NCBI GenBank assembly: GCA_011033025.1
Contig: WFMF01000496.1
Coordinates: 1-64,000, forward strand
From: Beroe forskalii
Lineage: Eukaryota > Ctenophora > Nuda > Beroida > Beroidae
Reading direction: 5' to 3'
DNA: 64,000 nucleotides
The position numbers and the translations under genes were made by a program. Below the pieces are notes generated by a model that saw only the letters and a list, made by a program, of their open reading frames with translations, searched no databases and was not told where the DNA came from. Shown here one piece after another: positions 1-64,000 of the stretch; position 1 is the first letter of the stretch, and every line of letters starts with the position of its first letter.

Positions 1-450
1 GAATTTTGGGTAAAAAAAAAAAATTTTTTTTAAAGGGGTTTTTTAAATTTGGGGGGGGCGTCATGACAAATTATTTCCCCCAAATTAGCTAATTGCAGGT
101 TTGTGATTTGACTAACAGTGCACGAAATATGGAATTCCCAGACAAATTTAAATAAGTATATCAGTTTAGAAGAGTTCAAAATACCTAAAACGCATTAATT
201 CCAAATAAAACCATCTAAACTCGACTCGATAAGAGTGTTCTTGGACTGGAAATTCTACTACATCGATCACCTCAGTGATATTGGCCTTTCTGAAGTAATG
301 ATTTATTCCCGAAAGTAACCTTATTTTTTTTCAAATTTGAAAAAAGGCGAAGATCCCCTAATTTAATTTGGGGTACGAAATTTGGGGATTTTTGAAAAAA
401 ATCCCCATATTTTCGAACCCCCAAAATTTCGATCCCCGAAATTATTGTCC
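1..450. repeat. low-complexity left edge with short inverted repeats
   Basis: The first 60 bases are runs of A, T and G that look like poor consensus or degenerate repeat. At about 340-445 a gapped palindrome of aaatttgggg / ccccaaattt type occurs, and similar pieces recur near 1670-1745. It lies upstream of the first recognised ZFYVE1-like exon, so it is probably intronic. No coding signal seen. Confidence 0.4.
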
Positions 451-544
451 CATGTTATTTTGTCTTGTAAGGTAGCCAATTTGAGGAGTACATTACTACA
501 AATTATTGCAAGCCTGCAAGTACACTAAAAATTTAACATACTGT

Positions 545-690
545 ATCGCTGGTATATGGTTCAGTGCGATAAGTGCGATTATAACATGTATCGCAGGTAT
601 GTGATTGAGTGCGATAAGTGCGATAATAACATGTCTCGCAGGTATGTGATTGAGTGCGACAAGTGCGGTGTTATTTATCGCAGTCGGCAG
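545..690 (+). repeat. three-unit 45-bp tandem repeat carrying CAG|GTATGT at a splice edge
   Basis: Units are aligned by gtgcga at 564, 609 and 654, exactly 45 bp apart. Units two and three carry cgcaggtatgtg (AGGT at 595-598 and 640-643); the first unit has cgctggtat. Between the two AGGT sites lies a 45-nt segment that starts GTATGT (597), has TAATAAC (624-630) and ends CAG (641), so it has all the sequence parts of a tiny intron. Read as coding it is open in frame and gives a CDKC-containing 15-residue repeat. Confidence 0.85.
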
Positions 691-3600
691 TATTGGTACG
701 GAAACAAAGCTCCCGAACTCGAGTCAGTGCGGTCGGAGATTGTCCATGTTTGGCCAGGGGTAAGTCATTTTCTGTGTTTTTATTATTTTTTGTGTTTTTA
801 ATTATTTTGTTTTTAATTATTTTCTATGCGGTTTTATCATTTTATTGTTTGTTTGTATTATTTTTTGTGTTTTATCATTTTCGGGTCGTAAGAAGTGGTA
901 AGGCTTCTAATGTACCTCATGTTGGAGTTTCATTTGGTTTAATATAATGACATAATAAGACCGAAATACAACATTGAATTTGGTTTCTCTTCGACTTGGT
1001 TCGACAGTAATCAAATGTATTGCATCACCATATAAACATTAAATAATTCCCCAAGTAGATAAACCTACGGATTGAGCTACGGAAAGATTCAAAAGTTGTT
1101 GTAGTTTTGTCTTTGGTGATGTGGGCTTCTTACTTTCTTAGTCATTCGTTATCGGAAGGATTATTTGTCAGGATTTCCGGGAATTTTCTAACTTGATGTT
1201 GGGTAAAATGAGAGAATGAAATATTAAAAAACGGAGAAATTAAAGAAACAAAGAAATCGTCAAAATAAAGAGCTGATTTGATCTAGAAACTTCGTGTATC
1301 CTATTCCTGCTATCGGAAAGGAAAATCGTCAAAAAATCCAATAAGGGAAATGACACAACGCATATCAATATTGTCAAGAAAACAGTACTGCTGGTCTATC
1401 ACTATCAGTCGATCTGGTGCATTTCATTATATGCACTTCTTGAAACCAAACGCGAAAGTAGGAGGCGGTTTGAATAGGTGTAATTATGCTTGATTGTCAT
1501 ACAAATGGACCTATTGTTAAGAATAAGTTCAGTTGATTAGTGTAAAATAGATTTATTTGCAACAAACATAATATCATCTAAGGATTTATTGAATGTGAAT
1601 AATTCTTCAAGTAAATTTGACTCAGAACGAGAGCGCGCAGGTAAATTACGAGGCATGAATGCGAAATTTGAGGATTTTGCGAAAAAACGCCATACTTCAA
1701 AACTTCTGTATGACGTCACCCCATATTTTCGTACCCCAAAATTCTGACTGAAAAATTGTGATAAATACTGTTTCCAGTACTGGATGGCGCACAATTTATG
1801 GGCATAGATCGTGGCTTCATCGTGGCGCCGCAGTGGCGTCCTCGTGGCGTCACCATGGCCTTGCCGTGGCGTCTCCGTGGCGCTACCGTGGCGTCTTCGT
1901 GGCGTTGCTGTTCTGATCTATGCCCCAATTTATCTCAATAATCAACAAAATATCACTATCAGTTGATCTGGTGCATTTCAAATAGTATGCATTTCGTTGA
2001 ACCTAATGCGAAAGTAGATGATGATTTGAGTAATGAGTAGGAGCGATTTAATTATGCTTGATTCTTTGATTGTCATACAAATGAATCTATTGTTAAGTCT
2101 AAGTTGATCAAACAGTTTTAGATACAACAAATACATGTAAGGACTTGGTGAAGAATTCTTCCAGTGAAGTTGAGTTAGAACGAGAGCAAGGGCGCAGAAA
2201 ATATTATAAACTAAGAGACTTACATTTTGAAGGGTTAAGCGTAACATTAAGATGTTTCACCCGAATTTAACACTCATGGATCTTTTGCCTCTACTGAACT
2301 CTTTCCTTTCCTCCCCTTCCTCTAAACTGTGTTGCTCAGGAATCCGGGTCCTGGGTGGCCCAACCCTGCAGTTGTAAGCTGTGAGGGGTACGTGGGCCGA
2401 AACCCCTCCGTTTCCCTTTGTCACCTGCTGATGGGACACCTACATCGCAGATGGCAGGGAGACCTTACAACTGTAGGGTAACCGCTGATGATTCACAGTT
2501 TAGTCTCTTCCGCCTCTTATGTCAATCCTTGAATTAGAAAATCGATATACAGTATTTAGTTATGTTTGTAGTATACCCATACGCCATTATAGATAAGACA
2601 TTGGATTGGGATCAGTGAGCGACTCCAAAACTACTGTGTGTGTAAAGCGTTAAGTTCTATCAATGGAGGATTGCAGGTCTTCAATGAGGTCTTGAGAATT
2701 CCAACACTTATCATCATCATTATCGTTGTTTTGTTTTGATGAGCAATAACACAAATTTGCAGTGAAGTTTGTTGTATCATCAGTGTGTGCTATTTATAAA
2801 CGGTTCTTCCCGAACCTTTGTCTAGAACGCGGCGATTAAATTTGTTGAAATGTGCGCGCGAAATTCTCATTATGGCGCGCGCGGTATTTTGTTTTGGATT
2901 CCATCGCGGAAGGTCGAAAAATGCGAGGGCATACTGTTTTTTCGATTGCCATGTCTCTACTATGCCAAAATTCTGATCTTACATTTATGTATGAGTTGAC
3001 TCCGCTCAATTTCAACCATGGGACGCAGGAATGTTGATTCCCCGCCGTCCAATTTCAAAAAGTTCCATCGGTGTAACGTACAGTTCCATCACTTTCAAAA
3101 AGGAAAGTGATTTTGCGAATTTCAGCTTGCAATACTGTTAAATTCCAATTTCTCATATGTTCACAACTTTTGATTGGATACAAACAACTTGAAAAGAAGG
3201 AAGTTTGGATCTTCTGTGTATGATTTATGTATACGGGCTACCTCTCGGCTTTCGCCCCAAATTCCATTCCATTTTATTTTCCCTCTTTAATTTCACGGTG
3301 ATTTCAGGAAGAAAACCGACCGGAAAACATCGGCAGATATGTACTGGACCAACTCTACTGTGTCTCCGAGACAATCGGTCAGTAACAATCGGTAATTTTA
3401 GATAATTGTTAATTATGAAATAGCAACTGGTAATTTTAGATAATCGGCAATTTTTGAGAACAAGGGCCTCGTACGTATTCCCGATAATTTCTTGAAGAAA
3501 AACCGCCGTATTGCAAATTCAATGATAATTTCTTGAGAAATTTCAACTTTCCAACTCGCTACTCATTGTACCACAGTCAACTACCTTACGAAGGTCATAG

Positions 3601-5833
3601 GTGCGCCAATTCACCACTTTGTAATAAGAGGATGACGTCATCAATTCACCACTTTGTAATAAGATAATGACGTCATCAATTCACTACTTAGAACTAAGAT
3701 AATGACGTCATCATCTCATCCAGGTCAGTACAGCGCAGGTCCCACGCAGACGGTTACTGATTGGCTGAATGACCAAGTAGCCCCGCCCTACTGGGTGCCC
3801 AACCACCTCCAGGCGGGTACAGCGCGGTACCAATTAGACGGTTAATAATTCTGAATTACCAATAGCCCCGACCAACCACCGTTACGGTAATTATACCTAA
3901 TAAGGGATAATTCTAATTATCAAACGACCGGTTACCATGGTAACAGTAGTAGCAAACAACCGGTTCACTATGGTAACCAGTTACCATTTCTCAATAAATC
4001 CGGTTACCATTCCTCAATAAATCCGGTTACGGTTTCGGTTGCCTGAAAACGCCTGCTTAACCGGTATTTCGGTTCGGTTAACCGACCGATTACCCTCAAC
4101 GGTTAATTGCAAAATCAAAATATTTGGTTTCGGTTGCCTGAAAATGCCCGGTTGGCTGAAAAACTCAAATTTCATTGATGCAGTTTCATCAGGAATAGGA
4201 CGAGTAGAGTGGTTACAAACATCATCATTTGCAACAAATAAACGTCGTGTTCTTGTGATATTTCAATGAATATATCATTCATATTTCTGATTAAATTGGC
4301 GACGATAATCCCATGATTTTCGAAAGCTCCTGATTTTAAAATTTATCGTATCAATATCATTGAAAGTTTCAACTTGCTCCTCAAGAAGAAATCCTATTCT
4401 ACACACCTGGTTACGTGTTGCAGCAGTTGCAAAAAAGCGTTTGTTCCCCTTGCTCACAAGCACCACTGTCGAGCCTGCGGCAACGGATATTGTTCTGATT
4501 GTTCTACTAAGGTAAACAAGACGCTGACATTAAATTGGTCTGATTGTTCTAGTAAGGTAAACAAGACTCTAACATTTGATTGCACTCAACTGTGTTCCTA
4601 CTGTTCTCGGAACAACTCAAATTTGTTTCCCAAAATGTTTATTCCTGCAGAGCAAACCAGAAAACAGTGACAGCTCGAACTGAAGTTTTGTGTGCGCGGT
4701 CTGTACGCCGCGCACATGTAACTGCAATTCGAACTGCCGCCGTAATTCTATTTCCTCGCAGAGCAAACCAGTGCCGTGGAGGGGATGGGGCCCGGATCCC
4801 GTTAGAGTTTGTGACAAGTGCTTCTCTACCTCCGGTTTGTAATCAATATCAATGATCAATATGTGTCACATTCTGTGGGTACTGCTTCAACTTTGTTTTT
4901 TCCATTTTTTGTTTCTTTTTTCGTTAACTTGTTATCTTTGCTACCTCCGATTAGTATAAAGATTGTAACATTCTTCAACATAAAATTACTTTATGTTATT
5001 CTATTTAATTTAGTTTTACAGAATTCATTTAATTATTATTTGCATTAGTGAACGTCGTTCATTTCAGACGCACAGTTGACGGAAGAGTACTTGCCACCCG
5101 ACGATGTGACTGCCTGGAAAGTAACGGAGTGCATCAAAACAGCTGCCTCGCTAGTCAAATCAGGTAAACTGTGACACAGATGTCACACAGATAACCGATT
5201 CCGAGCGCAATGCTGTAGTTTGCTTTTCATTAAATTTTTGTTGAAATTTGCTTTTCGAAACATTTCGAAAGAATGCGCAAATTTCAATGAAAATTCAAAT
5301 ATTTCCCACCAAATACTTGCCAATATGTAAGTTCCTATTTCAGTGGTAGAGGTTCCCGCCAGCATTGTAACAGATTCCGTGAGACCCGAGTATTGGATAC
5401 CTGACGTCGATATTATTGGTGGGTCATTTCATCTTTTGTAGAGTGCGGCAGTGCTTGGTGACGTCACATGCCCGTATATAGACCGAATTTCTCATCGTTT
5501 TTCTCATCTTATTGAGAAACCCTTCCAGTTCCACACTCAAAAGAGTGCTTCCAATAATTCCTCATCGAGCCGTAGTTCTGATCGAGCCATGTGTCTCATC
5601 GAGCTGTATTTCTGACTATATAAACCGTATTTCATCATGTGTCTCTTATTCTAAACGTTAACTCTCCCCCAGAGTGCTACCAATGCAAGAGTCCCGCACT
5701 GACAGACAAACACCACTGCCGCAACTGCGGACAAGGCTTTTGTGACGCCTGTACGACAAGCAGACGTCCTGTTCCAGACCGGGGCTGGGATTACCCAGTC
5801 AGAGTGTGTGACACGTGCAATCTGACGCTGTGA
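545..5833 (+). CDS. ZFYVE1: ZFYVE1/DFCP1-like double-FYVE protein, 3' part of gene (exons listed separately)
   Basis: Gene entering from the left edge; only the C-terminal half is present. Eight exons join in consistent phase: about 642-759, 3308-3377, 4184-~4254, 4386-4511, 4762-4834, 5068-5163, 5344-5418 and 5673-5833. The product has a cysteine-rich segment ending in EIVHVWPG, a helical linker, FYVE1 (HKHHCRACG), a second linker, then FYVE2 (DKHHCRNCG) ending in VRVCDTCNLTL and stop. Two tandem FYVE fingers with GWGP- and GWDYP-type turns before VRVCD are the arrangement of vertebrate ZFYVE1, which binds phosphatidylinositol-3-phosphate on omegasomes and ER/Golgi membranes. The N-terminal nucleotide-binding domain of that family would lie off the window. 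Family assignment is strong; the exact starts of exons 1, 3 and 4 are inferred. Confidence 0.85.
642..759 (+). CDS. ZFYVE1: ZFYVE1-like exon: cysteine-rich segment before the FYVE domains
   Basis: Reads ..YVIECDKCGVIYRSRQYWYG.. and ends ..SEIVHVWPG in phase 0, followed by donor GTAAGT at 760. The CxxC, RSRxYWYGN and EIVHVWPG pieces match what I recall of the ZFYVE1 region just upstream of the FYVE pair. The acceptor is one of the repeated cgcag|g sites (AG at 595-596 or 640-641); I chose the second because it is closest. The exon begins inside a 45-bp tandem repeat described separately. If an upstream acceptor is used, the protein gains 15-residue CDKC repeats. Confidence 0.7.
1811..1905. repeat. 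GTGGCGTC minisatellite
   Basis: About eight imperfect units of roughly 12 bp, gtggcgtcnccg, inside the large intron and much more GC-rich than the surrounding DNA. It lies between the two halves of the diverged direct duplication (1400-1640 and 1953-2190). Confidence 0.75.
2330..2485. repeat. GC-rich hairpin element in intron
   Basis: Arms ccctgcagttgtaag (about 2363-2377) and cttacaactgtaggg (about 2465-2479) are near-exact reverse complements about 100 bp apart. This is compatible with a MITE or SINE remnant; family not recognised. Confidence 0.5.
3308..3377 (+). CDS. ZFYVE1: ZFYVE1-like exon: helical linker
   Basis: Acceptor gatttcag ends at 3307 and donor GTCAGT starts at 3378. The 70-nt exon enters in phase 0, matching the phase-0 end at 759, and leaves in phase 1. 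It encodes ..NIGRYVLDQLYCVSETIG, an amphipathic stretch that resembles the helix before FYVE1 in ZFYVE1 and also the segment before FYVE2 (5068-5163). The exon is short, so the assignment rests on phase, good splice sites and position. Confidence 0.65.
3605..3722. repeat. CRE-containing minisatellite, three ~36-bp units
   Basis: Three units of the form tcaattcaccactttgtaat + aaga.aatgacgtca in the intron after 3377. It is the same unit as the arrays at 13685-13850 and 25472-25600 and as the interior of the AATAGGCGGTT MITE. Confidence 0.75.
3930..4165. repeat. GGTTAACCGG-type repeat, relative of the LIM-gene intron element
   Basis: Multiple ccggttacc / ggtttcggtt / ggttaaccg pieces. It shares atttctcaataaatccggtt and the acggttaattg..aaaatcaaaatatt block with the element that forms intron 37623-37813, so the same repeat family sits in introns of both genes. 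A decayed relative is at 52915-53000. The ends here are not crisp and no target duplication is evident. Confidence 0.7.
4184..4254 (+). CDS. ZFYVE1: probable ZFYVE1-like exon, linker with VEWL
   Basis: Acceptor gatgcag ends at 4183. It continues phase 1 from the previous exon to give V-SSGIGRVEWLQTSSFAT, which resembles the AVTSWLTDQIAP-type helix expected just before FYVE1. The donor is uncertain: GTGATA at 4255 would leave phase 0, which fits the next exon. The polypyrimidine tract is poor. Confidence 0.45.
4386..4511 (+). CDS. ZFYVE1: ZFYVE1-like exon: first half of FYVE1
   Basis: Encodes ..LVTCCSSCKKAF..HKHHCRACGNGYC..DCSTK, then donor GTAAAC at 4512. CSSC, the KHHCRxCG core (PI3P-binding basic motif) and the CxxC pair give the first six zinc ligands. 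The start is either acceptor tcaag (4385), in frame with the previous exon, or ttgcag (4423). The last 18 bases and the donor are repeated 45 bp downstream, see the duplicated donor entry. Confidence 0.85.
4494..4580 (+). repeat. 45-bp tandem duplication of exon end plus donor
   Basis: The piece tctgattgttctactaag + gtaaacaagac at 4494 recurs at 4539 with a single change in the exon part. AGGT lies at 4510-4513 and 4555-4558, exactly 45 bp apart. Either donor keeps the reading frame, so a 15-residue insertion after DCSTK is possible. Confidence 0.85.
4664..4743. mobile_element. hairpin MITE P1 (short copy) in ZFYVE1-like intron
   Basis: Starts cagtgacagctcgaactg and ends cgaactgccgccg, with a central gcgcgg/ccgcgc stem. 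It is a short form of the GTGACAGTTCGAACTGCAG family, sitting only 18 bp before the acceptor of the next exon (4762). Confidence 0.7.
4762..4834 (+). CDS. ZFYVE1: ZFYVE1-like exon: second half of FYVE1
   Basis: Acceptor tcgcag ends at 4761. It reads SKPVPWRGWGPDPVRVCDKC then FSTS, joining CSTK in phase 0 and completing the last two zinc ligands (CDKC). Leaves in phase 1 at donor GTTTGT (4835). Confidence 0.85.
5068..5163 (+). CDS. ZFYVE1: ZFYVE1-like exon: linker between FYVE domains
   Basis: Acceptor atttcag at 5067, donor GTAAAC at 5164. Phase 1 in and phase 1 out. Encodes DAQLTEEYLPPDDVTAWKVT..TAASLVKS. The DAQ start and the helical ending match the inter-FYVE linker of ZFYVE1. Confidence 0.8.
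5344..5418 (+). CDS. ZFYVE1: ZFYVE1-like exon: RPEYWIP segment before FYVE2
   Basis: Acceptor atttcag at 5343, donor GTGGGT at 5419, phase 1 in and out. Encodes VEVPASIVTDSVRPEYWIPDVDII. The R-P-x-Y-W-x-P motif just ahead of a FYVE finger is characteristic of this family. Confidence 0.85.
5673..5833 (+). CDS. ZFYVE1: ZFYVE1-like last exon: FYVE2 and stop
   Basis: Acceptor ctcccccag ends at 5672. Encodes ECYQCKSP..DKHHCRNCGQGFCDACTTSRRPVPDRGWDYPVRVCDTCNLTL and TGA at 5831-5833. Eight cysteine/histidine zinc ligands of a FYVE finger are all present. The exact human-like ending a few residues after the last CxxC supports this as the natural C-terminus. Confidence 0.92.
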
Positions 5834-5902
5834 TTGGGTGTGACACGTGCAATCTGACGCTGTGATTGGGTGTGACACGTGCAATCTAACGCTGTGATTG
5901 GG
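5807..5902 (+). repeat. 32-bp tandem triplication over the ZFYVE1-like stop codon
   Basis: Units start tgtgacacgtgcaatctg at 5807, 5839 and 5871. The first unit encodes CDTCNLTL and the TGA; the other two lie in the 3' untranslated region and repeat the stop codon. The period of 32 is not a multiple of three. Confidence 0.9.
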
Positions 5903-6054
5903 TGGTGAAGTACACGAATATGTTTGTGATTGGACAGTGATAACGTTGTGATTGGGTTATAGCTTATTGGGACAGTAGCCGGACCTGTGATTGGGTGCGA
6001 CCTTTTTTGGCGGGCGGTATGTTTGTAGGCAGTGATAACGTCAAGCTTGTTATA

Positions 6055-6190
6055 GTAGCCGTTGTCTCGACCTTTTGAGGCGCGGCGACATCGCGCAAAG
6101 TCAAACTATTTTCAATGCAACGCGCATTAAATTTAAAAAGCATCCAAGCGCGGCGCGATTTGTCACGCCTCAAAAGGTTGAGACACCACG
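6055..6190. mobile_element. hairpin repeat P3 (tctcgaccttttgaggcg)
   Basis: Left arm gtctcgaccttttgaggcg.cgcg at about 6063 and right arm cacgcctcaaaaggttgagac ending about 6183 are reverse complements. About 120 bp; probably a MITE in the 3' flank of the ZFYVE1-like gene. Confidence 0.7.
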
Positions 6191-6888
6191 CCCCACGGCT
6201 ATATCGCAAAAAATAAAATAAAAAGTGCCCAAGCACGGCATTGTGGACGCTGGAATTGGGTGTGCACGCAGTGTGAATTATTTTATTGTTTTTTTTCAGT
6301 TGTTCGGGGATTTATCACGTGTTTGGATTAATTAGTTTTGAATTAATTAGCGATAAAATAAACTCTCATATGAGATTGAGATGTACAGATGCTTCCTTTA
6401 TTGGGATTACTATAAGATATAGTTTAAAATTCGAGAATGGGTACTGTAAGTGTAAATTAAAGTTCAATCATTGTAAATTAACTTTTAATTGAATGAAATC
6501 CAGTAAAAGTTCAAAATAAATTACTTTTAGAACAACTGGAATGAGCTGGATGTATGCAACTTATTGAATATTCGGATATTAAATCGTTTTATCAGAATAG
6601 ACATAAACCCAAAACCAAAGTAGTGCTGAGATATCTGTTTTAAATTAAGTGTATTTTTATTTAATCGTAGCTAGAAGATTTTAATCTATCAAGGGAGTAT
6701 ACTTTATCAATGACATAATCTTGCAGTTCGAACTGTCACCGTTATATTCAGATTCGGAATGAAGTGATTTTAATTTTAAGTTGTGAATATATAAATGTTA
6801 TGTTGTTTCAAGTTCAGGGAATACAATCCACTTGAAATATTATGAAATTAAATGTTGTGTTGTTTTATTCTTATCCTCACAGTAAATG
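6190..6888. other. AT-rich intergenic stretch
   Basis: No exon seen. A half copy of the P1 hairpin end (cagttcgaactgtcaccgtt) lies at 6725-6744. Several AATAAA-like sites are present and could serve as poly(A) signal for the gene upstream, but none can be chosen. Confidence 0.4.
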
Positions 6889-7020
6889 TGAAATAATATT
6901 GATATGTGCATTTTGAGTATGTTGTTCAATGTTATAGTGATTATAATACAGTAATGAATTTTCCCCAATTCAACCACTCTTTTCTTTGTCCAAATACAAA
7001 TTCGGCGAAATGTGTTAAAA

Positions 7021-7191
7021 AGTGGTAGTTCAAACTACTGTTTTGTGTGCCTGTCTAAGTTTGCGCGGCGTACAGACATGTTATTAATATTCATGTCTTT
7101 ACGCCGCGCAAACTTACGCCGTGCACACTGCACACATAAACTGTTGCCAGACGTTGTCTGGCAACAAAACTGCAGTTCGAACTGTCACCGT
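7021..7191. mobile_element. hairpin MITE P1
   Basis: Ends gtggtagttcaaactactg and cagttcgaactgtcaccg are inverted. The interior has ttgcgcggcgtacagacatg facing catgtctttacgccgcgcaa. It also carries a small gccagacgttgtctggc palindrome. Confidence 0.85.
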
Positions 7192-9599
7192 ACGTTTAAG
7201 GCATAATGTAATTTTGCGTTTGAGGAATAGTATTATTGACATCAGTGTCACTGTCAGGCGTCAGCTGCATATTATTTATATTAGTATGGTAATAGTATGT
7301 CAGGGAAGCAGCTGTTTGTGCACGTGCCACGTCTCCAGAACATTGATACAAACATTACTTGTGCTTCTTGACACCAAGTATGGTCGTATGACACCAGTTA
7401 TGTTGTGGCTACTGGTATCAGAGGACTCTTGACTACATTTTTGACACCAGTGCCGACGAATGTCAGATCGCGGTACACTGATTGAGCTCAAAGTTAAACT
7501 TTAAGACTTCCTGACACACTGAGAGAACTGTCCGATTACACCAAGATTACACGTGGCTTTAGTAATGTAATTGTCATGGTAACATGAAAAATAGACGCTG
7601 GTTAATGACGTCATTACCATAGGTTAACGCGTTGAATTGATGACGTAAATATCCGCCTATTTTCCGTGCTCGACTATTAATTGTGTATCCAACAGTTGTT
7701 GACACATTCCTTTGACCAATCATGGCTCAAACTTGTGTGTGTGTATACTTCGACACATTTGACTTAGGGCCATGTTCGAAGAATAGGCGGCTGAAGCTGA
7801 CATCACTTTTAGAGTTTAAAGTCATAAATTGATGACGTAGACTGGTCTAATTCATTCAAATATTGTGCCCGACAGTATTATTCTCCATAGCCCATATATG
7901 ACAGAAGAGCTCATATTTCGAGGTTTGGTTGGTAGTTATATGTGACATAAAGTTATTTCATTAACTGCGGGTGGCATGTGTTTGAGCGCTCATCATTCTA
8001 TTCTTCCCATCTGTCAACAAAGCAAAGCATTCCAAATATGAAGAGCTTCTTTCTGATTCTCCCCAAAGGTCCGTTTAATGCCTTTTAAAACTTAACTTTT
8101 ATTTGGATCTGTACCAAATCAAACAGAGCTTCTTTCTGATTCTCCCCGATGGCCGATGTCTCTAAACTTCTAAAAACCATACGTACTCTTGGCCTTATCT
8201 AGATTTCGTGCCTTATCTAGATTAGGTCCCCAGGGTCTCTTTAAAAGTAAAAGTATGACCATAGTGATAGTTATAATGTAGTTTATGGAGCAAAGAATTG
8301 GCTGTGAGCTAAGATTGGTTGTGAATATGGTATTAGTAAATTGATCGTCATAGTTCATAATTTCAGCTTCGCTTTTGAATTCTCCTGTTTCGTTTTCCTC
8401 AGTCCTGTGAGTGTTAACTTTCACTTTCAGTTCCGCTTTCGAATTCTGCCGTACTGTTGCCTTATTAAAAAGGTAATACCGGGCCCTGGTTATGCCAAAA
8501 ATATGCCCTGAATTTGCCCCATGCCCAACGTATGCCCTGATTAAGCACTGGCATTGGACAGATTTCCCCTTAAACTATATTCCTGGCATTGATGCCTGGG
8601 TCTGGGTGGTACCAGTATTTCTAATAGCCAGTGTTAATGGGCACCAATTAAAATTCCTCAAATCGTTATTCACCACCCAAATACCAGGCACATCCTACAC
8701 CCAAATATATTGTTTGGTACAAACTCAAAGTTTTGAGATCTCGCGCGCTCGAAAAATATACAATTCATAATACGTCATCAACTTACCACATTGCGCTATG
8801 ATAATGACGTCATCCTAACCGCCTATTTATTTTCTGTTGGCATGCTATAATTGTTCGGTACTAAGTTTTTGCCGGCATGAAATATTCCCATGAAATGTCG
8901 AGTAAGTTAGTCGACTTTTTTGTTGAATATTGCGATCCTCCAGGCACGGCAGATATTCGACATCCGCGACTACTCAAAATCACATTGGCCCCTGATATTA
9001 TGAGGTGGTTTCATCGTTCCCCTTCGATAAAAAAAAACGCACGCAATGCGTATCCGCGCAAAACGGCAAGCGCGCGAGCAATATTGTGTGTGTTTATCAT
9101 TTGATTGTCACTTTTAAACAGTTTTTGAGCCGTGCATGTATAAACGTCCGACCTGATGGAGAATATTACGTCATTGGCTGCGCTTTAAACACGGTGAAAT
9201 TATTGATGACGTATCTACTACTACTAATTGGGGGGTGTGCCTGCGAGGGCCCAGGCGGTTAAAATGTCATCCGCATTTTCATACCGTAATGAAGTAAAGT
9301 GATGACGTATAAAACCGCCAATTTCTAAAGCGCCGTTTTTTTTTCGTTTTTAAGGTCCGGACCTATGCTATTCGCTCTCCTTAGGTTGTTCCGTTGAGGA
9401 GTAATTTCCTCAAAACCTTCACCTTTCACAATTGGAGTCAGTCCGATGAATGGTCGAACTCATATCCCAATATGTATTGGACTGTCCTAGGCTAGCGGTC
9501 CTTCATACGTTCATACTGGCCTACGTTTTTTATACGTTTCATGAATATAATGAACATTTATATATTGAAATTGTAATAGATCAGTATGGAGATCTCATA

Positions 9600-9620
9600 T
9601 GTATGTATGTATGTATGTAT
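9600..9620. repeat. GTAT microsatellite
   Basis: Tetranucleotide run tgtatgtatgtatgtat at the right end of copy A; a degenerate version is at 13250-13275 in A'. It abuts the inverted element end that starts at 9623. Confidence 0.9.
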
Positions 9621-9622
9621 AC

Positions 9623-10080
9623 CCCCCATTTCTAGGGGGACGGCGACATTTTCAGTTTGTCATTTTTCTTGCATGTTTTGACACATTCTCGGCGCTTTTT
9701 GTCACTTTTTGTCGCGTTTCGACACTTTTTGTATTTGACACCATTCTGACATAGTCTAGCACAATTTGTCGCATTTTTGGACAGTTTTTGACGCGCTTTG
9801 TCGCGTTTTGGCGCAATTTTGCAATTTTTGACGTGTTTTGTCGCGTTTTGACCCTTTTTGTCGCATTTTGACATTTTTTTGGCGCGTTTTGACGCTTTTT
9901 TTGGCGCATTTTGACGCTTTTTGGCGCATTTTGCCACTTTTTGGCACATTTTATCGCATATTTCGACACTTTTGGGCGCCATTTGTCGCGTTTTTACGCA
10001 TTTTTGAACTCATTTCTGGCGCTTTTGACACTTTTTGTCGCGTTTTGACGCTTTTTTACGCTTTTTGACCCTTTAAATGG
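9623..10080. repeat. left end of a TIR element with GACGCTTTTTG minisatellite
   Basis: Starts CCCCCATTTCTAGGGGGACG, whose reverse complement closes the block at 25278-25302. The rest is an imperfect minisatellite of tttttgacgc / ttttgtcgcg units about 10-17 bp long. The long ORFs over it (lysine/asparagine/alanine-rich peptides in several frames on both strands) are products of the repeat, not genes. Confidence 0.75.
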
Positions 10081-10451
10081 CTTTTGTCTGCGAGGTTGAT
10101 TCAATTTTAAATCTTTCATTATCCAATAGAGCTAATAAAAAGCCTAATTAGCTAATTGATGTTTGCATGAGCCAGGCCGTCACTTTTTTTTAAGGTTTTT
10201 ACTTCTATTCCAACAGCTGTACAGCCAATAACAGGAATCAAAGGAAACAAGCCAGTGACGGTAAATAATAATAATAATCAGAATTTTTACTGACAACCCG
10301 TAAACTACCCCAAAAAACCTAAATGAAATAATATTGATGTGCATTTTGAGTATGTTGTTCAATGTTATAGTGATCATAATACAGTAATGAATTTTCCAAA
10401 TTCAACCACTCTTTTCTTTGTCCAAATATAAATTCGACGAAATGTGTTAAA

Positions 10452-10630
10452 AAGTGGTAGTTCGAACTACTGTTTTGTGTGCCTGTCTAAGTTTGCGCGG
10501 CGTACAGACATGTTATTAATATTCATGTCTTTACGCCGCGCAAACTTACGCCGTGCACACATAAACTGTTGCCAGACGTTGTCTGGCCAGGCAACGTCTG
10601 GCAACAAAACTGCAGTTCGAACTGTCACCG
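10452..10630. mobile_element. hairpin MITE P1
   Basis: Orthologous by position to 7021-7191 in copy A. The inner gttgccagacgttgtctgg piece has expanded by an inverted copy (ccaggcaacgtctggcaac). Confidence 0.85.
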
Positions 10631-10723
10631 TACGTTTAAGGCATAATGTAATTTTGAGTTTGAGGAATAGTATTATTGACATCAGTGTCAGGCGTCACGT
10701 CAGCTGCATATTATTTATATTAA

Positions 10724-10873
10724 CGGGGGCGTGTCGAACTCATACGTGCGCGGCTTTTCAATGCGCGGCGTAACCGTGCGCGGCTTACTGCCTGTAATTA
10801 ACAGGCAGTGAGCCGCGCACAATTACGCCGCGCATGGAAAAGCCGCGCAAATATGAGTTCGACACGCCCCTGT
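10724..10873. mobile_element. hairpin MITE P2 (GGGGCGTGTCGAACTCATA)
   Basis: 150 bp, arms ggggcgtgtcgaactcatac and its reverse complement, with a ctgcctgtaattaacaggcag centre. A second copy is at 46221-46371. It interrupts the match between A and A', so it inserted after that duplication or was lost from A. Confidence 0.9.
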
Positions 10874-13684
10874 AATGGTAATAGTATGTCAGGGAAGCAG
10901 CTGTTTGTGCACGTGCCACGTCTCCAGAACATTGGCACAAATATTACCTGTACTTCTTGACACCAAGTATGACACCAGATATATTATAGTTACTGGTATC
11001 AGAAGCTACATTTTTGACACCACTGCCGACGAATGTCAGCTCGCGGTCTACTGATTGAGCTCAAAGTTAAACTTTAAGACTTCCTGACACACAGAGAGAA
11101 CTGTCCGATTACACCAAGATTACACGTGGCTTTAGTAATGTAATTGTCATGGCAACATGGCAAATAGACGCTGGATCATGACGTCATTATTATACTTTAA
11201 CGTGTTGAAAAGATGACGCAAATATCCGCCAATTTTCCGTGCTCGACTATTAATTGTGTATCCAACAGTTGTTGACACATTCCTTAGACCAATCATGGCT
11301 CAAACTTGTGTGTGTGTACTTCGACACATTTGACTTAGGGCCATGTTCGAAGAATAGGCGGCTGAAGCTGACATCACTTGTAGAGTTTAAAGTAATAAAT
11401 TGATGACGTAAACTGATCTAATTCATTCAAATATTGTGCCGGACAGTATTATTCTCCATAGCCCACATATGACAGAAGAGCTCATATTTCGAGGTTTGGT
11501 TGGTAGTTATATGTGACATAAAGTTATTTCATTAAATATGGGTGGTATGTGTTTGAGCGCTCATCATTCTATTCTTCCCATCTGTCAACAAAGCAAAGCA
11601 TTCCAAATCTGCAGAGATTCTTTTCGATTCTCCCCAAAGGTCCGTTTAATGCCTCTAAAAACTTAACTTTTATTTGGATCTGTACCAAATCAAACAGAGC
11701 TCCTTTATGATTCTCCCCGATGGCCGATGTCCGCTATGTCTCTAAAATTAAAAACCATACGTACCCTTGGCCCTATCTAGATTTCGTGCCAGATTAGGTC
11801 CCTAGTGTCTCTTTAAAAGTAAAACTATGACCATAGTGATAGTTATGTATGTTTATGGAGCAAAGAATAAAGATTGGTTGTGAAATATGGTTTTAGTAAA
11901 TTGATGGTATTCAGGTATTGATCGTCATAGTTCATAATTTCAGCTTCGCTTTTGAATTCTTCTGTTTCGTTGTCTTCAGTCCTGTGAATGTGAACTTTCA
12001 GTTTCAGTTCCGCTTTCGAATTCTAATTTTGCCGTACTGTTGCCTTGTTAAAAAGGTTACTTGGCCATAGCTATGCCCAAAATATGCCCTAAATTTGCCC
12101 TATGCCCAAAATATGCCCAATGTATGCCCTGATTAAGCACCGACATTGGACAGAGTTCCCCTTAAACTATATTCCTGGCATTGATGCCTGGGTCTGGGTG
12201 GTACCAGTATTTCTAATAGCCAGTGTTAATGGGCACCAATTAAAATTCCTCAAATCGTTATTCACCACCCAAATACCAGGCACATCCTATTTTTGGTACA
12301 AAGTTTTGAGATCCTGCGAGGCTGCGAGCACGAAAAATCTACGATTCATAATACGTCATCAACTTACTACATTGCGCTATGATAATGACGTCATCATAAC
12401 CGCCTATTTTAATTTATCTTGTGTTGGCATGCTATAATTGTTCGGTACTAAGTTTTTGCCGACATGAAATATTCCCATGAAATGTCGAGTAAGTTAGTCG
12501 ACTTTTTCGTTGAATATTGCGATCCTCCAGGCACGGCAGATATTCGAGATCAGCGACTAGTCTCACGATCACATTGGCCCCTGATATTATGAGGTGGTTT
12601 CATCGTTCCTCGTCGATCAAATAAATAAAACGCACGCAATGCGTATCCGCGCCAAACGGCGCGAGCGAGCAATATTGTGTGCGTTTATCATTTGATAGGC
12701 AATTTTAAATAGTCTTTGAGCAATGCACGTATAAACGTCCGACCTGATGGAGGGCGTTGAGAATATTACGTCATTGGCTGCGCTTAAAAACACAGTGAAA
12801 TTATTGATGACGTTCCTACTACTACTAGATGGGGGGGGGGTGCCTGCGAGGGCCCAGGCGGCGCTCAGGAGAGGGAGCTGCAAACCACTCGAGAATATAA
12901 TAGGCGGTTAAAATGTCATCCGCATTTTCATAGCGTAATGAAGTAAAGTGATGACGAATAAAACCGCCAATTTCTAAAGCGCCGTATTTTTTTTCGTTTT
13001 TAAGGTCCGGACCTATGCTATTCGCTCTCCTTAGGTTGTTCCATTGAGGAGTAATTTCCACAAAACCTTCACATTTCACAACTGGAGTCAGTCCGATGAA
13101 TGGTCGAACTCATATCCCAATGAATATTGGACTGTCCTAGGCTAGCGGTCCTTCATACGATCATACTGGCCTACGTTTTTTATACGTTTCATGAATATAA
13201 TGAACATTTATATATTGAAATTGTAATAGATCAGTATGAGTATCTCATATGTATGTATGTTTGTATGTAGGTATCTTTTTTGTCGTAGTTTTTTCCTTTC
13301 TACGTTATATTTGCCGGATACGAAACTGTTTCGAGTTCGCCCACGGCACATGTCTTCATGCAAGAAAAATATGCGGTTATCAACGTCAACATTTCAGTGT
13401 TATAAACTGTTATAATGACGTCAATTTATAAACGCAATTTGATACCACGCGGCTCGTCTAATTTCATAATTCTATGGCTTTGTTGGGCTGGTGTTAAAAA
13501 GTTACAGAGTTGATAGTCTAGGTTCTGAGGGTGCAGAAGTTGAAGCTTGAAAAGTTTCGTTCGTAATATCCTTACAGCGCAATGCTGTAAGAGTAATTTG
13601 CTTTTGGTTGATTATTTTTTGAGATTTACGCATTATTTCGACAGATGAACAGATCTTTCGATCAATCCAATTGGTTAACCCCAA

Positions 13685-13850
13685 TTGGATAATGACGTCA
13701 TCAACTCACCACTCTAAACCCGAATAATGACGTCATCAATTCACCACTCTAACTCCTGAGAATGACGTCATCAACACACCACTCTAAACCCTGGTAATAA
13801 CGTCATCAACTCACCATTCTACACCCTGACAGTGACGTCACGAAGTCACC
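13685..13850. repeat. CRE minisatellite, about five 36-bp units
   Basis: Units of the form aatgacgtcatcaactcacc + actctaaaccctgat. Each carries TGACGTCA or a one-base variant. The array is also present, with four units, at 25472-25600 in B'. Confidence 0.85.
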
Positions 13851-14109
13851 TAACTTCACGTATATCGAGTGACATACCCCCACAATCTCATGTAACCACA
13901 CTCCAATACATTACGTTATTTTCTCTTTCTTTGCTCCTTAAACCGTTATCGATTGTGGGAGGGGGGGGGGGGTTTAATAGTAAGAGTCTCTAACTTAGAG
14001 ACGTGTTTATCAGGGTCCCAGTGGGGAATTGACTGTGTAAGAAAAGAATGTTCGAAAAATGTCGGTTCAAAGCCGGATTCTAGTTCTGCACCTTGTTAAT
14101 TTAATTCTT

Positions 14110-14200
14110 GCCCTGGGTTACAATCATTTAAATTAAATTGGAATATCAATCATTTAAATTTAATTGGAATATAAATCATTTAAATTTAATTGAAATATCA
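14110..14200. repeat. short tandem repeat atcatttaaatttaattgga
   Basis: Three units of about 26 bp, aatcatttaaatttaattgg + aatat. Two units remain in B' near 25660-25705. Confidence 0.8.
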
Positions 14201-14307
14201 TCACACGTCACCAGGAATTTTCAATATCATTTCTCAATTACTACGTAGCATTTTCTAGTGTGATTTTGGTTAAACCAGTGGCTTGTCACTAGGTTTTAAA
14301 CTTCATT

Positions 14308-14460
14308 ATATCGTCACCAAAACCGTTGGACGGTTGGTCAAGTAACCCCCCGCTGGTTTGGATGTGATCAGCCCATTTTGTCTCTTTTCAGGTTCCGTTG
14401 TCACATCCAAACCCGCGGGGGGTTACTTGACCAACCGTCCAACGGTTTTGGTGACGATAT
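14308..14460. mobile_element. long near-perfect hairpin (MITE), present only in copy B
   Basis: Left arm from atatcgtcaccaaaaccg (14308) and right arm ending cggttttggtgacgatat (14460) are reverse complements for about 60 bp; loop about 30 bp. B' lacks the whole block, so it is recent relative to the B/B' split or was lost there. Confidence 0.9.
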
Positions 14461-14469
14461 CTTGACAGA

Positions 14470-14605
14470 TGTATGTAGTTTGAACCCATGTTAACTGCCC
14501 AAAGGCAGTTTGGACCCGCATTACTTGCCCTCACGTAGTCTGAACCCACGTAACTAACCCACACGCAAGCCGAGCCCACGTAACTTACCCTGACAAAGTC
14601 CAAAA
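14470..14605. repeat. minisatellite gaacccacgtaact
   Basis: Four imperfect units of roughly 33 bp around gtctgaacccacgtaactna. Only in copy B. Confidence 0.6.
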
Positions 14606-14639
14606 CTACGTTATTCTAACTTGGAATTACTAGAATTGA

Positions 14640-15120
14640 TATATTTCTTAATTTCTACAAATCGTCCACGCGAACTCACGTGCTTAAATATAGCAACCTG
14701 ATCTAATTTCACGTACATAAGTCGTATTTGAACTTATTTCAACGTAACCAAGTCGAAAATCCCGTGTAAATATCAATTTCTTCAAATCCCCTAATTTCTA
14801 CGAAACGTCCGTGTGTACTCACGTGCTGAAAAATGGCAACCAGATCTCATTTCACGTGCATTTGTCGTATTTAAACTCATTCCAACATAATCAAGTCGAA
14901 AATCCAGTGTAAACATTAATTTCTTTAAAACCTCCTAATTTCTACAAAACGTCCGTGTGTACTCACGTGCTGAAGTATAGCACATGCATCTTATTTCATG
15001 TGCATTAGTCGTATTTGAACCTCATTTCAACGTAATCAAGTCGAAAATCCCGTGTAAATATCAATTTCTTTAAATCCCCTAATTTCTACAAAACGTCCGC
15101 GTGAACTCACGTGCTCCACT
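14640..15120. repeat. ~145-bp satellite, three and a third units
   Basis: Units repeat taatttctacaaaacgtcc, actcacgtgctgaa, atttcacgtgcat and aagtcgaaaatcccgtgtaa. Each unit has a CACGTG box. Only in copy B, next to the hairpin at 14308-14460. Confidence 0.85.
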
Positions 15121-15395
15121 AGTTCATCGTATATTTCCCATCCCTATTCACTGTGAAACATAGAAAAACCATTATCAGTAGACCATCGTATCACAGAATA
15201 GGATTATAGCAGTACAATTTTCGTTATAAACGTAATTTCAATCAATTTGCAGTTCAATTTTAGAAGCCTCTCACGACAACAATCTTCGACCGATCGCCCT
15301 GAAACTCGTTTTATAGCTAAATCTTAAGGTTTTAAGCATCATATCAAAGTAAAACATAATCCGATGAAAAATCTTGAGTCGGAGATGTCCAAAAA

Positions 15396-15470
15396 AAATA
15401 GGCGGTTATTTTCAACAATATTTGGCAGCGCGCACAATGTAAATGACGTCATTGCGACCGCCTATTTATT
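15396..15470. mobile_element. CRE MITE (AATAGGCGGTT ends), type with caatatttggcagc
   Basis: Ends aaataggcggtt and accgcctattta are inverted; interior aaatgacgtcattgc. Homologous copy at 26010-26087 in B'. This is the reference copy for the family found across the window. Confidence 0.85.
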
Positions 15471-15916
15471 CTGAGGGCATTAATTAAGAGTTGCATAATC
15501 ATATTCTGAAACTTCTCCACTCCCATGACGTATATTGATCTGATGCCATCCCCTCATGTCTCACCATTTTCTGAAGTTCATTTATAATAACCTTCGAACT
15601 TTTGGGTGATTTTGCTCTTGTCAGTTCAGAGATTCAGCTGCAATTCTTTGTCGATAGATGCCTTAATAGTTATAATATAACCGTCAATTAGTTCCTTTCG
15701 TGACATATGTTCTATATATAAAGTTTAGCTGATTTAACTTCGAATCAGTGTAATTACAATCAGTATTATATAAGCTGACAGAGGGGTAGTTAAACCACGT
15801 TATATAATATGCAGAAAAGCCTTGGCGTTAATTGTCAAATACGTCATTATATGCAAGTACTGATTCATAAGTTCATAATGATAAACTGAAACAGCATACC
15901 TACTTACACACAAAAC

Positions 15917-16035
15917 TACGGTTCGAACTGCAGTTTTGTGTGCGCGGCGTAAAGACTACAGACATGTTATTTAAATGACTTAACACCGCGGAAACTTACG
16001 CCGCGCGCAAAAACAGCAGTTCTAACTGTCACCGT
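15917..16035. mobile_element. hairpin MITE P1
   Basis: Ends ggttcgaactgcagttttgt and cagttctaactgtcaccgt; gcgcggcgtaaag facing cttacgccgcgc. Position shared with 26524-26662 in B'. Confidence 0.85.
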
Positions 16036-16188
16036 TACACTTTTACACTTCAGACATGCAGACATTTGTTTCATAATTTTGCTTTGCATATCCACGCTAT
16101 AAAGACTAAAAGGTAGTATCCTAAAACACAAGGAAATAACTCTATTCTTCCTGATTCCGTTGAATGTCACGCGTGAAAAATAATTTCC

Positions 16189-16443
16189 TTGTATTTGATA
16201 TTTTCCCTCCATATTCCGTTAATTTTGCTGTTTTTCATCTCACTAATCTCAATTTTGAAGCCCAAGAAGTCTATCTTTGCTGTTCTCAGTTCTCTTCTTG
16301 ATACAGACAGTATTTTAGGCAGACCACCTGAATTCCTTTCTAAAATTGTTAAGATTCCCGAGCTAGGCACGATAGTGAAGTACTGGGGTACCAGATGCCG
16401 TAAGAAGAGGGATTCTTACCGCTCAGGGCGGGATATTATTTGA
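16189..16443 (+). other. ORF kept in both B copies (84 aa here), unknown
   Basis: Open frame containing ISLISILKPKKS..LSSLLDTDSILGRPPEF.., ..KYWGTRCRKKR and ending SGRDII. In B' (26847-27065) the same frame is open, with about five amino-acid changes and several silent ones over about 72 codons, and matches better than the flanks. It could be an exon or a captured gene fragment. No domain recognised. Upstream ttgaag/ttttgctg pieces give no convincing start. Confidence 0.35.
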
Positions 16444-17657
16444 GAATATGTTGCTGTCAACAGCAGTCATAGCACATTTCCAGGATACCGACATACCGGC
16501 CTCACGACCAAAACCGCCTATTTTGAACTATTTTAGTATTCCAACCGTCCGTCTGGGCAAAATTTGAAGTTGGTACATGTGTACATTTGTTTGGGTTTAA
16601 AATAAAGGCCGATAAGGAAGCTTACCTACTTCAAATTATATTCGAGAACCACCTTACCCTAGATAGGGTCAAAACGACGTAACTGACAGAGTTTCCTGTT
16701 AGCGTTTTGATTAAATTCCCTATGTCGTCATACTGCTATGACGTCATCACAAAATGAGTCACGTTTTGTATTTTCTAAAGAGGTCCCTCCTTTTTAACAT
16801 CACCCCAACATACAATAAGATTTACAATGATTCATACCATGTATGAGCTACAGGCCATGTTGAAAAGACAGTTTGATGACGTCATCACCATTACATTTCA
16901 AACCATTATAATGACGTCACTACCTCAACCACCTAATGTTTAGGAGTCCATGACATGAATATGCAGGTGCACGCTATATTTTATTACAGATATTTCACCA
17001 ATTCTTTTCGTACAATCAGAGCACAGCCCGCTAGAATATAAGGCAATTTCACGTCATCAATTTAGTACGTTAAGCTATGATAATGACGTCATCTTAACCC
17101 TGTTAATTTATCCTATGGAGCTCAATATGTATGCGTTAAACAATTGATATATTGGAGTATTGGGTAACTCAATAATATATCAAATATTATGTTTTAATAC
17201 CACATTAATGTTAAATAGGCTTTACCCTTTTACGGATTTTTACATATTTCCATTCATATATTATGGGAAGCCTGACTTGCAATTCATGCTAACAAACAAA
17301 TTCGCCGATTTTTGCATTATTCATCGATTATTTTTGGTAATTTTTTGCTTAATTTTCATGGATTGTGATTTGTGTCATGATTTGTATTGAATTGATTGCC
17401 TCCATTTTTTGATGAAATGGTAGATCAAGGTCATAGGCTAGACCTAAGTCTAACGGCTAGAACTGAAGGCGTGACTACAGGTATTATAACGTGACGCTTC
17501 CAAACTTCCTTAGTTAGAACCTAGACGAATATTGGACAGAATCAGTCATCTTATTATCTTACGCACTCGCATGTTGGTAATTACCAGAGCAGTAAATCTA
17601 TTTTTTGAAGTCCGAACTCCGAATATTGCAGACTGCCTAATAGTGATGTCATTATCA

Positions 17658-18053
17658 TTATTCAAAGTGGTAGATTGTTGACATCAGGACTTTGATTTTA
17701 TCGTGGAAGTTGTTTAATTTTGTAGACTGCTTTTGACATATTAGTTGGATGATTTTGGCGGGAGCATACGCTAAAAGCAAATTCCATTCATCTTCAGCCC
17801 TTGACTTACAGACAGACAATTCACCGGAATAAGGGACCCATATATGTGTGCACATGGATTGACCGATAAAAACGCTTAAAAAGACAGAAATAATATAAAA
17901 AGTAAATTGCGCGCACTGTAAAATGCACGTATTCATCGATTTCTTCATCGATCGATGCATGCGTACACATATGGGTGATTGATTTATTCTCTTTTGACTC
18001 GGTGGTTCAGGTTCAAGATTCGAAATAATAACTATGGTGTTCTTTACTGACAA
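17658..18053 (-). other. 131-codon ORF kept in both B copies, unknown
   Basis: Starts MSVKNTIVIISNLEPEP and has a hydrophobic patch ..FTFYIISVFLSVF... The B' copy (28309-28704) is also 131 codons with no frameshift but about fifteen replacement differences, so there is no sign of strong purifying selection. No family recognised. Could be chance. Confidence 0.25.
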
Positions 18054-19964
18054 TCAATTTGGACGGTCAACATCACGCTGACATCGAACTGTATTTGTTT
18101 TATGCACGGATTAGGTAGGTATATATGTGTTTTGACAGGCTATTTCGTATAACTATTTTCAAGGCCCTGTTAAAGCTGATGACAGATTGTGAAGTTCTAG
18201 ACTGCTGACAAAGTGTGATTTACTGTTGAAAGGATTGAGATTATTTCCTTTTTTCCTTTTTAGGTACTCTCTGTCTGTGAGTACTGACTGTCATTGAAAT
18301 GAGATTGCAGACAGCATTATCATTGTCAATAATTATTGTCGGTAATGATGGTTTGGTTTTTTGTTTTGTTTCTCTCTCGGTTTTTTAAAATAGGAGTTTC
18401 CATGAAACCAGTCAGTTTCCACCAGTAGGTAAGTTATGTTTTCTTCTTAAGCTTTTTTTGAGATTATTCACACCATGAAACTTCACTCTACTTATTTCCA
18501 TTTCTTTCGAATATTTCCTAACTTTCCGTCTTTTTTGTGGATCTTGCACATATTCTTACTGCTTTAATTTCTAAAATATCCTCATCAAATTTATCATATA
18601 TTCCTTTTGATTGAATCTACTTGTACAAAACTAATAATGTCGTATACATGTGTACAAAACATATATTCTGCTTATGCATCAGATAAGCTAGATTATAAGC
18701 TGTCATAGAAGTTAGAACATACCTAATATATTTCAATTTGTACTGCAATTCGCGCATAAAAGATAGGCGGTGTGATGTCATCAATTCTCCATTCTAAACC
18801 GTGATAATGACGTCATCTTAGAGCGCTATAACTGCAACGCAGAGTAAATCTATAATAATAATAGCGTGGTATATAATTCTAATGATTATAGTTGTACTTG
18901 TGTTTCGTATTGGATTCTACTGCTTTTATCCTTGACATGTTTAATATTAAATTTTATCTGTTTAAGTAAATTTTTTTCAAATGTTTTCGATTGACGGGAT
19001 GATTTTTTGAGTTATGTGTACTCAATCAACAAATTAGACATTTTCTCAGGAAACCCATAATTGATAAACATATAATCGGGCAAAAGTAATTAGTAATATC
19101 CTATATTAGCATATGTAAGGTAAATTTAAAGCTGCCTAAACAAACCCTATCCATCTGGACCATTCGACGATTTCCCTGATATTTTACACATGATACCGTC
19201 CAAAATATACTCAAGTCTGCTTTTAACCGGGCTTCTTGAGAAGAATTGGCATCAGCGACGTGGACATATCCACCATTTTAAACCATGGTTTTTGCGTCAT
19301 TCTTGGGTGCATTATTATTTGTAAGTGGCGTACAAAAATACATTGCATAGCGTATCCACGAACATATTTCATTACGTAAAAATAAATGGTTCCACATGCG
19401 ATTTTTATAATCGGCCGCAGGATATAAATATAGATCTTTTCTGGTGTAGGTCTCGCGGTAAGACTGAAAAACCGTTCTATTTTAGATGTTCTTTCGTTCA
19501 AAATATATTTTTTGTCGTTTTTGCTTTGAAAATCTTCCAAAAATCATTTTGATGAAATTGATTGTGATTTGTGACCCACGTGTGGCACATAAACTGGGCA
19601 CAACCGAGTATGATTTTCATGGCTTAGAATGAGGAATTGATGGCATATTATTTTCTTCATATCAGTATTTTATAGTCCAACCCACGAATGAAAAAAGCCG
19701 TTCTATTTTTAGTTTCTCCCATCCCAGATCGAGTGATTCACATACATTAACTCTATTTATTTACACCCGTATACTATCCGTCATATATATTCAATTAATG
19801 GCATTTTTATACATTCATGAAATATAAAAAGGCGGTTTGACGTCATCAATTCCCCATTCTAAACTCTGATAATGACATAACGCTCATTCACTGGTTAAGA
19901 AATCTTGAGATTGAGCTTTTCACTGGTTTGTTATTCCAATCCTTGGACGATTATTTACCTTGTG

Positions 19965-20040
19965 AAAAATAGGCGGTTATGTTTTCAACAATATTTGGCA
20001 GTGTGCGCACTGTTAATAACAGTGCGCGCACCACCTATTT
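19965..20040. mobile_element. CRE-MITE family copy with central gcgcac palindrome
   Basis: Ends aaaaataggcggtt and caccacctattt; centre gtgcgcactgttaataacag. The CRE palindrome has been lost in this copy. Confidence 0.75.
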
Positions 20041-20073
20041 CATCTGAGCGTAATATATCACTGCCCGTGCACA

Positions 20074-20150
20074 AGAAATAGGCGGTTAAGATGAGGTCAT
20101 TATCAATGTAGTAAGCTGTTGTAGTAAGCTGTTGAACCGCCTATTTTTCG
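20074..20150. mobile_element. CRE-MITE family copy
   Basis: Ends gaaataggcggttaagatga and ttgaaccgcctatttttcg; interior gaggtcattatcaatgtagt. Placed 34 bp after the previous copy. The counterpart in B' is 30712-30789, which still has intact TGACGTCA. Confidence 0.8.
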
Positions 20151-21526
20151 TGAGCGAGATTTACTGTCAGTAGCTCACTGACTACCTTTATGAGAAGCGA
20201 CGGGTGTTAGAGTAAAATATTCGAGTGAAATATTCAAATTCTTCCGTTCCTTTGAGATGTGATTTTACTTTGCAATCCGTTAGCGTGTTCTCCATTCGTT
20301 GTGAATTTTAGATTTATTTTGATTAATCATTTTATTTTTTATTAATTTTGCTATTTTTTCCTTTAATATTATTTTTAGTTTTCTCGTTTGTCAGTACCTA
20401 TTTTTTATTATTAGGTAAGTTTAGTATTCTAAGTTTTCATTTATTTCTAGATCAAAGTTCTATTATGCTATGAAATTCGATTCATGACCTGTCGTAGGTA
20501 CGTGTGGAAACTTTTTGAATGACAGGTTTTTTGAGGCTGCTTAATTGACTCGAGGAATTTCTTTTTGTAACTTATGGATACCGGTATTCACAACTCATAC
20601 AGAGATATAATAGGTAAGCATAGTTTGTGCTTCTATGCAGCCCTAAGTCTTCAATAATTACAAACGTCTCCACAATTTTTAACAATGCCTTCACCCTAAG
20701 AAAGTGAAGATGACTTCATTATCATGAAGTAACATGTGAAGTTGACGACGTTTAACCGCCTATTTTATTTTTACGTAAACGGGGTGCAATTTTATACCGA
20801 GTAATAATTATCTCACATAATATTCTTGAGACGCGTGTGTATAATAATTCATATATGTCACATTCTTTACAATTTTACAATGTTACAATGCAAGCCCTGG
20901 ACTTGAAAGCCAGGTTGTTAACTCACCATGTTAAGTTATGATAATGACGTCATCAACGCACCATTCTAAACCATGATAATGACGTCACTCTCTCTTGCGC
21001 GTGGCATTTTAAGCATGCGTAGGTTTATCTTTCCTTACGAGGAAACTCATGAGTTGTCCTCCTCGTATATATGGCTTGTTCGACCTTTTAAGGACGAAAT
21101 ATCCAGCAGAATTTGCTAATCATTTTTCTAATCAAAGGAAAAATATTTGTTGAATATTGATAGTTCAGATAGTAATTAATGTTGATTGAATGCTACCGTT
21201 ATACATTGCCAAGTATATCCTCTAGTCTAGCAGCCGTTATCAATTTGTGCAATATTGTCAAAGTGTCAAACATCTTGCTATCTTGAAAAGGCATGTGAAG
21301 TGTTTTGTGCTATAACTCAATTCCTCTAGCAGCTAATTTTAGTCGTTACCAATCAACGTTCTACGAATCTGTGCAATATTGTCAAAAAAAACCTGAAAAG
21401 CACGGATACATTACATGGACTGTGAATGCCCTGGAGTTAAGTGTTTTGTCTTTTTACAATTCTGTGTTTTGTGCTTTCTGATAAGTGTGCTTTTTAGATT
21501 AGTGCTTTACTGCATTAAAGTCTTAT

Positions 21527-23180
21527 TATGGGGGGTTAAAATCGCGTTTTTGGGCTTAAAAACTGCCTTTTTTCGCCCCTTATCGAGCGTAGATGTCTCA
21601 TGGGTGGTCAAATAGAAGTGTATCTGATCATAAATTATGCGCCTGATACCACTGAACCAATGATATTCGCCAGTTTTCCTTTGTTTTCCTGTAAAATCCA
21701 AAAAACCCTATTTGTACCTCTCAAAACAGTGATCCAGGACGTTCTTCATTTCTGAGGCACCCAAGATGCGAAATCGAACAGCTGGCCGATTGAGCTGAAA
21801 AATTTGCACGCCATCCATGGACGACCTAAGAAAGACATACCATTCTTCAGAATCCCGAAATCAGCCATTTTCTGTCTGTTGGTGGGGGTTAAAATCGCGT
21901 TTTGGGCTTAAAAGTGTTTTTTTTCGCCCCTTTATTGGGCGTAGATGTCTCATGGGTGGTCAAATAGAAGTGTATCTGGTCATAAATTATGCGCCTGAAA
22001 CCACTGAACCAATGATATTCGCCAGTTTTCCTTTGTTTTCCTGTAAAATCCAAAAAAACCTATTTTTACCTTCCTCAAACAGTGATCCAGGCGTTTCTTC
22101 ATTTCTTGAGGCACCCAAGATCCGAAATCGAAAAAGCTTTTGGCCGATTGAGCTGAAAATTTTTGCACGCCATCTATGGACGACCTAAGAAAGACATACC
22201 ATACTTCAGAATCCCGAAATCAGCCATTTTCTGTCTGTTATGGGGGGTTAAAATCGCAATTTTTCGGCTTAAAAACTGCTTTTTTTCGCCCCTTATTGGG
22301 CGTAGATGTCTCATGGGTGGTCAAATAGAAGTGTATCTGGTCATAAATTTTGCGCCTGAAACCACTAAACCAATGATATTCGCCAGTTTTCCTTTGTTTT
22401 CCTGTAAAATCCAAAAAACCCCTATTTTCACCTCTCAAAAACAGTGATCTAGGACGTTCTTCATTTCTGAGTGCGCACCCAAGATCCGAAATCGAAAGCT
22501 GGCCGATTGAGTTGAAAATTTGCACGCCATCCATGGACGACCTATGAAGACATACCATACTTCAGAATCCCGAAATCAGCCATTTTCGTCTATTATGGGG
22601 GTTAAAATCGTTTTTCGGCTTAAAACTGCCTTTTTTCGCCCTTTATTGGGCGTAGATGTTCCATGGTGGTCAAATAGAAGTGTACCGGTCAAATTGCGCC
22701 TGAAAGACCGAACCAATGATATTCGCCGTTTTCCTTTTTGTTTGAAAACCCAAAAAACCCCTTTTTTCCCTCAAAACAGTGATCCGGGATTTTCTTCATT
22801 TCTGAGGCCCCAAGATCCTAAATGAAAAGCTTTGGCCGATTGAGTTAAAAATTTGAGCCATCCATGGACGACCAAGAAAGACATACCATTCCAGAATCCG
22901 AAATCGCCATTTTCGTCTGTTAGGGGGTTTTAAAATCGTTTGGGGCCCCTTTGCCTTTTTCGCCCCCTTTATTGGGCGAGATGTCTCAGGGGTTAAAAAA
23001 AGGTATTTCATAAATTAGGCGCCTAAAAACCACTAAACCCAAAGATATTCCCGTTTTCCTTTTTTTTTTCTTAAAAACAAAAACCCTATTTTTACCCTAA
23101 AAACAGTGATCGGGGACTTTCCCATTTCTGAGGACCCAAGATCCAAAATCGAAAAGCGGGGGAGAGTTGAAAATTTGCCT
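21527..23180. repeat. ~355-bp satellite, about five units, increasingly degraded
   Basis: Each unit starts tatggggggttaaaatcg (21527, 21885, 22240, 22595, 22920) and contains gggcgtagatgtctcatggg, caatgatattcgccagtttt and gatgcgaaatcg-like text. The first four units are close to 355 bp; the last is shorter and full of homopolymer indels. ORFs over the units are not gene-like. Confidence 0.9.
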
Positions 23181-23425
23181 TATTCTTGACATCCTCCACA
23201 ATCCTTGACATCATTCTACAATCCTTGACATCTCTCGAAATCCTTGAAAAGTTGAAATCACTCTTTATCTTTGACATCACTCCTTATCCTTGACATTAAT
23301 CTTCATCCTTGACACCAATCCACAATCCTTGACGTCACTCTACAATCATTGACACCAATCAAACTCCTTGACATCACTCTTTATCCTTGACATCACTCCT
23401 TATCCTTGACACCTCCACAATCCGA
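23180..23425. repeat. tccttgacatcactc minisatellite
   Basis: About a dozen imperfect units of roughly 20 bp (aatccttgacatcactcta / accaatccac). It follows the satellite directly. Confidence 0.85.
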
Positions 23426-23832
23426 TACAATTTTGAAATCCTCCTTCTTTTTGATTCATGAAATTTTGTAAAGGTGTTGATTTAAAATCCATAAATCGGC
23501 CGCTTTTTCCGAGGGATATTCGTTATACAGTGACATTCATTCCCTCAATTGGTGTTAAAATCATTAAGATTTGACCACCACAACTTGAGTTAGATCGTTC
23601 CACGATAATGCACAGAAATCATTTTTGCTGTGACGCAAAGTGTTGACGTATTCGGTTTTCAAAAATACAAGTCTCAGCTTTTCATTCTATGTAAATTAAG
23701 ATGAATGACTGTTTCTAACGTAAAATCGTCTGAAAATTATCGCTCAACCATTTATTTTGAGTTCACTATTGCGGTTTTGCTATAGGCTCTAATACAAGTG
23801 CAAATCATTTTGATACACCTAAGTATTTAAAC
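23426..23832. other. no feature seen
   Basis: AT-rich unique-looking sequence between minisatellite and LINE remnant. It may be the inactive upstream part of the LINE, but no protein similarity is visible. Confidence 0.3.
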
Positions 23833-24450
23833 TGTGAGTCGGCTGTGTATTTCAAGTCCCTTGTAAGTAGACTGGAGTACTGTTGCTCTGTCTGGGATCC
23901 TCATTTGATCAAGGACATTCAAGCCGTGGAATCAATCCAGCGCATTGCTGGGACCAAGAATCTTGACTACTGGGACCGTGTGAAGAAGTTTAAGCTGATG
24001 TCTCTCCAACGCAGAAGAGAACGGTACACCATAATCCATACATGGAAGATTCTGCAGGAAGAGGCCCCGAACAGCACAAGTTTGAAATTCTACATCAATG
24101 AACGTCTTGGAGTCCGAGCAAAAATCCTGCCTTTCAACTTTTCAAATACAAGGCACAGCGCTAGGTTTCCACTGCTTACGACAATTCATTTCGGGTTAAA
24201 TCTGCTCGTCTTTGGAACTTGCTCCTTAAGCAAGTCAACTCAGTTATGGAGCTAGAGGCATTCAAAATAGCTCTGGGAGAATTCCTTGCACAATACCCGG
24301 ATAAGCCACCGGTTCCGGGTTACACACCTCCAATCAGCAACTCCTTACACAACTGGAGCTGTGAACGAGGAGATGGAGTGCGTGGACATCACTGATCCCA
24401 ACTGCAATCCCTGCTAAACCCTTCAAAATGTATGTATGTAGGTGATTCGA
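23833..24450 (+). pseudogene. 3' end of a non-LTR retrotransposon (CR1/Jockey-type ORF2 C-terminus), 5'-truncated, frameshifted
   Basis: Translates as YFKSLVSRLEYCCSVWDPHL, then ..DYWDRVKKF.., SLQRRRERYTIIHTWKIL. After a frameshift near 24195 the second frame continues SARLWNLLLKQVNSVMELEAFK..PDKPPVPGYTP, ..NSLHNW and a stop. This is the typical C-terminal tail of reverse transcriptases of CR1/Jockey-group LINEs: LEYCxxVWxPHL, RRRERYxIxxTWKIL, VPGY..NSLxxW. The catalytic RT motifs are upstream of what survives. It ends in tgtatgtatgta, a short tandem 3' tail as in CR1-like elements. Confidence 0.85.
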
Positions 24451-24940
24451 CGCATCTTAAGGAAGGGACAAGTCGGTGAATCGGTAAGAAATTACCGATT
24501 TTTACCGATTTAACTGATTTTTCAATATTTCTAAAAATTTTCGTTATTAATTGATATGGAGTTGTCTGACTCGGTATCCAATATTTTTTAAGGAGTCAAC
24601 CGTGGATATTGCAAAAATTAATGCCAAGTTAATAAGTAGCTCACGATGCTGATGATTGGTGTTACAACCATGAAACTAAAGTGTTGTATCATTGTGTATA
24701 ACTCGCTCCTTATTCCATTAGTAGAGCACTTTCAAGTGGATTGTATATTTTATAACATTACATAAAGTGAATTTCACAAACCAATAAGTAGAAGTTCATG
24801 TTTTTATCCTGCCCAAATTTCTTCTCTCTCGAATTTCTCTCCCGAATTTCTCTCCAAAACATCTTCTTTGTTGCATCTAAAACCCAATGTGTAAAATAAC
24901 GTACACTGACTTACACACAAAACGCTTTTCTACACTCTAA
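24451..24940. other. AT-rich, no gene seen
   Basis: Includes a short taccgattt triplication (24485-24520). Otherwise nothing recognised. Confidence 0.3.
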
Positions 24941-25302
24941 GACAACATTTCAGCACTTTTTTCGCAGCTTTAGTCGCATTTTTGACTCTCTTTGTGGTGT
25001 TTTTGACACTTTTTGGCGCGTTTTTGACGCTTTTTTGACGCTTTTTTGACGCTTTTTTGACGCTTTTTGGCGCGTTTTTTAGCATTTTTTGACACGATTT
25101 GTCGCATTTTTGGACGCTTTTTGTCGCGTTTTGACACTTTTTGACACTATTTGTCGCATTTTTGGACGCTTTTTGTCGCGTTTTGACACTTTTTGGCGCT
25201 TTTTGTCGCGTTTTTGGACGCTTTGTGACACTTTCTGGACATTTTTCGTGCACACTTCAACCGAAATTGACGTTTTTGTCGCCGTCCCCCTAGAAATGGG
25301 GG
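24941..25302. repeat. right end of the TIR element with GACGCTTTTTG minisatellite
   Basis: Minisatellite of tttttgacgc / ttttggcgcg units in the same strand sense as 9648-10075, then GTCGCCGTCCCCCTAGAAAT plus GGGGG, which is the reverse complement of the left end at 9623. Copy B' starts immediately after. Confidence 0.75.
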
Positions 25303-25471
25303 TGCAGAAGTTGAAGCTTGAAAGTTTCGTTCGTAATATCCTTACAGCGCAATGCTGTAGCCTGTAAGTGTTATTTGCTTTCCTTGATTTTTTGAAGTTT
25401 ACGCATTATTTCGACAGATGAACAGATCTTTTGATCAATCCATTTGGGTAACCCATATTTGGGTAACCCCT

Positions 25472-25600
25472 GAGAATGACGTCATAAACTCACCACTCTA
25501 ACCCCTGATAATGACCTATCAAGTATCAATTCACCACTCTAACCCCTGATAATGACGTCATCAACTCACCACTCTAACTCCTGATAATGACGTCAAGAAG
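25472..25600. repeat. CRE minisatellite, four units
   Basis: Counterpart of 13685-13850: units aatgacgtcatcaactcacc + actctaacccctgat. Confidence 0.85.
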
Positions 25601-26009
25601 TCACCTAACTTCACGTATATCTGCACCTTGTTAATTTAATGCTTGCCCTGGGTTACAATCATTTTAATTTAATTGGAATATCAATCATTTAAATTTAATT
25701 GGAATATCATCACACGTCACCTGGAATTTTCCATATCATTTTTCTCTTACTACGTAGCATTTTCTAGTGTGGTTTTGGTTAAACCAGTGGCTTGTCACTA
25801 GGTTTTAAACTTCGTTACAAGAGTTACTGCGTTTATTAAACGTATTTGATTTCAAATTTACCATTTTCACATATTCCAACATACCATGGACTCATGATTC
25901 GCGATTTGTTTTATCAGGCCAGGTGGCAATGTGTGACATTCATCTCATTCCTCTTCACCAATTGTAATCACAGCACTGTGTGACCATTCATCATCATACC
26001 CCGCGCCCG

Positions 26010-26087
26010 AAAAATAGGCGGTTATTTTCAACAATATTTGGCAGCACGCACAATGTAAATGACGTTATTATGACCGCCTATTTATTC
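26010..26087. mobile_element. CRE MITE copy
   Basis: Counterpart of 15396-15470; interior palindrome changed to gacgttatta. Confidence 0.8.
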
Positions 26088-26523
26088 TGAGCACATATTA
26101 TAATTAAGAGTTGCATAATCATATTCTGAAACTTCTCCACTCCCATGACGTATATTGATCTGATGCCATTCCCCTCATGTCTCACCATTTTCTGAAGTTC
26201 ATTTATGATCGTCTTCGAATTTTTGGGTGATTTTGCTCTTGTCAGTTCAGATATTCAGCTGCGATTCTTGGTCGATAGATGCCTTAATAGCTATAATATA
26301 ACCGTCAATTAATTCCTCTCATGACATATGTTCTATAAAGTTTAGCTGATTAAACTTCGAAGCAGTATAATTATATATTACAATCAGTGTAACTATTATA
26401 TAAGCTGACAGCGGTATAGTTAAACCACGTTATGTATGCACTTGCAGAAAAGCCTTGGCGTTAATTGTCAAATACGTCATTATATTCAAGTACTGATTCA
26501 TAAGTTCATGAAAAGCATACTTA

Positions 26524-26662
26524 TAGTTCGAACAGCAGTTTTGCGTGCGCGGCGTAAGTTTGCGCGGCGAACAGACTACAGACATGTTATTTAAATGACT
26601 TTACAGTTTACACCGCGCAAACTTACACCGCGCGCACAAACTGCACTTCGAACTGTCACCGT
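26524..26662. mobile_element. hairpin MITE P1
   Basis: Counterpart of 15917-16035, with the fuller interior gcgcggcgtaagtttgcgcg facing cgcgcaaacttacaccgcgc. Confidence 0.85.
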
Positions 26663-29600
26663 TACACTTTTACACTTCACTCATGCAGACGTTCGTGTCG
26701 TTATTTTGCTTTGCATATCCACGCAACCAAGACTTAAAGGTGATATCTTCAAACACAAGGAAATTACTCTTTTCTTCCTGATGTTGTAAAATGTCAAGCG
26801 TGAAAAATAATTTCCTTGTATTTGACTTTAATATATTCCGTCGATTTTGCTGTTTTTCATCTCACTAATCTCAATTTTGAAGCCCAAGAAGTCCTTCTTT
26901 GCTGTTCTCAGTTCTCTTTTTGATACAGACAGTATTTTAGGCAGACCACCTGAATTCCTTTCTAAAATTGTTAAGATTCCCGAGCTATGCACGAAAGTGA
27001 AGTACTGGGGTACCAGATGCCGTAAAAAGAGGGATTCTCACCGCTCAGGGCGGGATATAATTTGAGAATATGTTGCTGTCAACAGCAGTCATATCACATT
27101 TCTAGGATACCGACATACCTTTTCGGCCTTTTCAACCGGCCTCACGACCAAAACCGCCTATGTTGAACTATTTCAGAATTTTAACCGTCCGTATGGGCCA
27201 AAATTTGAGAGTGGCTTGGGTTTTAAAATAAAGGCAGATAAGAAGCTTACCTACTTTGAGTTATATTCGAGTACCACCTTTCCCTATCGGGTCAAAACGA
27301 CGTAACTTACAAAGTTTCCTGTTGGCTTTTTAATTATACTCCCAATGTCGTCATACTGCTATGACGTCATCACTTACTGCAATGACGTCGTAATGAAATA
27401 AGTCACGTTTTGTATTTTCCAAAGAAGTCCCTCTTTTTTAACATCACCCCCAACATACATGACACAATACGATTTACACTGATTCATGATTCATATACCA
27501 ATAAATGAGCTAAAGCCATATGTTGAAAAGACAGTTTGATGACGTCATCAAAGATACATTTCAAACCATCATAATGACGTCACTACCTCAACCACCTAAT
27601 ATATTTAGGAGTCCACGACATGAATATGCAGGTGCACGTTATATTTTATTACAGATATTTCACTCACTCTTTTCGTCCAATCAGAACGCAGCTTCGCTAG
27701 AATGAGGCGATTTCACGTCATCAATTTAGTATGTTAAGCTATAATAATGACGTCATCTTAATCGTGTTTTTTATAGCTGAGCTCAATATGAATGCGTTAA
27801 ACAATTGATATATTGGAGTATTGGGTAACTCAATTATATATCAAATATTATGTTTTAATACCATATTAATGTTAAATAGGCTTTACCCTTTTACGGATTT
27901 TTACATATTTCCATTCATATATGGGAAGCCTGACTCGCGATTCATGCTTACATACAAATTCGCCGATTTTTGCATTATTCATCGATGATTTTTTGGTAAA
28001 TTTTTCTTCTTCATTTTCATGGATTGTGTCATGATTTGTATTGAATTGATTGCCCCCAATTTTTTATGAAATGGTGAATAAAGGTCATAGGCTAGACCTA
28101 AGTCTTACTGCTAGAACTGAAGGCGTGACTATAAGTATTATAACGTGACGCTGCTTAACTTCCTAAGTTAGTCAGAACCTAGACGAATATTAGACAGAAT
28201 CAGTCATCTTATTATCTTACGCACTCGCATGTTGATAATTACCAGAGCAGTAAATTTATGTTTTGTAGTCCAAATAATACAGACTGCCTAATAGTGACGT
28301 CATTGTCCTTATTCAACGTGGTAGATTGTTGAAATCAGGTCTTTGAGTTTATAGTGGAAGTTGTTTAATATTGTAGACTGCTTTTGACATATGAGTTGGA
28401 TGATTTTGGCGGGAGCATACGCTAAAAGCAAATTCCATTCATCTTCAGCCCTTGACTTACAGACAGACAATTCACCGGAAGGAGGGACCCATATATGTGT
28501 GCACATGGATCGATCTATAAAAACGCTTAAAAAGACAGAAATGATGTAAAAAGTAAATTGCGCGCACTGTAAAATGCACGTATTTATCGATTTCTGCATC
28601 GATCGATGCATGTGCACCCATATGGTTGATTGATTTATTTTCTTCTGACTCGGTGGTTCAGGTTCAAGATTCAAAATAATAACTATGGTGTTCTTTACTG
28701 ACAATCAATTTGGCCGTTCAACACTATCTGACATCGAACTGTATTTGTTTTATGTACGGATTAGGTAGGTATATGTGTTTTTGACAGACTATTTTTTATA
28801 GCTATTTTCAAGGCCCTGTTAAAGCTGATGACAGATTGTGAAGTTCTAGACTGCTAACAAAGTGTGATTTATTGTTGAACGGATTCAGATTATTTCCTTT
28901 TTTTCCTTTTTAGGTACTCTCTGTCTGTGAGTACTGACTGTCATTGAAATGTCATTGCAGACAGCATTATTTTTGTCGATAATTATTGTCGGTAATGATG
29001 GTTTGTTTTTTTTGTTTTTTTTCTCTCTCGTTTTTTTTAAATAGGAGTTTCAATGAAACCAGTCAGTTTCCACCAGTACTAGTAGGTAAGTTATGTTTTC
29101 TTCTTTAGCTTTTTTTGAGATGATTCAAACCATGAAACTTCACTCTACTTATTTCAATTTCTTTCGAATATTTCCGTCTTTCGGTCTTTTTCGTGGATCT
29201 TGCACATATTTTTACTGCTTTAATTTCTAAAATATCCTCATCAAATTATCATAAATTTTCTTGATTGAATCTACTTGTACAAAACTAATAATGCCGTGTA
29301 CACATGTACAAAACATATATTCTGCATCAGATAAGCTAGATTATAGGCTGTCATAGGAGTTATAACATACCTAATATATTTCAATTTGTACTGTACTGCG
29401 CGCACAAAAAATAGGCAATGTTACGTCATAAACTCACCACTCTAAACCCTGATAATGACGTCATCTTAGAGCGCTACTATAACTGCAGCGCAGAGTAAAT
29501 CTATTCGCAGAGTGGAATATAATTCGACTGATTATAGTTGTTGTTTAGTAAAGGATTCTACTGCTTTTATATTCTTGACATGTTTAATTTCAAATTTAAT

Positions 29601-30711
29601 CTGTTTATGTAAATATTTTTCAAATGTTTGCGATTTCGGATTTACGAGATGATTTTCCGAGATATGTATACTCAATCAGAAAATGAGACATTTTCTCAGG
29701 AAACCTATAATCGATAAACCTATCATCGGGCAAAAGTAATTAGTAATATCCTATATTTTCTCGTATATATATAAGGTAAATTTAAAGCTGCCTAAACAAA
29801 CCCTATCCATCTGGACCAATTGAAGATTTCCCTGATATTTTACACATGATACCGTCCAAAATATACTCAAGTCTGCTTTTAACCGGGCTTCTTGAGAAGA
29901 GTTGGCATTGATGACGGATATATCTACCATTTTAAACCATGGTTTTTGCGTCATTCTTGGGCGCATTATTATTTGTAAGTGGCGTACAAAAATACATTGC
30001 ATAGTATCCAGGAACATATTTCATTACGTAAAAATAAATGGTTCCACATACGATTTTTATAATCGGCCGCAGGATATAAATATAGATCTTTTCTGGTGTA
30101 AGTCTCGCGGTAAGACTGAAAAACCGTTCTATTTTAGATGTTCTTTCGTTCAAAAATATTTTTCGTTGTTTTTGCTTTGAAAATCTTCCAAAAATCATTT
30201 TGATTAATTTGATTGTGAATTGTGACCCACGTGTGGCACATAAACTGGGCACAACCGAGTATGATTTTCATGGCTTAGAATGAGGAATTGATGGCATATT
30301 TTTTCTTCGTATCAGCATTTTGTAGTCCAACCCACGAATGAAAAAAGCCGTTCTATTTTTATTTTCTCCTCCCCTGGATCGAGTACTGATTCACATACAT
30401 AAACTCTATTTATTTACACCCGTATACTATCCGTCATATATATTCAATTAATGGCATTTATTTGCACACGCAAAATATAAAAAGGCGGTGTGACGCCATC
30501 AACTCACCACTCTAACGTCTGATAATGACGTCATTTAATTCACCATTCTAAACCTCAATCGTGAGATTGAGCTTATCGCTGGTTTGTTATTCCGATCCTT
30601 GGAGGATTATTTGTGAAAAACATACCTAATTTGGCAGCACGCGCAATGTTAATGACGTCATATTGCGACCGCCTATTTTTTCTGAGCGTAATATATCATT
30701 GCCCGCACACG

Positions 30712-30789
30712 AGAAATATGCGGTTAAGATGACGTCATTATCCTAGCTCAATGCAGTAAGTTGATGACGTTGAACCGCCTATTTTTCGT
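30712..30789. mobile_element. CRE MITE copy with two CRE-like cores
   Basis: Ends gagaaatatgcggttaa and ttgaaccgcctatttttc; interior gatgacgtcattatc and ttgatgacgtt. One of the best-preserved copies. Confidence 0.85.
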
Positions 30790-32334
30790 GAGCGAGATTT
30801 ACTGTCAGTAGCTCACTGCCTTTATGAGAAGCGATGGGTGTTAGAGTAAAATATATTCGAGTGAAATATTCAAATTCTTCCGTTCCTTTGAGATGTGATT
30901 TTACTTTGCAATCCGTGTGTTAGCGTGTTCTCCATTCGTTGTGAATTTTAGATTTATTTTGATTCATCCTTTTATTTTTTAATAATTTTGCTTTTTTTTC
31001 TTCAATATGTTCAGTTTCCTCGTCTGTCAGTTCCTATTTTTTTTTATTATTAAGCAATAAGTTCAGTAGTCCAAGTTTTCATTTATCTCTAGATCAAAGT
31101 TCTATCATGTATGAAATTCCATTCATGATATGTCGTAGGTACGTGTGGAAACTTTTTGAATGACAGGTTTTTTGAGGATGCTTAATTGACTCGAGGAATT
31201 TCTTTTTGTAACTTATGGATACTGGTATTCACAGCCCATACAGGGATATAACAGGTAAGCATAGATTGTGCTTCGTTGCAGCCCTAAGTCTTCAATAATT
31301 ACAAACGTCTCCACAATTTTTAACAATGCCAGATGCCTTTACCCTAAGAAAGTGAAGATGACTTCATTATCATGAAGTAACATAGGAAGTTGACGACGTT
31401 TAACCGCCTATTTTACGTAAACGGGGTGCAATTTTATACCAAGTAATAATTATCTCGCATAATATTCTAGAAACGCGTGTGTATAATAATTCATATATGT
31501 CACATTCTTTACAATTTTACTATGTTACAATGCAAGCCCTGGACTTGAAAGCCGGGTCATCAACTCACAATTATAAACCATGATAATGACGTCATCAACA
31601 CACCATTCTAAACCATGATAATAACGTCACTCTCTCTTGCGCGTGGCATTTTAAGCATGCGTAGGTTTATCTTTCCTTACGAGGAAACTCATGACTTGTC
31701 CTCCTCGTATATATGGCTTGTTCGACCTTTTAACGACGAAATATCCAGCAAAATTTGCTAATTATTTTACTAATCAAAGGAAAAATATTTGTTGAATATC
31801 GATAATTATTAATGTTGATTGAATAGCCGAGTATATCCTCTAGCCTAGCAGCCGTTACCAGTTTGTGCGATATCGTCAAACATCTTGCTATCTTGAAAAG
31901 GCATGTGAAGTGTTTTGTGCTACCTCTCAATTCCTCTAATAGCTTATTTTAATCGTTAAAACTTTACCAATCAACTTTCTATGAGTATGACTCTGTGCAA
32001 CATTGTGAAATCAGAAATGTCAAAAAAAACCTGAAAAGCATTACATGGACTATGAATGCCCGGGAGTTATTAAGTGTTTTGTAGTCTCACAATTCTGTGC
32101 TTAGTGCTTTCTGATAAGTGTGCTTTTTAGATAAGTGCTTTGCTGCACTAAGGTGTGACAGAACTGCTGGAAATTAAAGCTGACATCGCAGTTAGTAATC
32201 CTACTCTGAATTCCTGAATTCGCAAGTTTGCTCGTGCAGGCACGTCTTATAGTATTCTGAAACATAACCTTCTGAGTAAAACACATGTCACACACTTGCA
32301 TTATATACTGCATATCACTCATTTGCCCACTGGA

Positions 32335-32412
32335 GAAATATAGGCGGTTAAAATGACGTAATTATCATAGCGCAATGTTGTGAATTGATGACTTTAACGC
32401 GTATTATTTTCG
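32335..32412. mobile_element. CRE MITE copy
   Basis: Ends agaaatataggcggttaaaa and ctttaacgcgtattattttc; interior tgacgtaattatcatagcgc. Confidence 0.75.
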
Positions 32413-34904
32413 CGCGCGCGGTTTTGGTCTCATGCAGTTTAATAAAATGCCTAAATGTCATGACAGAAACAAGTCTGCCCTGCAAATGTCGCCCACACGA
32501 AATAAATAATGGCAGATTCTTCAGCATCACATTATATGACGTCATCAATTCACCATTCTAAGCCATGATAATGGCGTCATCGTCAAATATAGACCAGGAT
32601 ATTTCCTCGACCTTCGGTCTGTTTTGCATTAGGAATATGTGAAGAGAGCTCAGGGAAGCTTCGAGAAGCCACAAAAGAGCAAAAGTTGCACAGGTTATTT
32701 GTACGAGTCATGGCTAGCTATACTGTAACTTAGACAAAATCCGTAGGAGCCGCGAGTATATTTCATTGTGCTGTTCATATCAAAGATATATTTGTTGCGA
32801 TTTTGGGCTATTTCTTGCATTCATGATAATAGATATTTCGTGGCGACTCTAAAGTCTAGATTTTGTTTCATTTCACCACAAATATTGCACTGATTTTGAA
32901 ATATTTGCCACATATATATTTCTAGGCTTCTTCAGAATTCCGATCATTTGAATATTGCAAGTGGCTAATAGTGAGCAACTGAATTGGATCATATATAGTC
33001 GATTACTCGATTTGAAATCTTTAGTGTACAAGAGCAGACAAAGTATCTTATGTGCGGCTCATTTTGATGATCACATCTCAAATCCCAACATCCTAACGTT
33101 CAGGTTTCGAAGTTCTTTTTCCGACATTTCCTTGCTTAGTCTTTTTTAATTTTATAGATAGCAAGACCCTGTTTTCAAGGAAGATCCTGTTCTCAGATCC
33201 ATCAGTTCCTCATGAAAATGTAAGGATGGCCATTGACCAAAGTGTTTAGCCAATCATTTGACTTCTCTGAAAAACTTTTGTAACAGCATTTTAAATGGGC
33301 ATTGCATTTATTTTCATTGTTGACTGTTTAGTGTTGACGCATGGAATATTCCCTTGAATATGACAAACAAATTAAGTTTTATATTTCCACAAAACCGATT
33401 TAAATTTCCGCTTTCTAATTCCTAAGGCTCTGAGAGCAATATACCTACATGTATACGTGTATATACCATACAATATTGCATGATTTTCACGATTATATTT
33501 TAATAACACTAGGTTCTTGTACAGGAGAATAACGTAATACCCCTAAGGATCTGTAGGAAACCGTCCATAAATAAAAAAGATATTATTAATAGACGACGCC
33601 ACACGTCTTTCAGCCTTAGATTCACACTCCACCCTCAACCAAATCCCTCTCATCCCACTCATGAAATCATGTAGCAAACTCTATTTTCCTTCTTTGGTAA
33701 TTCTTGGTAATTCTTGGGTAAATCCTGCTGTTTTCTCTTCTACATAATATGACATCAAATATCCCCAGTGGTCTAGGGACCAGGATATCTCACGCATATG
33801 CTCTCTTCTTTTCTACAAATCCTTCCTTAGATCCTTCCCACAAAGAGAGCGTTTCATGACGTCATCAATTCCCATTCTAATCCATGATAATGACGCCATT
33901 ATTTACCCAAGTGATATTTCAGAACCTCTCTCTCCCCATTGCTGTACAAAGAGACATGAGCCTTGTAGGTACCTACGGATCCTCATTATTTCATATGCTC
34001 ACTAGTTTACATATAATGGGTTATATTTCAGACTGTCAGTATATTGACGTCATAAAGTCAGCATTCAAATTCATCAAAATTCCGTCATTTGTAACAGATT
34101 TCTTGAGCAAGACGTCTATTTTACTATGTGTCATATATAATATATCCTCTTTTCTTCTTAATGGGGAGAAGAAGAATATAAACTGGCCCATTTTATTTTG
34201 TAGTGACCATTGTACGATCCTATCATGCGTATAATAGGGTACGGACCCATGGGAATATAATAGGTATATAAGTGACATTGTCATCAATTAATGTTTTAAT
34301 TGACCAATTCATGACCTCAAACTCTTTATTATATTCGGGCTTTAAATGGCTTTTGTGTATTTAATCGTTTTCTAATTGAGTTTCGTGATCGTCATTTGAT
34401 ATTTTAATAGTAGTTGAAACTTTTCTTTCTCTGGTTTTCCAGTTGTTTCTGATTCATTTAAACGTTTCTAGTCGTTTCGTGCTCTTCGAGAACTGTGGTG
34501 TTAATAAAATACCAAATTTGTGAAATCATTGGAAACTAACGACGTTATTGCTAATAATTTTCTTTCTGTATACAGTTATTTTCTAAAATTTTCTAAGAAT
34601 TACACTTAACCCTGGTTATCGCAAGTAAATAAACCATCCGCGAAAAGTAGGCGATGTGATGGCATCAATTTAGCATCTTAATCCATGATAATGACGTCAC
34701 TTAAACTGCTGGTATAATTTTACCTTTGATTAACGTATATATAGCTGATTTTCAGATCTGGTGCTTTAATAGTTTAATATTTTACTTTACAAACTTAAGT
34801 ACAGGTATTAAGTATACTGAGTACAGTTAATTGTTAGTGCTACTTCACCTTGTATAGGTTAGTGTGGCCACTGGCCATGTTCATTGTTCAGTGATCTACT
34901 TCTA

Positions 34905-35140
34905 GAAGGGGCGATGGGCCTGCGAGACCCAGGCGGCGCCCAGGAGAGGAAGCTACCGGCCGAGGCAAGCGCTTTCGTGCTCCCAGGTACTTCGATGGGA
35001 CGAGAGTCCCGTTCGTCCCCGGTTGCCATTCTGTCGGGACAGGATGGCGTTCCCGACCCAGCGGCGGCGTCGAACCCTTTTTTCTTTGGCTGGAGCGAGG
35101 GATACCTCCGCGACATCCTCTGGAGACGGCTTCAGTGATC
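34905..35140. repeat. GC-rich repeat family G (ggcctgcgag.cccaggcgg)
   Basis: The core ggcggcgcccaggagagg and its surroundings recur in reverse at about 55560-55660 and in short form at about 9230-9255 and 12835-12880. The overlapping ORFs on both strands come from this GC-rich repeat. Possibly the tail of an unrecognised element. Confidence 0.65.
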
Positions 35141-36089
35141 AGCTAAACCGATTCTAGGGGATTATCCAAACACAAGGAAATGTTTTGCACCCTGAGTTCG
35201 ATACTGTGAGGCAAAAACAATTGAGAAATTATACCTGCTTTTCGGAGTTGTCCTCCGGAGCAAGCTCCATGTTTCAATGCCGTTGGACGTATTCACCTGA
35301 AAATGAAAAGCACCGTTTAATCAACAAATTGCTTTTAAGAAAAGTAATACAATTTGAATAGGGCGATTGGTTCCTACATAGATATAAACGACGTTTTGCA
35401 AATGAGCGATACATTTTTTTTTATTTTCGTTGGTGCGAAAAACAGCCATATATGTTTGTTAATCGTCTCCCTAAAGAAAAATAATCACCCCATTTAGGAT
35501 CTTTTAGAAATACTGTAGTGTATTATCAGCCTGTGTAATTTTTCAAAACCCACGTTCTAAGTTTAGTACTGTCCGAACTGAGTAAAAATTCCTGTTGTGG
35601 AAATTACTGCACGTGTTTAATACTAAAAGTGTTTGAATTTCGACCATAGCAACTTAAACACCATGCTCGAGAGTAATTGCTGTGAAATCGCTCTATTTTA
35701 TTTTCTAACTGTGCATGGAGAAATTGGAACATATTCCCACTTATATTTTTCACATGACGCGTGCAAAACTGATTCCTATTTGTGGCAAAAACCATGCTCT
35801 GTGACAGTACTATGTTACCTTCTAGAATACATTTTAGTAAAATTTGCATCTAATTTTTTAACCCAAGTCACTTTCATTTCGAGATGGACATCCTGATTTT
35901 CGACATTCGACATACTCACCCTTTAGAAATGACTAAACTCCCCCAATGTACCCCCATAATCGACATATATCCCCTTTGGAAATAAATAAATTCCTCCACA
36001 CAATTAATCCCCACTCAATCACTGAATCACCCCTTTTCCCTTGAGAAATGCCTGAACTCCTTAACACCATGTAACACTGAGAGGGTGAG

Positions 36090-36209
36090 ATGGTGGACCT
36101 AGCTAAAACGCCCTGCTCTGGGTGCACTAAGACTCTGGTAGGGGAGGTGATTAGGGTCGGGGAATCTGACCATTTTCATGTGGACTGCTTCAAATGCTTC
36201 CAGTGTGAT
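36090..36209 (+). CDS. ABLIM: LIM gene exon 1: start codon and first half of LIM1
   Basis: ATG at 36090. The exon encodes MVDLAKTPCSGCTKTLVGEV then IRVGESDHFHVDCFKCFQCD, exactly 40 codons, then donor GTGAGT at 36210 (phase 0). It carries the first zinc site (C9, C12, H30, C33) and two ligands of the second. A non-coding 5' exon may exist upstream. Confidence 0.85.
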
Positions 36210-38734
36210 GTGAGTATAGGAATTAAACAGGAATTAAACAGTATTAAACAGTATTAAACTGGAGTATATCTTAAGTCTGTATCGTAAATTTTCGTAGTAT
36301 TTAAGTTTGATTCTTAACGAATATGCGCGCGGAATTCTACACAACAGTAGCTAAGTGTTGTGTAGAGTTGCGCGCGCAATTGTTAGTATTTAAATTCATC
36401 GAGCACTCCTTTTCCGCGTCTGAATCTTCAGCCATTATTGTCAGTGACAAACCCTCAAACTACACTCCGAACGTTTCTTGTCTTTTCTCACGAATCTTAA
36501 AGCATTCCTCGATCTGTAGATGCCAAAGATGCTGTAAGATGCTGCGATCACTATATGTCTATGTTAATCATTCCTGTCATCCCACTATCACTCTAAGCAA
36601 TCTGACTTCAAACCCTACGAACAATAAAACCAGGCGGCTGAAGGTCGACAACTTACTATTTTAACTTAGGATAATGACGTAACACTCGTTGACCCATTCA
36701 GCTTTATTGCAGTATGAAATACAGCTAAGGATTGATGAAAGGTCTCATTCAAACCCGTAGTTAGAATATCACCATCCCATGGAATCGCTAGGAACGACCT
36801 TTTAGAGTCAGAAAATGACAAGTTTACTATTTCTCGGGTGACAGTCACGGCCTTGAATCTTGTTCTTTTTGGCAGCTTGCAGGGTTTATTTTCTACAAAA
36901 CGAGAGCTTATAAAAGATCTGAATTCTGAATCTCGGTAGTAACTATAGTGAGAATATTGAGGAATTTGTCACTTTCAGCTGATCACATACCTACCAGCAA
37001 TACTGTGTGCTTTAGAGATGAATAAGAGAGAAAGATACAGATTTTTGCTCGGGTTAAAATACTAAAATAGCTTGCCGGAATTTACACTTTAGTAGGTAAA
37101 GAATGGAATGACTTGTAATTTTGCTGTCATCTGGCAAAGTTGTCGCAAATCCCTCTTTAACTCAAATAATTTGGTCAATTTGTAACTTATACAAATCGCT
37201 CTGCCATTCAAAAAACAAGGAAATGTCGGATTGCAATTATTTCAGGATGGATATTTGCCTTTAAAAGCATATCAAAAATATTTAAAAACACGTTTGATCT
37301 CTAAGTAAGAAAAGCGTTTTTGATCTTATCATACTGCGTGCTTTATCAAACACAAGGCAATATTTCATAACCATTATTTCAGAAACTTGTCGCCATTACT
37401 GGTTTCCTTCGCCCAATACAGCTATGAGCAAGTACTACTGTTCCAAGGAATACCAAAAGCTGTTCGAAACTAAACTAGACACCGGCGTTTTATTTTCAAA
37501 CACAAGGAAATATTTTTACATCCACCATGTGATAATCTCCTCGCCACAACTGGTTTCTTCGCCCGGGCAGCAAGTACTACTGTTCCAAGGACTACCACGA
37601 GCTATTTGGAACTAAATGCGTGGTCTGTATGCCAAACGTCCGGTGACCATTTCTCAATAAATCCGGTTCGGTTTACCGACCGTTTCTCCTAAACGGTTAA
37701 TTGTGAAAACAAAATATTCACTTACAGTTTCGGTTTGCTGAAGACGCCCGGTTAACCGGTATTTCGGTTAACCAGAATTTCGGTTTCGGTTAGGTTAACC
37801 GGTCGATTCCTAGGTCTGTACGAAGTACATCGAGGGGGAAGGGTTCACGGTTCAAGGAAGAAGTTACCACACGGAGTGCTTCAAGTGCTCCAAGTGCGAA
37901 GGTTCGTTTTCTGTTGTTTTTTTCTATCGAAGGTTCGTATATTGTTCGTTTGTTTGTTTTTCAAGCGCAGTTTGGATATGTGCTGTAAGATTTTAAATGT
38001 TGTTGTAGAACCACGTAGGAGAAAATCAAATTTTTCAATGAGATTGCTGGAATCAAATTTCCTAAATTTAAGTAATTATAAAATTTTCGCTATTCTGAAT
38101 CATGCCTTTACTTTCAAACTTCAATTGGAAAAATATCTTACAGTTACACGACTCCATCACCCCTCACTCCTCAGGAAGTTTCAGTAGTGGCTGCCGCGTC
38201 CTATTCGAGGACAGCAAGCCCATCTGCGAGGACTGCCGCAACAAATCCACTGCCGCCCTCAACAAACCCTCGACCTGCAAGGGCTGCTCCAAACCCATCT
38301 CCGGGCGGAGCGTGATCGCCATGGACCGGGACTGGCATGTCGAGTGCTTCGCGTGCCATTACTGCCGTGTCCCACTGTCCGGGGAGTACATGATCAAGGA
38401 TGGAGACCCTTACTGCGAGGCGGACTACCTCAATCTCTTCGGGCAGAAGTGTCAGATCTGTGAGGAGTTTATCGTGGGTCGTGTGTTGCAGGCGGGGGGC
38501 GTGAGTTACCATAACGCGTGTTTGGCGTGTCACGTGTGTGGGAAGGGGTTCGCGGAGGGGCATGATATTTTCACGCAGGATGGCGTGTTCTGGCACACGG
38601 AGTGTGAACAGTACTTGGAGGAAGGAGAAGAGGGGGAGGAGTATTTAGAGGAGGAGGAAGAGGAGTTGATTGTGGGTGGAGGAGTGGATAAATTAGGCGA
38701 GAATATGGCGGATTTGGCGGTCAATGATCAGTGA
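36090..38734 (+). CDS. ABLIM: ABLIM/UNC-115-type protein with four LIM domains (exons listed separately)
   Basis: Exons 36090-36209, a broken exon near 37383-37622, 37814-37901 and 38175-38734. Together they give four LIM zinc fingers in the order and spacing of actin-binding LIM proteins: LIM1 CSGC..HFHVDC..CFQCD, LIM2 CVVC..YHTEC..CSKC..CEDC, LIM3 CKGC..WHVEC..CHYC..YCEADY, LIM4 CQIC..YHNAC..CHVC..WHTEC. Linker phrases such as LFGTKC, GEGFTVQGRSYH, PICEDC and YCEADYLNLFGQKC follow the ABLIM pattern. In ABLIM the LIM block lies at the N-terminus and a villin headpiece at the C-terminus binds F-actin. Here a very acidic 40-residue tail and a stop follow LIM4 directly, so the headpiece is absent from this transcript form. 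The second half of LIM1 is disrupted in the sequence as given. Confidence 0.85.
37383..37622 (+). pseudogene. ABLIM: LIM gene exon 2, tandemly duplicated and disrupted in both copies
   Basis: Copy 1 (acceptor ttatttcag ends 37382) continues exon 1 in phase 0 as KLVAITGFLRP and then shifts frame before MSKYYCSKEYQKLFETK. Copy 2 (about 37530-37622) gives FLRPGSKYYCSKDYHELFGT then KCV in the frame that joins exon 3, but has stops upstream and no AG acceptor before the needed start; a one-base indel in ggtttc.ttcgcc separates the two readings. The copies are offset by about 142-150 bp. Residual assembly indels, an allelic tandem duplication or a truly broken gene would all explain this. Confidence 0.6.
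37623..37813 (+). mobile_element. introner-like TIR element forming an entire intron of the LIM gene
   Basis: Direct repeat ggtctgta at 37622-37629 and 37813-37820 flanks a 183-bp element (37630-37812). The element begins tgccaaacgtccggtgacc and ends ggttaaccggtcgattccta; its ends are imperfect inverted repeats sharing the CGnCCGGT core. The donor GTCTGT comes from the left repeat, and the acceptor AG is the element's last A plus the first G of the right repeat. Removal yields aaatgcgtg+gtctgtacgaag, i.e. KCVVCTKY, the uninterrupted start of LIM2. The 8-bp target duplication fits hAT-type transposition. The interior matches the repeat at 3930-4165. Confidence 0.85.
37814..37901 (+). CDS. ABLIM: LIM gene exon 3: LIM2 zinc-binding part
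   Basis: Encodes (V)CTKYIEGEGFTVQGRSYHTE then CFKCSKCE and one base, phase 1, donor GTTCGT at 37902. Joins the phase-0 end of the preceding exon to complete CVVC. Eleven bases around the donor (gaaggttcgt) recur 31 bp downstream. Confidence 0.88.
38175..38734 (+). CDS. ABLIM: LIM gene last exon: end of LIM2, LIM3, LIM4, acidic tail
   Basis: Acceptor cctcag ends at 38174; phase 1 joining gives EGSFSSGCRVLFEDSKPICE. LIM3 and LIM4 follow with all sixteen zinc ligands. After WHTECEQ comes an acidic run (YLEEGEEGEEYLEEEEEELI) and a short tail to TGA at 38732-38734. GC content is much higher than the surroundings, as expected of a real exon. AATAAA at 38946-38951 is a candidate poly(A) signal. The ORFs on the other strand are shadows. 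Confidence 0.93.
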
Positions 38735-38990
38735 TTATTTGTATTTAGTTTTTGAGAATGTGTTGGAGGAACGCCCAATATATCTGGCGGTGGGTAGATT
38801 TGGTGAGAACGTTATATGATGATGGACGTATGGTGATTGGTGGTCAATGGTCAGTGCGTCAGAGAATGAGTTGTCAGTCTTGGAACCTTACTGCAGGAAA
38901 TTTAGAGGGAGAAACAATGTTCAATATACTGCCGTCTCGTTCTTAAATAAACCCAATCAATATACCAACGAACATCATTCTCTATTTCAT
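38735..38990 (+). other. 3' untranslated region of the LIM gene (inferred)
   Basis: Sequence after the stop stays moderately GC-rich up to the AATAAA at 38946 and then turns strongly AT-rich. The transcript end about 20 bp past that signal is inferred. Confidence 0.5.
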
Positions 38991-39988
38991 TGTAAGATCT
39001 GAAATGACCTTCAATTTGATTGATTAATTTGAAAGTTATAGGAACTTAATTTTTTCTATAAAATCAAAAGATGCACGATAAATTTTTACAAATTTGATTA
39101 TAAAATTTCATACTTTAAAATATTTTTCCAACCGCATTGCTATTTATTTTTGATAAATTTATTAAGGGTACAAAATGACATTTATGACGCTTTTATGTAT
39201 TATTGTAATGCAAAGAATTATTTCAATATATATTATAATATCAAATAAATACATAACTTTTGACAAATAAATAATAAAGTTTTTACTTTTTCTTCTTTTC
39301 TGTCATCTCATGCATCTGTTTTACAACTCCCGGACAGGTTAAATAAATAAAATCTGTTATGATTATGTCAAATTTAATAATGTTCCAAGGACTCTTCTAA
39401 ATTCTCTTCGAATTTTAAATGAAAATCAATTGAATAAATAGAAATTCTTAACTAATTAGTTTATAATTAGTTTAAACAATTAATAATATCCAACTGGGCG
39501 GAAGACCAATTAGCTTAAAATGTAGGAAGGGTCTTTTTAACCAAGGTTTACTGGTGAGATTGAGCCATGCGAAATGCGAATTCGCATTAAAATGTTTATC
39601 ATTTCTTTACCAAAAACGGCTTTAACTTATAATTAGTGTTTTCATAGAATAAATGTCCACGTTTTTCAAGGATTATAAGTCCTAAGATGAATAATAGTCC
39701 ATAAAGAAGTATTTCAGTCCTCCTATCAGTCCTGGGTTAGGTAGCTTGTGTCAAACCCTGAATGAGGAAATTCGATTATACTCTTTTTAGTGAATTTGGG
39801 GGAGGGTCAAGTGGGGTTCGATAACAGTGCAGAAAGTTAGGCAGGTTCGCTCTGTTTTTAGCGAGTGTTTTGTTAGAAATAAAAAGTTGATGTAAAAGTA
39901 GCGCGAATCTTCCAACAAATTCAATAGCCATTTCAACAACAAAGTCACAGTTAAAGCGTTAAAAGCCACAATTGAAACTCACGCACAT
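38991..39988. other. AT-rich intergenic, no gene seen
   Basis: Separates the converging LIM gene (+) and the minus-strand gene that ends at 39989. Many A/T runs; no repeat family recognised. Confidence 0.35.
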
Positions 39989-40126
39989 TTACACAATCTC
40001 ATCAGTATCCGCAAGTTCGACTTGGTTGACATCCTCAATGACTCCCCTGGGTCGGCGTTCTGCTTTAGCCTTGTGGGCTATCCTTACCTTCTTCATCTTC
40101 CTTCCTCCTCCTTTGTTGGGGTTCTT
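39989..40126 (-). CDS. terminal exon, basic then acidic tail, unknown protein
   Basis: Acceptor caacccag ends at 40127 (reading leftwards). The exon encodes KNPNKGGGRKMKKVRIAHKA, KAERRPRGVIEDVNQVELAD, TDEIV and TAA at 39991-39989. The lysine/arginine-rich stretch followed by an acidic end looks like a cytoplasmic tail. The acceptor and the first bases recur at about 40195 (attcttctgggttgccacga on the plus strand), so the splice site is tandemly duplicated at a 66-bp offset. Confidence 0.5.
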   Translation of the reverse strand, partial: KNPNKGGGRKMKKVRIAHKAKAERRPRGVIEDVNQVELADTDEIV

Positions 40127-43100
40127 CTGGGTTGCCACGATTAAAAATGAAAATGGAATATATTTTATTGGGATTATTGATTATAACGGGATTCTTCTGG
40201 GTTGCCACGATTAAAACTGAAAATTTAAATATATGTTAACAGTGGCAGTTCAACTTCAAACTGCAGTTTTGTGTGCATGGCGTAAGTTTGTGCGGCGTAC
40301 AGAAATGTTATTTATATTTTATATGCCTCTACGCCGCGCACACAAAATTGCAGTTCGAACTGTCACCGCAGTTATTGTGTGGCACCCTGGGAGAGCCGCC
40401 GAAGAGCGGTAAGAGGACTGCTACTTTCCACTGATATTCTACCATGTTTGTTGAAATCATCCTCTCTACGATAAAGTACGAGTGGACCTTTTACAATATA
40501 ATAACAAGATAAAGAAAGCAGTCATTTGAAACTGAAGAAACTTACATGATTGTCCCTGGACATCTTCAATGAGACAACTGCAAATCGACAGTATCAAAGA
40601 ATAAAATTTATAGCTTACTCAGAATTTTTCATCGAAAAGTATATTAAACTTGAAACTTTAGCCTGAGGCGGCATGTTTAAAAATATTGTCCAAACTATTT
40701 CAAATTATAATCTTCAAAAATAATCAATAATCTTGTTAAATCAAAATAAATAAAAAATATTACTTACATCAATAATGCTGAGAAAAATACCTTGGACATG
40801 ACAAATAATTCACGAAAAAATCAACACAGAAGAACAATTTTTACAAAACACAAAAGAAATTGGAAGAGCTAAAGCAGATAGCTTTTCACGCCGACTAAAG
40901 AAGAAAAATTCTAGAACAAAACAATAGTCTGATCTGACAAAATATTTTCCACGCCCAGAGCTTCTTGTCCAGAGCAGATCGACACTCTTATATATAAACC
41001 CAGATATTTTAGATATATATTTTAATAATTATAGTTGTTAATGTGTCTTGAATAACACATATGATCGCTGGACAATTATATTTATAACCTTATAGTACCT
41101 GATGGTCGTATATATTTAAGTCGCTTAAGCAATTAACGTAATCATAATGCGTTAATGGCTCCTGCTGTACATATGAATTGTCCCAAGCTTCAGTCGCGTT
41201 CTGAGCAGAGCTCGGACAAACCATGGATCTATTGACGTCATTAATTTGCTATTTTATGTCATGGTGATGCGTTGTTATTGCACGTGCGTACATACTGCAC
41301 GTGCAAGAAGAGTTGTGACGAGCCGGTTGATGATAACAAACATGGATTTCCGCTTGGTGCAGGAAATCCATTACCACATTATCTCAATAATTATTATCTC
41401 CTTTCTCCCCACTCTCCCCCACCCATCGAACAATATTCCTGACAATTAATTACCAGGATGTGCCAATGAACGTACCAACAAACATTGATATTCACTCAGA
41501 ATAAATAGGTGGTGGTAATTATGGCATTAACAGTGCGCGCGATGCCAAATTGTGGGAATTATCCGCCTGTAATTTTTCGCGAGCAGGGTATATTGATCAT
41601 TAGCTAACTGAAGATGACGGCATTATCTGAGTTTAAAGCTTTTGAAAAGATGACGTTTAATCAAATTTGCGTTTCTTGAGCACCTCCTCTTTTGACGAGA
41701 GAACAGCACTATGCACGATGACTTTGCTATAAGTATAACGACTCAGATATCGATAAAGCAATTTCTAAAAAATATCGGCTATTGGATTTCGTTAATCAAA
41801 ACGGAATTTCAAGTAATTGTCGAAAAAGTTGCAAAATTTCAGGGGATCGGTCGAAAAATATATATTTTTCCTTTGTTTCTGATTCGCATCATTGATCAAA
41901 AATATATGATAATAAGATAATTTTGTAATTGGTGGTGATTATGGAAAATAAAACAATCCAAAGCACCGCGCAGAGCAATTATCTCGTCTTCTTCGAAGAG
42001 AAATATTACAATATCTCGCATTAGATTTTCACTTCGGGCACCCAAGTGGTCGGATCACGTGGTATTACCACGTGACATGCCTTGTGCAGAAAGCAGATGT
42101 CACGTGATCTCCCAAGCTATTCATCTATTTGTGTTCCACATAAAATGATTAGGGACACGGCTCCCGGCTCATAAGCTTTTGAAGATGAAATAGTTTCCTA
42201 CTTTCCTATCTTATAAAATAAGGCGACAATATTATAGGCGTTGTCCAGAAATTAGCTTTAAAATTGGTTAATATTTCAACCCATCGAGAAATTAGCTTGG
42301 TCACCTTAAACTGCGTTTAAACCCGATGATATTATGATTCATAAACCGGCGATTTTAATGTTAATTTTCAAAGATTAGCAAATTAGACGCACGATCAGTC
42401 CGGGCCCAAGTCTTATATTTATTGGCATTTTATCCTTCCCATTACATAGCAAGGATCGCTGCAAATTGTTGCACATTGACCAATCAGCGCACAAGTTTAC
42501 TATCGCAGTCGTTGCAACATTGACCAATCAGGCGGGAGTTTAAAATCAATCGTGCGCTCTGATTGGTCGAAGATCAAGTCGCTCGTAGGATTTGATTGGC
42601 CAGCGGAAATACAAAACTGGGCGATAATAAATAGTTCAGTATTCATAAGACTTATAAACCGGGTACAATTTAAAGAGTCTTGACGTTATATAAAATCAAA
42701 TCAAGATTCTGCAAGTGTGCACATATTCATAATGGTTGATTTTATTTTATTTTGAAATTGATCAAAAGATGTTCCGATTGGAATTACAATATGTACACAT
42801 GGGACTGCACAAGGGGGGCACCCAGTTTTCAAAAAGCCCGAATAATTTTATTTCAACTCAACACCCTCCCATTTCATTGATCAACTAAAAGATAGTTCTA
42901 ATTCTAGTTTTTATAAGAATTCTAGTTAAATTGTAAGTAGGTTGCGTCACAGCACGGCCAGTGCTGCAGCCCGCCCACTCACTTAATCACAACACGAGGC
43001 AGATACATCGAAACATGTTAAATTTTAAGTTAGAGCTCGTTTTGACGTAGCCAATAGCTAAATAGTGAGGGAGTGAACGGGCTAAATAGTTGGACTTGGT

Positions 43101-45490
43101 GGCTTGAAGTGGAGCAATCAGTTATACCACTACCAAACCGGATTAACTGATCACTCCAAAACCATGAATTTAGCCATTACTTCGTTGTCAGGCGTTGCCT
43201 GACCACCTCGTTTTGACGTAGGTGCAGCCTATAGCCAATAGCTCAATCGCTAAATAGTGAGGCCGTGAACGGGCTAAATTGTTGGACTTGGAGGCTCGAG
43301 CGATCAGTTATTCCCGCTTTGAGTAGTGGTATACCACTACCAAACTGGAATAATTACTGATCCCTCCAAGTCCGCGAATTTAACCAATAACCATCCAACC
43401 ATCGATCAATGCGTGTGCTGTACACTCATATGGGTTCTTGGTGCACTCTAATACATCCTCGATATAGACCTGTAAAAGTGAAATAACGTCGCAGGATTGA
43501 AATAAATATCAATTACACATGTATTCAAATCAACAATTACACATTAAATTAATTAAATTAATCAAATTGACATTAAATTAAATGTCAATCAAATTAATCA
43601 CATCTGTTATCGCCACCGACGACACTTTATTCGTCGTCTTAACCCTACTTGCCAGCGCCGGCTTACACTTCTTCCAGAACATTAAACAGGATAATAACCG
43701 AGTCCTTCCCCCTCCTCCTTCTTCTCCCCCCAAGGCCGCGCTGCGGCGTGATGTTCCGTACTCGAACACGTCTATAACAGGGTTGTTATAGCAACGGATA
43801 GTTCTGAAGATCTGGGTGTAGAGGGGCACGTGGTAGATCATGAAACCGACCAAGCCTAGGAAGAGGAGGACTCCGGCAGCAAGTTTTAGTTTAACCTGAA
43901 ATTGAAAAGAATATGGTAGGAATTCAAGGAATTTGTTGAAATTTGATTGAAAAACCATGACCCTCATATTGTAATATGTCAGGCTGTTTATTCCTAAATT
44001 GAATCGATCAATAAAAGAAGATCGTTGACATTTCCAGTGGAACGAAATTTGAAAAATTGAAAAAAATTGAAAAAGTTACAGAAATTTTCAAAAAAAATCA
44101 AATTTTATATTTACCGTAATCGGGAACTGCTCCGTGCGATAATCATCCCTTTCTGGACTCCGATACCTCCGGAACTGACTCATGAGTGTAATCGAACACG
44201 CTGCCAAAATAACCGAAATGTAGAAATGAACAAGGAATGTCGTAATAATCCGCACACGTTCCGAGTAGAGTTTTGGTTCCATCCGCCACGCTCTGATCGG
44301 ACGAGTCCGCACGATAACTTTAATGAGGTAAGTGCATTTGGTGCAACGCCGGGTGTTGGTTTCTTGAAGGTTCTGAACGAGGCAATGGCGGTGGACGAGA
44401 GAGTGGTTGCCGGAGCAGAGACAAGGGATCAGGAGGTTTTCTCTCGTGTCACTGACCTGGCAAACCCTGGAGGGGAGAAGGGTTTAGAGGAAGGATCAGG
44501 GAGGAGGAAGGGTGGGACTTGAGAAAACGGTCAACTTCAAGAATAAGGGGTCGCGGCGTAAGTTTGCGCGGCGTAAAAACATTGAAATGGCATGTCTGTA
44601 CGCCGCGCAAACTTACGCCGCGCACACGAAAGTCGAAACTACAGATCGAACTGTCACTGTTAGACATTACCTGCACATCATGTCAGGACTGATAATATCC
44701 TCCGCTACAGACTCTGCCGGGGAACTGCACATGGGAAGGATCATAAGATGGTGTTTAAATTTAAGATTATAGGAGGAGGGCGAAATATGTCACAGGGAAT
44801 TTGCAGGGTTTGGAGAATGGGGATGTGGGAATGGGGACAAAAGGAGAGGAATGGTTTGCACGATGATTATTAAGGGGTTGAAATGTCAAGAAAAGAAAAA
44901 AATTCCGGGATATGAGAAGCAGGGCATGGGGTGGGACAAGGAGGGATATAAGGAGTTGAGCACTTGAGCAGGTACTTGACATTAGGAATGGCAGGGACTC
45001 GCGAGCCAGACTTGATACCATTACACCAACTGTCCATTAGAAGATTAGACATTTAACCTGCACATCATGTCAGGACGGATGATGTCCTCCTCAACAGAAG
45101 CTGACGGAGTACTGGAGATGGGAAGGAGGTGTCGGCAGGGACCGTGTGAATTACTGCTGTAAGTTTCCCCTTGCGAGCTGCTGTTACCGTTCTGTGAGGG
45201 AATGGAATGATAAGTAAGGTTATGGCCTTCTCATGTTTATAGGTGAAAAACCAGTTGCACAGTGTAAGAAAATCTTTGGGCCGGATAATTTTATAAAAAT
45301 TCAATCACAGTTCCAATATATTTCTCACCGGTGTTTTGATGCAGGACCCATTGGTCTTCTCCTTCTTTTCCTTCTTCTTATAACCATTCCGGACTCCCCC
45401 ATTGGAATGAATCGTGACCGTAGTCGAGCCCATGACGTGATCGTCCCATCCTATGTCAGAGCGGTTCCGAGGGGAGGAGCATGGCACGGA
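39989..45490 (-). CDS. unrecognised membrane-protein gene(s), exons listed separately
   Basis: Several minus-strand exons have good splice sites and mutually consistent phase: about 45487-45329, 45191-45058, 44292-44115, 43895-43644, 43469-~43400. The conceptual chain has a basic/serine-rich part, a cysteine-containing segment ending RPDMMCR, a first membrane helix (ITTFLVHFYISVILAACSIT), a charged loop, a second helix (KLAAGVLLFLGLVGFMIYHV) and ECTKNPYECTA. Two more C-terminal-looking exons lie at 40465-40372 and 40126-39989, but CACGTG and CCAAT clusters at 42056-42599 fall between, so there may be two genes. The family is not recognised; a GPCR or a small multi-pass protein of the Frag1/DRAM kind are possible guesses only. 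Confidence 0.5.
40240..40371. mobile_element. hairpin MITE P1 abutting a stop codon
   Basis: Ends cagtggcagttcaacttc and cagttcgaactgtcaccgc; interior gtttgtgcggcgtacag facing acgccgcgcac. Its right end touches the TAA (40374-40372, minus strand) of the next exon. Confidence 0.85.
40372..40465 (-). CDS. candidate C-terminal exon EDDFNKHGRISVESSS..
   Basis: Acceptor tatcgtag ends at 40466 (reading leftwards). The frame gives EDDFNKHGRISVESSSPLTA then LRRLSQGATQ and TAA, with no obvious donor before the P1 hairpin starts. The serine-rich RRLSQ ending looks like a cytoplasmic tail with phosphorylation sites. Either the hairpin insertion created this ending by replacing a donor, or it is an alternative last exon. 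Modest support. Confidence 0.35.
40500..42040. other. AT-rich non-coding stretch
   Basis: A CRE-MITE remnant at about 41505-41580 (aataggtggtggtaatta / tatccgcctgtaatttttcg) and a gcacgtgcgtacatactgca piece at 41280. No exon supported. Confidence 0.35.
42056..42106. promoter_or_regulatory. three CACGTG E-boxes
   Basis: CACGTG at 42056, 42069 and 42101, in contexts gatcacgtgg, accacgtgac and gtcacgtgat. The GTCACGTGA form is the preferred site of USF/TFE/MITF bHLH-zip factors. With the CCAAT cluster 375 bp to the right it suggests a promoter, but no transcription start is visible. Confidence 0.5.
42480..42599. promoter_or_regulatory. four CCAAT (NF-Y) boxes in 120 bp
   Basis: ttgaccaatcag at CCAAT 42480 and 42524; ctgattggtc and ttgattggcc with ATTGG at 42562 and 42595. 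Two in each orientation, facing each other, as in bidirectional or housekeeping promoters. A smaller pair is at 49355 and 49394. Confidence 0.5.
43030..43385. mobile_element. two copies of an inverted-repeat element (ttggacttggnggct)
   Basis: Copy 1 about 43036-43170 and copy 2 about 43209-43385 share agccaatagct..aaatagtgagg.. and aacgggctaaat.gttggactt. Each ends in sequence complementary to its own middle (gatcagtta..taactgatca; ttggacttggagg..cctccaagtcc). A caggcgttgcctg palindrome separates them. Probably MITEs of an unassigned family. Confidence 0.7.
43400..43469 (-). CDS. exon with ECTKNPYECTA
   Basis: Acceptor ttttacag ends at 43470 (reading leftwards). Encodes VYIEDVLECTKNPYECTAHA then LIDG, phase 0 in. 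The donor GTTGGA at 43399 is weak; otherwise the frame stops at TAA 43382-43380 after GWMVIG. The paired cysteines suggest an extracellular or lumenal loop. Confidence 0.5.
43644..43895 (-). CDS. exon with membrane helix KLAAGVLLFLGLVGFMIYHV
   Basis: Acceptor aatttcag ends at 43896 (reading leftwards). Encodes VKLKLAAGVLLFLGLVGFMI, YHVPLYTQIFRTIRCYNNPV, IDVFEYGTSRRSAALGGEEG and beyond; frame open to TAA at about 43580. Donor choice is uncertain: GTTAAG at 43643 gives phase 0 to the next exon, and an earlier donor is possible because the glycine/glutamate run looks unlike the rest. One clear transmembrane helix. Confidence 0.55.
44115..44292 (-). CDS. exon with membrane helix ITTFLVHFYISVILAACSIT
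   Basis: Encodes AWRMEPKLYSERVRIITTFL, VHFYISVILAACSITLMSQF, RRYRSPERDDYRTEQFPIT, then donor GTAAAT at 44114. The acceptor gatcag before 44292 completes the phase of the 45058-45191 exon; aaag before 44317 is the alternative. One transmembrane helix followed by a strongly charged loop that leads in phase into the next helix exon. Confidence 0.6.
44527..44662. mobile_element. hairpin MITE P1 just past a donor site
   Basis: tcgcggcgtaagtttgcgcg facing cgcgcaaacttacgccgcgc around gtaaaaacattgaaatggc. Right end cagatcgaactgtcactgtt lies about 10 bp from the GTAATG donor of the exon-like copy at 44671. Confidence 0.8.
44671..44740 (-). pseudogene. duplicate of the RPDMMC exon end
   Basis: Frame reads ILPMCSSPAESVAEDIISPD then MMCR with donor GTAATG at 44670. 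Compare LPISSTPSASVEEDIIRPDM in the upstream exon 45058-45191. Only the last 24 or so codons are kept and no phase-compatible acceptor is obvious. It is either a decayed exon duplicate or a mutually exclusive alternative exon. Confidence 0.55.
45058..45191 (-). CDS. exon NGNSSSQGETYSS..RPDMMC
   Basis: Acceptor ccctcacag ends at 45192 (reading leftwards), donor GTTAAA at 45057. 134 nt, phase 0 in and phase 2 out. Encodes NGNSSSQGETYSSNSHGPCR, HLLPISSTPSASVEEDIIRP, DMMC. Serine-rich with possible N-glycosylation (NGNSS) and two cysteines; role unknown. Confidence 0.55.
45329..45487 (-). CDS. exon GWDDHVMGSTTVTIHSNGG..
   Basis: Ends in ..KKKEKKEKTNGSCIKTP, phase 0, donor GTGAGA at 45328. Start uncertain: the first bases on this strand (gacatgtaatccgtgccatg) are the piece that is repeated several times just upstream in 45474-45730. 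Lysine-rich patch, no family recognised. Confidence 0.5.
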
Positions 45491-45730
45491 TTACATGTCT
45501 TTCCTATCGAAAATGAGATTAAGAGGGATTAAAAATGAGATTAATTTCAGGGAGCATGGCAGGGCTTACATGTCTTTCCTATTAAAAATGAGATTAAAAT
45601 GAGATTAATTTCAGGGAGCATGGCACGGATTACATGTCTTTCCTATTGAAAATGAGATTAAGAGGGATTAAAAATGAGATTAAAATGAGATTAATTTCAG
45701 GGAGCATGGCAGGGCTTACATGTCTTTCCT
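45474..45730. repeat. tandem repeats of an exon-edge block (agggagcatggcacgg)
   Basis: Block ggagcatggcacggattaca + tgtctttcctatcgaaaatg occurs four times with spacings of about 70-90 bp, separated by agattaaaaatgagattaat + ttcag. Isolated remnants lie at about 46165, 46385 and 46590. Confidence 0.85.
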
Positions 45731-45732
45731 AG

Positions 45733-46124
45733 CAGGCCCGTAGACAGAGGGGGGGCTAGGGGGGCTGCAGCCCCCCTCGGAAGAAAAGGAACCATTTCAA
45801 AAAAATAGTTAGGATAAAAGTTTTCTGACTGATAATCATAATTATATACACTGGCTTAGTTAAATAGTGGTAGTTTAATCTTATTTTGACTGTTATAGCT
45901 CATTAATAATTGAATGTATACTTTTTCGATGCTCTAATTTTCACAAATATCGTCCTGAACATTTCCTCTACATTTCTTCATTGTAAAAATCATCCTGCAG
46001 CACCCTAATTTCCCTAAAATTTTTCGGGGGCTCCGCCCCCTAACCCCCTTGCATGGACCCAGCTTGCTCGCTTCGCCCGCGGCGCGAGGGCCCCTCCCGG
46101 AAAAAAATCCTGGCTACGGGTCTG
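45733..46124. mobile_element. non-autonomous hAT-type element with 8-bp target duplication
   Basis: Flanked by tttcctag at 45725-45732 and 46125-46132. Ends caggcccgtag and ctacgggtctg are inverted repeats (one mismatch), continuing agccaggatttttt at the right end. 392 bp; the GC-rich sub-ends (ggggggctagggg; cgggggctccgcccc) frame an AT-rich middle. No transposase coding. Confidence 0.9.
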
Positions 46125-46220
46125 TTTCCTAGATAGATGGAGAAATGAGATTGAAAATTGAGATTAAATTCATGTCTTTCCTAGAAAGAACATTGAAAAA
46201 TGGGATTAAAAATGCGATTA

Positions 46221-46371
46221 ACGGTGGCGTGTCGAACTCATATATGTGCGGCTTTTCAATGCGCGGCGTAGTAGTGCGCGGCTTGCTGCCTGTAATTAAC
46301 AGGCAGCGAGCCGCGCACAATTACGCCGCGCATGGAAAAGCCGCGCACATATGAGTTCGACACGCCCCTGT
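46221..46371. mobile_element. hairpin MITE P2
   Basis: Second copy of the 150-bp hairpin at 10724-10873, with the same ctgcctgtaattaacaggcag centre and gtgtcgaactcatat arm. Confidence 0.9.
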
Positions 46372-46379
46372 TATTTCAG

Positions 46380-47940
46380 GAGGTTACATGTCTTTCCTAA
46401 ATAAATAATGATTATCAAACGTTTGTAAACTGCTGTCATGACCTATACACATCACTCCCTACTCCCAATAAATTGATAAAGCCATCAAAAATGAGATTGA
46501 AAAAGAATTGCAAAAAGAGGTAAAGAAATATAAGAGGTAAAGAAATATAAGAGGTAAAAATTTCCATATAAAACATGGCGGGATCAAGGAACATTTCAGG
46601 GAGTTAAATGTCTTTACTATAGAGAACATTATCTTGGAAACTAGAAACATTACTTGGAAACTAGAAACCACACGGTGAATGATAAATACCACGAACGATT
46701 GAACGAATATAACGTGTCTTCTCGATTAAAATCCAAGAGATGCGGACGATTCAGACAACGGAACAACGATAAATACCACGCACAGCGATAAATACCACGA
46801 ACGAATATAACCTCTACGCGGGTTGCAGATGTGAAATCAGGGAAATTAAAGAAATACTGAGCAGATCATGGAGATTACTTAATCTGCAACCACATCATGG
46901 CCTTTTAAGATATAACCGTCACCATAAAATATCACCATGTAACTCAGGTGTTGCAACTCCGAGAAACGCGGGCATTCCTGTGCTGAATAATTTCCAAGTT
47001 GCGCGACACCGTCTATTTACGTGGTAAATCAGTATATCACGTACGTACAAATCGCGGTCGTGTAGAAATAACTCAGAAGGCGTTCACTGCAAAACTCGTA
47101 ACTTCTATAATGTAACTTATATAAATATCACAGCGGTCGGAGAAGTGAAATGCCTATTTCCGTGATGATCAAAATATTTATTAAACTTTTAACTATAAAC
47201 CTGGGGGGTATATAGTTAACTATATACCTCGAGGGGCGCGTTATATTCCCGAAGTGTCAGGCGTGGAATAGTGGTAAAAATCACGCTATTTAAACTGGTT
47301 AAAGCGGCATACTCGTAACTGGATATAAAGTTCACATATAGTTTAGACGATCCGTTGACTCTAAATATTTATAAACTTCTTAACTACAATACGCGCTAAG
47401 CACTCCTAGAGTCCTAGAGTCCAAAGAAGGATATACCTTAACTTTCTAATTTATAGTCAAAAAAAGAAATTTGACTATAACTTTAGCAAACAATAACTAT
47501 CACCGACTCCGAAAAAAATCAGAAAAAGTCTAGGCCCTTTTTGATAAACATTGAACGACTATAATAATTCCGACTATAATTCCGACTATAATAATTCCTA
47601 CTATAATTCTAACCGACTAAAATATTGGAGGTTAAGCTATACCGTTGATTATGGACATTTATGGAATTACAAACTTCTACCCCGGTAGCAACTGTCAGGA
47701 ATAGCTGTTTAGACTTGCGATACGAGCATCGAGCACTTAATGATCAAACTAATCAAGTTGTTTACCATCGCCCGATCGCCGGAAGTTATTTGCGAAATCT
47801 TTCTCAAATGACAAATATTTGCAGGTTAATAAAGTTGTCCTTTGGTCAAATTATCGAAAAATATTGTCCATCATGTGTCCAAGTGTTTCACGTCCAAAAA
47901 TATTCGGCTTATTAGTTACTTGCTGTCAGAGTCAGCATTA
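46380..47940. other. AT-rich non-coding stretch
   Basis: Includes a perfect 22-bp palindrome (47207-47228, centre tagttaacta) and an aattccgactat repeat near 47560-47610. No exon supported. Confidence 0.35.
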
Positions 47941-48066
47941 CGGTGACAGTTCAAACTGCAGTTTGTGCGTCTTTTGTGTGCGCGGCGTTCTGATATATGT
48001 CTATACAACGCGCAGAATTACGCCGTGCACACAAAAAACGCGCAAAGCGCAGTTCAAACTATCTCT
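47941..48066. mobile_element. hairpin MITE P1
   Basis: Starts cggtgacagttcaaactgca and ends gcgcagttcaaact; interior tgtgtgcgcggcg facing cgccgtgcacaca. Confidence 0.8.
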
Positions 48067-48503
48067 GATAAGGCTTCCAGGCAATGAATCAGAAAGTACA
48101 GACAAAGCACAGAACAAAGTCTCTCAGGCAGAAAATTTGAGTTATAATATTTGCACTACTCATTTTAATCCCCAAAACACAAAGAGTAGGCGCACCCTTA
48201 TGTTATTAGATATACGGATGCTGCATAATATCTCCACAGGCGAACACTAAAATATTTTGAGGATATGTTTTAGGTGCATAACAATTTCCACAATTATCTT
48301 ATCCTATCAATGAAATGGGATTAAATCCAAGGATCAATATACCCAAGAAGCCCGACCAGTGGCAGTAGTTTATCTACAATATGACCAATCCATATCGGTA
48401 ATGTTAATAGTGTTTTAGTGTTTTATGATAGTTGGACCATGCGGAATTTATCACTGTGTTCTGTTACACTGACCAAAACCCTAACCATAACTCCGATTTT
48501 TGG

Positions 48504-48628
48504 GGTGATAGTTCGAACTACAGTTTGCGCGGCTTAATTTTGCGCGGCGTACAGACATGGTATTCATATCTAATTCTTTACGCCGCGCAAACTTAATCCC
48601 GCAGAGTGCAACTTCGAATTGCCCCTGT
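48504..48628. mobile_element. hairpin MITE P1
   Basis: Starts ggtgatagttcgaactacag and ends cttcgaattgcccctgtt; interior gcgcggcgtacagacatg facing acgccgcgcaaac. Confidence 0.8.
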
Positions 48629-48789
48629 TAATCTTATAATTTGCGCGCGATATGTGTTGTTTATAAAATATGGAATCAAATATCATTAGCGGGATCTTCA
48701 ACAACGTAACCCCTATACAGAGCAAAGCCCGGGGGTATTACTAGAATAAACGGTATCTCAACATCTCTACTATACCTTCAAACTCCGCA

Positions 48790-49310
48790 CGGCCGCACGC
48801 GAAAAATTGGCGGTTAAACATCATCAACTGACTACATTGCGCTATGATAACGACTGCTTATTGTATTTCGGAGAGGGCATCTTAACATCTGGGAGAGGGC
48901 ATCTTAACATCTGTATCCAGGCACAAAGCTACTGTCTTTAACCGCGCTGTCTTTAGCCGCACGCGAAAAATAGGCGATAAAACCTCATCAATATAGGTAC
49001 TACATTGCGCTATGACAATGACACCTATTAACCCGCCTATCTTAAAATCTGTATTCAGCCACTGGCAGAGATGTTTGCGTCACAATTTCGATTTTCTAAA
49101 TTAGCTACTACTCCTTTCACGCCCCTAATAGAGGCTGAGAAATATATTCATTTATCTATATATCACCGCATGACGTTTACAGGCTTTTATTTCTATTGTC
49201 AGTAACATATTAAACCCCCCGCATACGATAATAAAGCGGGTGGGATGACGTCATTATCAGAGAGTGATGTAGTGAGTTGATGACGTTGAACCGCCTGTTT
49301 CGCGCGCGCG
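48790..49310. repeat. cluster of CRE-MITE family copies
   Basis: Pieces at about 48805-48900, 48965-49042 and 49233-49301 (tgggatgacgtcattatcag / gttgatgacgttgaaccgcc). Two copies of gagagggcatcttaacatct sit between. Confidence 0.65.
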
Positions 49311-51300
49311 CGTTTAGCTTGACCATAAAACCACATAGGACCTTTTGGCATTGACCAATCAGAGCAAGCAGTAGACAGTATTCTCACGCGCTGATTGGTC
49401 AATTTCAAGTTGATTTCAGGATCTTATGGCTATACGCCACTATAATGCTGCTGCCAATAATATAAAACGAGTTCTAAAATTTTGATTACTCCACCAGCTT
49501 GAAATTAACCGGCAGGATGAATAACTTCATTATCATGTTGTAAAATGGACACTTGTTGGCAAAGATAAATGGCAAATATATTTTGCCATTTTGGACTGAG
49601 CTCAGTGAACAATCAACAGAGGGAACAATTAACAGACCAACAAAACTACGGTATATTTTGCAGCAATGATTCGCAGATTTGAGGGGTGAATCACCGTTTA
49701 TTAAAGTCACCTAACTTTGAAATGGCTTAACCTCATAAATTCCAAGTGTTATATTAAGGGAGGTTTACTACTGATATTTTGAAGTGCACGATTTTGAGAT
49801 TATATAGGTATAACCCCAAGCCCCCCCCCCCCCAATTTTTGGTACATATTTACTAACAATTCGAAGGTGGCTTTGTCTCCTTTGGTGCAACATTTGCGGC
49901 TTTGACGATTTTTTCACCAAATATTGTCAAAACTTTTTTGGGATTCTGTCAAGTAAACTGTGCTTGTCGAGACAATTCGAATGGAAAAAACTAAGCTCCA
50001 TCTCGTTTGTTTTAAATTCAAATTTCTGGGCCACATTTCTGCTCCAACCAAAGCCTCCCAAAAACCTCCCCAGTCAGAGCCAGAATTCCGTGGAGCACCT
50101 ATAGCGGGACTTGTTTCCAACGGGTCAAGGGCCTAGGCGTGGCTATTCGGAAATAAATAATTACAGATAAATCTTCCGCACTTCAGTCCGTAATTTCAGA
50201 AAATCAGGCAAGGACATGTCTAACTCATGGATCATGAACCCTCCAAAATATAAAGTGCCAGAAATCCTTCCTCAGACGACTAATAGGGTTTTTTCGTCTT
50301 CCAGCGATTATCCTATAATTTAAGAGACAGCTGCTCTACAACTCATGATCCGCATTTGAAGGTTGGCCATGCGGTGCCCAGATTCACATACCCTCCCCCG
50401 CATGGTAAAAATCGCAAAAACTGTTTTCATCTCATGTAACTTACAATTTTAAGGTGTCATAATGACATCATCACTTAATTTCTATTTCTATTTCTATTTC
50501 ACGATCGCCAATCAATAACGTGTCAATCTTTGGTTGAGCAAACGCCTCAAATTGTTGACATCAGTTGTAGTAATCATATTACAGCCATCTTTAATTGAGC
50601 ACCACAAACCCTCCATGAAGTCATATAGGAAAAACTTACAACATCTCAAATAAAAACAATCATCCACAAAGCCAGATAGTCACATGCCATAATTCATCAC
50701 TGCACATGTTCAAAGAAACAAGGAACGCGGGTTCCTAATGAAAACCGGACATTACTCGCATGTGCTGGATTCAGGGACCCAAACCTCTCCGAACCACTCA
50801 AACCTTCAGGGACCGAATGGTCTCCTTTGAATGGCTGGGATAGGGACCCATCCCTACTCATTGTCAATCACAATGAGTCTCCTAAATGGCTGATTAGATC
50901 AACCACCTTATATAGCTCACCCGCTTATAGCTCAGCCGACCAACCCTAGATGGCATGGGGCTATGACACCGCCTTTATTTATATTTCTATGTTTTATTTT
51001 ATTGCTTTTACGAAAACAGTTTGACTTTGAGTTTGACTTTGAGTTATAATTAAAAATGTGTGTTTCGTGTTTCAAAGGCAGCAACGCAACGTATGCTATG
51101 TCAGGCATGATAGGACAACTACATGTGGCTTATTTGTAGTTCAGAAAATATTATTAGGCAGTGTGACGTCATCAATTTACTATTTTAAATCATTATAATG
51201 ATGTCACTCTCAACCAGAGGTTACAGTGAATATTGCAGTAGGGCACTATATATTATATAATATATGCTGTAAGATGATTGGTGGAAAATGCCACCCGGTA
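49311..51300. other. non-coding stretch
   Basis: A pair of inverted CCAAT boxes (49355, 49394) and a C13 run near 49820. No exon supported; the shadow ORF at 49914-50120 has no family signal. Confidence 0.35.
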
Positions 51301-51307
51301 CACGTAT

Positions 51308-51579
51308 CACGTGACAGTGTCCCAAGGTCACGTGATACAACACTCATTTCAAACCAAAGGCCACACAAATAAATTCAGTCAAATAGGTGATGTGATAGCA
51401 TAAATAAACTGCAGAAAAGTATAGAAATGACATAAAATCATAGTTCCCATCTCCTAACAGGGCCTTGAGTGTGAAACATGTGTTTTTATAATTTCACAAC
51501 AAGTCACGTGACACTTTTTTTTATTTCAGGAAAGTCACGTGGTACACACTAAGTCACGTGACTTCTACCAAATCACGTG
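51308..51579 (+). promoter_or_regulatory. six CACGTG E-boxes ahead of a candidate first exon
   Basis: CACGTG at 51308, 51329, 51505, 51536, 51555 and 51574, mostly as GTCACGTGAC or TCACGTGG. The last three are exactly 19 bp apart. This is the CLEAR/USF/TFE-type site. The final box ends 36 bp before the ATG at 51615. Confidence 0.6.
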
Positions 51580-51614
51580 GTCCAATATATGCCCCGAATG
51601 AGTCTACAGTCAGA

Positions 51615-51673
51615 ATGGTGAAGTCTGATCAGTCTGGAGGGAGGGATGGAACCCAAAAAGGCCTTGCCGGTGG
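51615..51673 (+). CDS. candidate first coding exon MVKSDQSGGRDGTQKGLAG
   Basis: ATG at 51615, nineteen codons plus two bases, then donor GTGAGT at 51674. The exon is more GC-rich than its surroundings and sits directly behind the E-box cluster. No later exon was found in the window, so the product is unknown; the next exon may lie far downstream or the call may be wrong. Confidence 0.35.
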
Positions 51674-51679
51674 GTGAGT

Positions 51680-53042
51680 TGTAAACTCTCCGCGCCCCTT
51701 CGACTCTTATTTTCCATGCCCATTACTCTTATATTATTATCCATGCCGTATGTGTGTTCGTGTGTCGTTTATTATTTAGGGGAAGTGTGTAGGGCTGAAC
51801 TATATTTGGTAGATCGATGTGTTCCACAAATCATTTATTTCGTCTTATATTTTTACAGTTTTTAATTTGGGTGGTGCAAATTATGTTTTTCGGCTGTTTA
51901 TATAAATGGGATGAGTTGTTTGTTATCTCTTTTATTTGTTTTTTATCTTTTGATAGGAAGATAAGTTGAAACGTCAGAAACGTAAATTCTAAGAACCAAG
52001 TGCGACAGTCTTTGTGGGATTTAGTTGGATAGGGTGATTGATTAATTGTATCGACGCTGCATCAATCGTTCGAGGCCATTATTTGTGAATTTTGATAACT
52101 ATTGATTGAAAGGTCGATTGATTATTCTTGCCGACTAAATAAATATTTGGAAGTGTCAGACCCTGATTAATGATAATAGCTTTTTACTTATCATAATTTT
52201 TACTAATCAAATCCATGATTCACCATCGAATAACATGATTTTCGACTTGAGATAATATTCATTCATTTCTCAATCTCAAATGCATCAAATTTGACTGAAG
52301 AACGTTTGACTTTGAGAAGTTGAAACTATTTACAGGGTCACAGGGTCAAGAAATCAAAAATATCCAAAGAAGAATACAGAAAATTTAAACATATTAAGTC
52401 AATGAAATATTAGTAGAAAAAGGTACCTTTCACTCGTAAAATAGCGATATTTCGCGTAAAAGTCTGGGAAATATCTACGTGGCCTTGTAATCTTAGGCGA
52501 AGCATCCTGTCTGCAAAGGCCAGATCAGAGCCGCAAAATATAAACTTGCGAATATCTATAAAATGACACGGGATTCTCTCTGGAACAACAGAACTTATAC
52601 AGTAAGAAAATCAGCTTGGATATGTAAGATTGACCTTATATGAGGTGATGGTCAGTTGCAGAACCTTAAAGCAAGGCAAAGTGGTTAAAAGAGCAGGAAA
52701 CGAACATTTAACCAGCTCCAGGTTGCTATATTCCTCTGAAATCAGAGGAAAGTTACTTTAAGTTCCACGCCATGGATGTCGAAACTTTGCTGAAATCACT
52801 GCAGAAAATTCCACTATTTTAAAGTTCCTCCTAATTTCGAGACATGATATCAGAAAAATTCGGGGAAAATTCTGCCAGAAAACGACGCTTTAACCATGAG
52901 ACCGAGCTGTAACAGGTTAAAAACCGGTTAACCAGTATACTTGAACCTTATAAACCGCAACCGAAGATTTCGATTTCGATTAATATCCGTAACCGGACTG
53001 TGAAAATCTGTAAACAGTCGTTTACATGGTTAATACACTCCC
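51680..53042. other. non-coding stretch
   Basis: Contains a decayed ggttaaccgg repeat at 52915-53000 related to 3930-4165 and to the LIM-gene intron element. Otherwise nothing recognised. Confidence 0.35.
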
Positions 53043-53124
53043 AGAATAAGTAGGCGCGGTCGCACTGACGTCATTAACATTGCGCGCTGTCAAATATTGT
53101 TGAAAATAACCGCCTATTTTTCAT
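53043..53124. mobile_element. CRE MITE copy, reverse orientation
   Basis: Ends agaataagtaggcg and aaaataaccgcctatttttc; interior actgacgtcattaacattgc and caaatattgttg. It is the reverse complement of the 15396-15470 type. Confidence 0.85.
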
Positions 53125-53634
53125 GCTCGGGGTTCAATACTGGGAATATATTGGGTCACACGTGCTGAGCATAAGACTTTATTAAACGTGGGTATAGTTA
53201 GATAGTTAAGCTGTGCAACAAATGAAGGCACATATAACTGCAGAACACTTTTATAAACCTCGCACAAATATCGGCAGGATCGCCAAAGTTACAATTTACA
53301 GCAAAATAATAACATCTTGATATATTAATATATAACACCATTTAATAACACCATTTAATAACACCATTTAAACGTTACAACACTACTTCATACAATCAAA
53401 TTTGAGACCTGAAGAGATCGTAGAAGTAGAACAACAAAATTGATTGTCATTAATAAAGAACCACATTGGTAGCATTTGTACTTGTACCATTGAGTCAAAA
53501 GATGATAAATAAACTATACTCATTTATTAATACCATCTGACCGTGTAACACAAGAGTCGTGCAAGTTTGTTGCATTGCTCTTAAATTAAAAACCTAAGCC
53601 AAAACACTAAAGCTCGAGGGTAAAATCGAACATA

Positions 53635-53769
53635 ACAGTGGCAGTTCGAACTGCAGTTTTATGTGCGCGGTGTAACTTTGCGCGGCGTACAGAAATGTTA
53701 TTTATATGTCTTTAAGCCGCGCAAGCTTAAGCTGCGCCCACAAAACTGCAGTTCGAACTGTTACTGTAA
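53635..53769. mobile_element. hairpin MITE P1
   Basis: Starts cagtggcagttcgaactgca and ends tgcagttcgaactgttactg; interior tttgcgcggcgtacag facing aagccgcgcaag. Confidence 0.85.
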
Positions 53770-55500
53770 CACCCTGAGAGATCTTAATAAAATTTCTATC
53801 ACTTAGATAAATTCGGCTTGTATTTTATAAGCAGTAAGTTTTCTAATATGAAGTATATAACCAATTAACCACCAGGCCATGATGGGGACGCTTAAAATGG
53901 GTGGGGTTATGTGACGTTATTATTATAGTTAAAACGGCAAGTTGATGGGATCAAATGCTAATTATATGTATCGTTCGTGTAAGCGTGGAAGGTGTTTAAA
54001 TCGTGTTCACTATATCCCCGCATCACATTGAAGGTAGAAGATATGTAAGTATAAACTGGAGCATTATTGGGTTAAATGAAAGGGAGCTTAAATGTGTGTA
54101 AAATATATCAACTCACTTGGAGAGCGAGTTATAATTTTAGTTAGACGTTACCTGGTTATATTCCAGTTAAACGTTAAAGACAACTTAAATGACATGGCAT
54201 TTAATATACTAGGACTTAAATGCTCGAAACTGTAAGTACTGACATGGCATTCATATTACAGGACCTAAGAATATGAATATTTCAATGTAGATTTATATTC
54301 TAAACCCACGAATGTCAATGGTACGCGTTTTTACGTTATCAACACACCACTTTCAGCTATGATAATGACGTCACTGTAATTTCATTATACTCGGCCAATG
54401 AATGCATCTCGAGAAATTATGAGGACGTTCAATAAACCCCGATTCATATTTCTGAAAATCTTAGCCAACATTCGCCCCAACTTTCAGACTTCATTTATTA
54501 AAATATATTAATGGTAGGATGATTATGAGCTCAAATATTTAGGTTTTCAGACATCACTTTGCAAGGGTTGATGGGGATAAACCAGTGCTGCACGAAGCAG
54601 GCCTCAGAAGGCAAACATATCCCTGAGAAATTAAAATATATTGAACGCTCTTTCTAATATTGCCCCAAATTGCAAACGACGTCCTAAGAGGTAGGTAGTT
54701 TAACTGACAGGAGAACATTTTCCATCAGAAGCTTTCGTAGAATTTGTGATAACGGCGTAACTTTTATTAACTTTAAAGTGGTGTCAGGCATGGACTGGTG
54801 TCAGAGTGCATTGTGTTGTCATGTTATGAACTGATGTTGAACAGCTGATGGTTCATATTTGACGCATTTAATTCATGATAATTATAATAATGATAATAAG
54901 TTTCAATTATCGCCAATTATTCACAACCTTTGATCAGAGGGACAATGCCATCGAATCGAACTTAAAGTTACAATTATGCTTTCGTATTGCCTGTTATCAG
55001 TAGATCAAATGGTCAAATTATGAGCATTTATCATGATTATCATAAAGATTGGGGTGGGGTATGCAGACCTTAAGACCAGCGAAATCTATTCAATGATATG
55101 CTCGTTTAGTGTCATGTGACCCGCATGAAACATCAAGTGACCCGCTTAAAACATCACGTGACTAAATCAAACCTAGATATATGGAACCCATGTGCATTTT
55201 CCAGCTAATGATCAGCATCCAGCTCCTTTGAACCATGAAACATGCGCAACATTTTCTCACAGAATTATAAACATCGCATGATTTAATATTTCCCATGATG
55301 TAAAGTTACGGCAAACACACGCGTAACAGTTACCCGTTAAAATTGACGCATTTTCACCCCAATGAGATCGGGAAAGTTACGTCATAATCAGGAGTTACAA
55401 TACTCAATCACCATTAACTCCACCCCTGCTGAACCACGTGCGAATGAAAGTAAAACAACGTCATCAACTCACTGCTTTTTGCTATAATAATGACGACATT
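53770..55500. other. non-coding stretch
   Basis: CRE remnants at about 54365 and 55465; catcacgtgac at 55153 and a ccacgtg at 55434. No exon supported. Confidence 0.35.
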
Positions 55501-55514
55501 TTAACAATTTAACC

Positions 55515-55690
55515 ACCTATTCGGGCCCCTGGGACGAGAAGGATCCTTCTGGCCTACTCACACTCCCGGTGGGAACGGGACTTTCGCCTTGGCCTGAAGC
55601 TCCCTCTCCTGGGCGCCGCCTGGGCCCTCGCAGGCCCATCCCCCATCTAGTTGTAGTAGTAGACTCCTGGTGCCCGAAGGGTTGTCCCCT
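55515..55690 (-). repeat. GC-rich repeat family G, reverse copy
   Basis: ctcctgggcgccgcctgggc + cctcgcaggcccat, the reverse complement of the core at 34905-34955. Flanks gtcccgttcccaccgggagt (minus strand) differ from the other copy. Bounded on both sides by CRE remnants. Confidence 0.65.
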
Positions 55691-55859
55691 GATGAGATTA
55701 CACAACATGGAGGTATTTATCCACATTACGACCCCGAAAAGACTCTTTATCATCATGAATGCATGTAGGATTTATATGAAAATATCACACGCCGTAGCGT
55801 TACTAATTAGCTACGTTATTCTATAATAATGACGTCATTCTCACTCGCCTATTGTGCCA

Positions 55860-58800
55860 CGTGCCCTTGAAAAGGACTCTATGAGTGCATGTGGTAATTC
55901 CACAGGCCGGTAAATACCTACTTAGGAAAACCTCTGGGTAGCCCCCCTCACGGTGGGGAAAAGGCAAATAGTTCCGCTAAAATATAGTTGTGTTTTATGG
56001 GGGGACTTTGTCGCTGCTTTATATTCTTTCATGTTGGGCGTAGTTTCTTGAGATTATAGTGGTAAGATTTGAGTTTGATGGTTTTAGCGTTAGCCCTAAT
56101 ATTTCTGAATTTAATAGTGACAGTTTAATTTTCCGTTTTGGAACAATTTAATAACAAAACAGTGTGAGCTTAAACTTTATATTTTAAAATTCAATGCCTT
56201 TGAAATAAGGCAATTATGCGAGCCTTGACAGTCAATGAAAATACTTTCCCGGTATGATGAAATGCTTCAAAAGGCTAAATTTTCGGTTTTAATGAGAGCC
56301 CGAAGAAAAATATCTGTTGGATAAGATATTGATATATTAAAATTAATATTTATTTATTTCTAAATTTCTAAATTTCCGCGGATGTATTGACAAAGGTTAC
56401 TTCAAAGCTCGTAGATTGAGATTTCGATTAAAAATCTAAATATATCCCATGAGTAATACCAGCAAACTTTAATTTATTCGCATTATTAAATTCTACGCCT
56501 TTACGGATCCATTAAAAGTTTCTATATAACATGAAGTGCAACTTCCCCACCATATAAAACGTTCATTTCGAATCGATTCTTTCGAAAAGCAATCAGTCAT
56601 GAACTAAATGCCATCAGTCGCGAACCAAACCATAGCCTAATCAAGAGGGACACGTAGCTACTATAGTTCTAACTGAACAATCTATGCGGTGTCAAACAGT
56701 CACAAACTTGTAAAATATCATTTCATTTTATTAATCAAAATTCGATTTATATAAAATATATATATCGGACATTATATGCCGGTCAAATTCATAATATAAG
56801 AACAAATTCATATATTTGAATCGTATAAAAGCTACGGCATGCACCACTTGGATTTAACAGTGGGATGAACCACTGGGAATTTTCATATAAATGTGTTTAA
56901 TGCTTGGTAACCCCCAATCCACTTTGATATTTGACTATTTGATTGATATTTCTACGTTTGTGATTTTCATTTAACGTGGATTCTTATAGGTTATCTTCCG
57001 GTTTAAATTCAACATTTGTCCCGGTAGTTGTTCGGGTATGAGCCTAGCCTGGCGAACTCGGTTGAATGTCCTTGCTGAACGGCATGTTAAACAAGGAACT
57101 AAAACTGAGAGGTTCCGTTCAGTCCGAACAGCTATTGTGTCAAATGTTGTTTTATACGAAGTGTGTTTCTCAACTCAAATCCAGGTTGATCATCATCAAT
57201 CAACGGACAAAAGAGTACCCCGAAAACATATAGTACATGCAACGAGTATATAATTGGACGAAATATTATGGAAACTAATTATTTTCTCGCCGGATTTTAT
57301 TAAAGGAAAGATTATCATACTCGTTACACCTAAACAATACCCTATCATCCACTTTAACTCCCTGCATGCTCAATGTGGTTCCCGTTTGTTCGTTGATATA
57401 TAAAGCCCTAGGGATGTTTAAACCTTGGGCTGTATAAATCTTGATTCTCATAAAATTAGATCCATCATATCAGGAGTCTGGAGTCTGAAATCTTGATTTA
57501 GGGTTCGCATATGAATTTGATAAAATATATGATAGATGAGGTAAACTTCTCTGTAATCAAATATGTTTTTCACGCTAGATTAGGTTTTTCACGCTAAATG
57601 AGGTTTTTCACACCAAACGATCTGCTTAAGTGTAATTAGATATATACGGCATATGAGTGTGTTGGGTAATTGGGTCCGGTGAAATGAAGTATAGTTGTGA
57701 CTTAATCCAGTTAAAAACCATCGGATATACCCACCCATGAATAATGTAAGTCACTATATAAAATCAGAGATATCAGTCATATGGCATGAATTATATGTTT
57801 TGTGAATAGTTTCACTTTTGATCAATAGTTTCACTTTTGGTTCTATTTTTCTTTATGGAAGGTCTTTCCATATTTCCATACAGAAAACGTTTGGCTTTTG
57901 CTTACATTTGATTCAGAAAAATATAGGAAGATTTAGGAAGGAATATAATTAACCCTTGTCTCACTAAGACTCTCACAAACTAGGCCGTTTTGGTGTTTTT
58001 CCCATTGCTTCAAAAATTGGCTCAAATGTCCCATCTTGAAATCGCACCTAACCTTAATCGCCCAAAATATAAGAACATCTTCCAAATACAGCAATCCCAA
58101 AAATTATAAAACGCGTCCCTGATCCAACGAGCACATTTGCACTTTTTTCCGAGAATAATTTCACAGAAAAACTTTATTAAAGAGCTGCTCTTCCGTTCCA
58201 ATTACAAGAAGTTCATCACTCGAGATATAACTATTCCATTTTTATTAAAAAACAAACGGCAAACATAAAGTACTATAAAAAGCGTTTATACTAATAAAAA
58301 GTTCACATAAGTACCACGCTACGCCCGATATTTTTTAATTGAATTAAAAATAAAGTATTAAATTAAAGCACTTATATAGTTATACCCCAATTATATCACT
58401 ACGTTTTCTATTATATTTTAGTGACAAACCTCTAATCTGGTAAGTGATGACTGAGCTGTGAAAATATAATAATATATATGTAAATGAAATATATATATGT
58501 TTTTTATATCATAAATAGTGGCCGTTTTTTGTCAGTGATTCACCATTTTGAGCTATGATAATGACGTCATTTTCAAGTTTATGTTGTCTTCGCGCGCGCG
58601 CGATACTTATACTCAATACATGGTACTATTTTTAAGTGGATTATTCTAGTATTGATTTTAATCTTGTTTTGGAGTTTTCGAGATTATTTCGCAGGATTTC
58701 ACTTAGTATATCGTAATATTATATTAAGTAGCTGTATAGGTGTTAATTAATGTAATACTTGCTATACTTTGACTTGAACTATTGAGTTAGATCATAATTT

Positions 58801-60570
58801 TTTGTCTAGTTAACAAATAGTGATACTTGATGGTTCTAAGATTCTACGTAAAATAAAATAATTTTTGCGGTTAATAGAAATTGATAACAATGACCACAAA
58901 TATTGCGTTTGGCCAAAATTTCAATGTGACCTTATCAACAGAAAAAAGATTCAATTACCTAATTAAATAGCGACAAATGAGGAATCAAGGGCACCCATAA
59001 TGGCCATGCTTTGTCAAACTTTACAATTTAAATCTTATATGGACCTAGAAGAATCGTCGGCTCAGCCCAACTTCAACCAAACACACATAATTTATATTAG
59101 CCCCATATAATACTAATCTCATATAACGAGCGGCCATGAACGGCACTAACAAAAGCAAACAACACTATTGAGTTACATGGTTTTCACGCACTCAACTCAA
59201 GGCTGACAAACCCTTAGTCCCTACAACTCCAACTCACGGCCCCAAACCATAGGCACTGCATCGTCAATAAAACACTACGTTATATCATGATAATGACGTC
59301 ATAAATATATCACTATTTGGCGGCTGTTTAACCTCCGATAGTCTTTGTGCTTTTGTGACAGGTATGAGATGTCAGAGAAGATGTCTAAAAGGCCATGTCT
59401 GTCTCCACAGCCCTCTCTCTTTCTCCTTGGCATTGTGATATAAGTTTCTGCACGTGGAGACTTATGTTTTGACGCCACAGCCATTTGCATTGAAATATGT
59501 TCAAAGCACACACATATATATGGACACATATGGGTCACACATATGTCCATGAATGGACCTAGAAGAATCGTCAGCTAAGGCGAACTTCAGCCAACATATG
59601 TTTGTGCACGTGGGAGTGTGGGACCATGTATATTGAAGCGCGCGCGGACAACCGATCATATATATTCAGGTCAAAATATGAAAATGTACACTACATAAAA
59701 TATGGAGCTGGTTATATGACACTTATACAACTGAATGGCGGAGGCTTGAGTTTCCCAAAGAGAGAGGCACGGATCATATCGATCGTAATATACACTCGTA
59801 GCAGACATAATGTCTAGAAAATACTGGAAATTACATTTCGAGCAACAGCCATATATTGCCATCAAACCATCATATATTTTGTCCTTTCCCGCAAATAGTA
59901 TTATACAAAAAAATATCTCTCGATCACAACACAAAACACAGAAAAGATGCGCTTAAGGCTCAGAAGATCTCGGTGCCTGGGAGCTTCCTCTAATACCACG
60001 GGGCCTGTCGGCGGTAGCCCTTTAAAAGAGAAAAGAGGAGCTTCAGATTGAACCGTAATACCTATATGTATATTTTGTAATGCCACCTCGGGGCTCAGCC
60101 TCCTGCATGGCATGCCTAGAAGTTACATAATAATGTGTTTCTTCTGATCCAACTTATATAATATTATATATTTATGTGGGAATTATTATCAGCTGAATAT
60201 ATATCGTTACTTTATATGTATCTAATATCTCCTTGAAAGATATAGAGTTCTTATAGTTTTATGTTGAGGGCAGTGGAGATAGGGTTAAATCACGCTACAT
60301 ATATCAGCACTCTTTGTCCGATCTGCTCGTACCATCTCCCAACATATTGTTTGTCGTATCCCTCTCCGTTCTGTAAGTGGGATGAAGTCACGACACGCCT
60401 CTTCCCTTCCCGTCGCCTGCCATCTGCTGTAGAAATATAGGCCCCACCTATCTTCAAGGGTGGGAAGAAGAATACGTAATATATATTTATCTGCTGATAT
60501 AAACCTATTTAAGGATTGTGTTTGTGTTTCGTTTTCATAATCCATCGCCTCCGGATCGCAAGTGTCGCTC
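55860..60570. other. long AT-rich stretch without a supported gene
   Basis: CRE remnants at about 58545-58575 and 59285-59305. The phrase ggacctagaagaatcgtc + .gct occurs at 59041 and 59553. Slightly GC-richer pieces at 57030-57250, 59960-60110 and 60340-60470 have open frames but no splice pattern or family signal. Confidence 0.35.
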
Positions 60571-60735
60571 CGTACTTGTGTCGACTATTTTATGTCTAAC
60601 TTTGCGCCTGTGTCGACTATTTTATGTCTAACTTTGAGCCTGTGTCGACTATTTTATGTCTAACTCCGTACTCGTATCGACTATTTCATGTCTTACGCAG
60701 TACTTGTGTCAATTATTTTATTTCTAACTCTTCGC
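60571..60735. repeat. 36-bp tandem repeat, about five units
   Basis: Units tgtgtcgactattttatgtc + taactttgcgcc, with variants cgtacttg and cgtactcg. The first three units are almost identical; the last two are diverged. Confidence 0.9.
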
Positions 60736-60739
60736 ATCT

Positions 60740-63285
60740 GTCGACGATTGGATTTCGCGTTTATTGTAGATCCTCCCAGAATATATTTTAATTTTAAACT
60801 CTCTCTATATAATTTAAATTAGCATATTATATATTGTTTACTGCAGCACATTCCATATGGATTAGTTAAATACTGTTGGCGATCGATCAAGACCAACGAT
60901 GCGCGTTGGAGCGTCGCATTATATTTAATCTAATTCCAGCGATATTGAATTAGGAAGCGCCTGGAATCTACCCCAAATTTGACACTGATGGGGCTCATTA
61001 TCGAGAAACAGGGGGCCATTTGAGCTCCAAAATACGACAAAAATATTTTGGGACTGTTCCTCAAAACTGTTCTAGGACTGATAGTGTATTGGGTCCCGTA
61101 CTGAAGAGCGAAATAAAGAGCGGGAAAAGGCATGAATATTCGCAACTTGTGACGCGGCTCAAGGTTCATGTTCTGAACATTTCATGAAATTTATGAATAA
61201 AAATCGAAATTTTCTTTGCACGTCTATCAAAAATCTGAAAAAGGGTATCGTCTTAAAATATTTTTCTCTTTGCAGAAAACATGGTTCAAATCTATATAAA
61301 ATTACGCTTATTCTTCAAACTTAATCCATGAATTTTCAGTCTGAAATTTTGCAACTTTAACAGACCCATATCACTATAGCAGATCCATATTAAGTCTCTC
61401 GAGCAATAGCCACCTCGATACCATTCACATTCAAATCACAATGACGTCATCATTAATTCACCATTATTATTTTTCTGCTGAATTATAGGAACATTTTAAG
61501 AGATCACATACATTCATGACATTCTGAAGAGCATAAACTGAATTTTTGGATGAATCATATAAATGTGGCGGGTCTGAAATATTCCTACAAGAGTAAGAAC
61601 AAGATGGCTGTATAAAACTGATTTTTTCACTTTTTTCACAGCTTTAGGCGTTGGATAAGCATATATTATGTTTTTACACCACTTGATGCTAAGTAGAAAG
61701 TGACAACACAGTAAGTGACAACACAGCACAAAGGGACAACACGGTACATATATTACATGATTTGACATAGTGCACGGCACAACGCGCACGGGAAATGATG
61801 GGCGGTTATTTATTTTCCAGAAACATATTAGCGGAACTTTCTTGTCATCAATTCGCCCTTTTAACGCAAGGAAATGACTCCTTTCCACTCGCCTATATCC
61901 TTCATGAAAGGTCTTTTACTGATAATAATGTGACTTGACCAACACATTTATATTGAATGTGTTCAATGCACGGTACGGCGCGCGCGGGAAATACGCAAAG
62001 TTTTGTCATCAACTTACCACGCTGAACTATGATAATGACGTCATCATTTAGCGATAATTTGATTGGTTTACACCTGTGAGAGGGTACGACTTGGAACTCT
62101 TTAAGAGAGAAGCTGCTCTTCCTAAGATTTAAGTAAAAACCTAAACCCGAACGAAAGAAAATATATATTTTTACACTTGACAAAAATATATATATTTTAT
62201 CTAAAAATATCTATTTCATCTATATTTTGCACATATTTTTTGTATATAGAAAGACATAATATCTAATGACTAACGTAGAATAAAGATAGAACTCCCCCAT
62301 AGGTAGATTGTAGATGATGTCATTATCACTGTTTCAGCTAGTAAGTTAGTGACATCCGATCGCATATTCCCTGCACATTGGACCTATGCATGGTGTTAAC
62401 GCTTATATTGATCCGAAACTGGGACGAGGTAGCTTCGAGTTTTTCAAACAACTCATTTCTGTTCGATGATTGGCGGATCATATAAGAATAGAGTTGATAG
62501 GACCTCATTAACTCACCATTTCACTGAATGATAATAACGTCATTATTGGTAGTCTAAATGTTACCTGAGGGGATATATCTGATGATATATGCCTGATAGT
62601 AAGTATATATTATCACCATGTTTTTTGGGATGCCATTTTATGTTCTTTGTGGATGATTGATGTCGGCATATTTGATTGCAATCCTCACCTTTTTCATTCA
62701 CCTTTTTCATATTCGCATTTTAGATTCCATGTTTATTGCATTTTGGATTTCGGCATTGGATAAGTTTACAACCCTAGAAGGTCTCAAGTTTTTTCAAGCA
62801 ATTATTTCAAATATTATACGCCTTTTGGATGTTTTTGATTCTCATATATCGTTCTTTGGATGCCATGCTCAGCAATCAGCATAAGATGATTTTATAACCC
62901 TAGAGAAACTAACCTTTTTCAGTCAGTTATCACTCATACTTCAAAATTTCATAAAGTATCATAAATGTTAAATTTTCAAATATTTCTGTTTATGTTTTTT
63001 CTGCTCTGATACACCTACGATACAATTTTCGAGGACTGCGTAACAACAAATTTGAAATTCTAAAGACACCGTCATCATTTTATAATTAACGAATAATTAA
63101 TTACATCATAATTACCGGGATTACCTAATAAAATTCAGCCCCCTACTCAGTAAATATAGAATTTGAGAACATTATTAATTTGTATCCTGCTTGATCATTC
63201 GTCTAGTATATTATTTGACTGGTATAAAACATATATTGACCACCCCCACCCCCACAGCATTATCACCTCACACATAGGTAACTCG
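60740..63285. other. AT-rich stretch without a supported gene
   Basis: CRE remnants at about 61438-61470, 62020-62045, 62315-62345 and 62505-62545. Also agtgacaacacag / agggacaacacgg short repeats at 61700-61745. Confidence 0.35.
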
Positions 63286-63289
63286 GTAA

Positions 63290-63415
63290 TCTGCCGATAC
63301 ACACCTAGGGCACAACCTGGGCACACCTGGGCAAACCTAGGGCACAACCTGGCACAACCTAGGGCACAAACCTAAGCAAACCTGGGCACATTTCGGGCAC
63401 AAGACACGCCTGGGC
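63290..63415. repeat. cacaacctgggcacacct minisatellite
   Basis: About nine units of 11-18 bp around acctgggca / acctagggcacaa. Strongly skewed to C/A on the plus strand. Confidence 0.85.
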
Positions 63416-64000
63416 AGTGAGCACAACCCACACATACATTAGTACATTGGAAAGTTAGGCTCGCAAACCAGAGAAATTTTGACGAGCTTTGCATTATATG
63501 ATGTCATAATCAGGGTTTATATTGGTAAACTGATGACGTCATTATCAAGGGTTAGAATGGTGAATAATATTATGTCCATTTGGTTACTTCCATTATATTA
63601 TATCGTCTATAAATTTACGTCTGTTGACCCTCGAGAGATCGTATTCTGTACCAGTTTCCAGTTTGCCAAGAACACATATTTCTGTATAGTTCTCAAAAGT
63701 AGACACAAACATTCTTATTTTTGAGATTATATTTTATATTTTCTGCGTAAAGTGAAGATTGGTTTTTAATCGCATACGAAGAACTTTTATATTCAGCTCC
63801 AATTAATATAAATATACATTTCCTTTTTTCGTGTTGCTCTGGAAACGCACGTTGTACCGTGTCATCAATTTGCCATGAAAAATATGATAATTACGTCATT
63901 ATTCTGTGTAAAAACCTTCAGAACTTTCGTATTTTCACGATAACACACACATTTCATTTTCCCGAAATTTCGTCGCTGCAGTTTGTAATATAATAAATAC
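63416..64000. other. right edge, no gene seen
   Basis: CRE pieces at about 63495-63550 (two inverted halves around a gtttatattggtaaact centre) and 63860-63900. AT-rich; otherwise nothing recognised. Confidence 0.35.

Follow-up and report, generated by a model that had tools for sequence, protein, structure and literature searches.

Background

The origin of new introns is a long-standing question. The introners of Micromonas and Aureococcus were reportedly recognised by Huff et al. in 2016 as introns made of DNA transposons with target duplications; like the copies described here they take one of their two splice sites from the element and the other from the target, but their hosts are unrelated and we liken the two by description, not by sequence. 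A single plant case, a Ds-made intron in maize, is said to have been described by Giroux in 1994. Ds is a hAT element, and the maize case thus resembles ours in that a new intron appears to have come from such an element, but here a single genome contains about twenty cases that belong to one family. Work by Gozashti et al. in 2025 reportedly deals with introners that were transferred horizontally. Ctenophora, to which the present host belongs, is frequently regarded as the sister group of all remaining animals.

According to Gozashti et al. 2022 (PMC9860276), introners are present in 175 of 3,325 surveyed genomes and in only two animal groups. As portrayed there, they share with the present family their non-autonomous nature, inverted ends, target duplication and aquatic host, as well as splice sites divided between element and target, restored coding sequence and a large number of introns. 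The present family differs from this account in its ctenophore host and its hAT-type 8-bp duplications, and the seven splice registers that we derive below from its TA ends are our own reading of the family rather than that paper's. In a model of transposon-made introns (PMC3443670), a duplicated AGGT protosplice site provides both splice sites. This model agrees with the inner registers found here (3, 4 and 6), to which the TA ends of the element add two outer ones, GGT-first and AGG-last. The introner-linked introns of tunicates (PMC13326754) are alike in residing in an animal genome and in that transposons are discussed as their source, but they are mostly non-GT/AG, whereas the present ones are GT-AG. 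Our search of the open-licence literature brought up no account of introners in ctenophores, and Ctenophora is probably a new host phylum for a kind of element that is itself known.

Results

Anatomy of the insertion

The window, that is the whole stretch of 64,000 nucleotides analysed here, corresponds to C576:1-64000 in an assembly of 216 Mb and 1134 contigs, and this assembly was searched for sister copies. The insertion consists of the following features.

37622..37629, plus strand: left target-site duplication GGTCTGTA, whose bases 2-3 are the donor GT
37630..37812, plus strand: putative 183-bp non-autonomous hAT-type element (introner copy), its ..TTCCTA end on the acceptor side
37813..37820, plus strand: right target-site duplication GGTCTGTA, whose first G completes the acceptor AG
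37623..37813, plus strand: predicted intron of 191 bp, element plus one duplication, in phase 0 between the two valines of ..GTKCV/VCTKY..

The two copies of GGTCTGTA are identical at 8 of 8 positions. The termini of the element, TGCCAAACGTCC.. on the left and ..GGTCGATTCCTA on the right, are decayed forms of the family ends TANNAAACGACCGG and CCGGTCGTTTNNTA, with 2 and 1 mismatches, respectively. The acceptor AG straddles the right border, its A being the final base of the element and its G base 1 of the duplication. The predicted GT..AG intron equals the element plus one duplication with zero leftover bases. Excision of 37623-37813 would join AAATGCGTG to GTCTGTACGAAG and yield K-C-V-V-C-T-K-Y; the spliced junction reads GTKCVVCTKYIEGEGF and the restored peptide is GTKCV-VCTKYIEGEGF. 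Without splicing, the LIM frame runs into a stop 7 codons further on. The first-pass annotation had drawn the same picture, namely an 8-bp direct repeat around a 183-bp element with imperfect inverted ends, a donor GT inside the left repeat, an acceptor AG across the border of element and right repeat, and a continuous KCVVCTKY of the second LIM domain (LIM2) after removal, and each of these points is seen in the present analysis, the last of them without a gap against four relatives.

The host LIM gene

The coding parts of the host gene are listed below; exon limits in this gene and in the sister genes were drawn by eye.

36090..36209, plus strand: first coding exon seen, start of LIM1, MVDLAKTPCSGC...CFKCFQCD, donor GTGAGT, ends by eye
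37572..37622, plus strand: coding part directly upstream of the introner, KYYCSKDYHELFGTKCV, with a frame slip near 37555-37570 at its upstream boundary
37814..37901, plus strand: downstream exon VCTKYIEGEGFTVQGRSYHTECFKCSKCE, donor GTTCGT, ends by eye
38175..38734, plus strand: last coding exon, remaining LIM2 to the stop, no internal stops, start by eye

The exons match an ABLIM-class (actin-binding-LIM-type) protein. Among the seven protein matches in all, the best shows 72% identity and the next, from the ctenophore Mnemiopsis leidyi (the closest named), 67%; none of the seven is near-identical. The joined LIM protein is 66-68% identical to four relatives and aligns with them gap-free at the junction, with zero residues gained or lost. 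An ABLIM paralog on C498, the single one that was readable, crosses the position of the window's intron in a single exon, KYYCAEDYHSLFGTLCNLCHKYIEGEG, and the apparent stop within its match sits beyond the C498 donor.

Upstream of the insertion the exon at the LIM1/LIM2 boundary has an imperfect tandem copy at about 37343-37480, and in the remaining exon copy the frame slips by one base on the way from GFFAR to SKYYC, at a place where an intron interrupts the C498 paralog. For the part of LIM1 from CFQCD to SKYYC, an exon model was defeated by the tandem copy, the slip and the intron of C498. Tandem copy and slip may be biology or assembly error, and because of them the gene or its assembly may be damaged. 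TGTGAT closes the first LIM exon (36204-36209) and recurs at about 37524-37529, just before AATCTCCTCGCC; since it stands on both sides, the roughly 1.3 kb in between may be another insertion or duplication within this gene. Elsewhere in the window, the minus strand is open at 44088-44483 and there encodes a RING-variant domain (PF12906).

The element might sit unspliced inside an exon, the gene or this allele of it being in decay, a reading with which the slip, the tandem copy just upstream and the weak donor (GTCTGT matches 2 of the 4 variable positions of GTRAGT) would be in keeping. However, the downstream exons are open and likewise 66-68% identical to the four relatives, and a protein search for a second near-identical copy or an empty allele returned the C498 paralog and weaker LIM matches only. 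Since, moreover, the exact-intron arrangement is repeated in about 20 other genes, as set out below, we consider decay of the gene improbable as an explanation.

Sister copies lying as predicted introns

Judged from their joined flanks at the sequence level, 21 distinct insertions, window included, lie as introns of otherwise open frames, two of the 21 intron sequences being paralogous repeats of another. Similar elements are thus found as introns in several unrelated genes.

C576: LIM gene of the window
C164: spectrin
C436: two insertions in one gene
C662, C648, C407, C1036 and C1: further intron-type insertions
C238: EF-hand gene, composite intron
C636: calmodulin-like gene
C672: beta-lactamase-like tandem pair
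C1060: VPS4
C253: kinase
C291: carboxypeptidase; cysteine-rich repeat gene
C408: 2-oxoglutarate oxygenase
C462: papain-like gene; collagen gene
C312/C536: sushi-like pair, by eye
C469: cathepsin

The duplications of these 21 insertions agree at 8/8 positions in 5, at 7/8 in 8, at 6/8 in 7 and at 4/8 in 1 (L085), and L047 is a composite event. The element ends lie 0-8 bp from the splice sites except in the composite or rearranged L047, L081, L083 and L086. Ten of 20 joined peptides carry a Pfam domain across the junction (LIM, spectrin, M14 peptidase, DIOX_N, C1 peptidase, kinase, beta-lactamase, two EF-hand proteins and collagen). The VPS4 and cathepsin peptides have domains on one or both sides of it, the cysteine-rich peptide of C291 gave a Pfam match under the cut-off only, and 7 of the 20 gave none. 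The carboxypeptidase and VPS4 junctions align gap-free to solved proteins.

Among 20 stretches picked by eye for splice-like duplications, 10 were judged to be introns. In the end-pattern search that gave 292 places (see below), 14 of those with 0-1 mismatch end in GGT; 10 of the 14 were judged exact introns, one (C238) is part of a composite intron and three (C447, C607, the latter at an apparent existing acceptor, and C636:641328) were not judged introns. A further family copy, at about 1480-1810 of L016 (C509), lies in a gene which by eye is serine-peptidase-like, with CTGGCAGGATGG on both sides; this repeat offers no GT donor, and the copy is possibly an intron with a non-GT donor.

Uninterrupted paralogs

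The carboxypeptidase gene of C291 is the only one among nine loci that is split at the junction residue. Seven of the other eight are unbroken across the junction and the eighth (C1) stops at it; the gene on C1036 matches over the whole query at 63% in one frame of 416 codons. Likewise, all 22 other matches to the papain-like gene of C462 are unbroken across its junction. These unbroken paralogs speak directly for a gain of the intron in the genes that bear the introner, and together with the open joined frames, the domains and the C498 paralog they point to insertion into uninterrupted coding exons.

These observations bear on whether the element entered an older intron at the LIM2 position secondarily, with no gain at all. 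Such a history would fit the whereabouts of the family at large, most copies being outside recognisable coding sequence and some lying in or at the edge of existing introns (L080 and L082). Yet the window's intron is the element plus one duplication with no remainder, either copy of the duplication consists of exon sequence, the C498 paralog lacks an intron at this position, and the carboxypeptidase and papain-like paralogs are unbroken at the sister sites. We regard secondary insertion as very unlikely, somewhat more so than decay of the gene, and the loss-free gain suggested by the first-pass annotation is supported by the sister introns, the uninterrupted paralogs and the gap-free LIM2 alignment.

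The element family

Left ends within 3 mismatches were found at 370 places against 0 for a reversed-pattern control, and exact right ends at 147 against 1. Other end patterns gave 292 against 20 in the reversed control and 392 against 17 in the control, whereas one further pattern was poorly specific (17 places against 7). The family has inverted ends of the form TANNAAACGACCGG; full-length copies, TACCAAACGACCGG...CCGGTCGTTTCCTA, measure about 220-230 bp, and there are shorter forms near 112-119 bp. With the best of 9 offsets taken, 24 of 45 distinct two-ended copies have a perfect 8/8 duplication and 29 of 45 one of at least 7/8, these 45 having been drawn from 60 loci after setting aside 9 without an end pair and 6 repeats of the same copy. 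A genome search of the kind that the first-pass annotation had proposed thus gave hundreds of ends, many 8-bp duplications and some copies lying exactly as introns. Most copies lie outside recognisable coding sequence. On C181, at least 5 near-identical copies with the duplication GCGTGAGG are spread across one contig, which suggests segmental amplification.

Possible siblings had been pointed out at 3930-4165 of the window. The plus-strand stretch 3918-4165 does contain rearranged partial relatives of the family, with TATCAAACGACCGG at 3918 and TAGCAAACAACCGG at 3950, but we found no right end there; the kinship stands, and as far as seen the piece is not an intron. The piece lies slightly upstream of an open reading frame with a FYVE zinc finger (4317-4670). 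At 14799, 14943 and 15087 of the window there are three similar copies, 144 bp apart, starting with CTAATTTCTACNAAACGTCCG, which recall the introner end and are otherwise different.

Affiliation with hAT transposons

In the duplications of 94 distinct sites (out of 100 listed), position 2 is occupied by T in 45 and position 7 by A, likewise in 45. A bias of the form nTnnnnAn is the hAT pattern, and it accompanies the 8-bp duplications described above. The genome contains 23 matches to the hAT dimerisation domain (PF05699). One of them, L108 (C122), is a hAT transposon with PF05699, 15-bp inverted ends CAGTAAACGACCGAG and the duplication GTCCACTA conserved at 8/8 positions; it alone among 10 readable hAT loci of the 23 has ends of the introner type on both sides. 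Because these ends differ from the introner end pattern at 2 of 12 specified bases, L108 is a relative and not a proven parent, and no parent transposase was found among the 10 readable loci. The transposon, at 807-3219 of L108, has subterminal CTCGGCCTCGGC repeats that are laid out like the CGGTT repeats of the introner. A protein search with L108 turned up a single, weaker relative on C281 (37%), with no such ends in the surrounding 3 kb. The hAT-type origin named at first sight agrees with the 8-bp duplications and with a transposase-bearing element whose inverted ends are near-identical. We infer that the introner copies were mobilised by a hAT transposase in trans.

The family data leave hardly any room for the route put forward for introner-like elements of fungi, in which introns travel as RNA and enter new sites by reverse splicing: the intron copies do resemble one another, as such a route would predict, but they have 8-bp duplications, inverted ends and a hAT-type target profile, they are inserted either way round with respect to genes (in L002, L092, L103 and L104 the other end serves as acceptor), and many copies are not introns. 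Tandem duplication of an AGGT-bearing exon segment with no transposon follows an identical AGGT logic according to PMC3443670, but for the window copy it is refuted by the family search, in which the sequence between the repeats proved to be a dispersed repeat at hundreds of sites and not exon sequence.

Splice registers and target choice

The element reads TA at either end. For an intron to be loss-free, GT has to stand at some distance from the left junction, with AG immediately preceding the corresponding point on the right, so with TA..TA ends any target that has AGGT in A+duplication+T can yield one. This is the case for duplications that begin with GGT, like that of the window, that have AGGT inside them or that finish in AGG. 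Of the seven possible registers five were seen, namely 1, 3, 4, 6 and 7, and copies in the opposite orientation (the four named above) also fit, with the other end as acceptor.

Duplications of the AGGT type are more frequent than expected in the sense direction (10 of 94 sites against 4.3, p 0.011) and in the antisense direction (10 of 94 against 5.2, p 0.033). AGG precedes exact left ends 27 times against about 10 expected among an estimated 523, a total obtained as 392/0.75 from a count that includes segmental duplicates. At least 90 open codons were found in 10 of 19 compatible and 11 of 83 incompatible strand-rows (p 0.0005), a crude test since both strands of one insertion count as separate rows, hand-chosen loci are included, the window row qualifies by a frame that is not that of the LIM domain, and L102 qualifies though not judged an intron. 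In a sample not chosen by target shape (L002-L030), 1 of 50 rows is compatible. L033, L035, L080, L100, L101 and L102 fit the rule yet were not judged introns; a compatible target alone is not enough for an intron. Insertions into exons would appear to be retained mainly when they splice.

Age of the copies

The window copy is 90.4% identical to the family majority, whereas 38 other copies have a median of 96.5%. Mean identity is 86% for intron-located copies and 95% for the other sampled copies, in a comparison that is unevenly sampled from mixed sources, most of the other copies being the best matches of the element search. The copies that lie as introns are older than the rest of the sample, and the family also has young copies. 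The first-pass annotation had called the gain recent; at some 90% identity against a median near 97%, the window copy gives this part of the proposal no support.

Discussion

The large family, its 8-bp duplications, the sister introns, the empty paralogs and the related hAT transposon together argue for a hAT-type introner family, and the many sister copies that lie as introns bear out the introner reading of the window. Very probably, 37630-37812 is a hAT-type non-autonomous introner that was inserted in an uninterrupted LIM exon and is predicted to be spliced out. We envisage that the element entered the exon at the target GGTCTGTA and that insertion duplicated these 8 bp. The A at its right end would then form AG with the G that opens the right duplication, GT would come from bases 2-3 of the left one, and the spliceosome would remove the element with one duplication and so restore the original codons; this removal is possible because the TA ends place AG and GT in register. 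Insertion, duplication, family, exact register, restored frames and uninterrupted paralogs are established as features of the assembled DNA, and splicing of the introner copies is what these features lead us to expect.

It seems rather probable to us that Ctenophora have, or had until recently, an intron-making system in the form of a hAT-derived introner family, with many introns genome-wide, and that its TA..TA ends widen loss-free splicing from the five registers of AGGT to seven, which would let one and the same element splice in different registers whichever way round it is inserted. A single animal genome here holds a register rule, paralogs with empty sites, young copies outside introns next to older ones that lie as introns, and a related hAT transposon, and the rate at which new introns arise, their choice of target and their survival thereby become directly countable.
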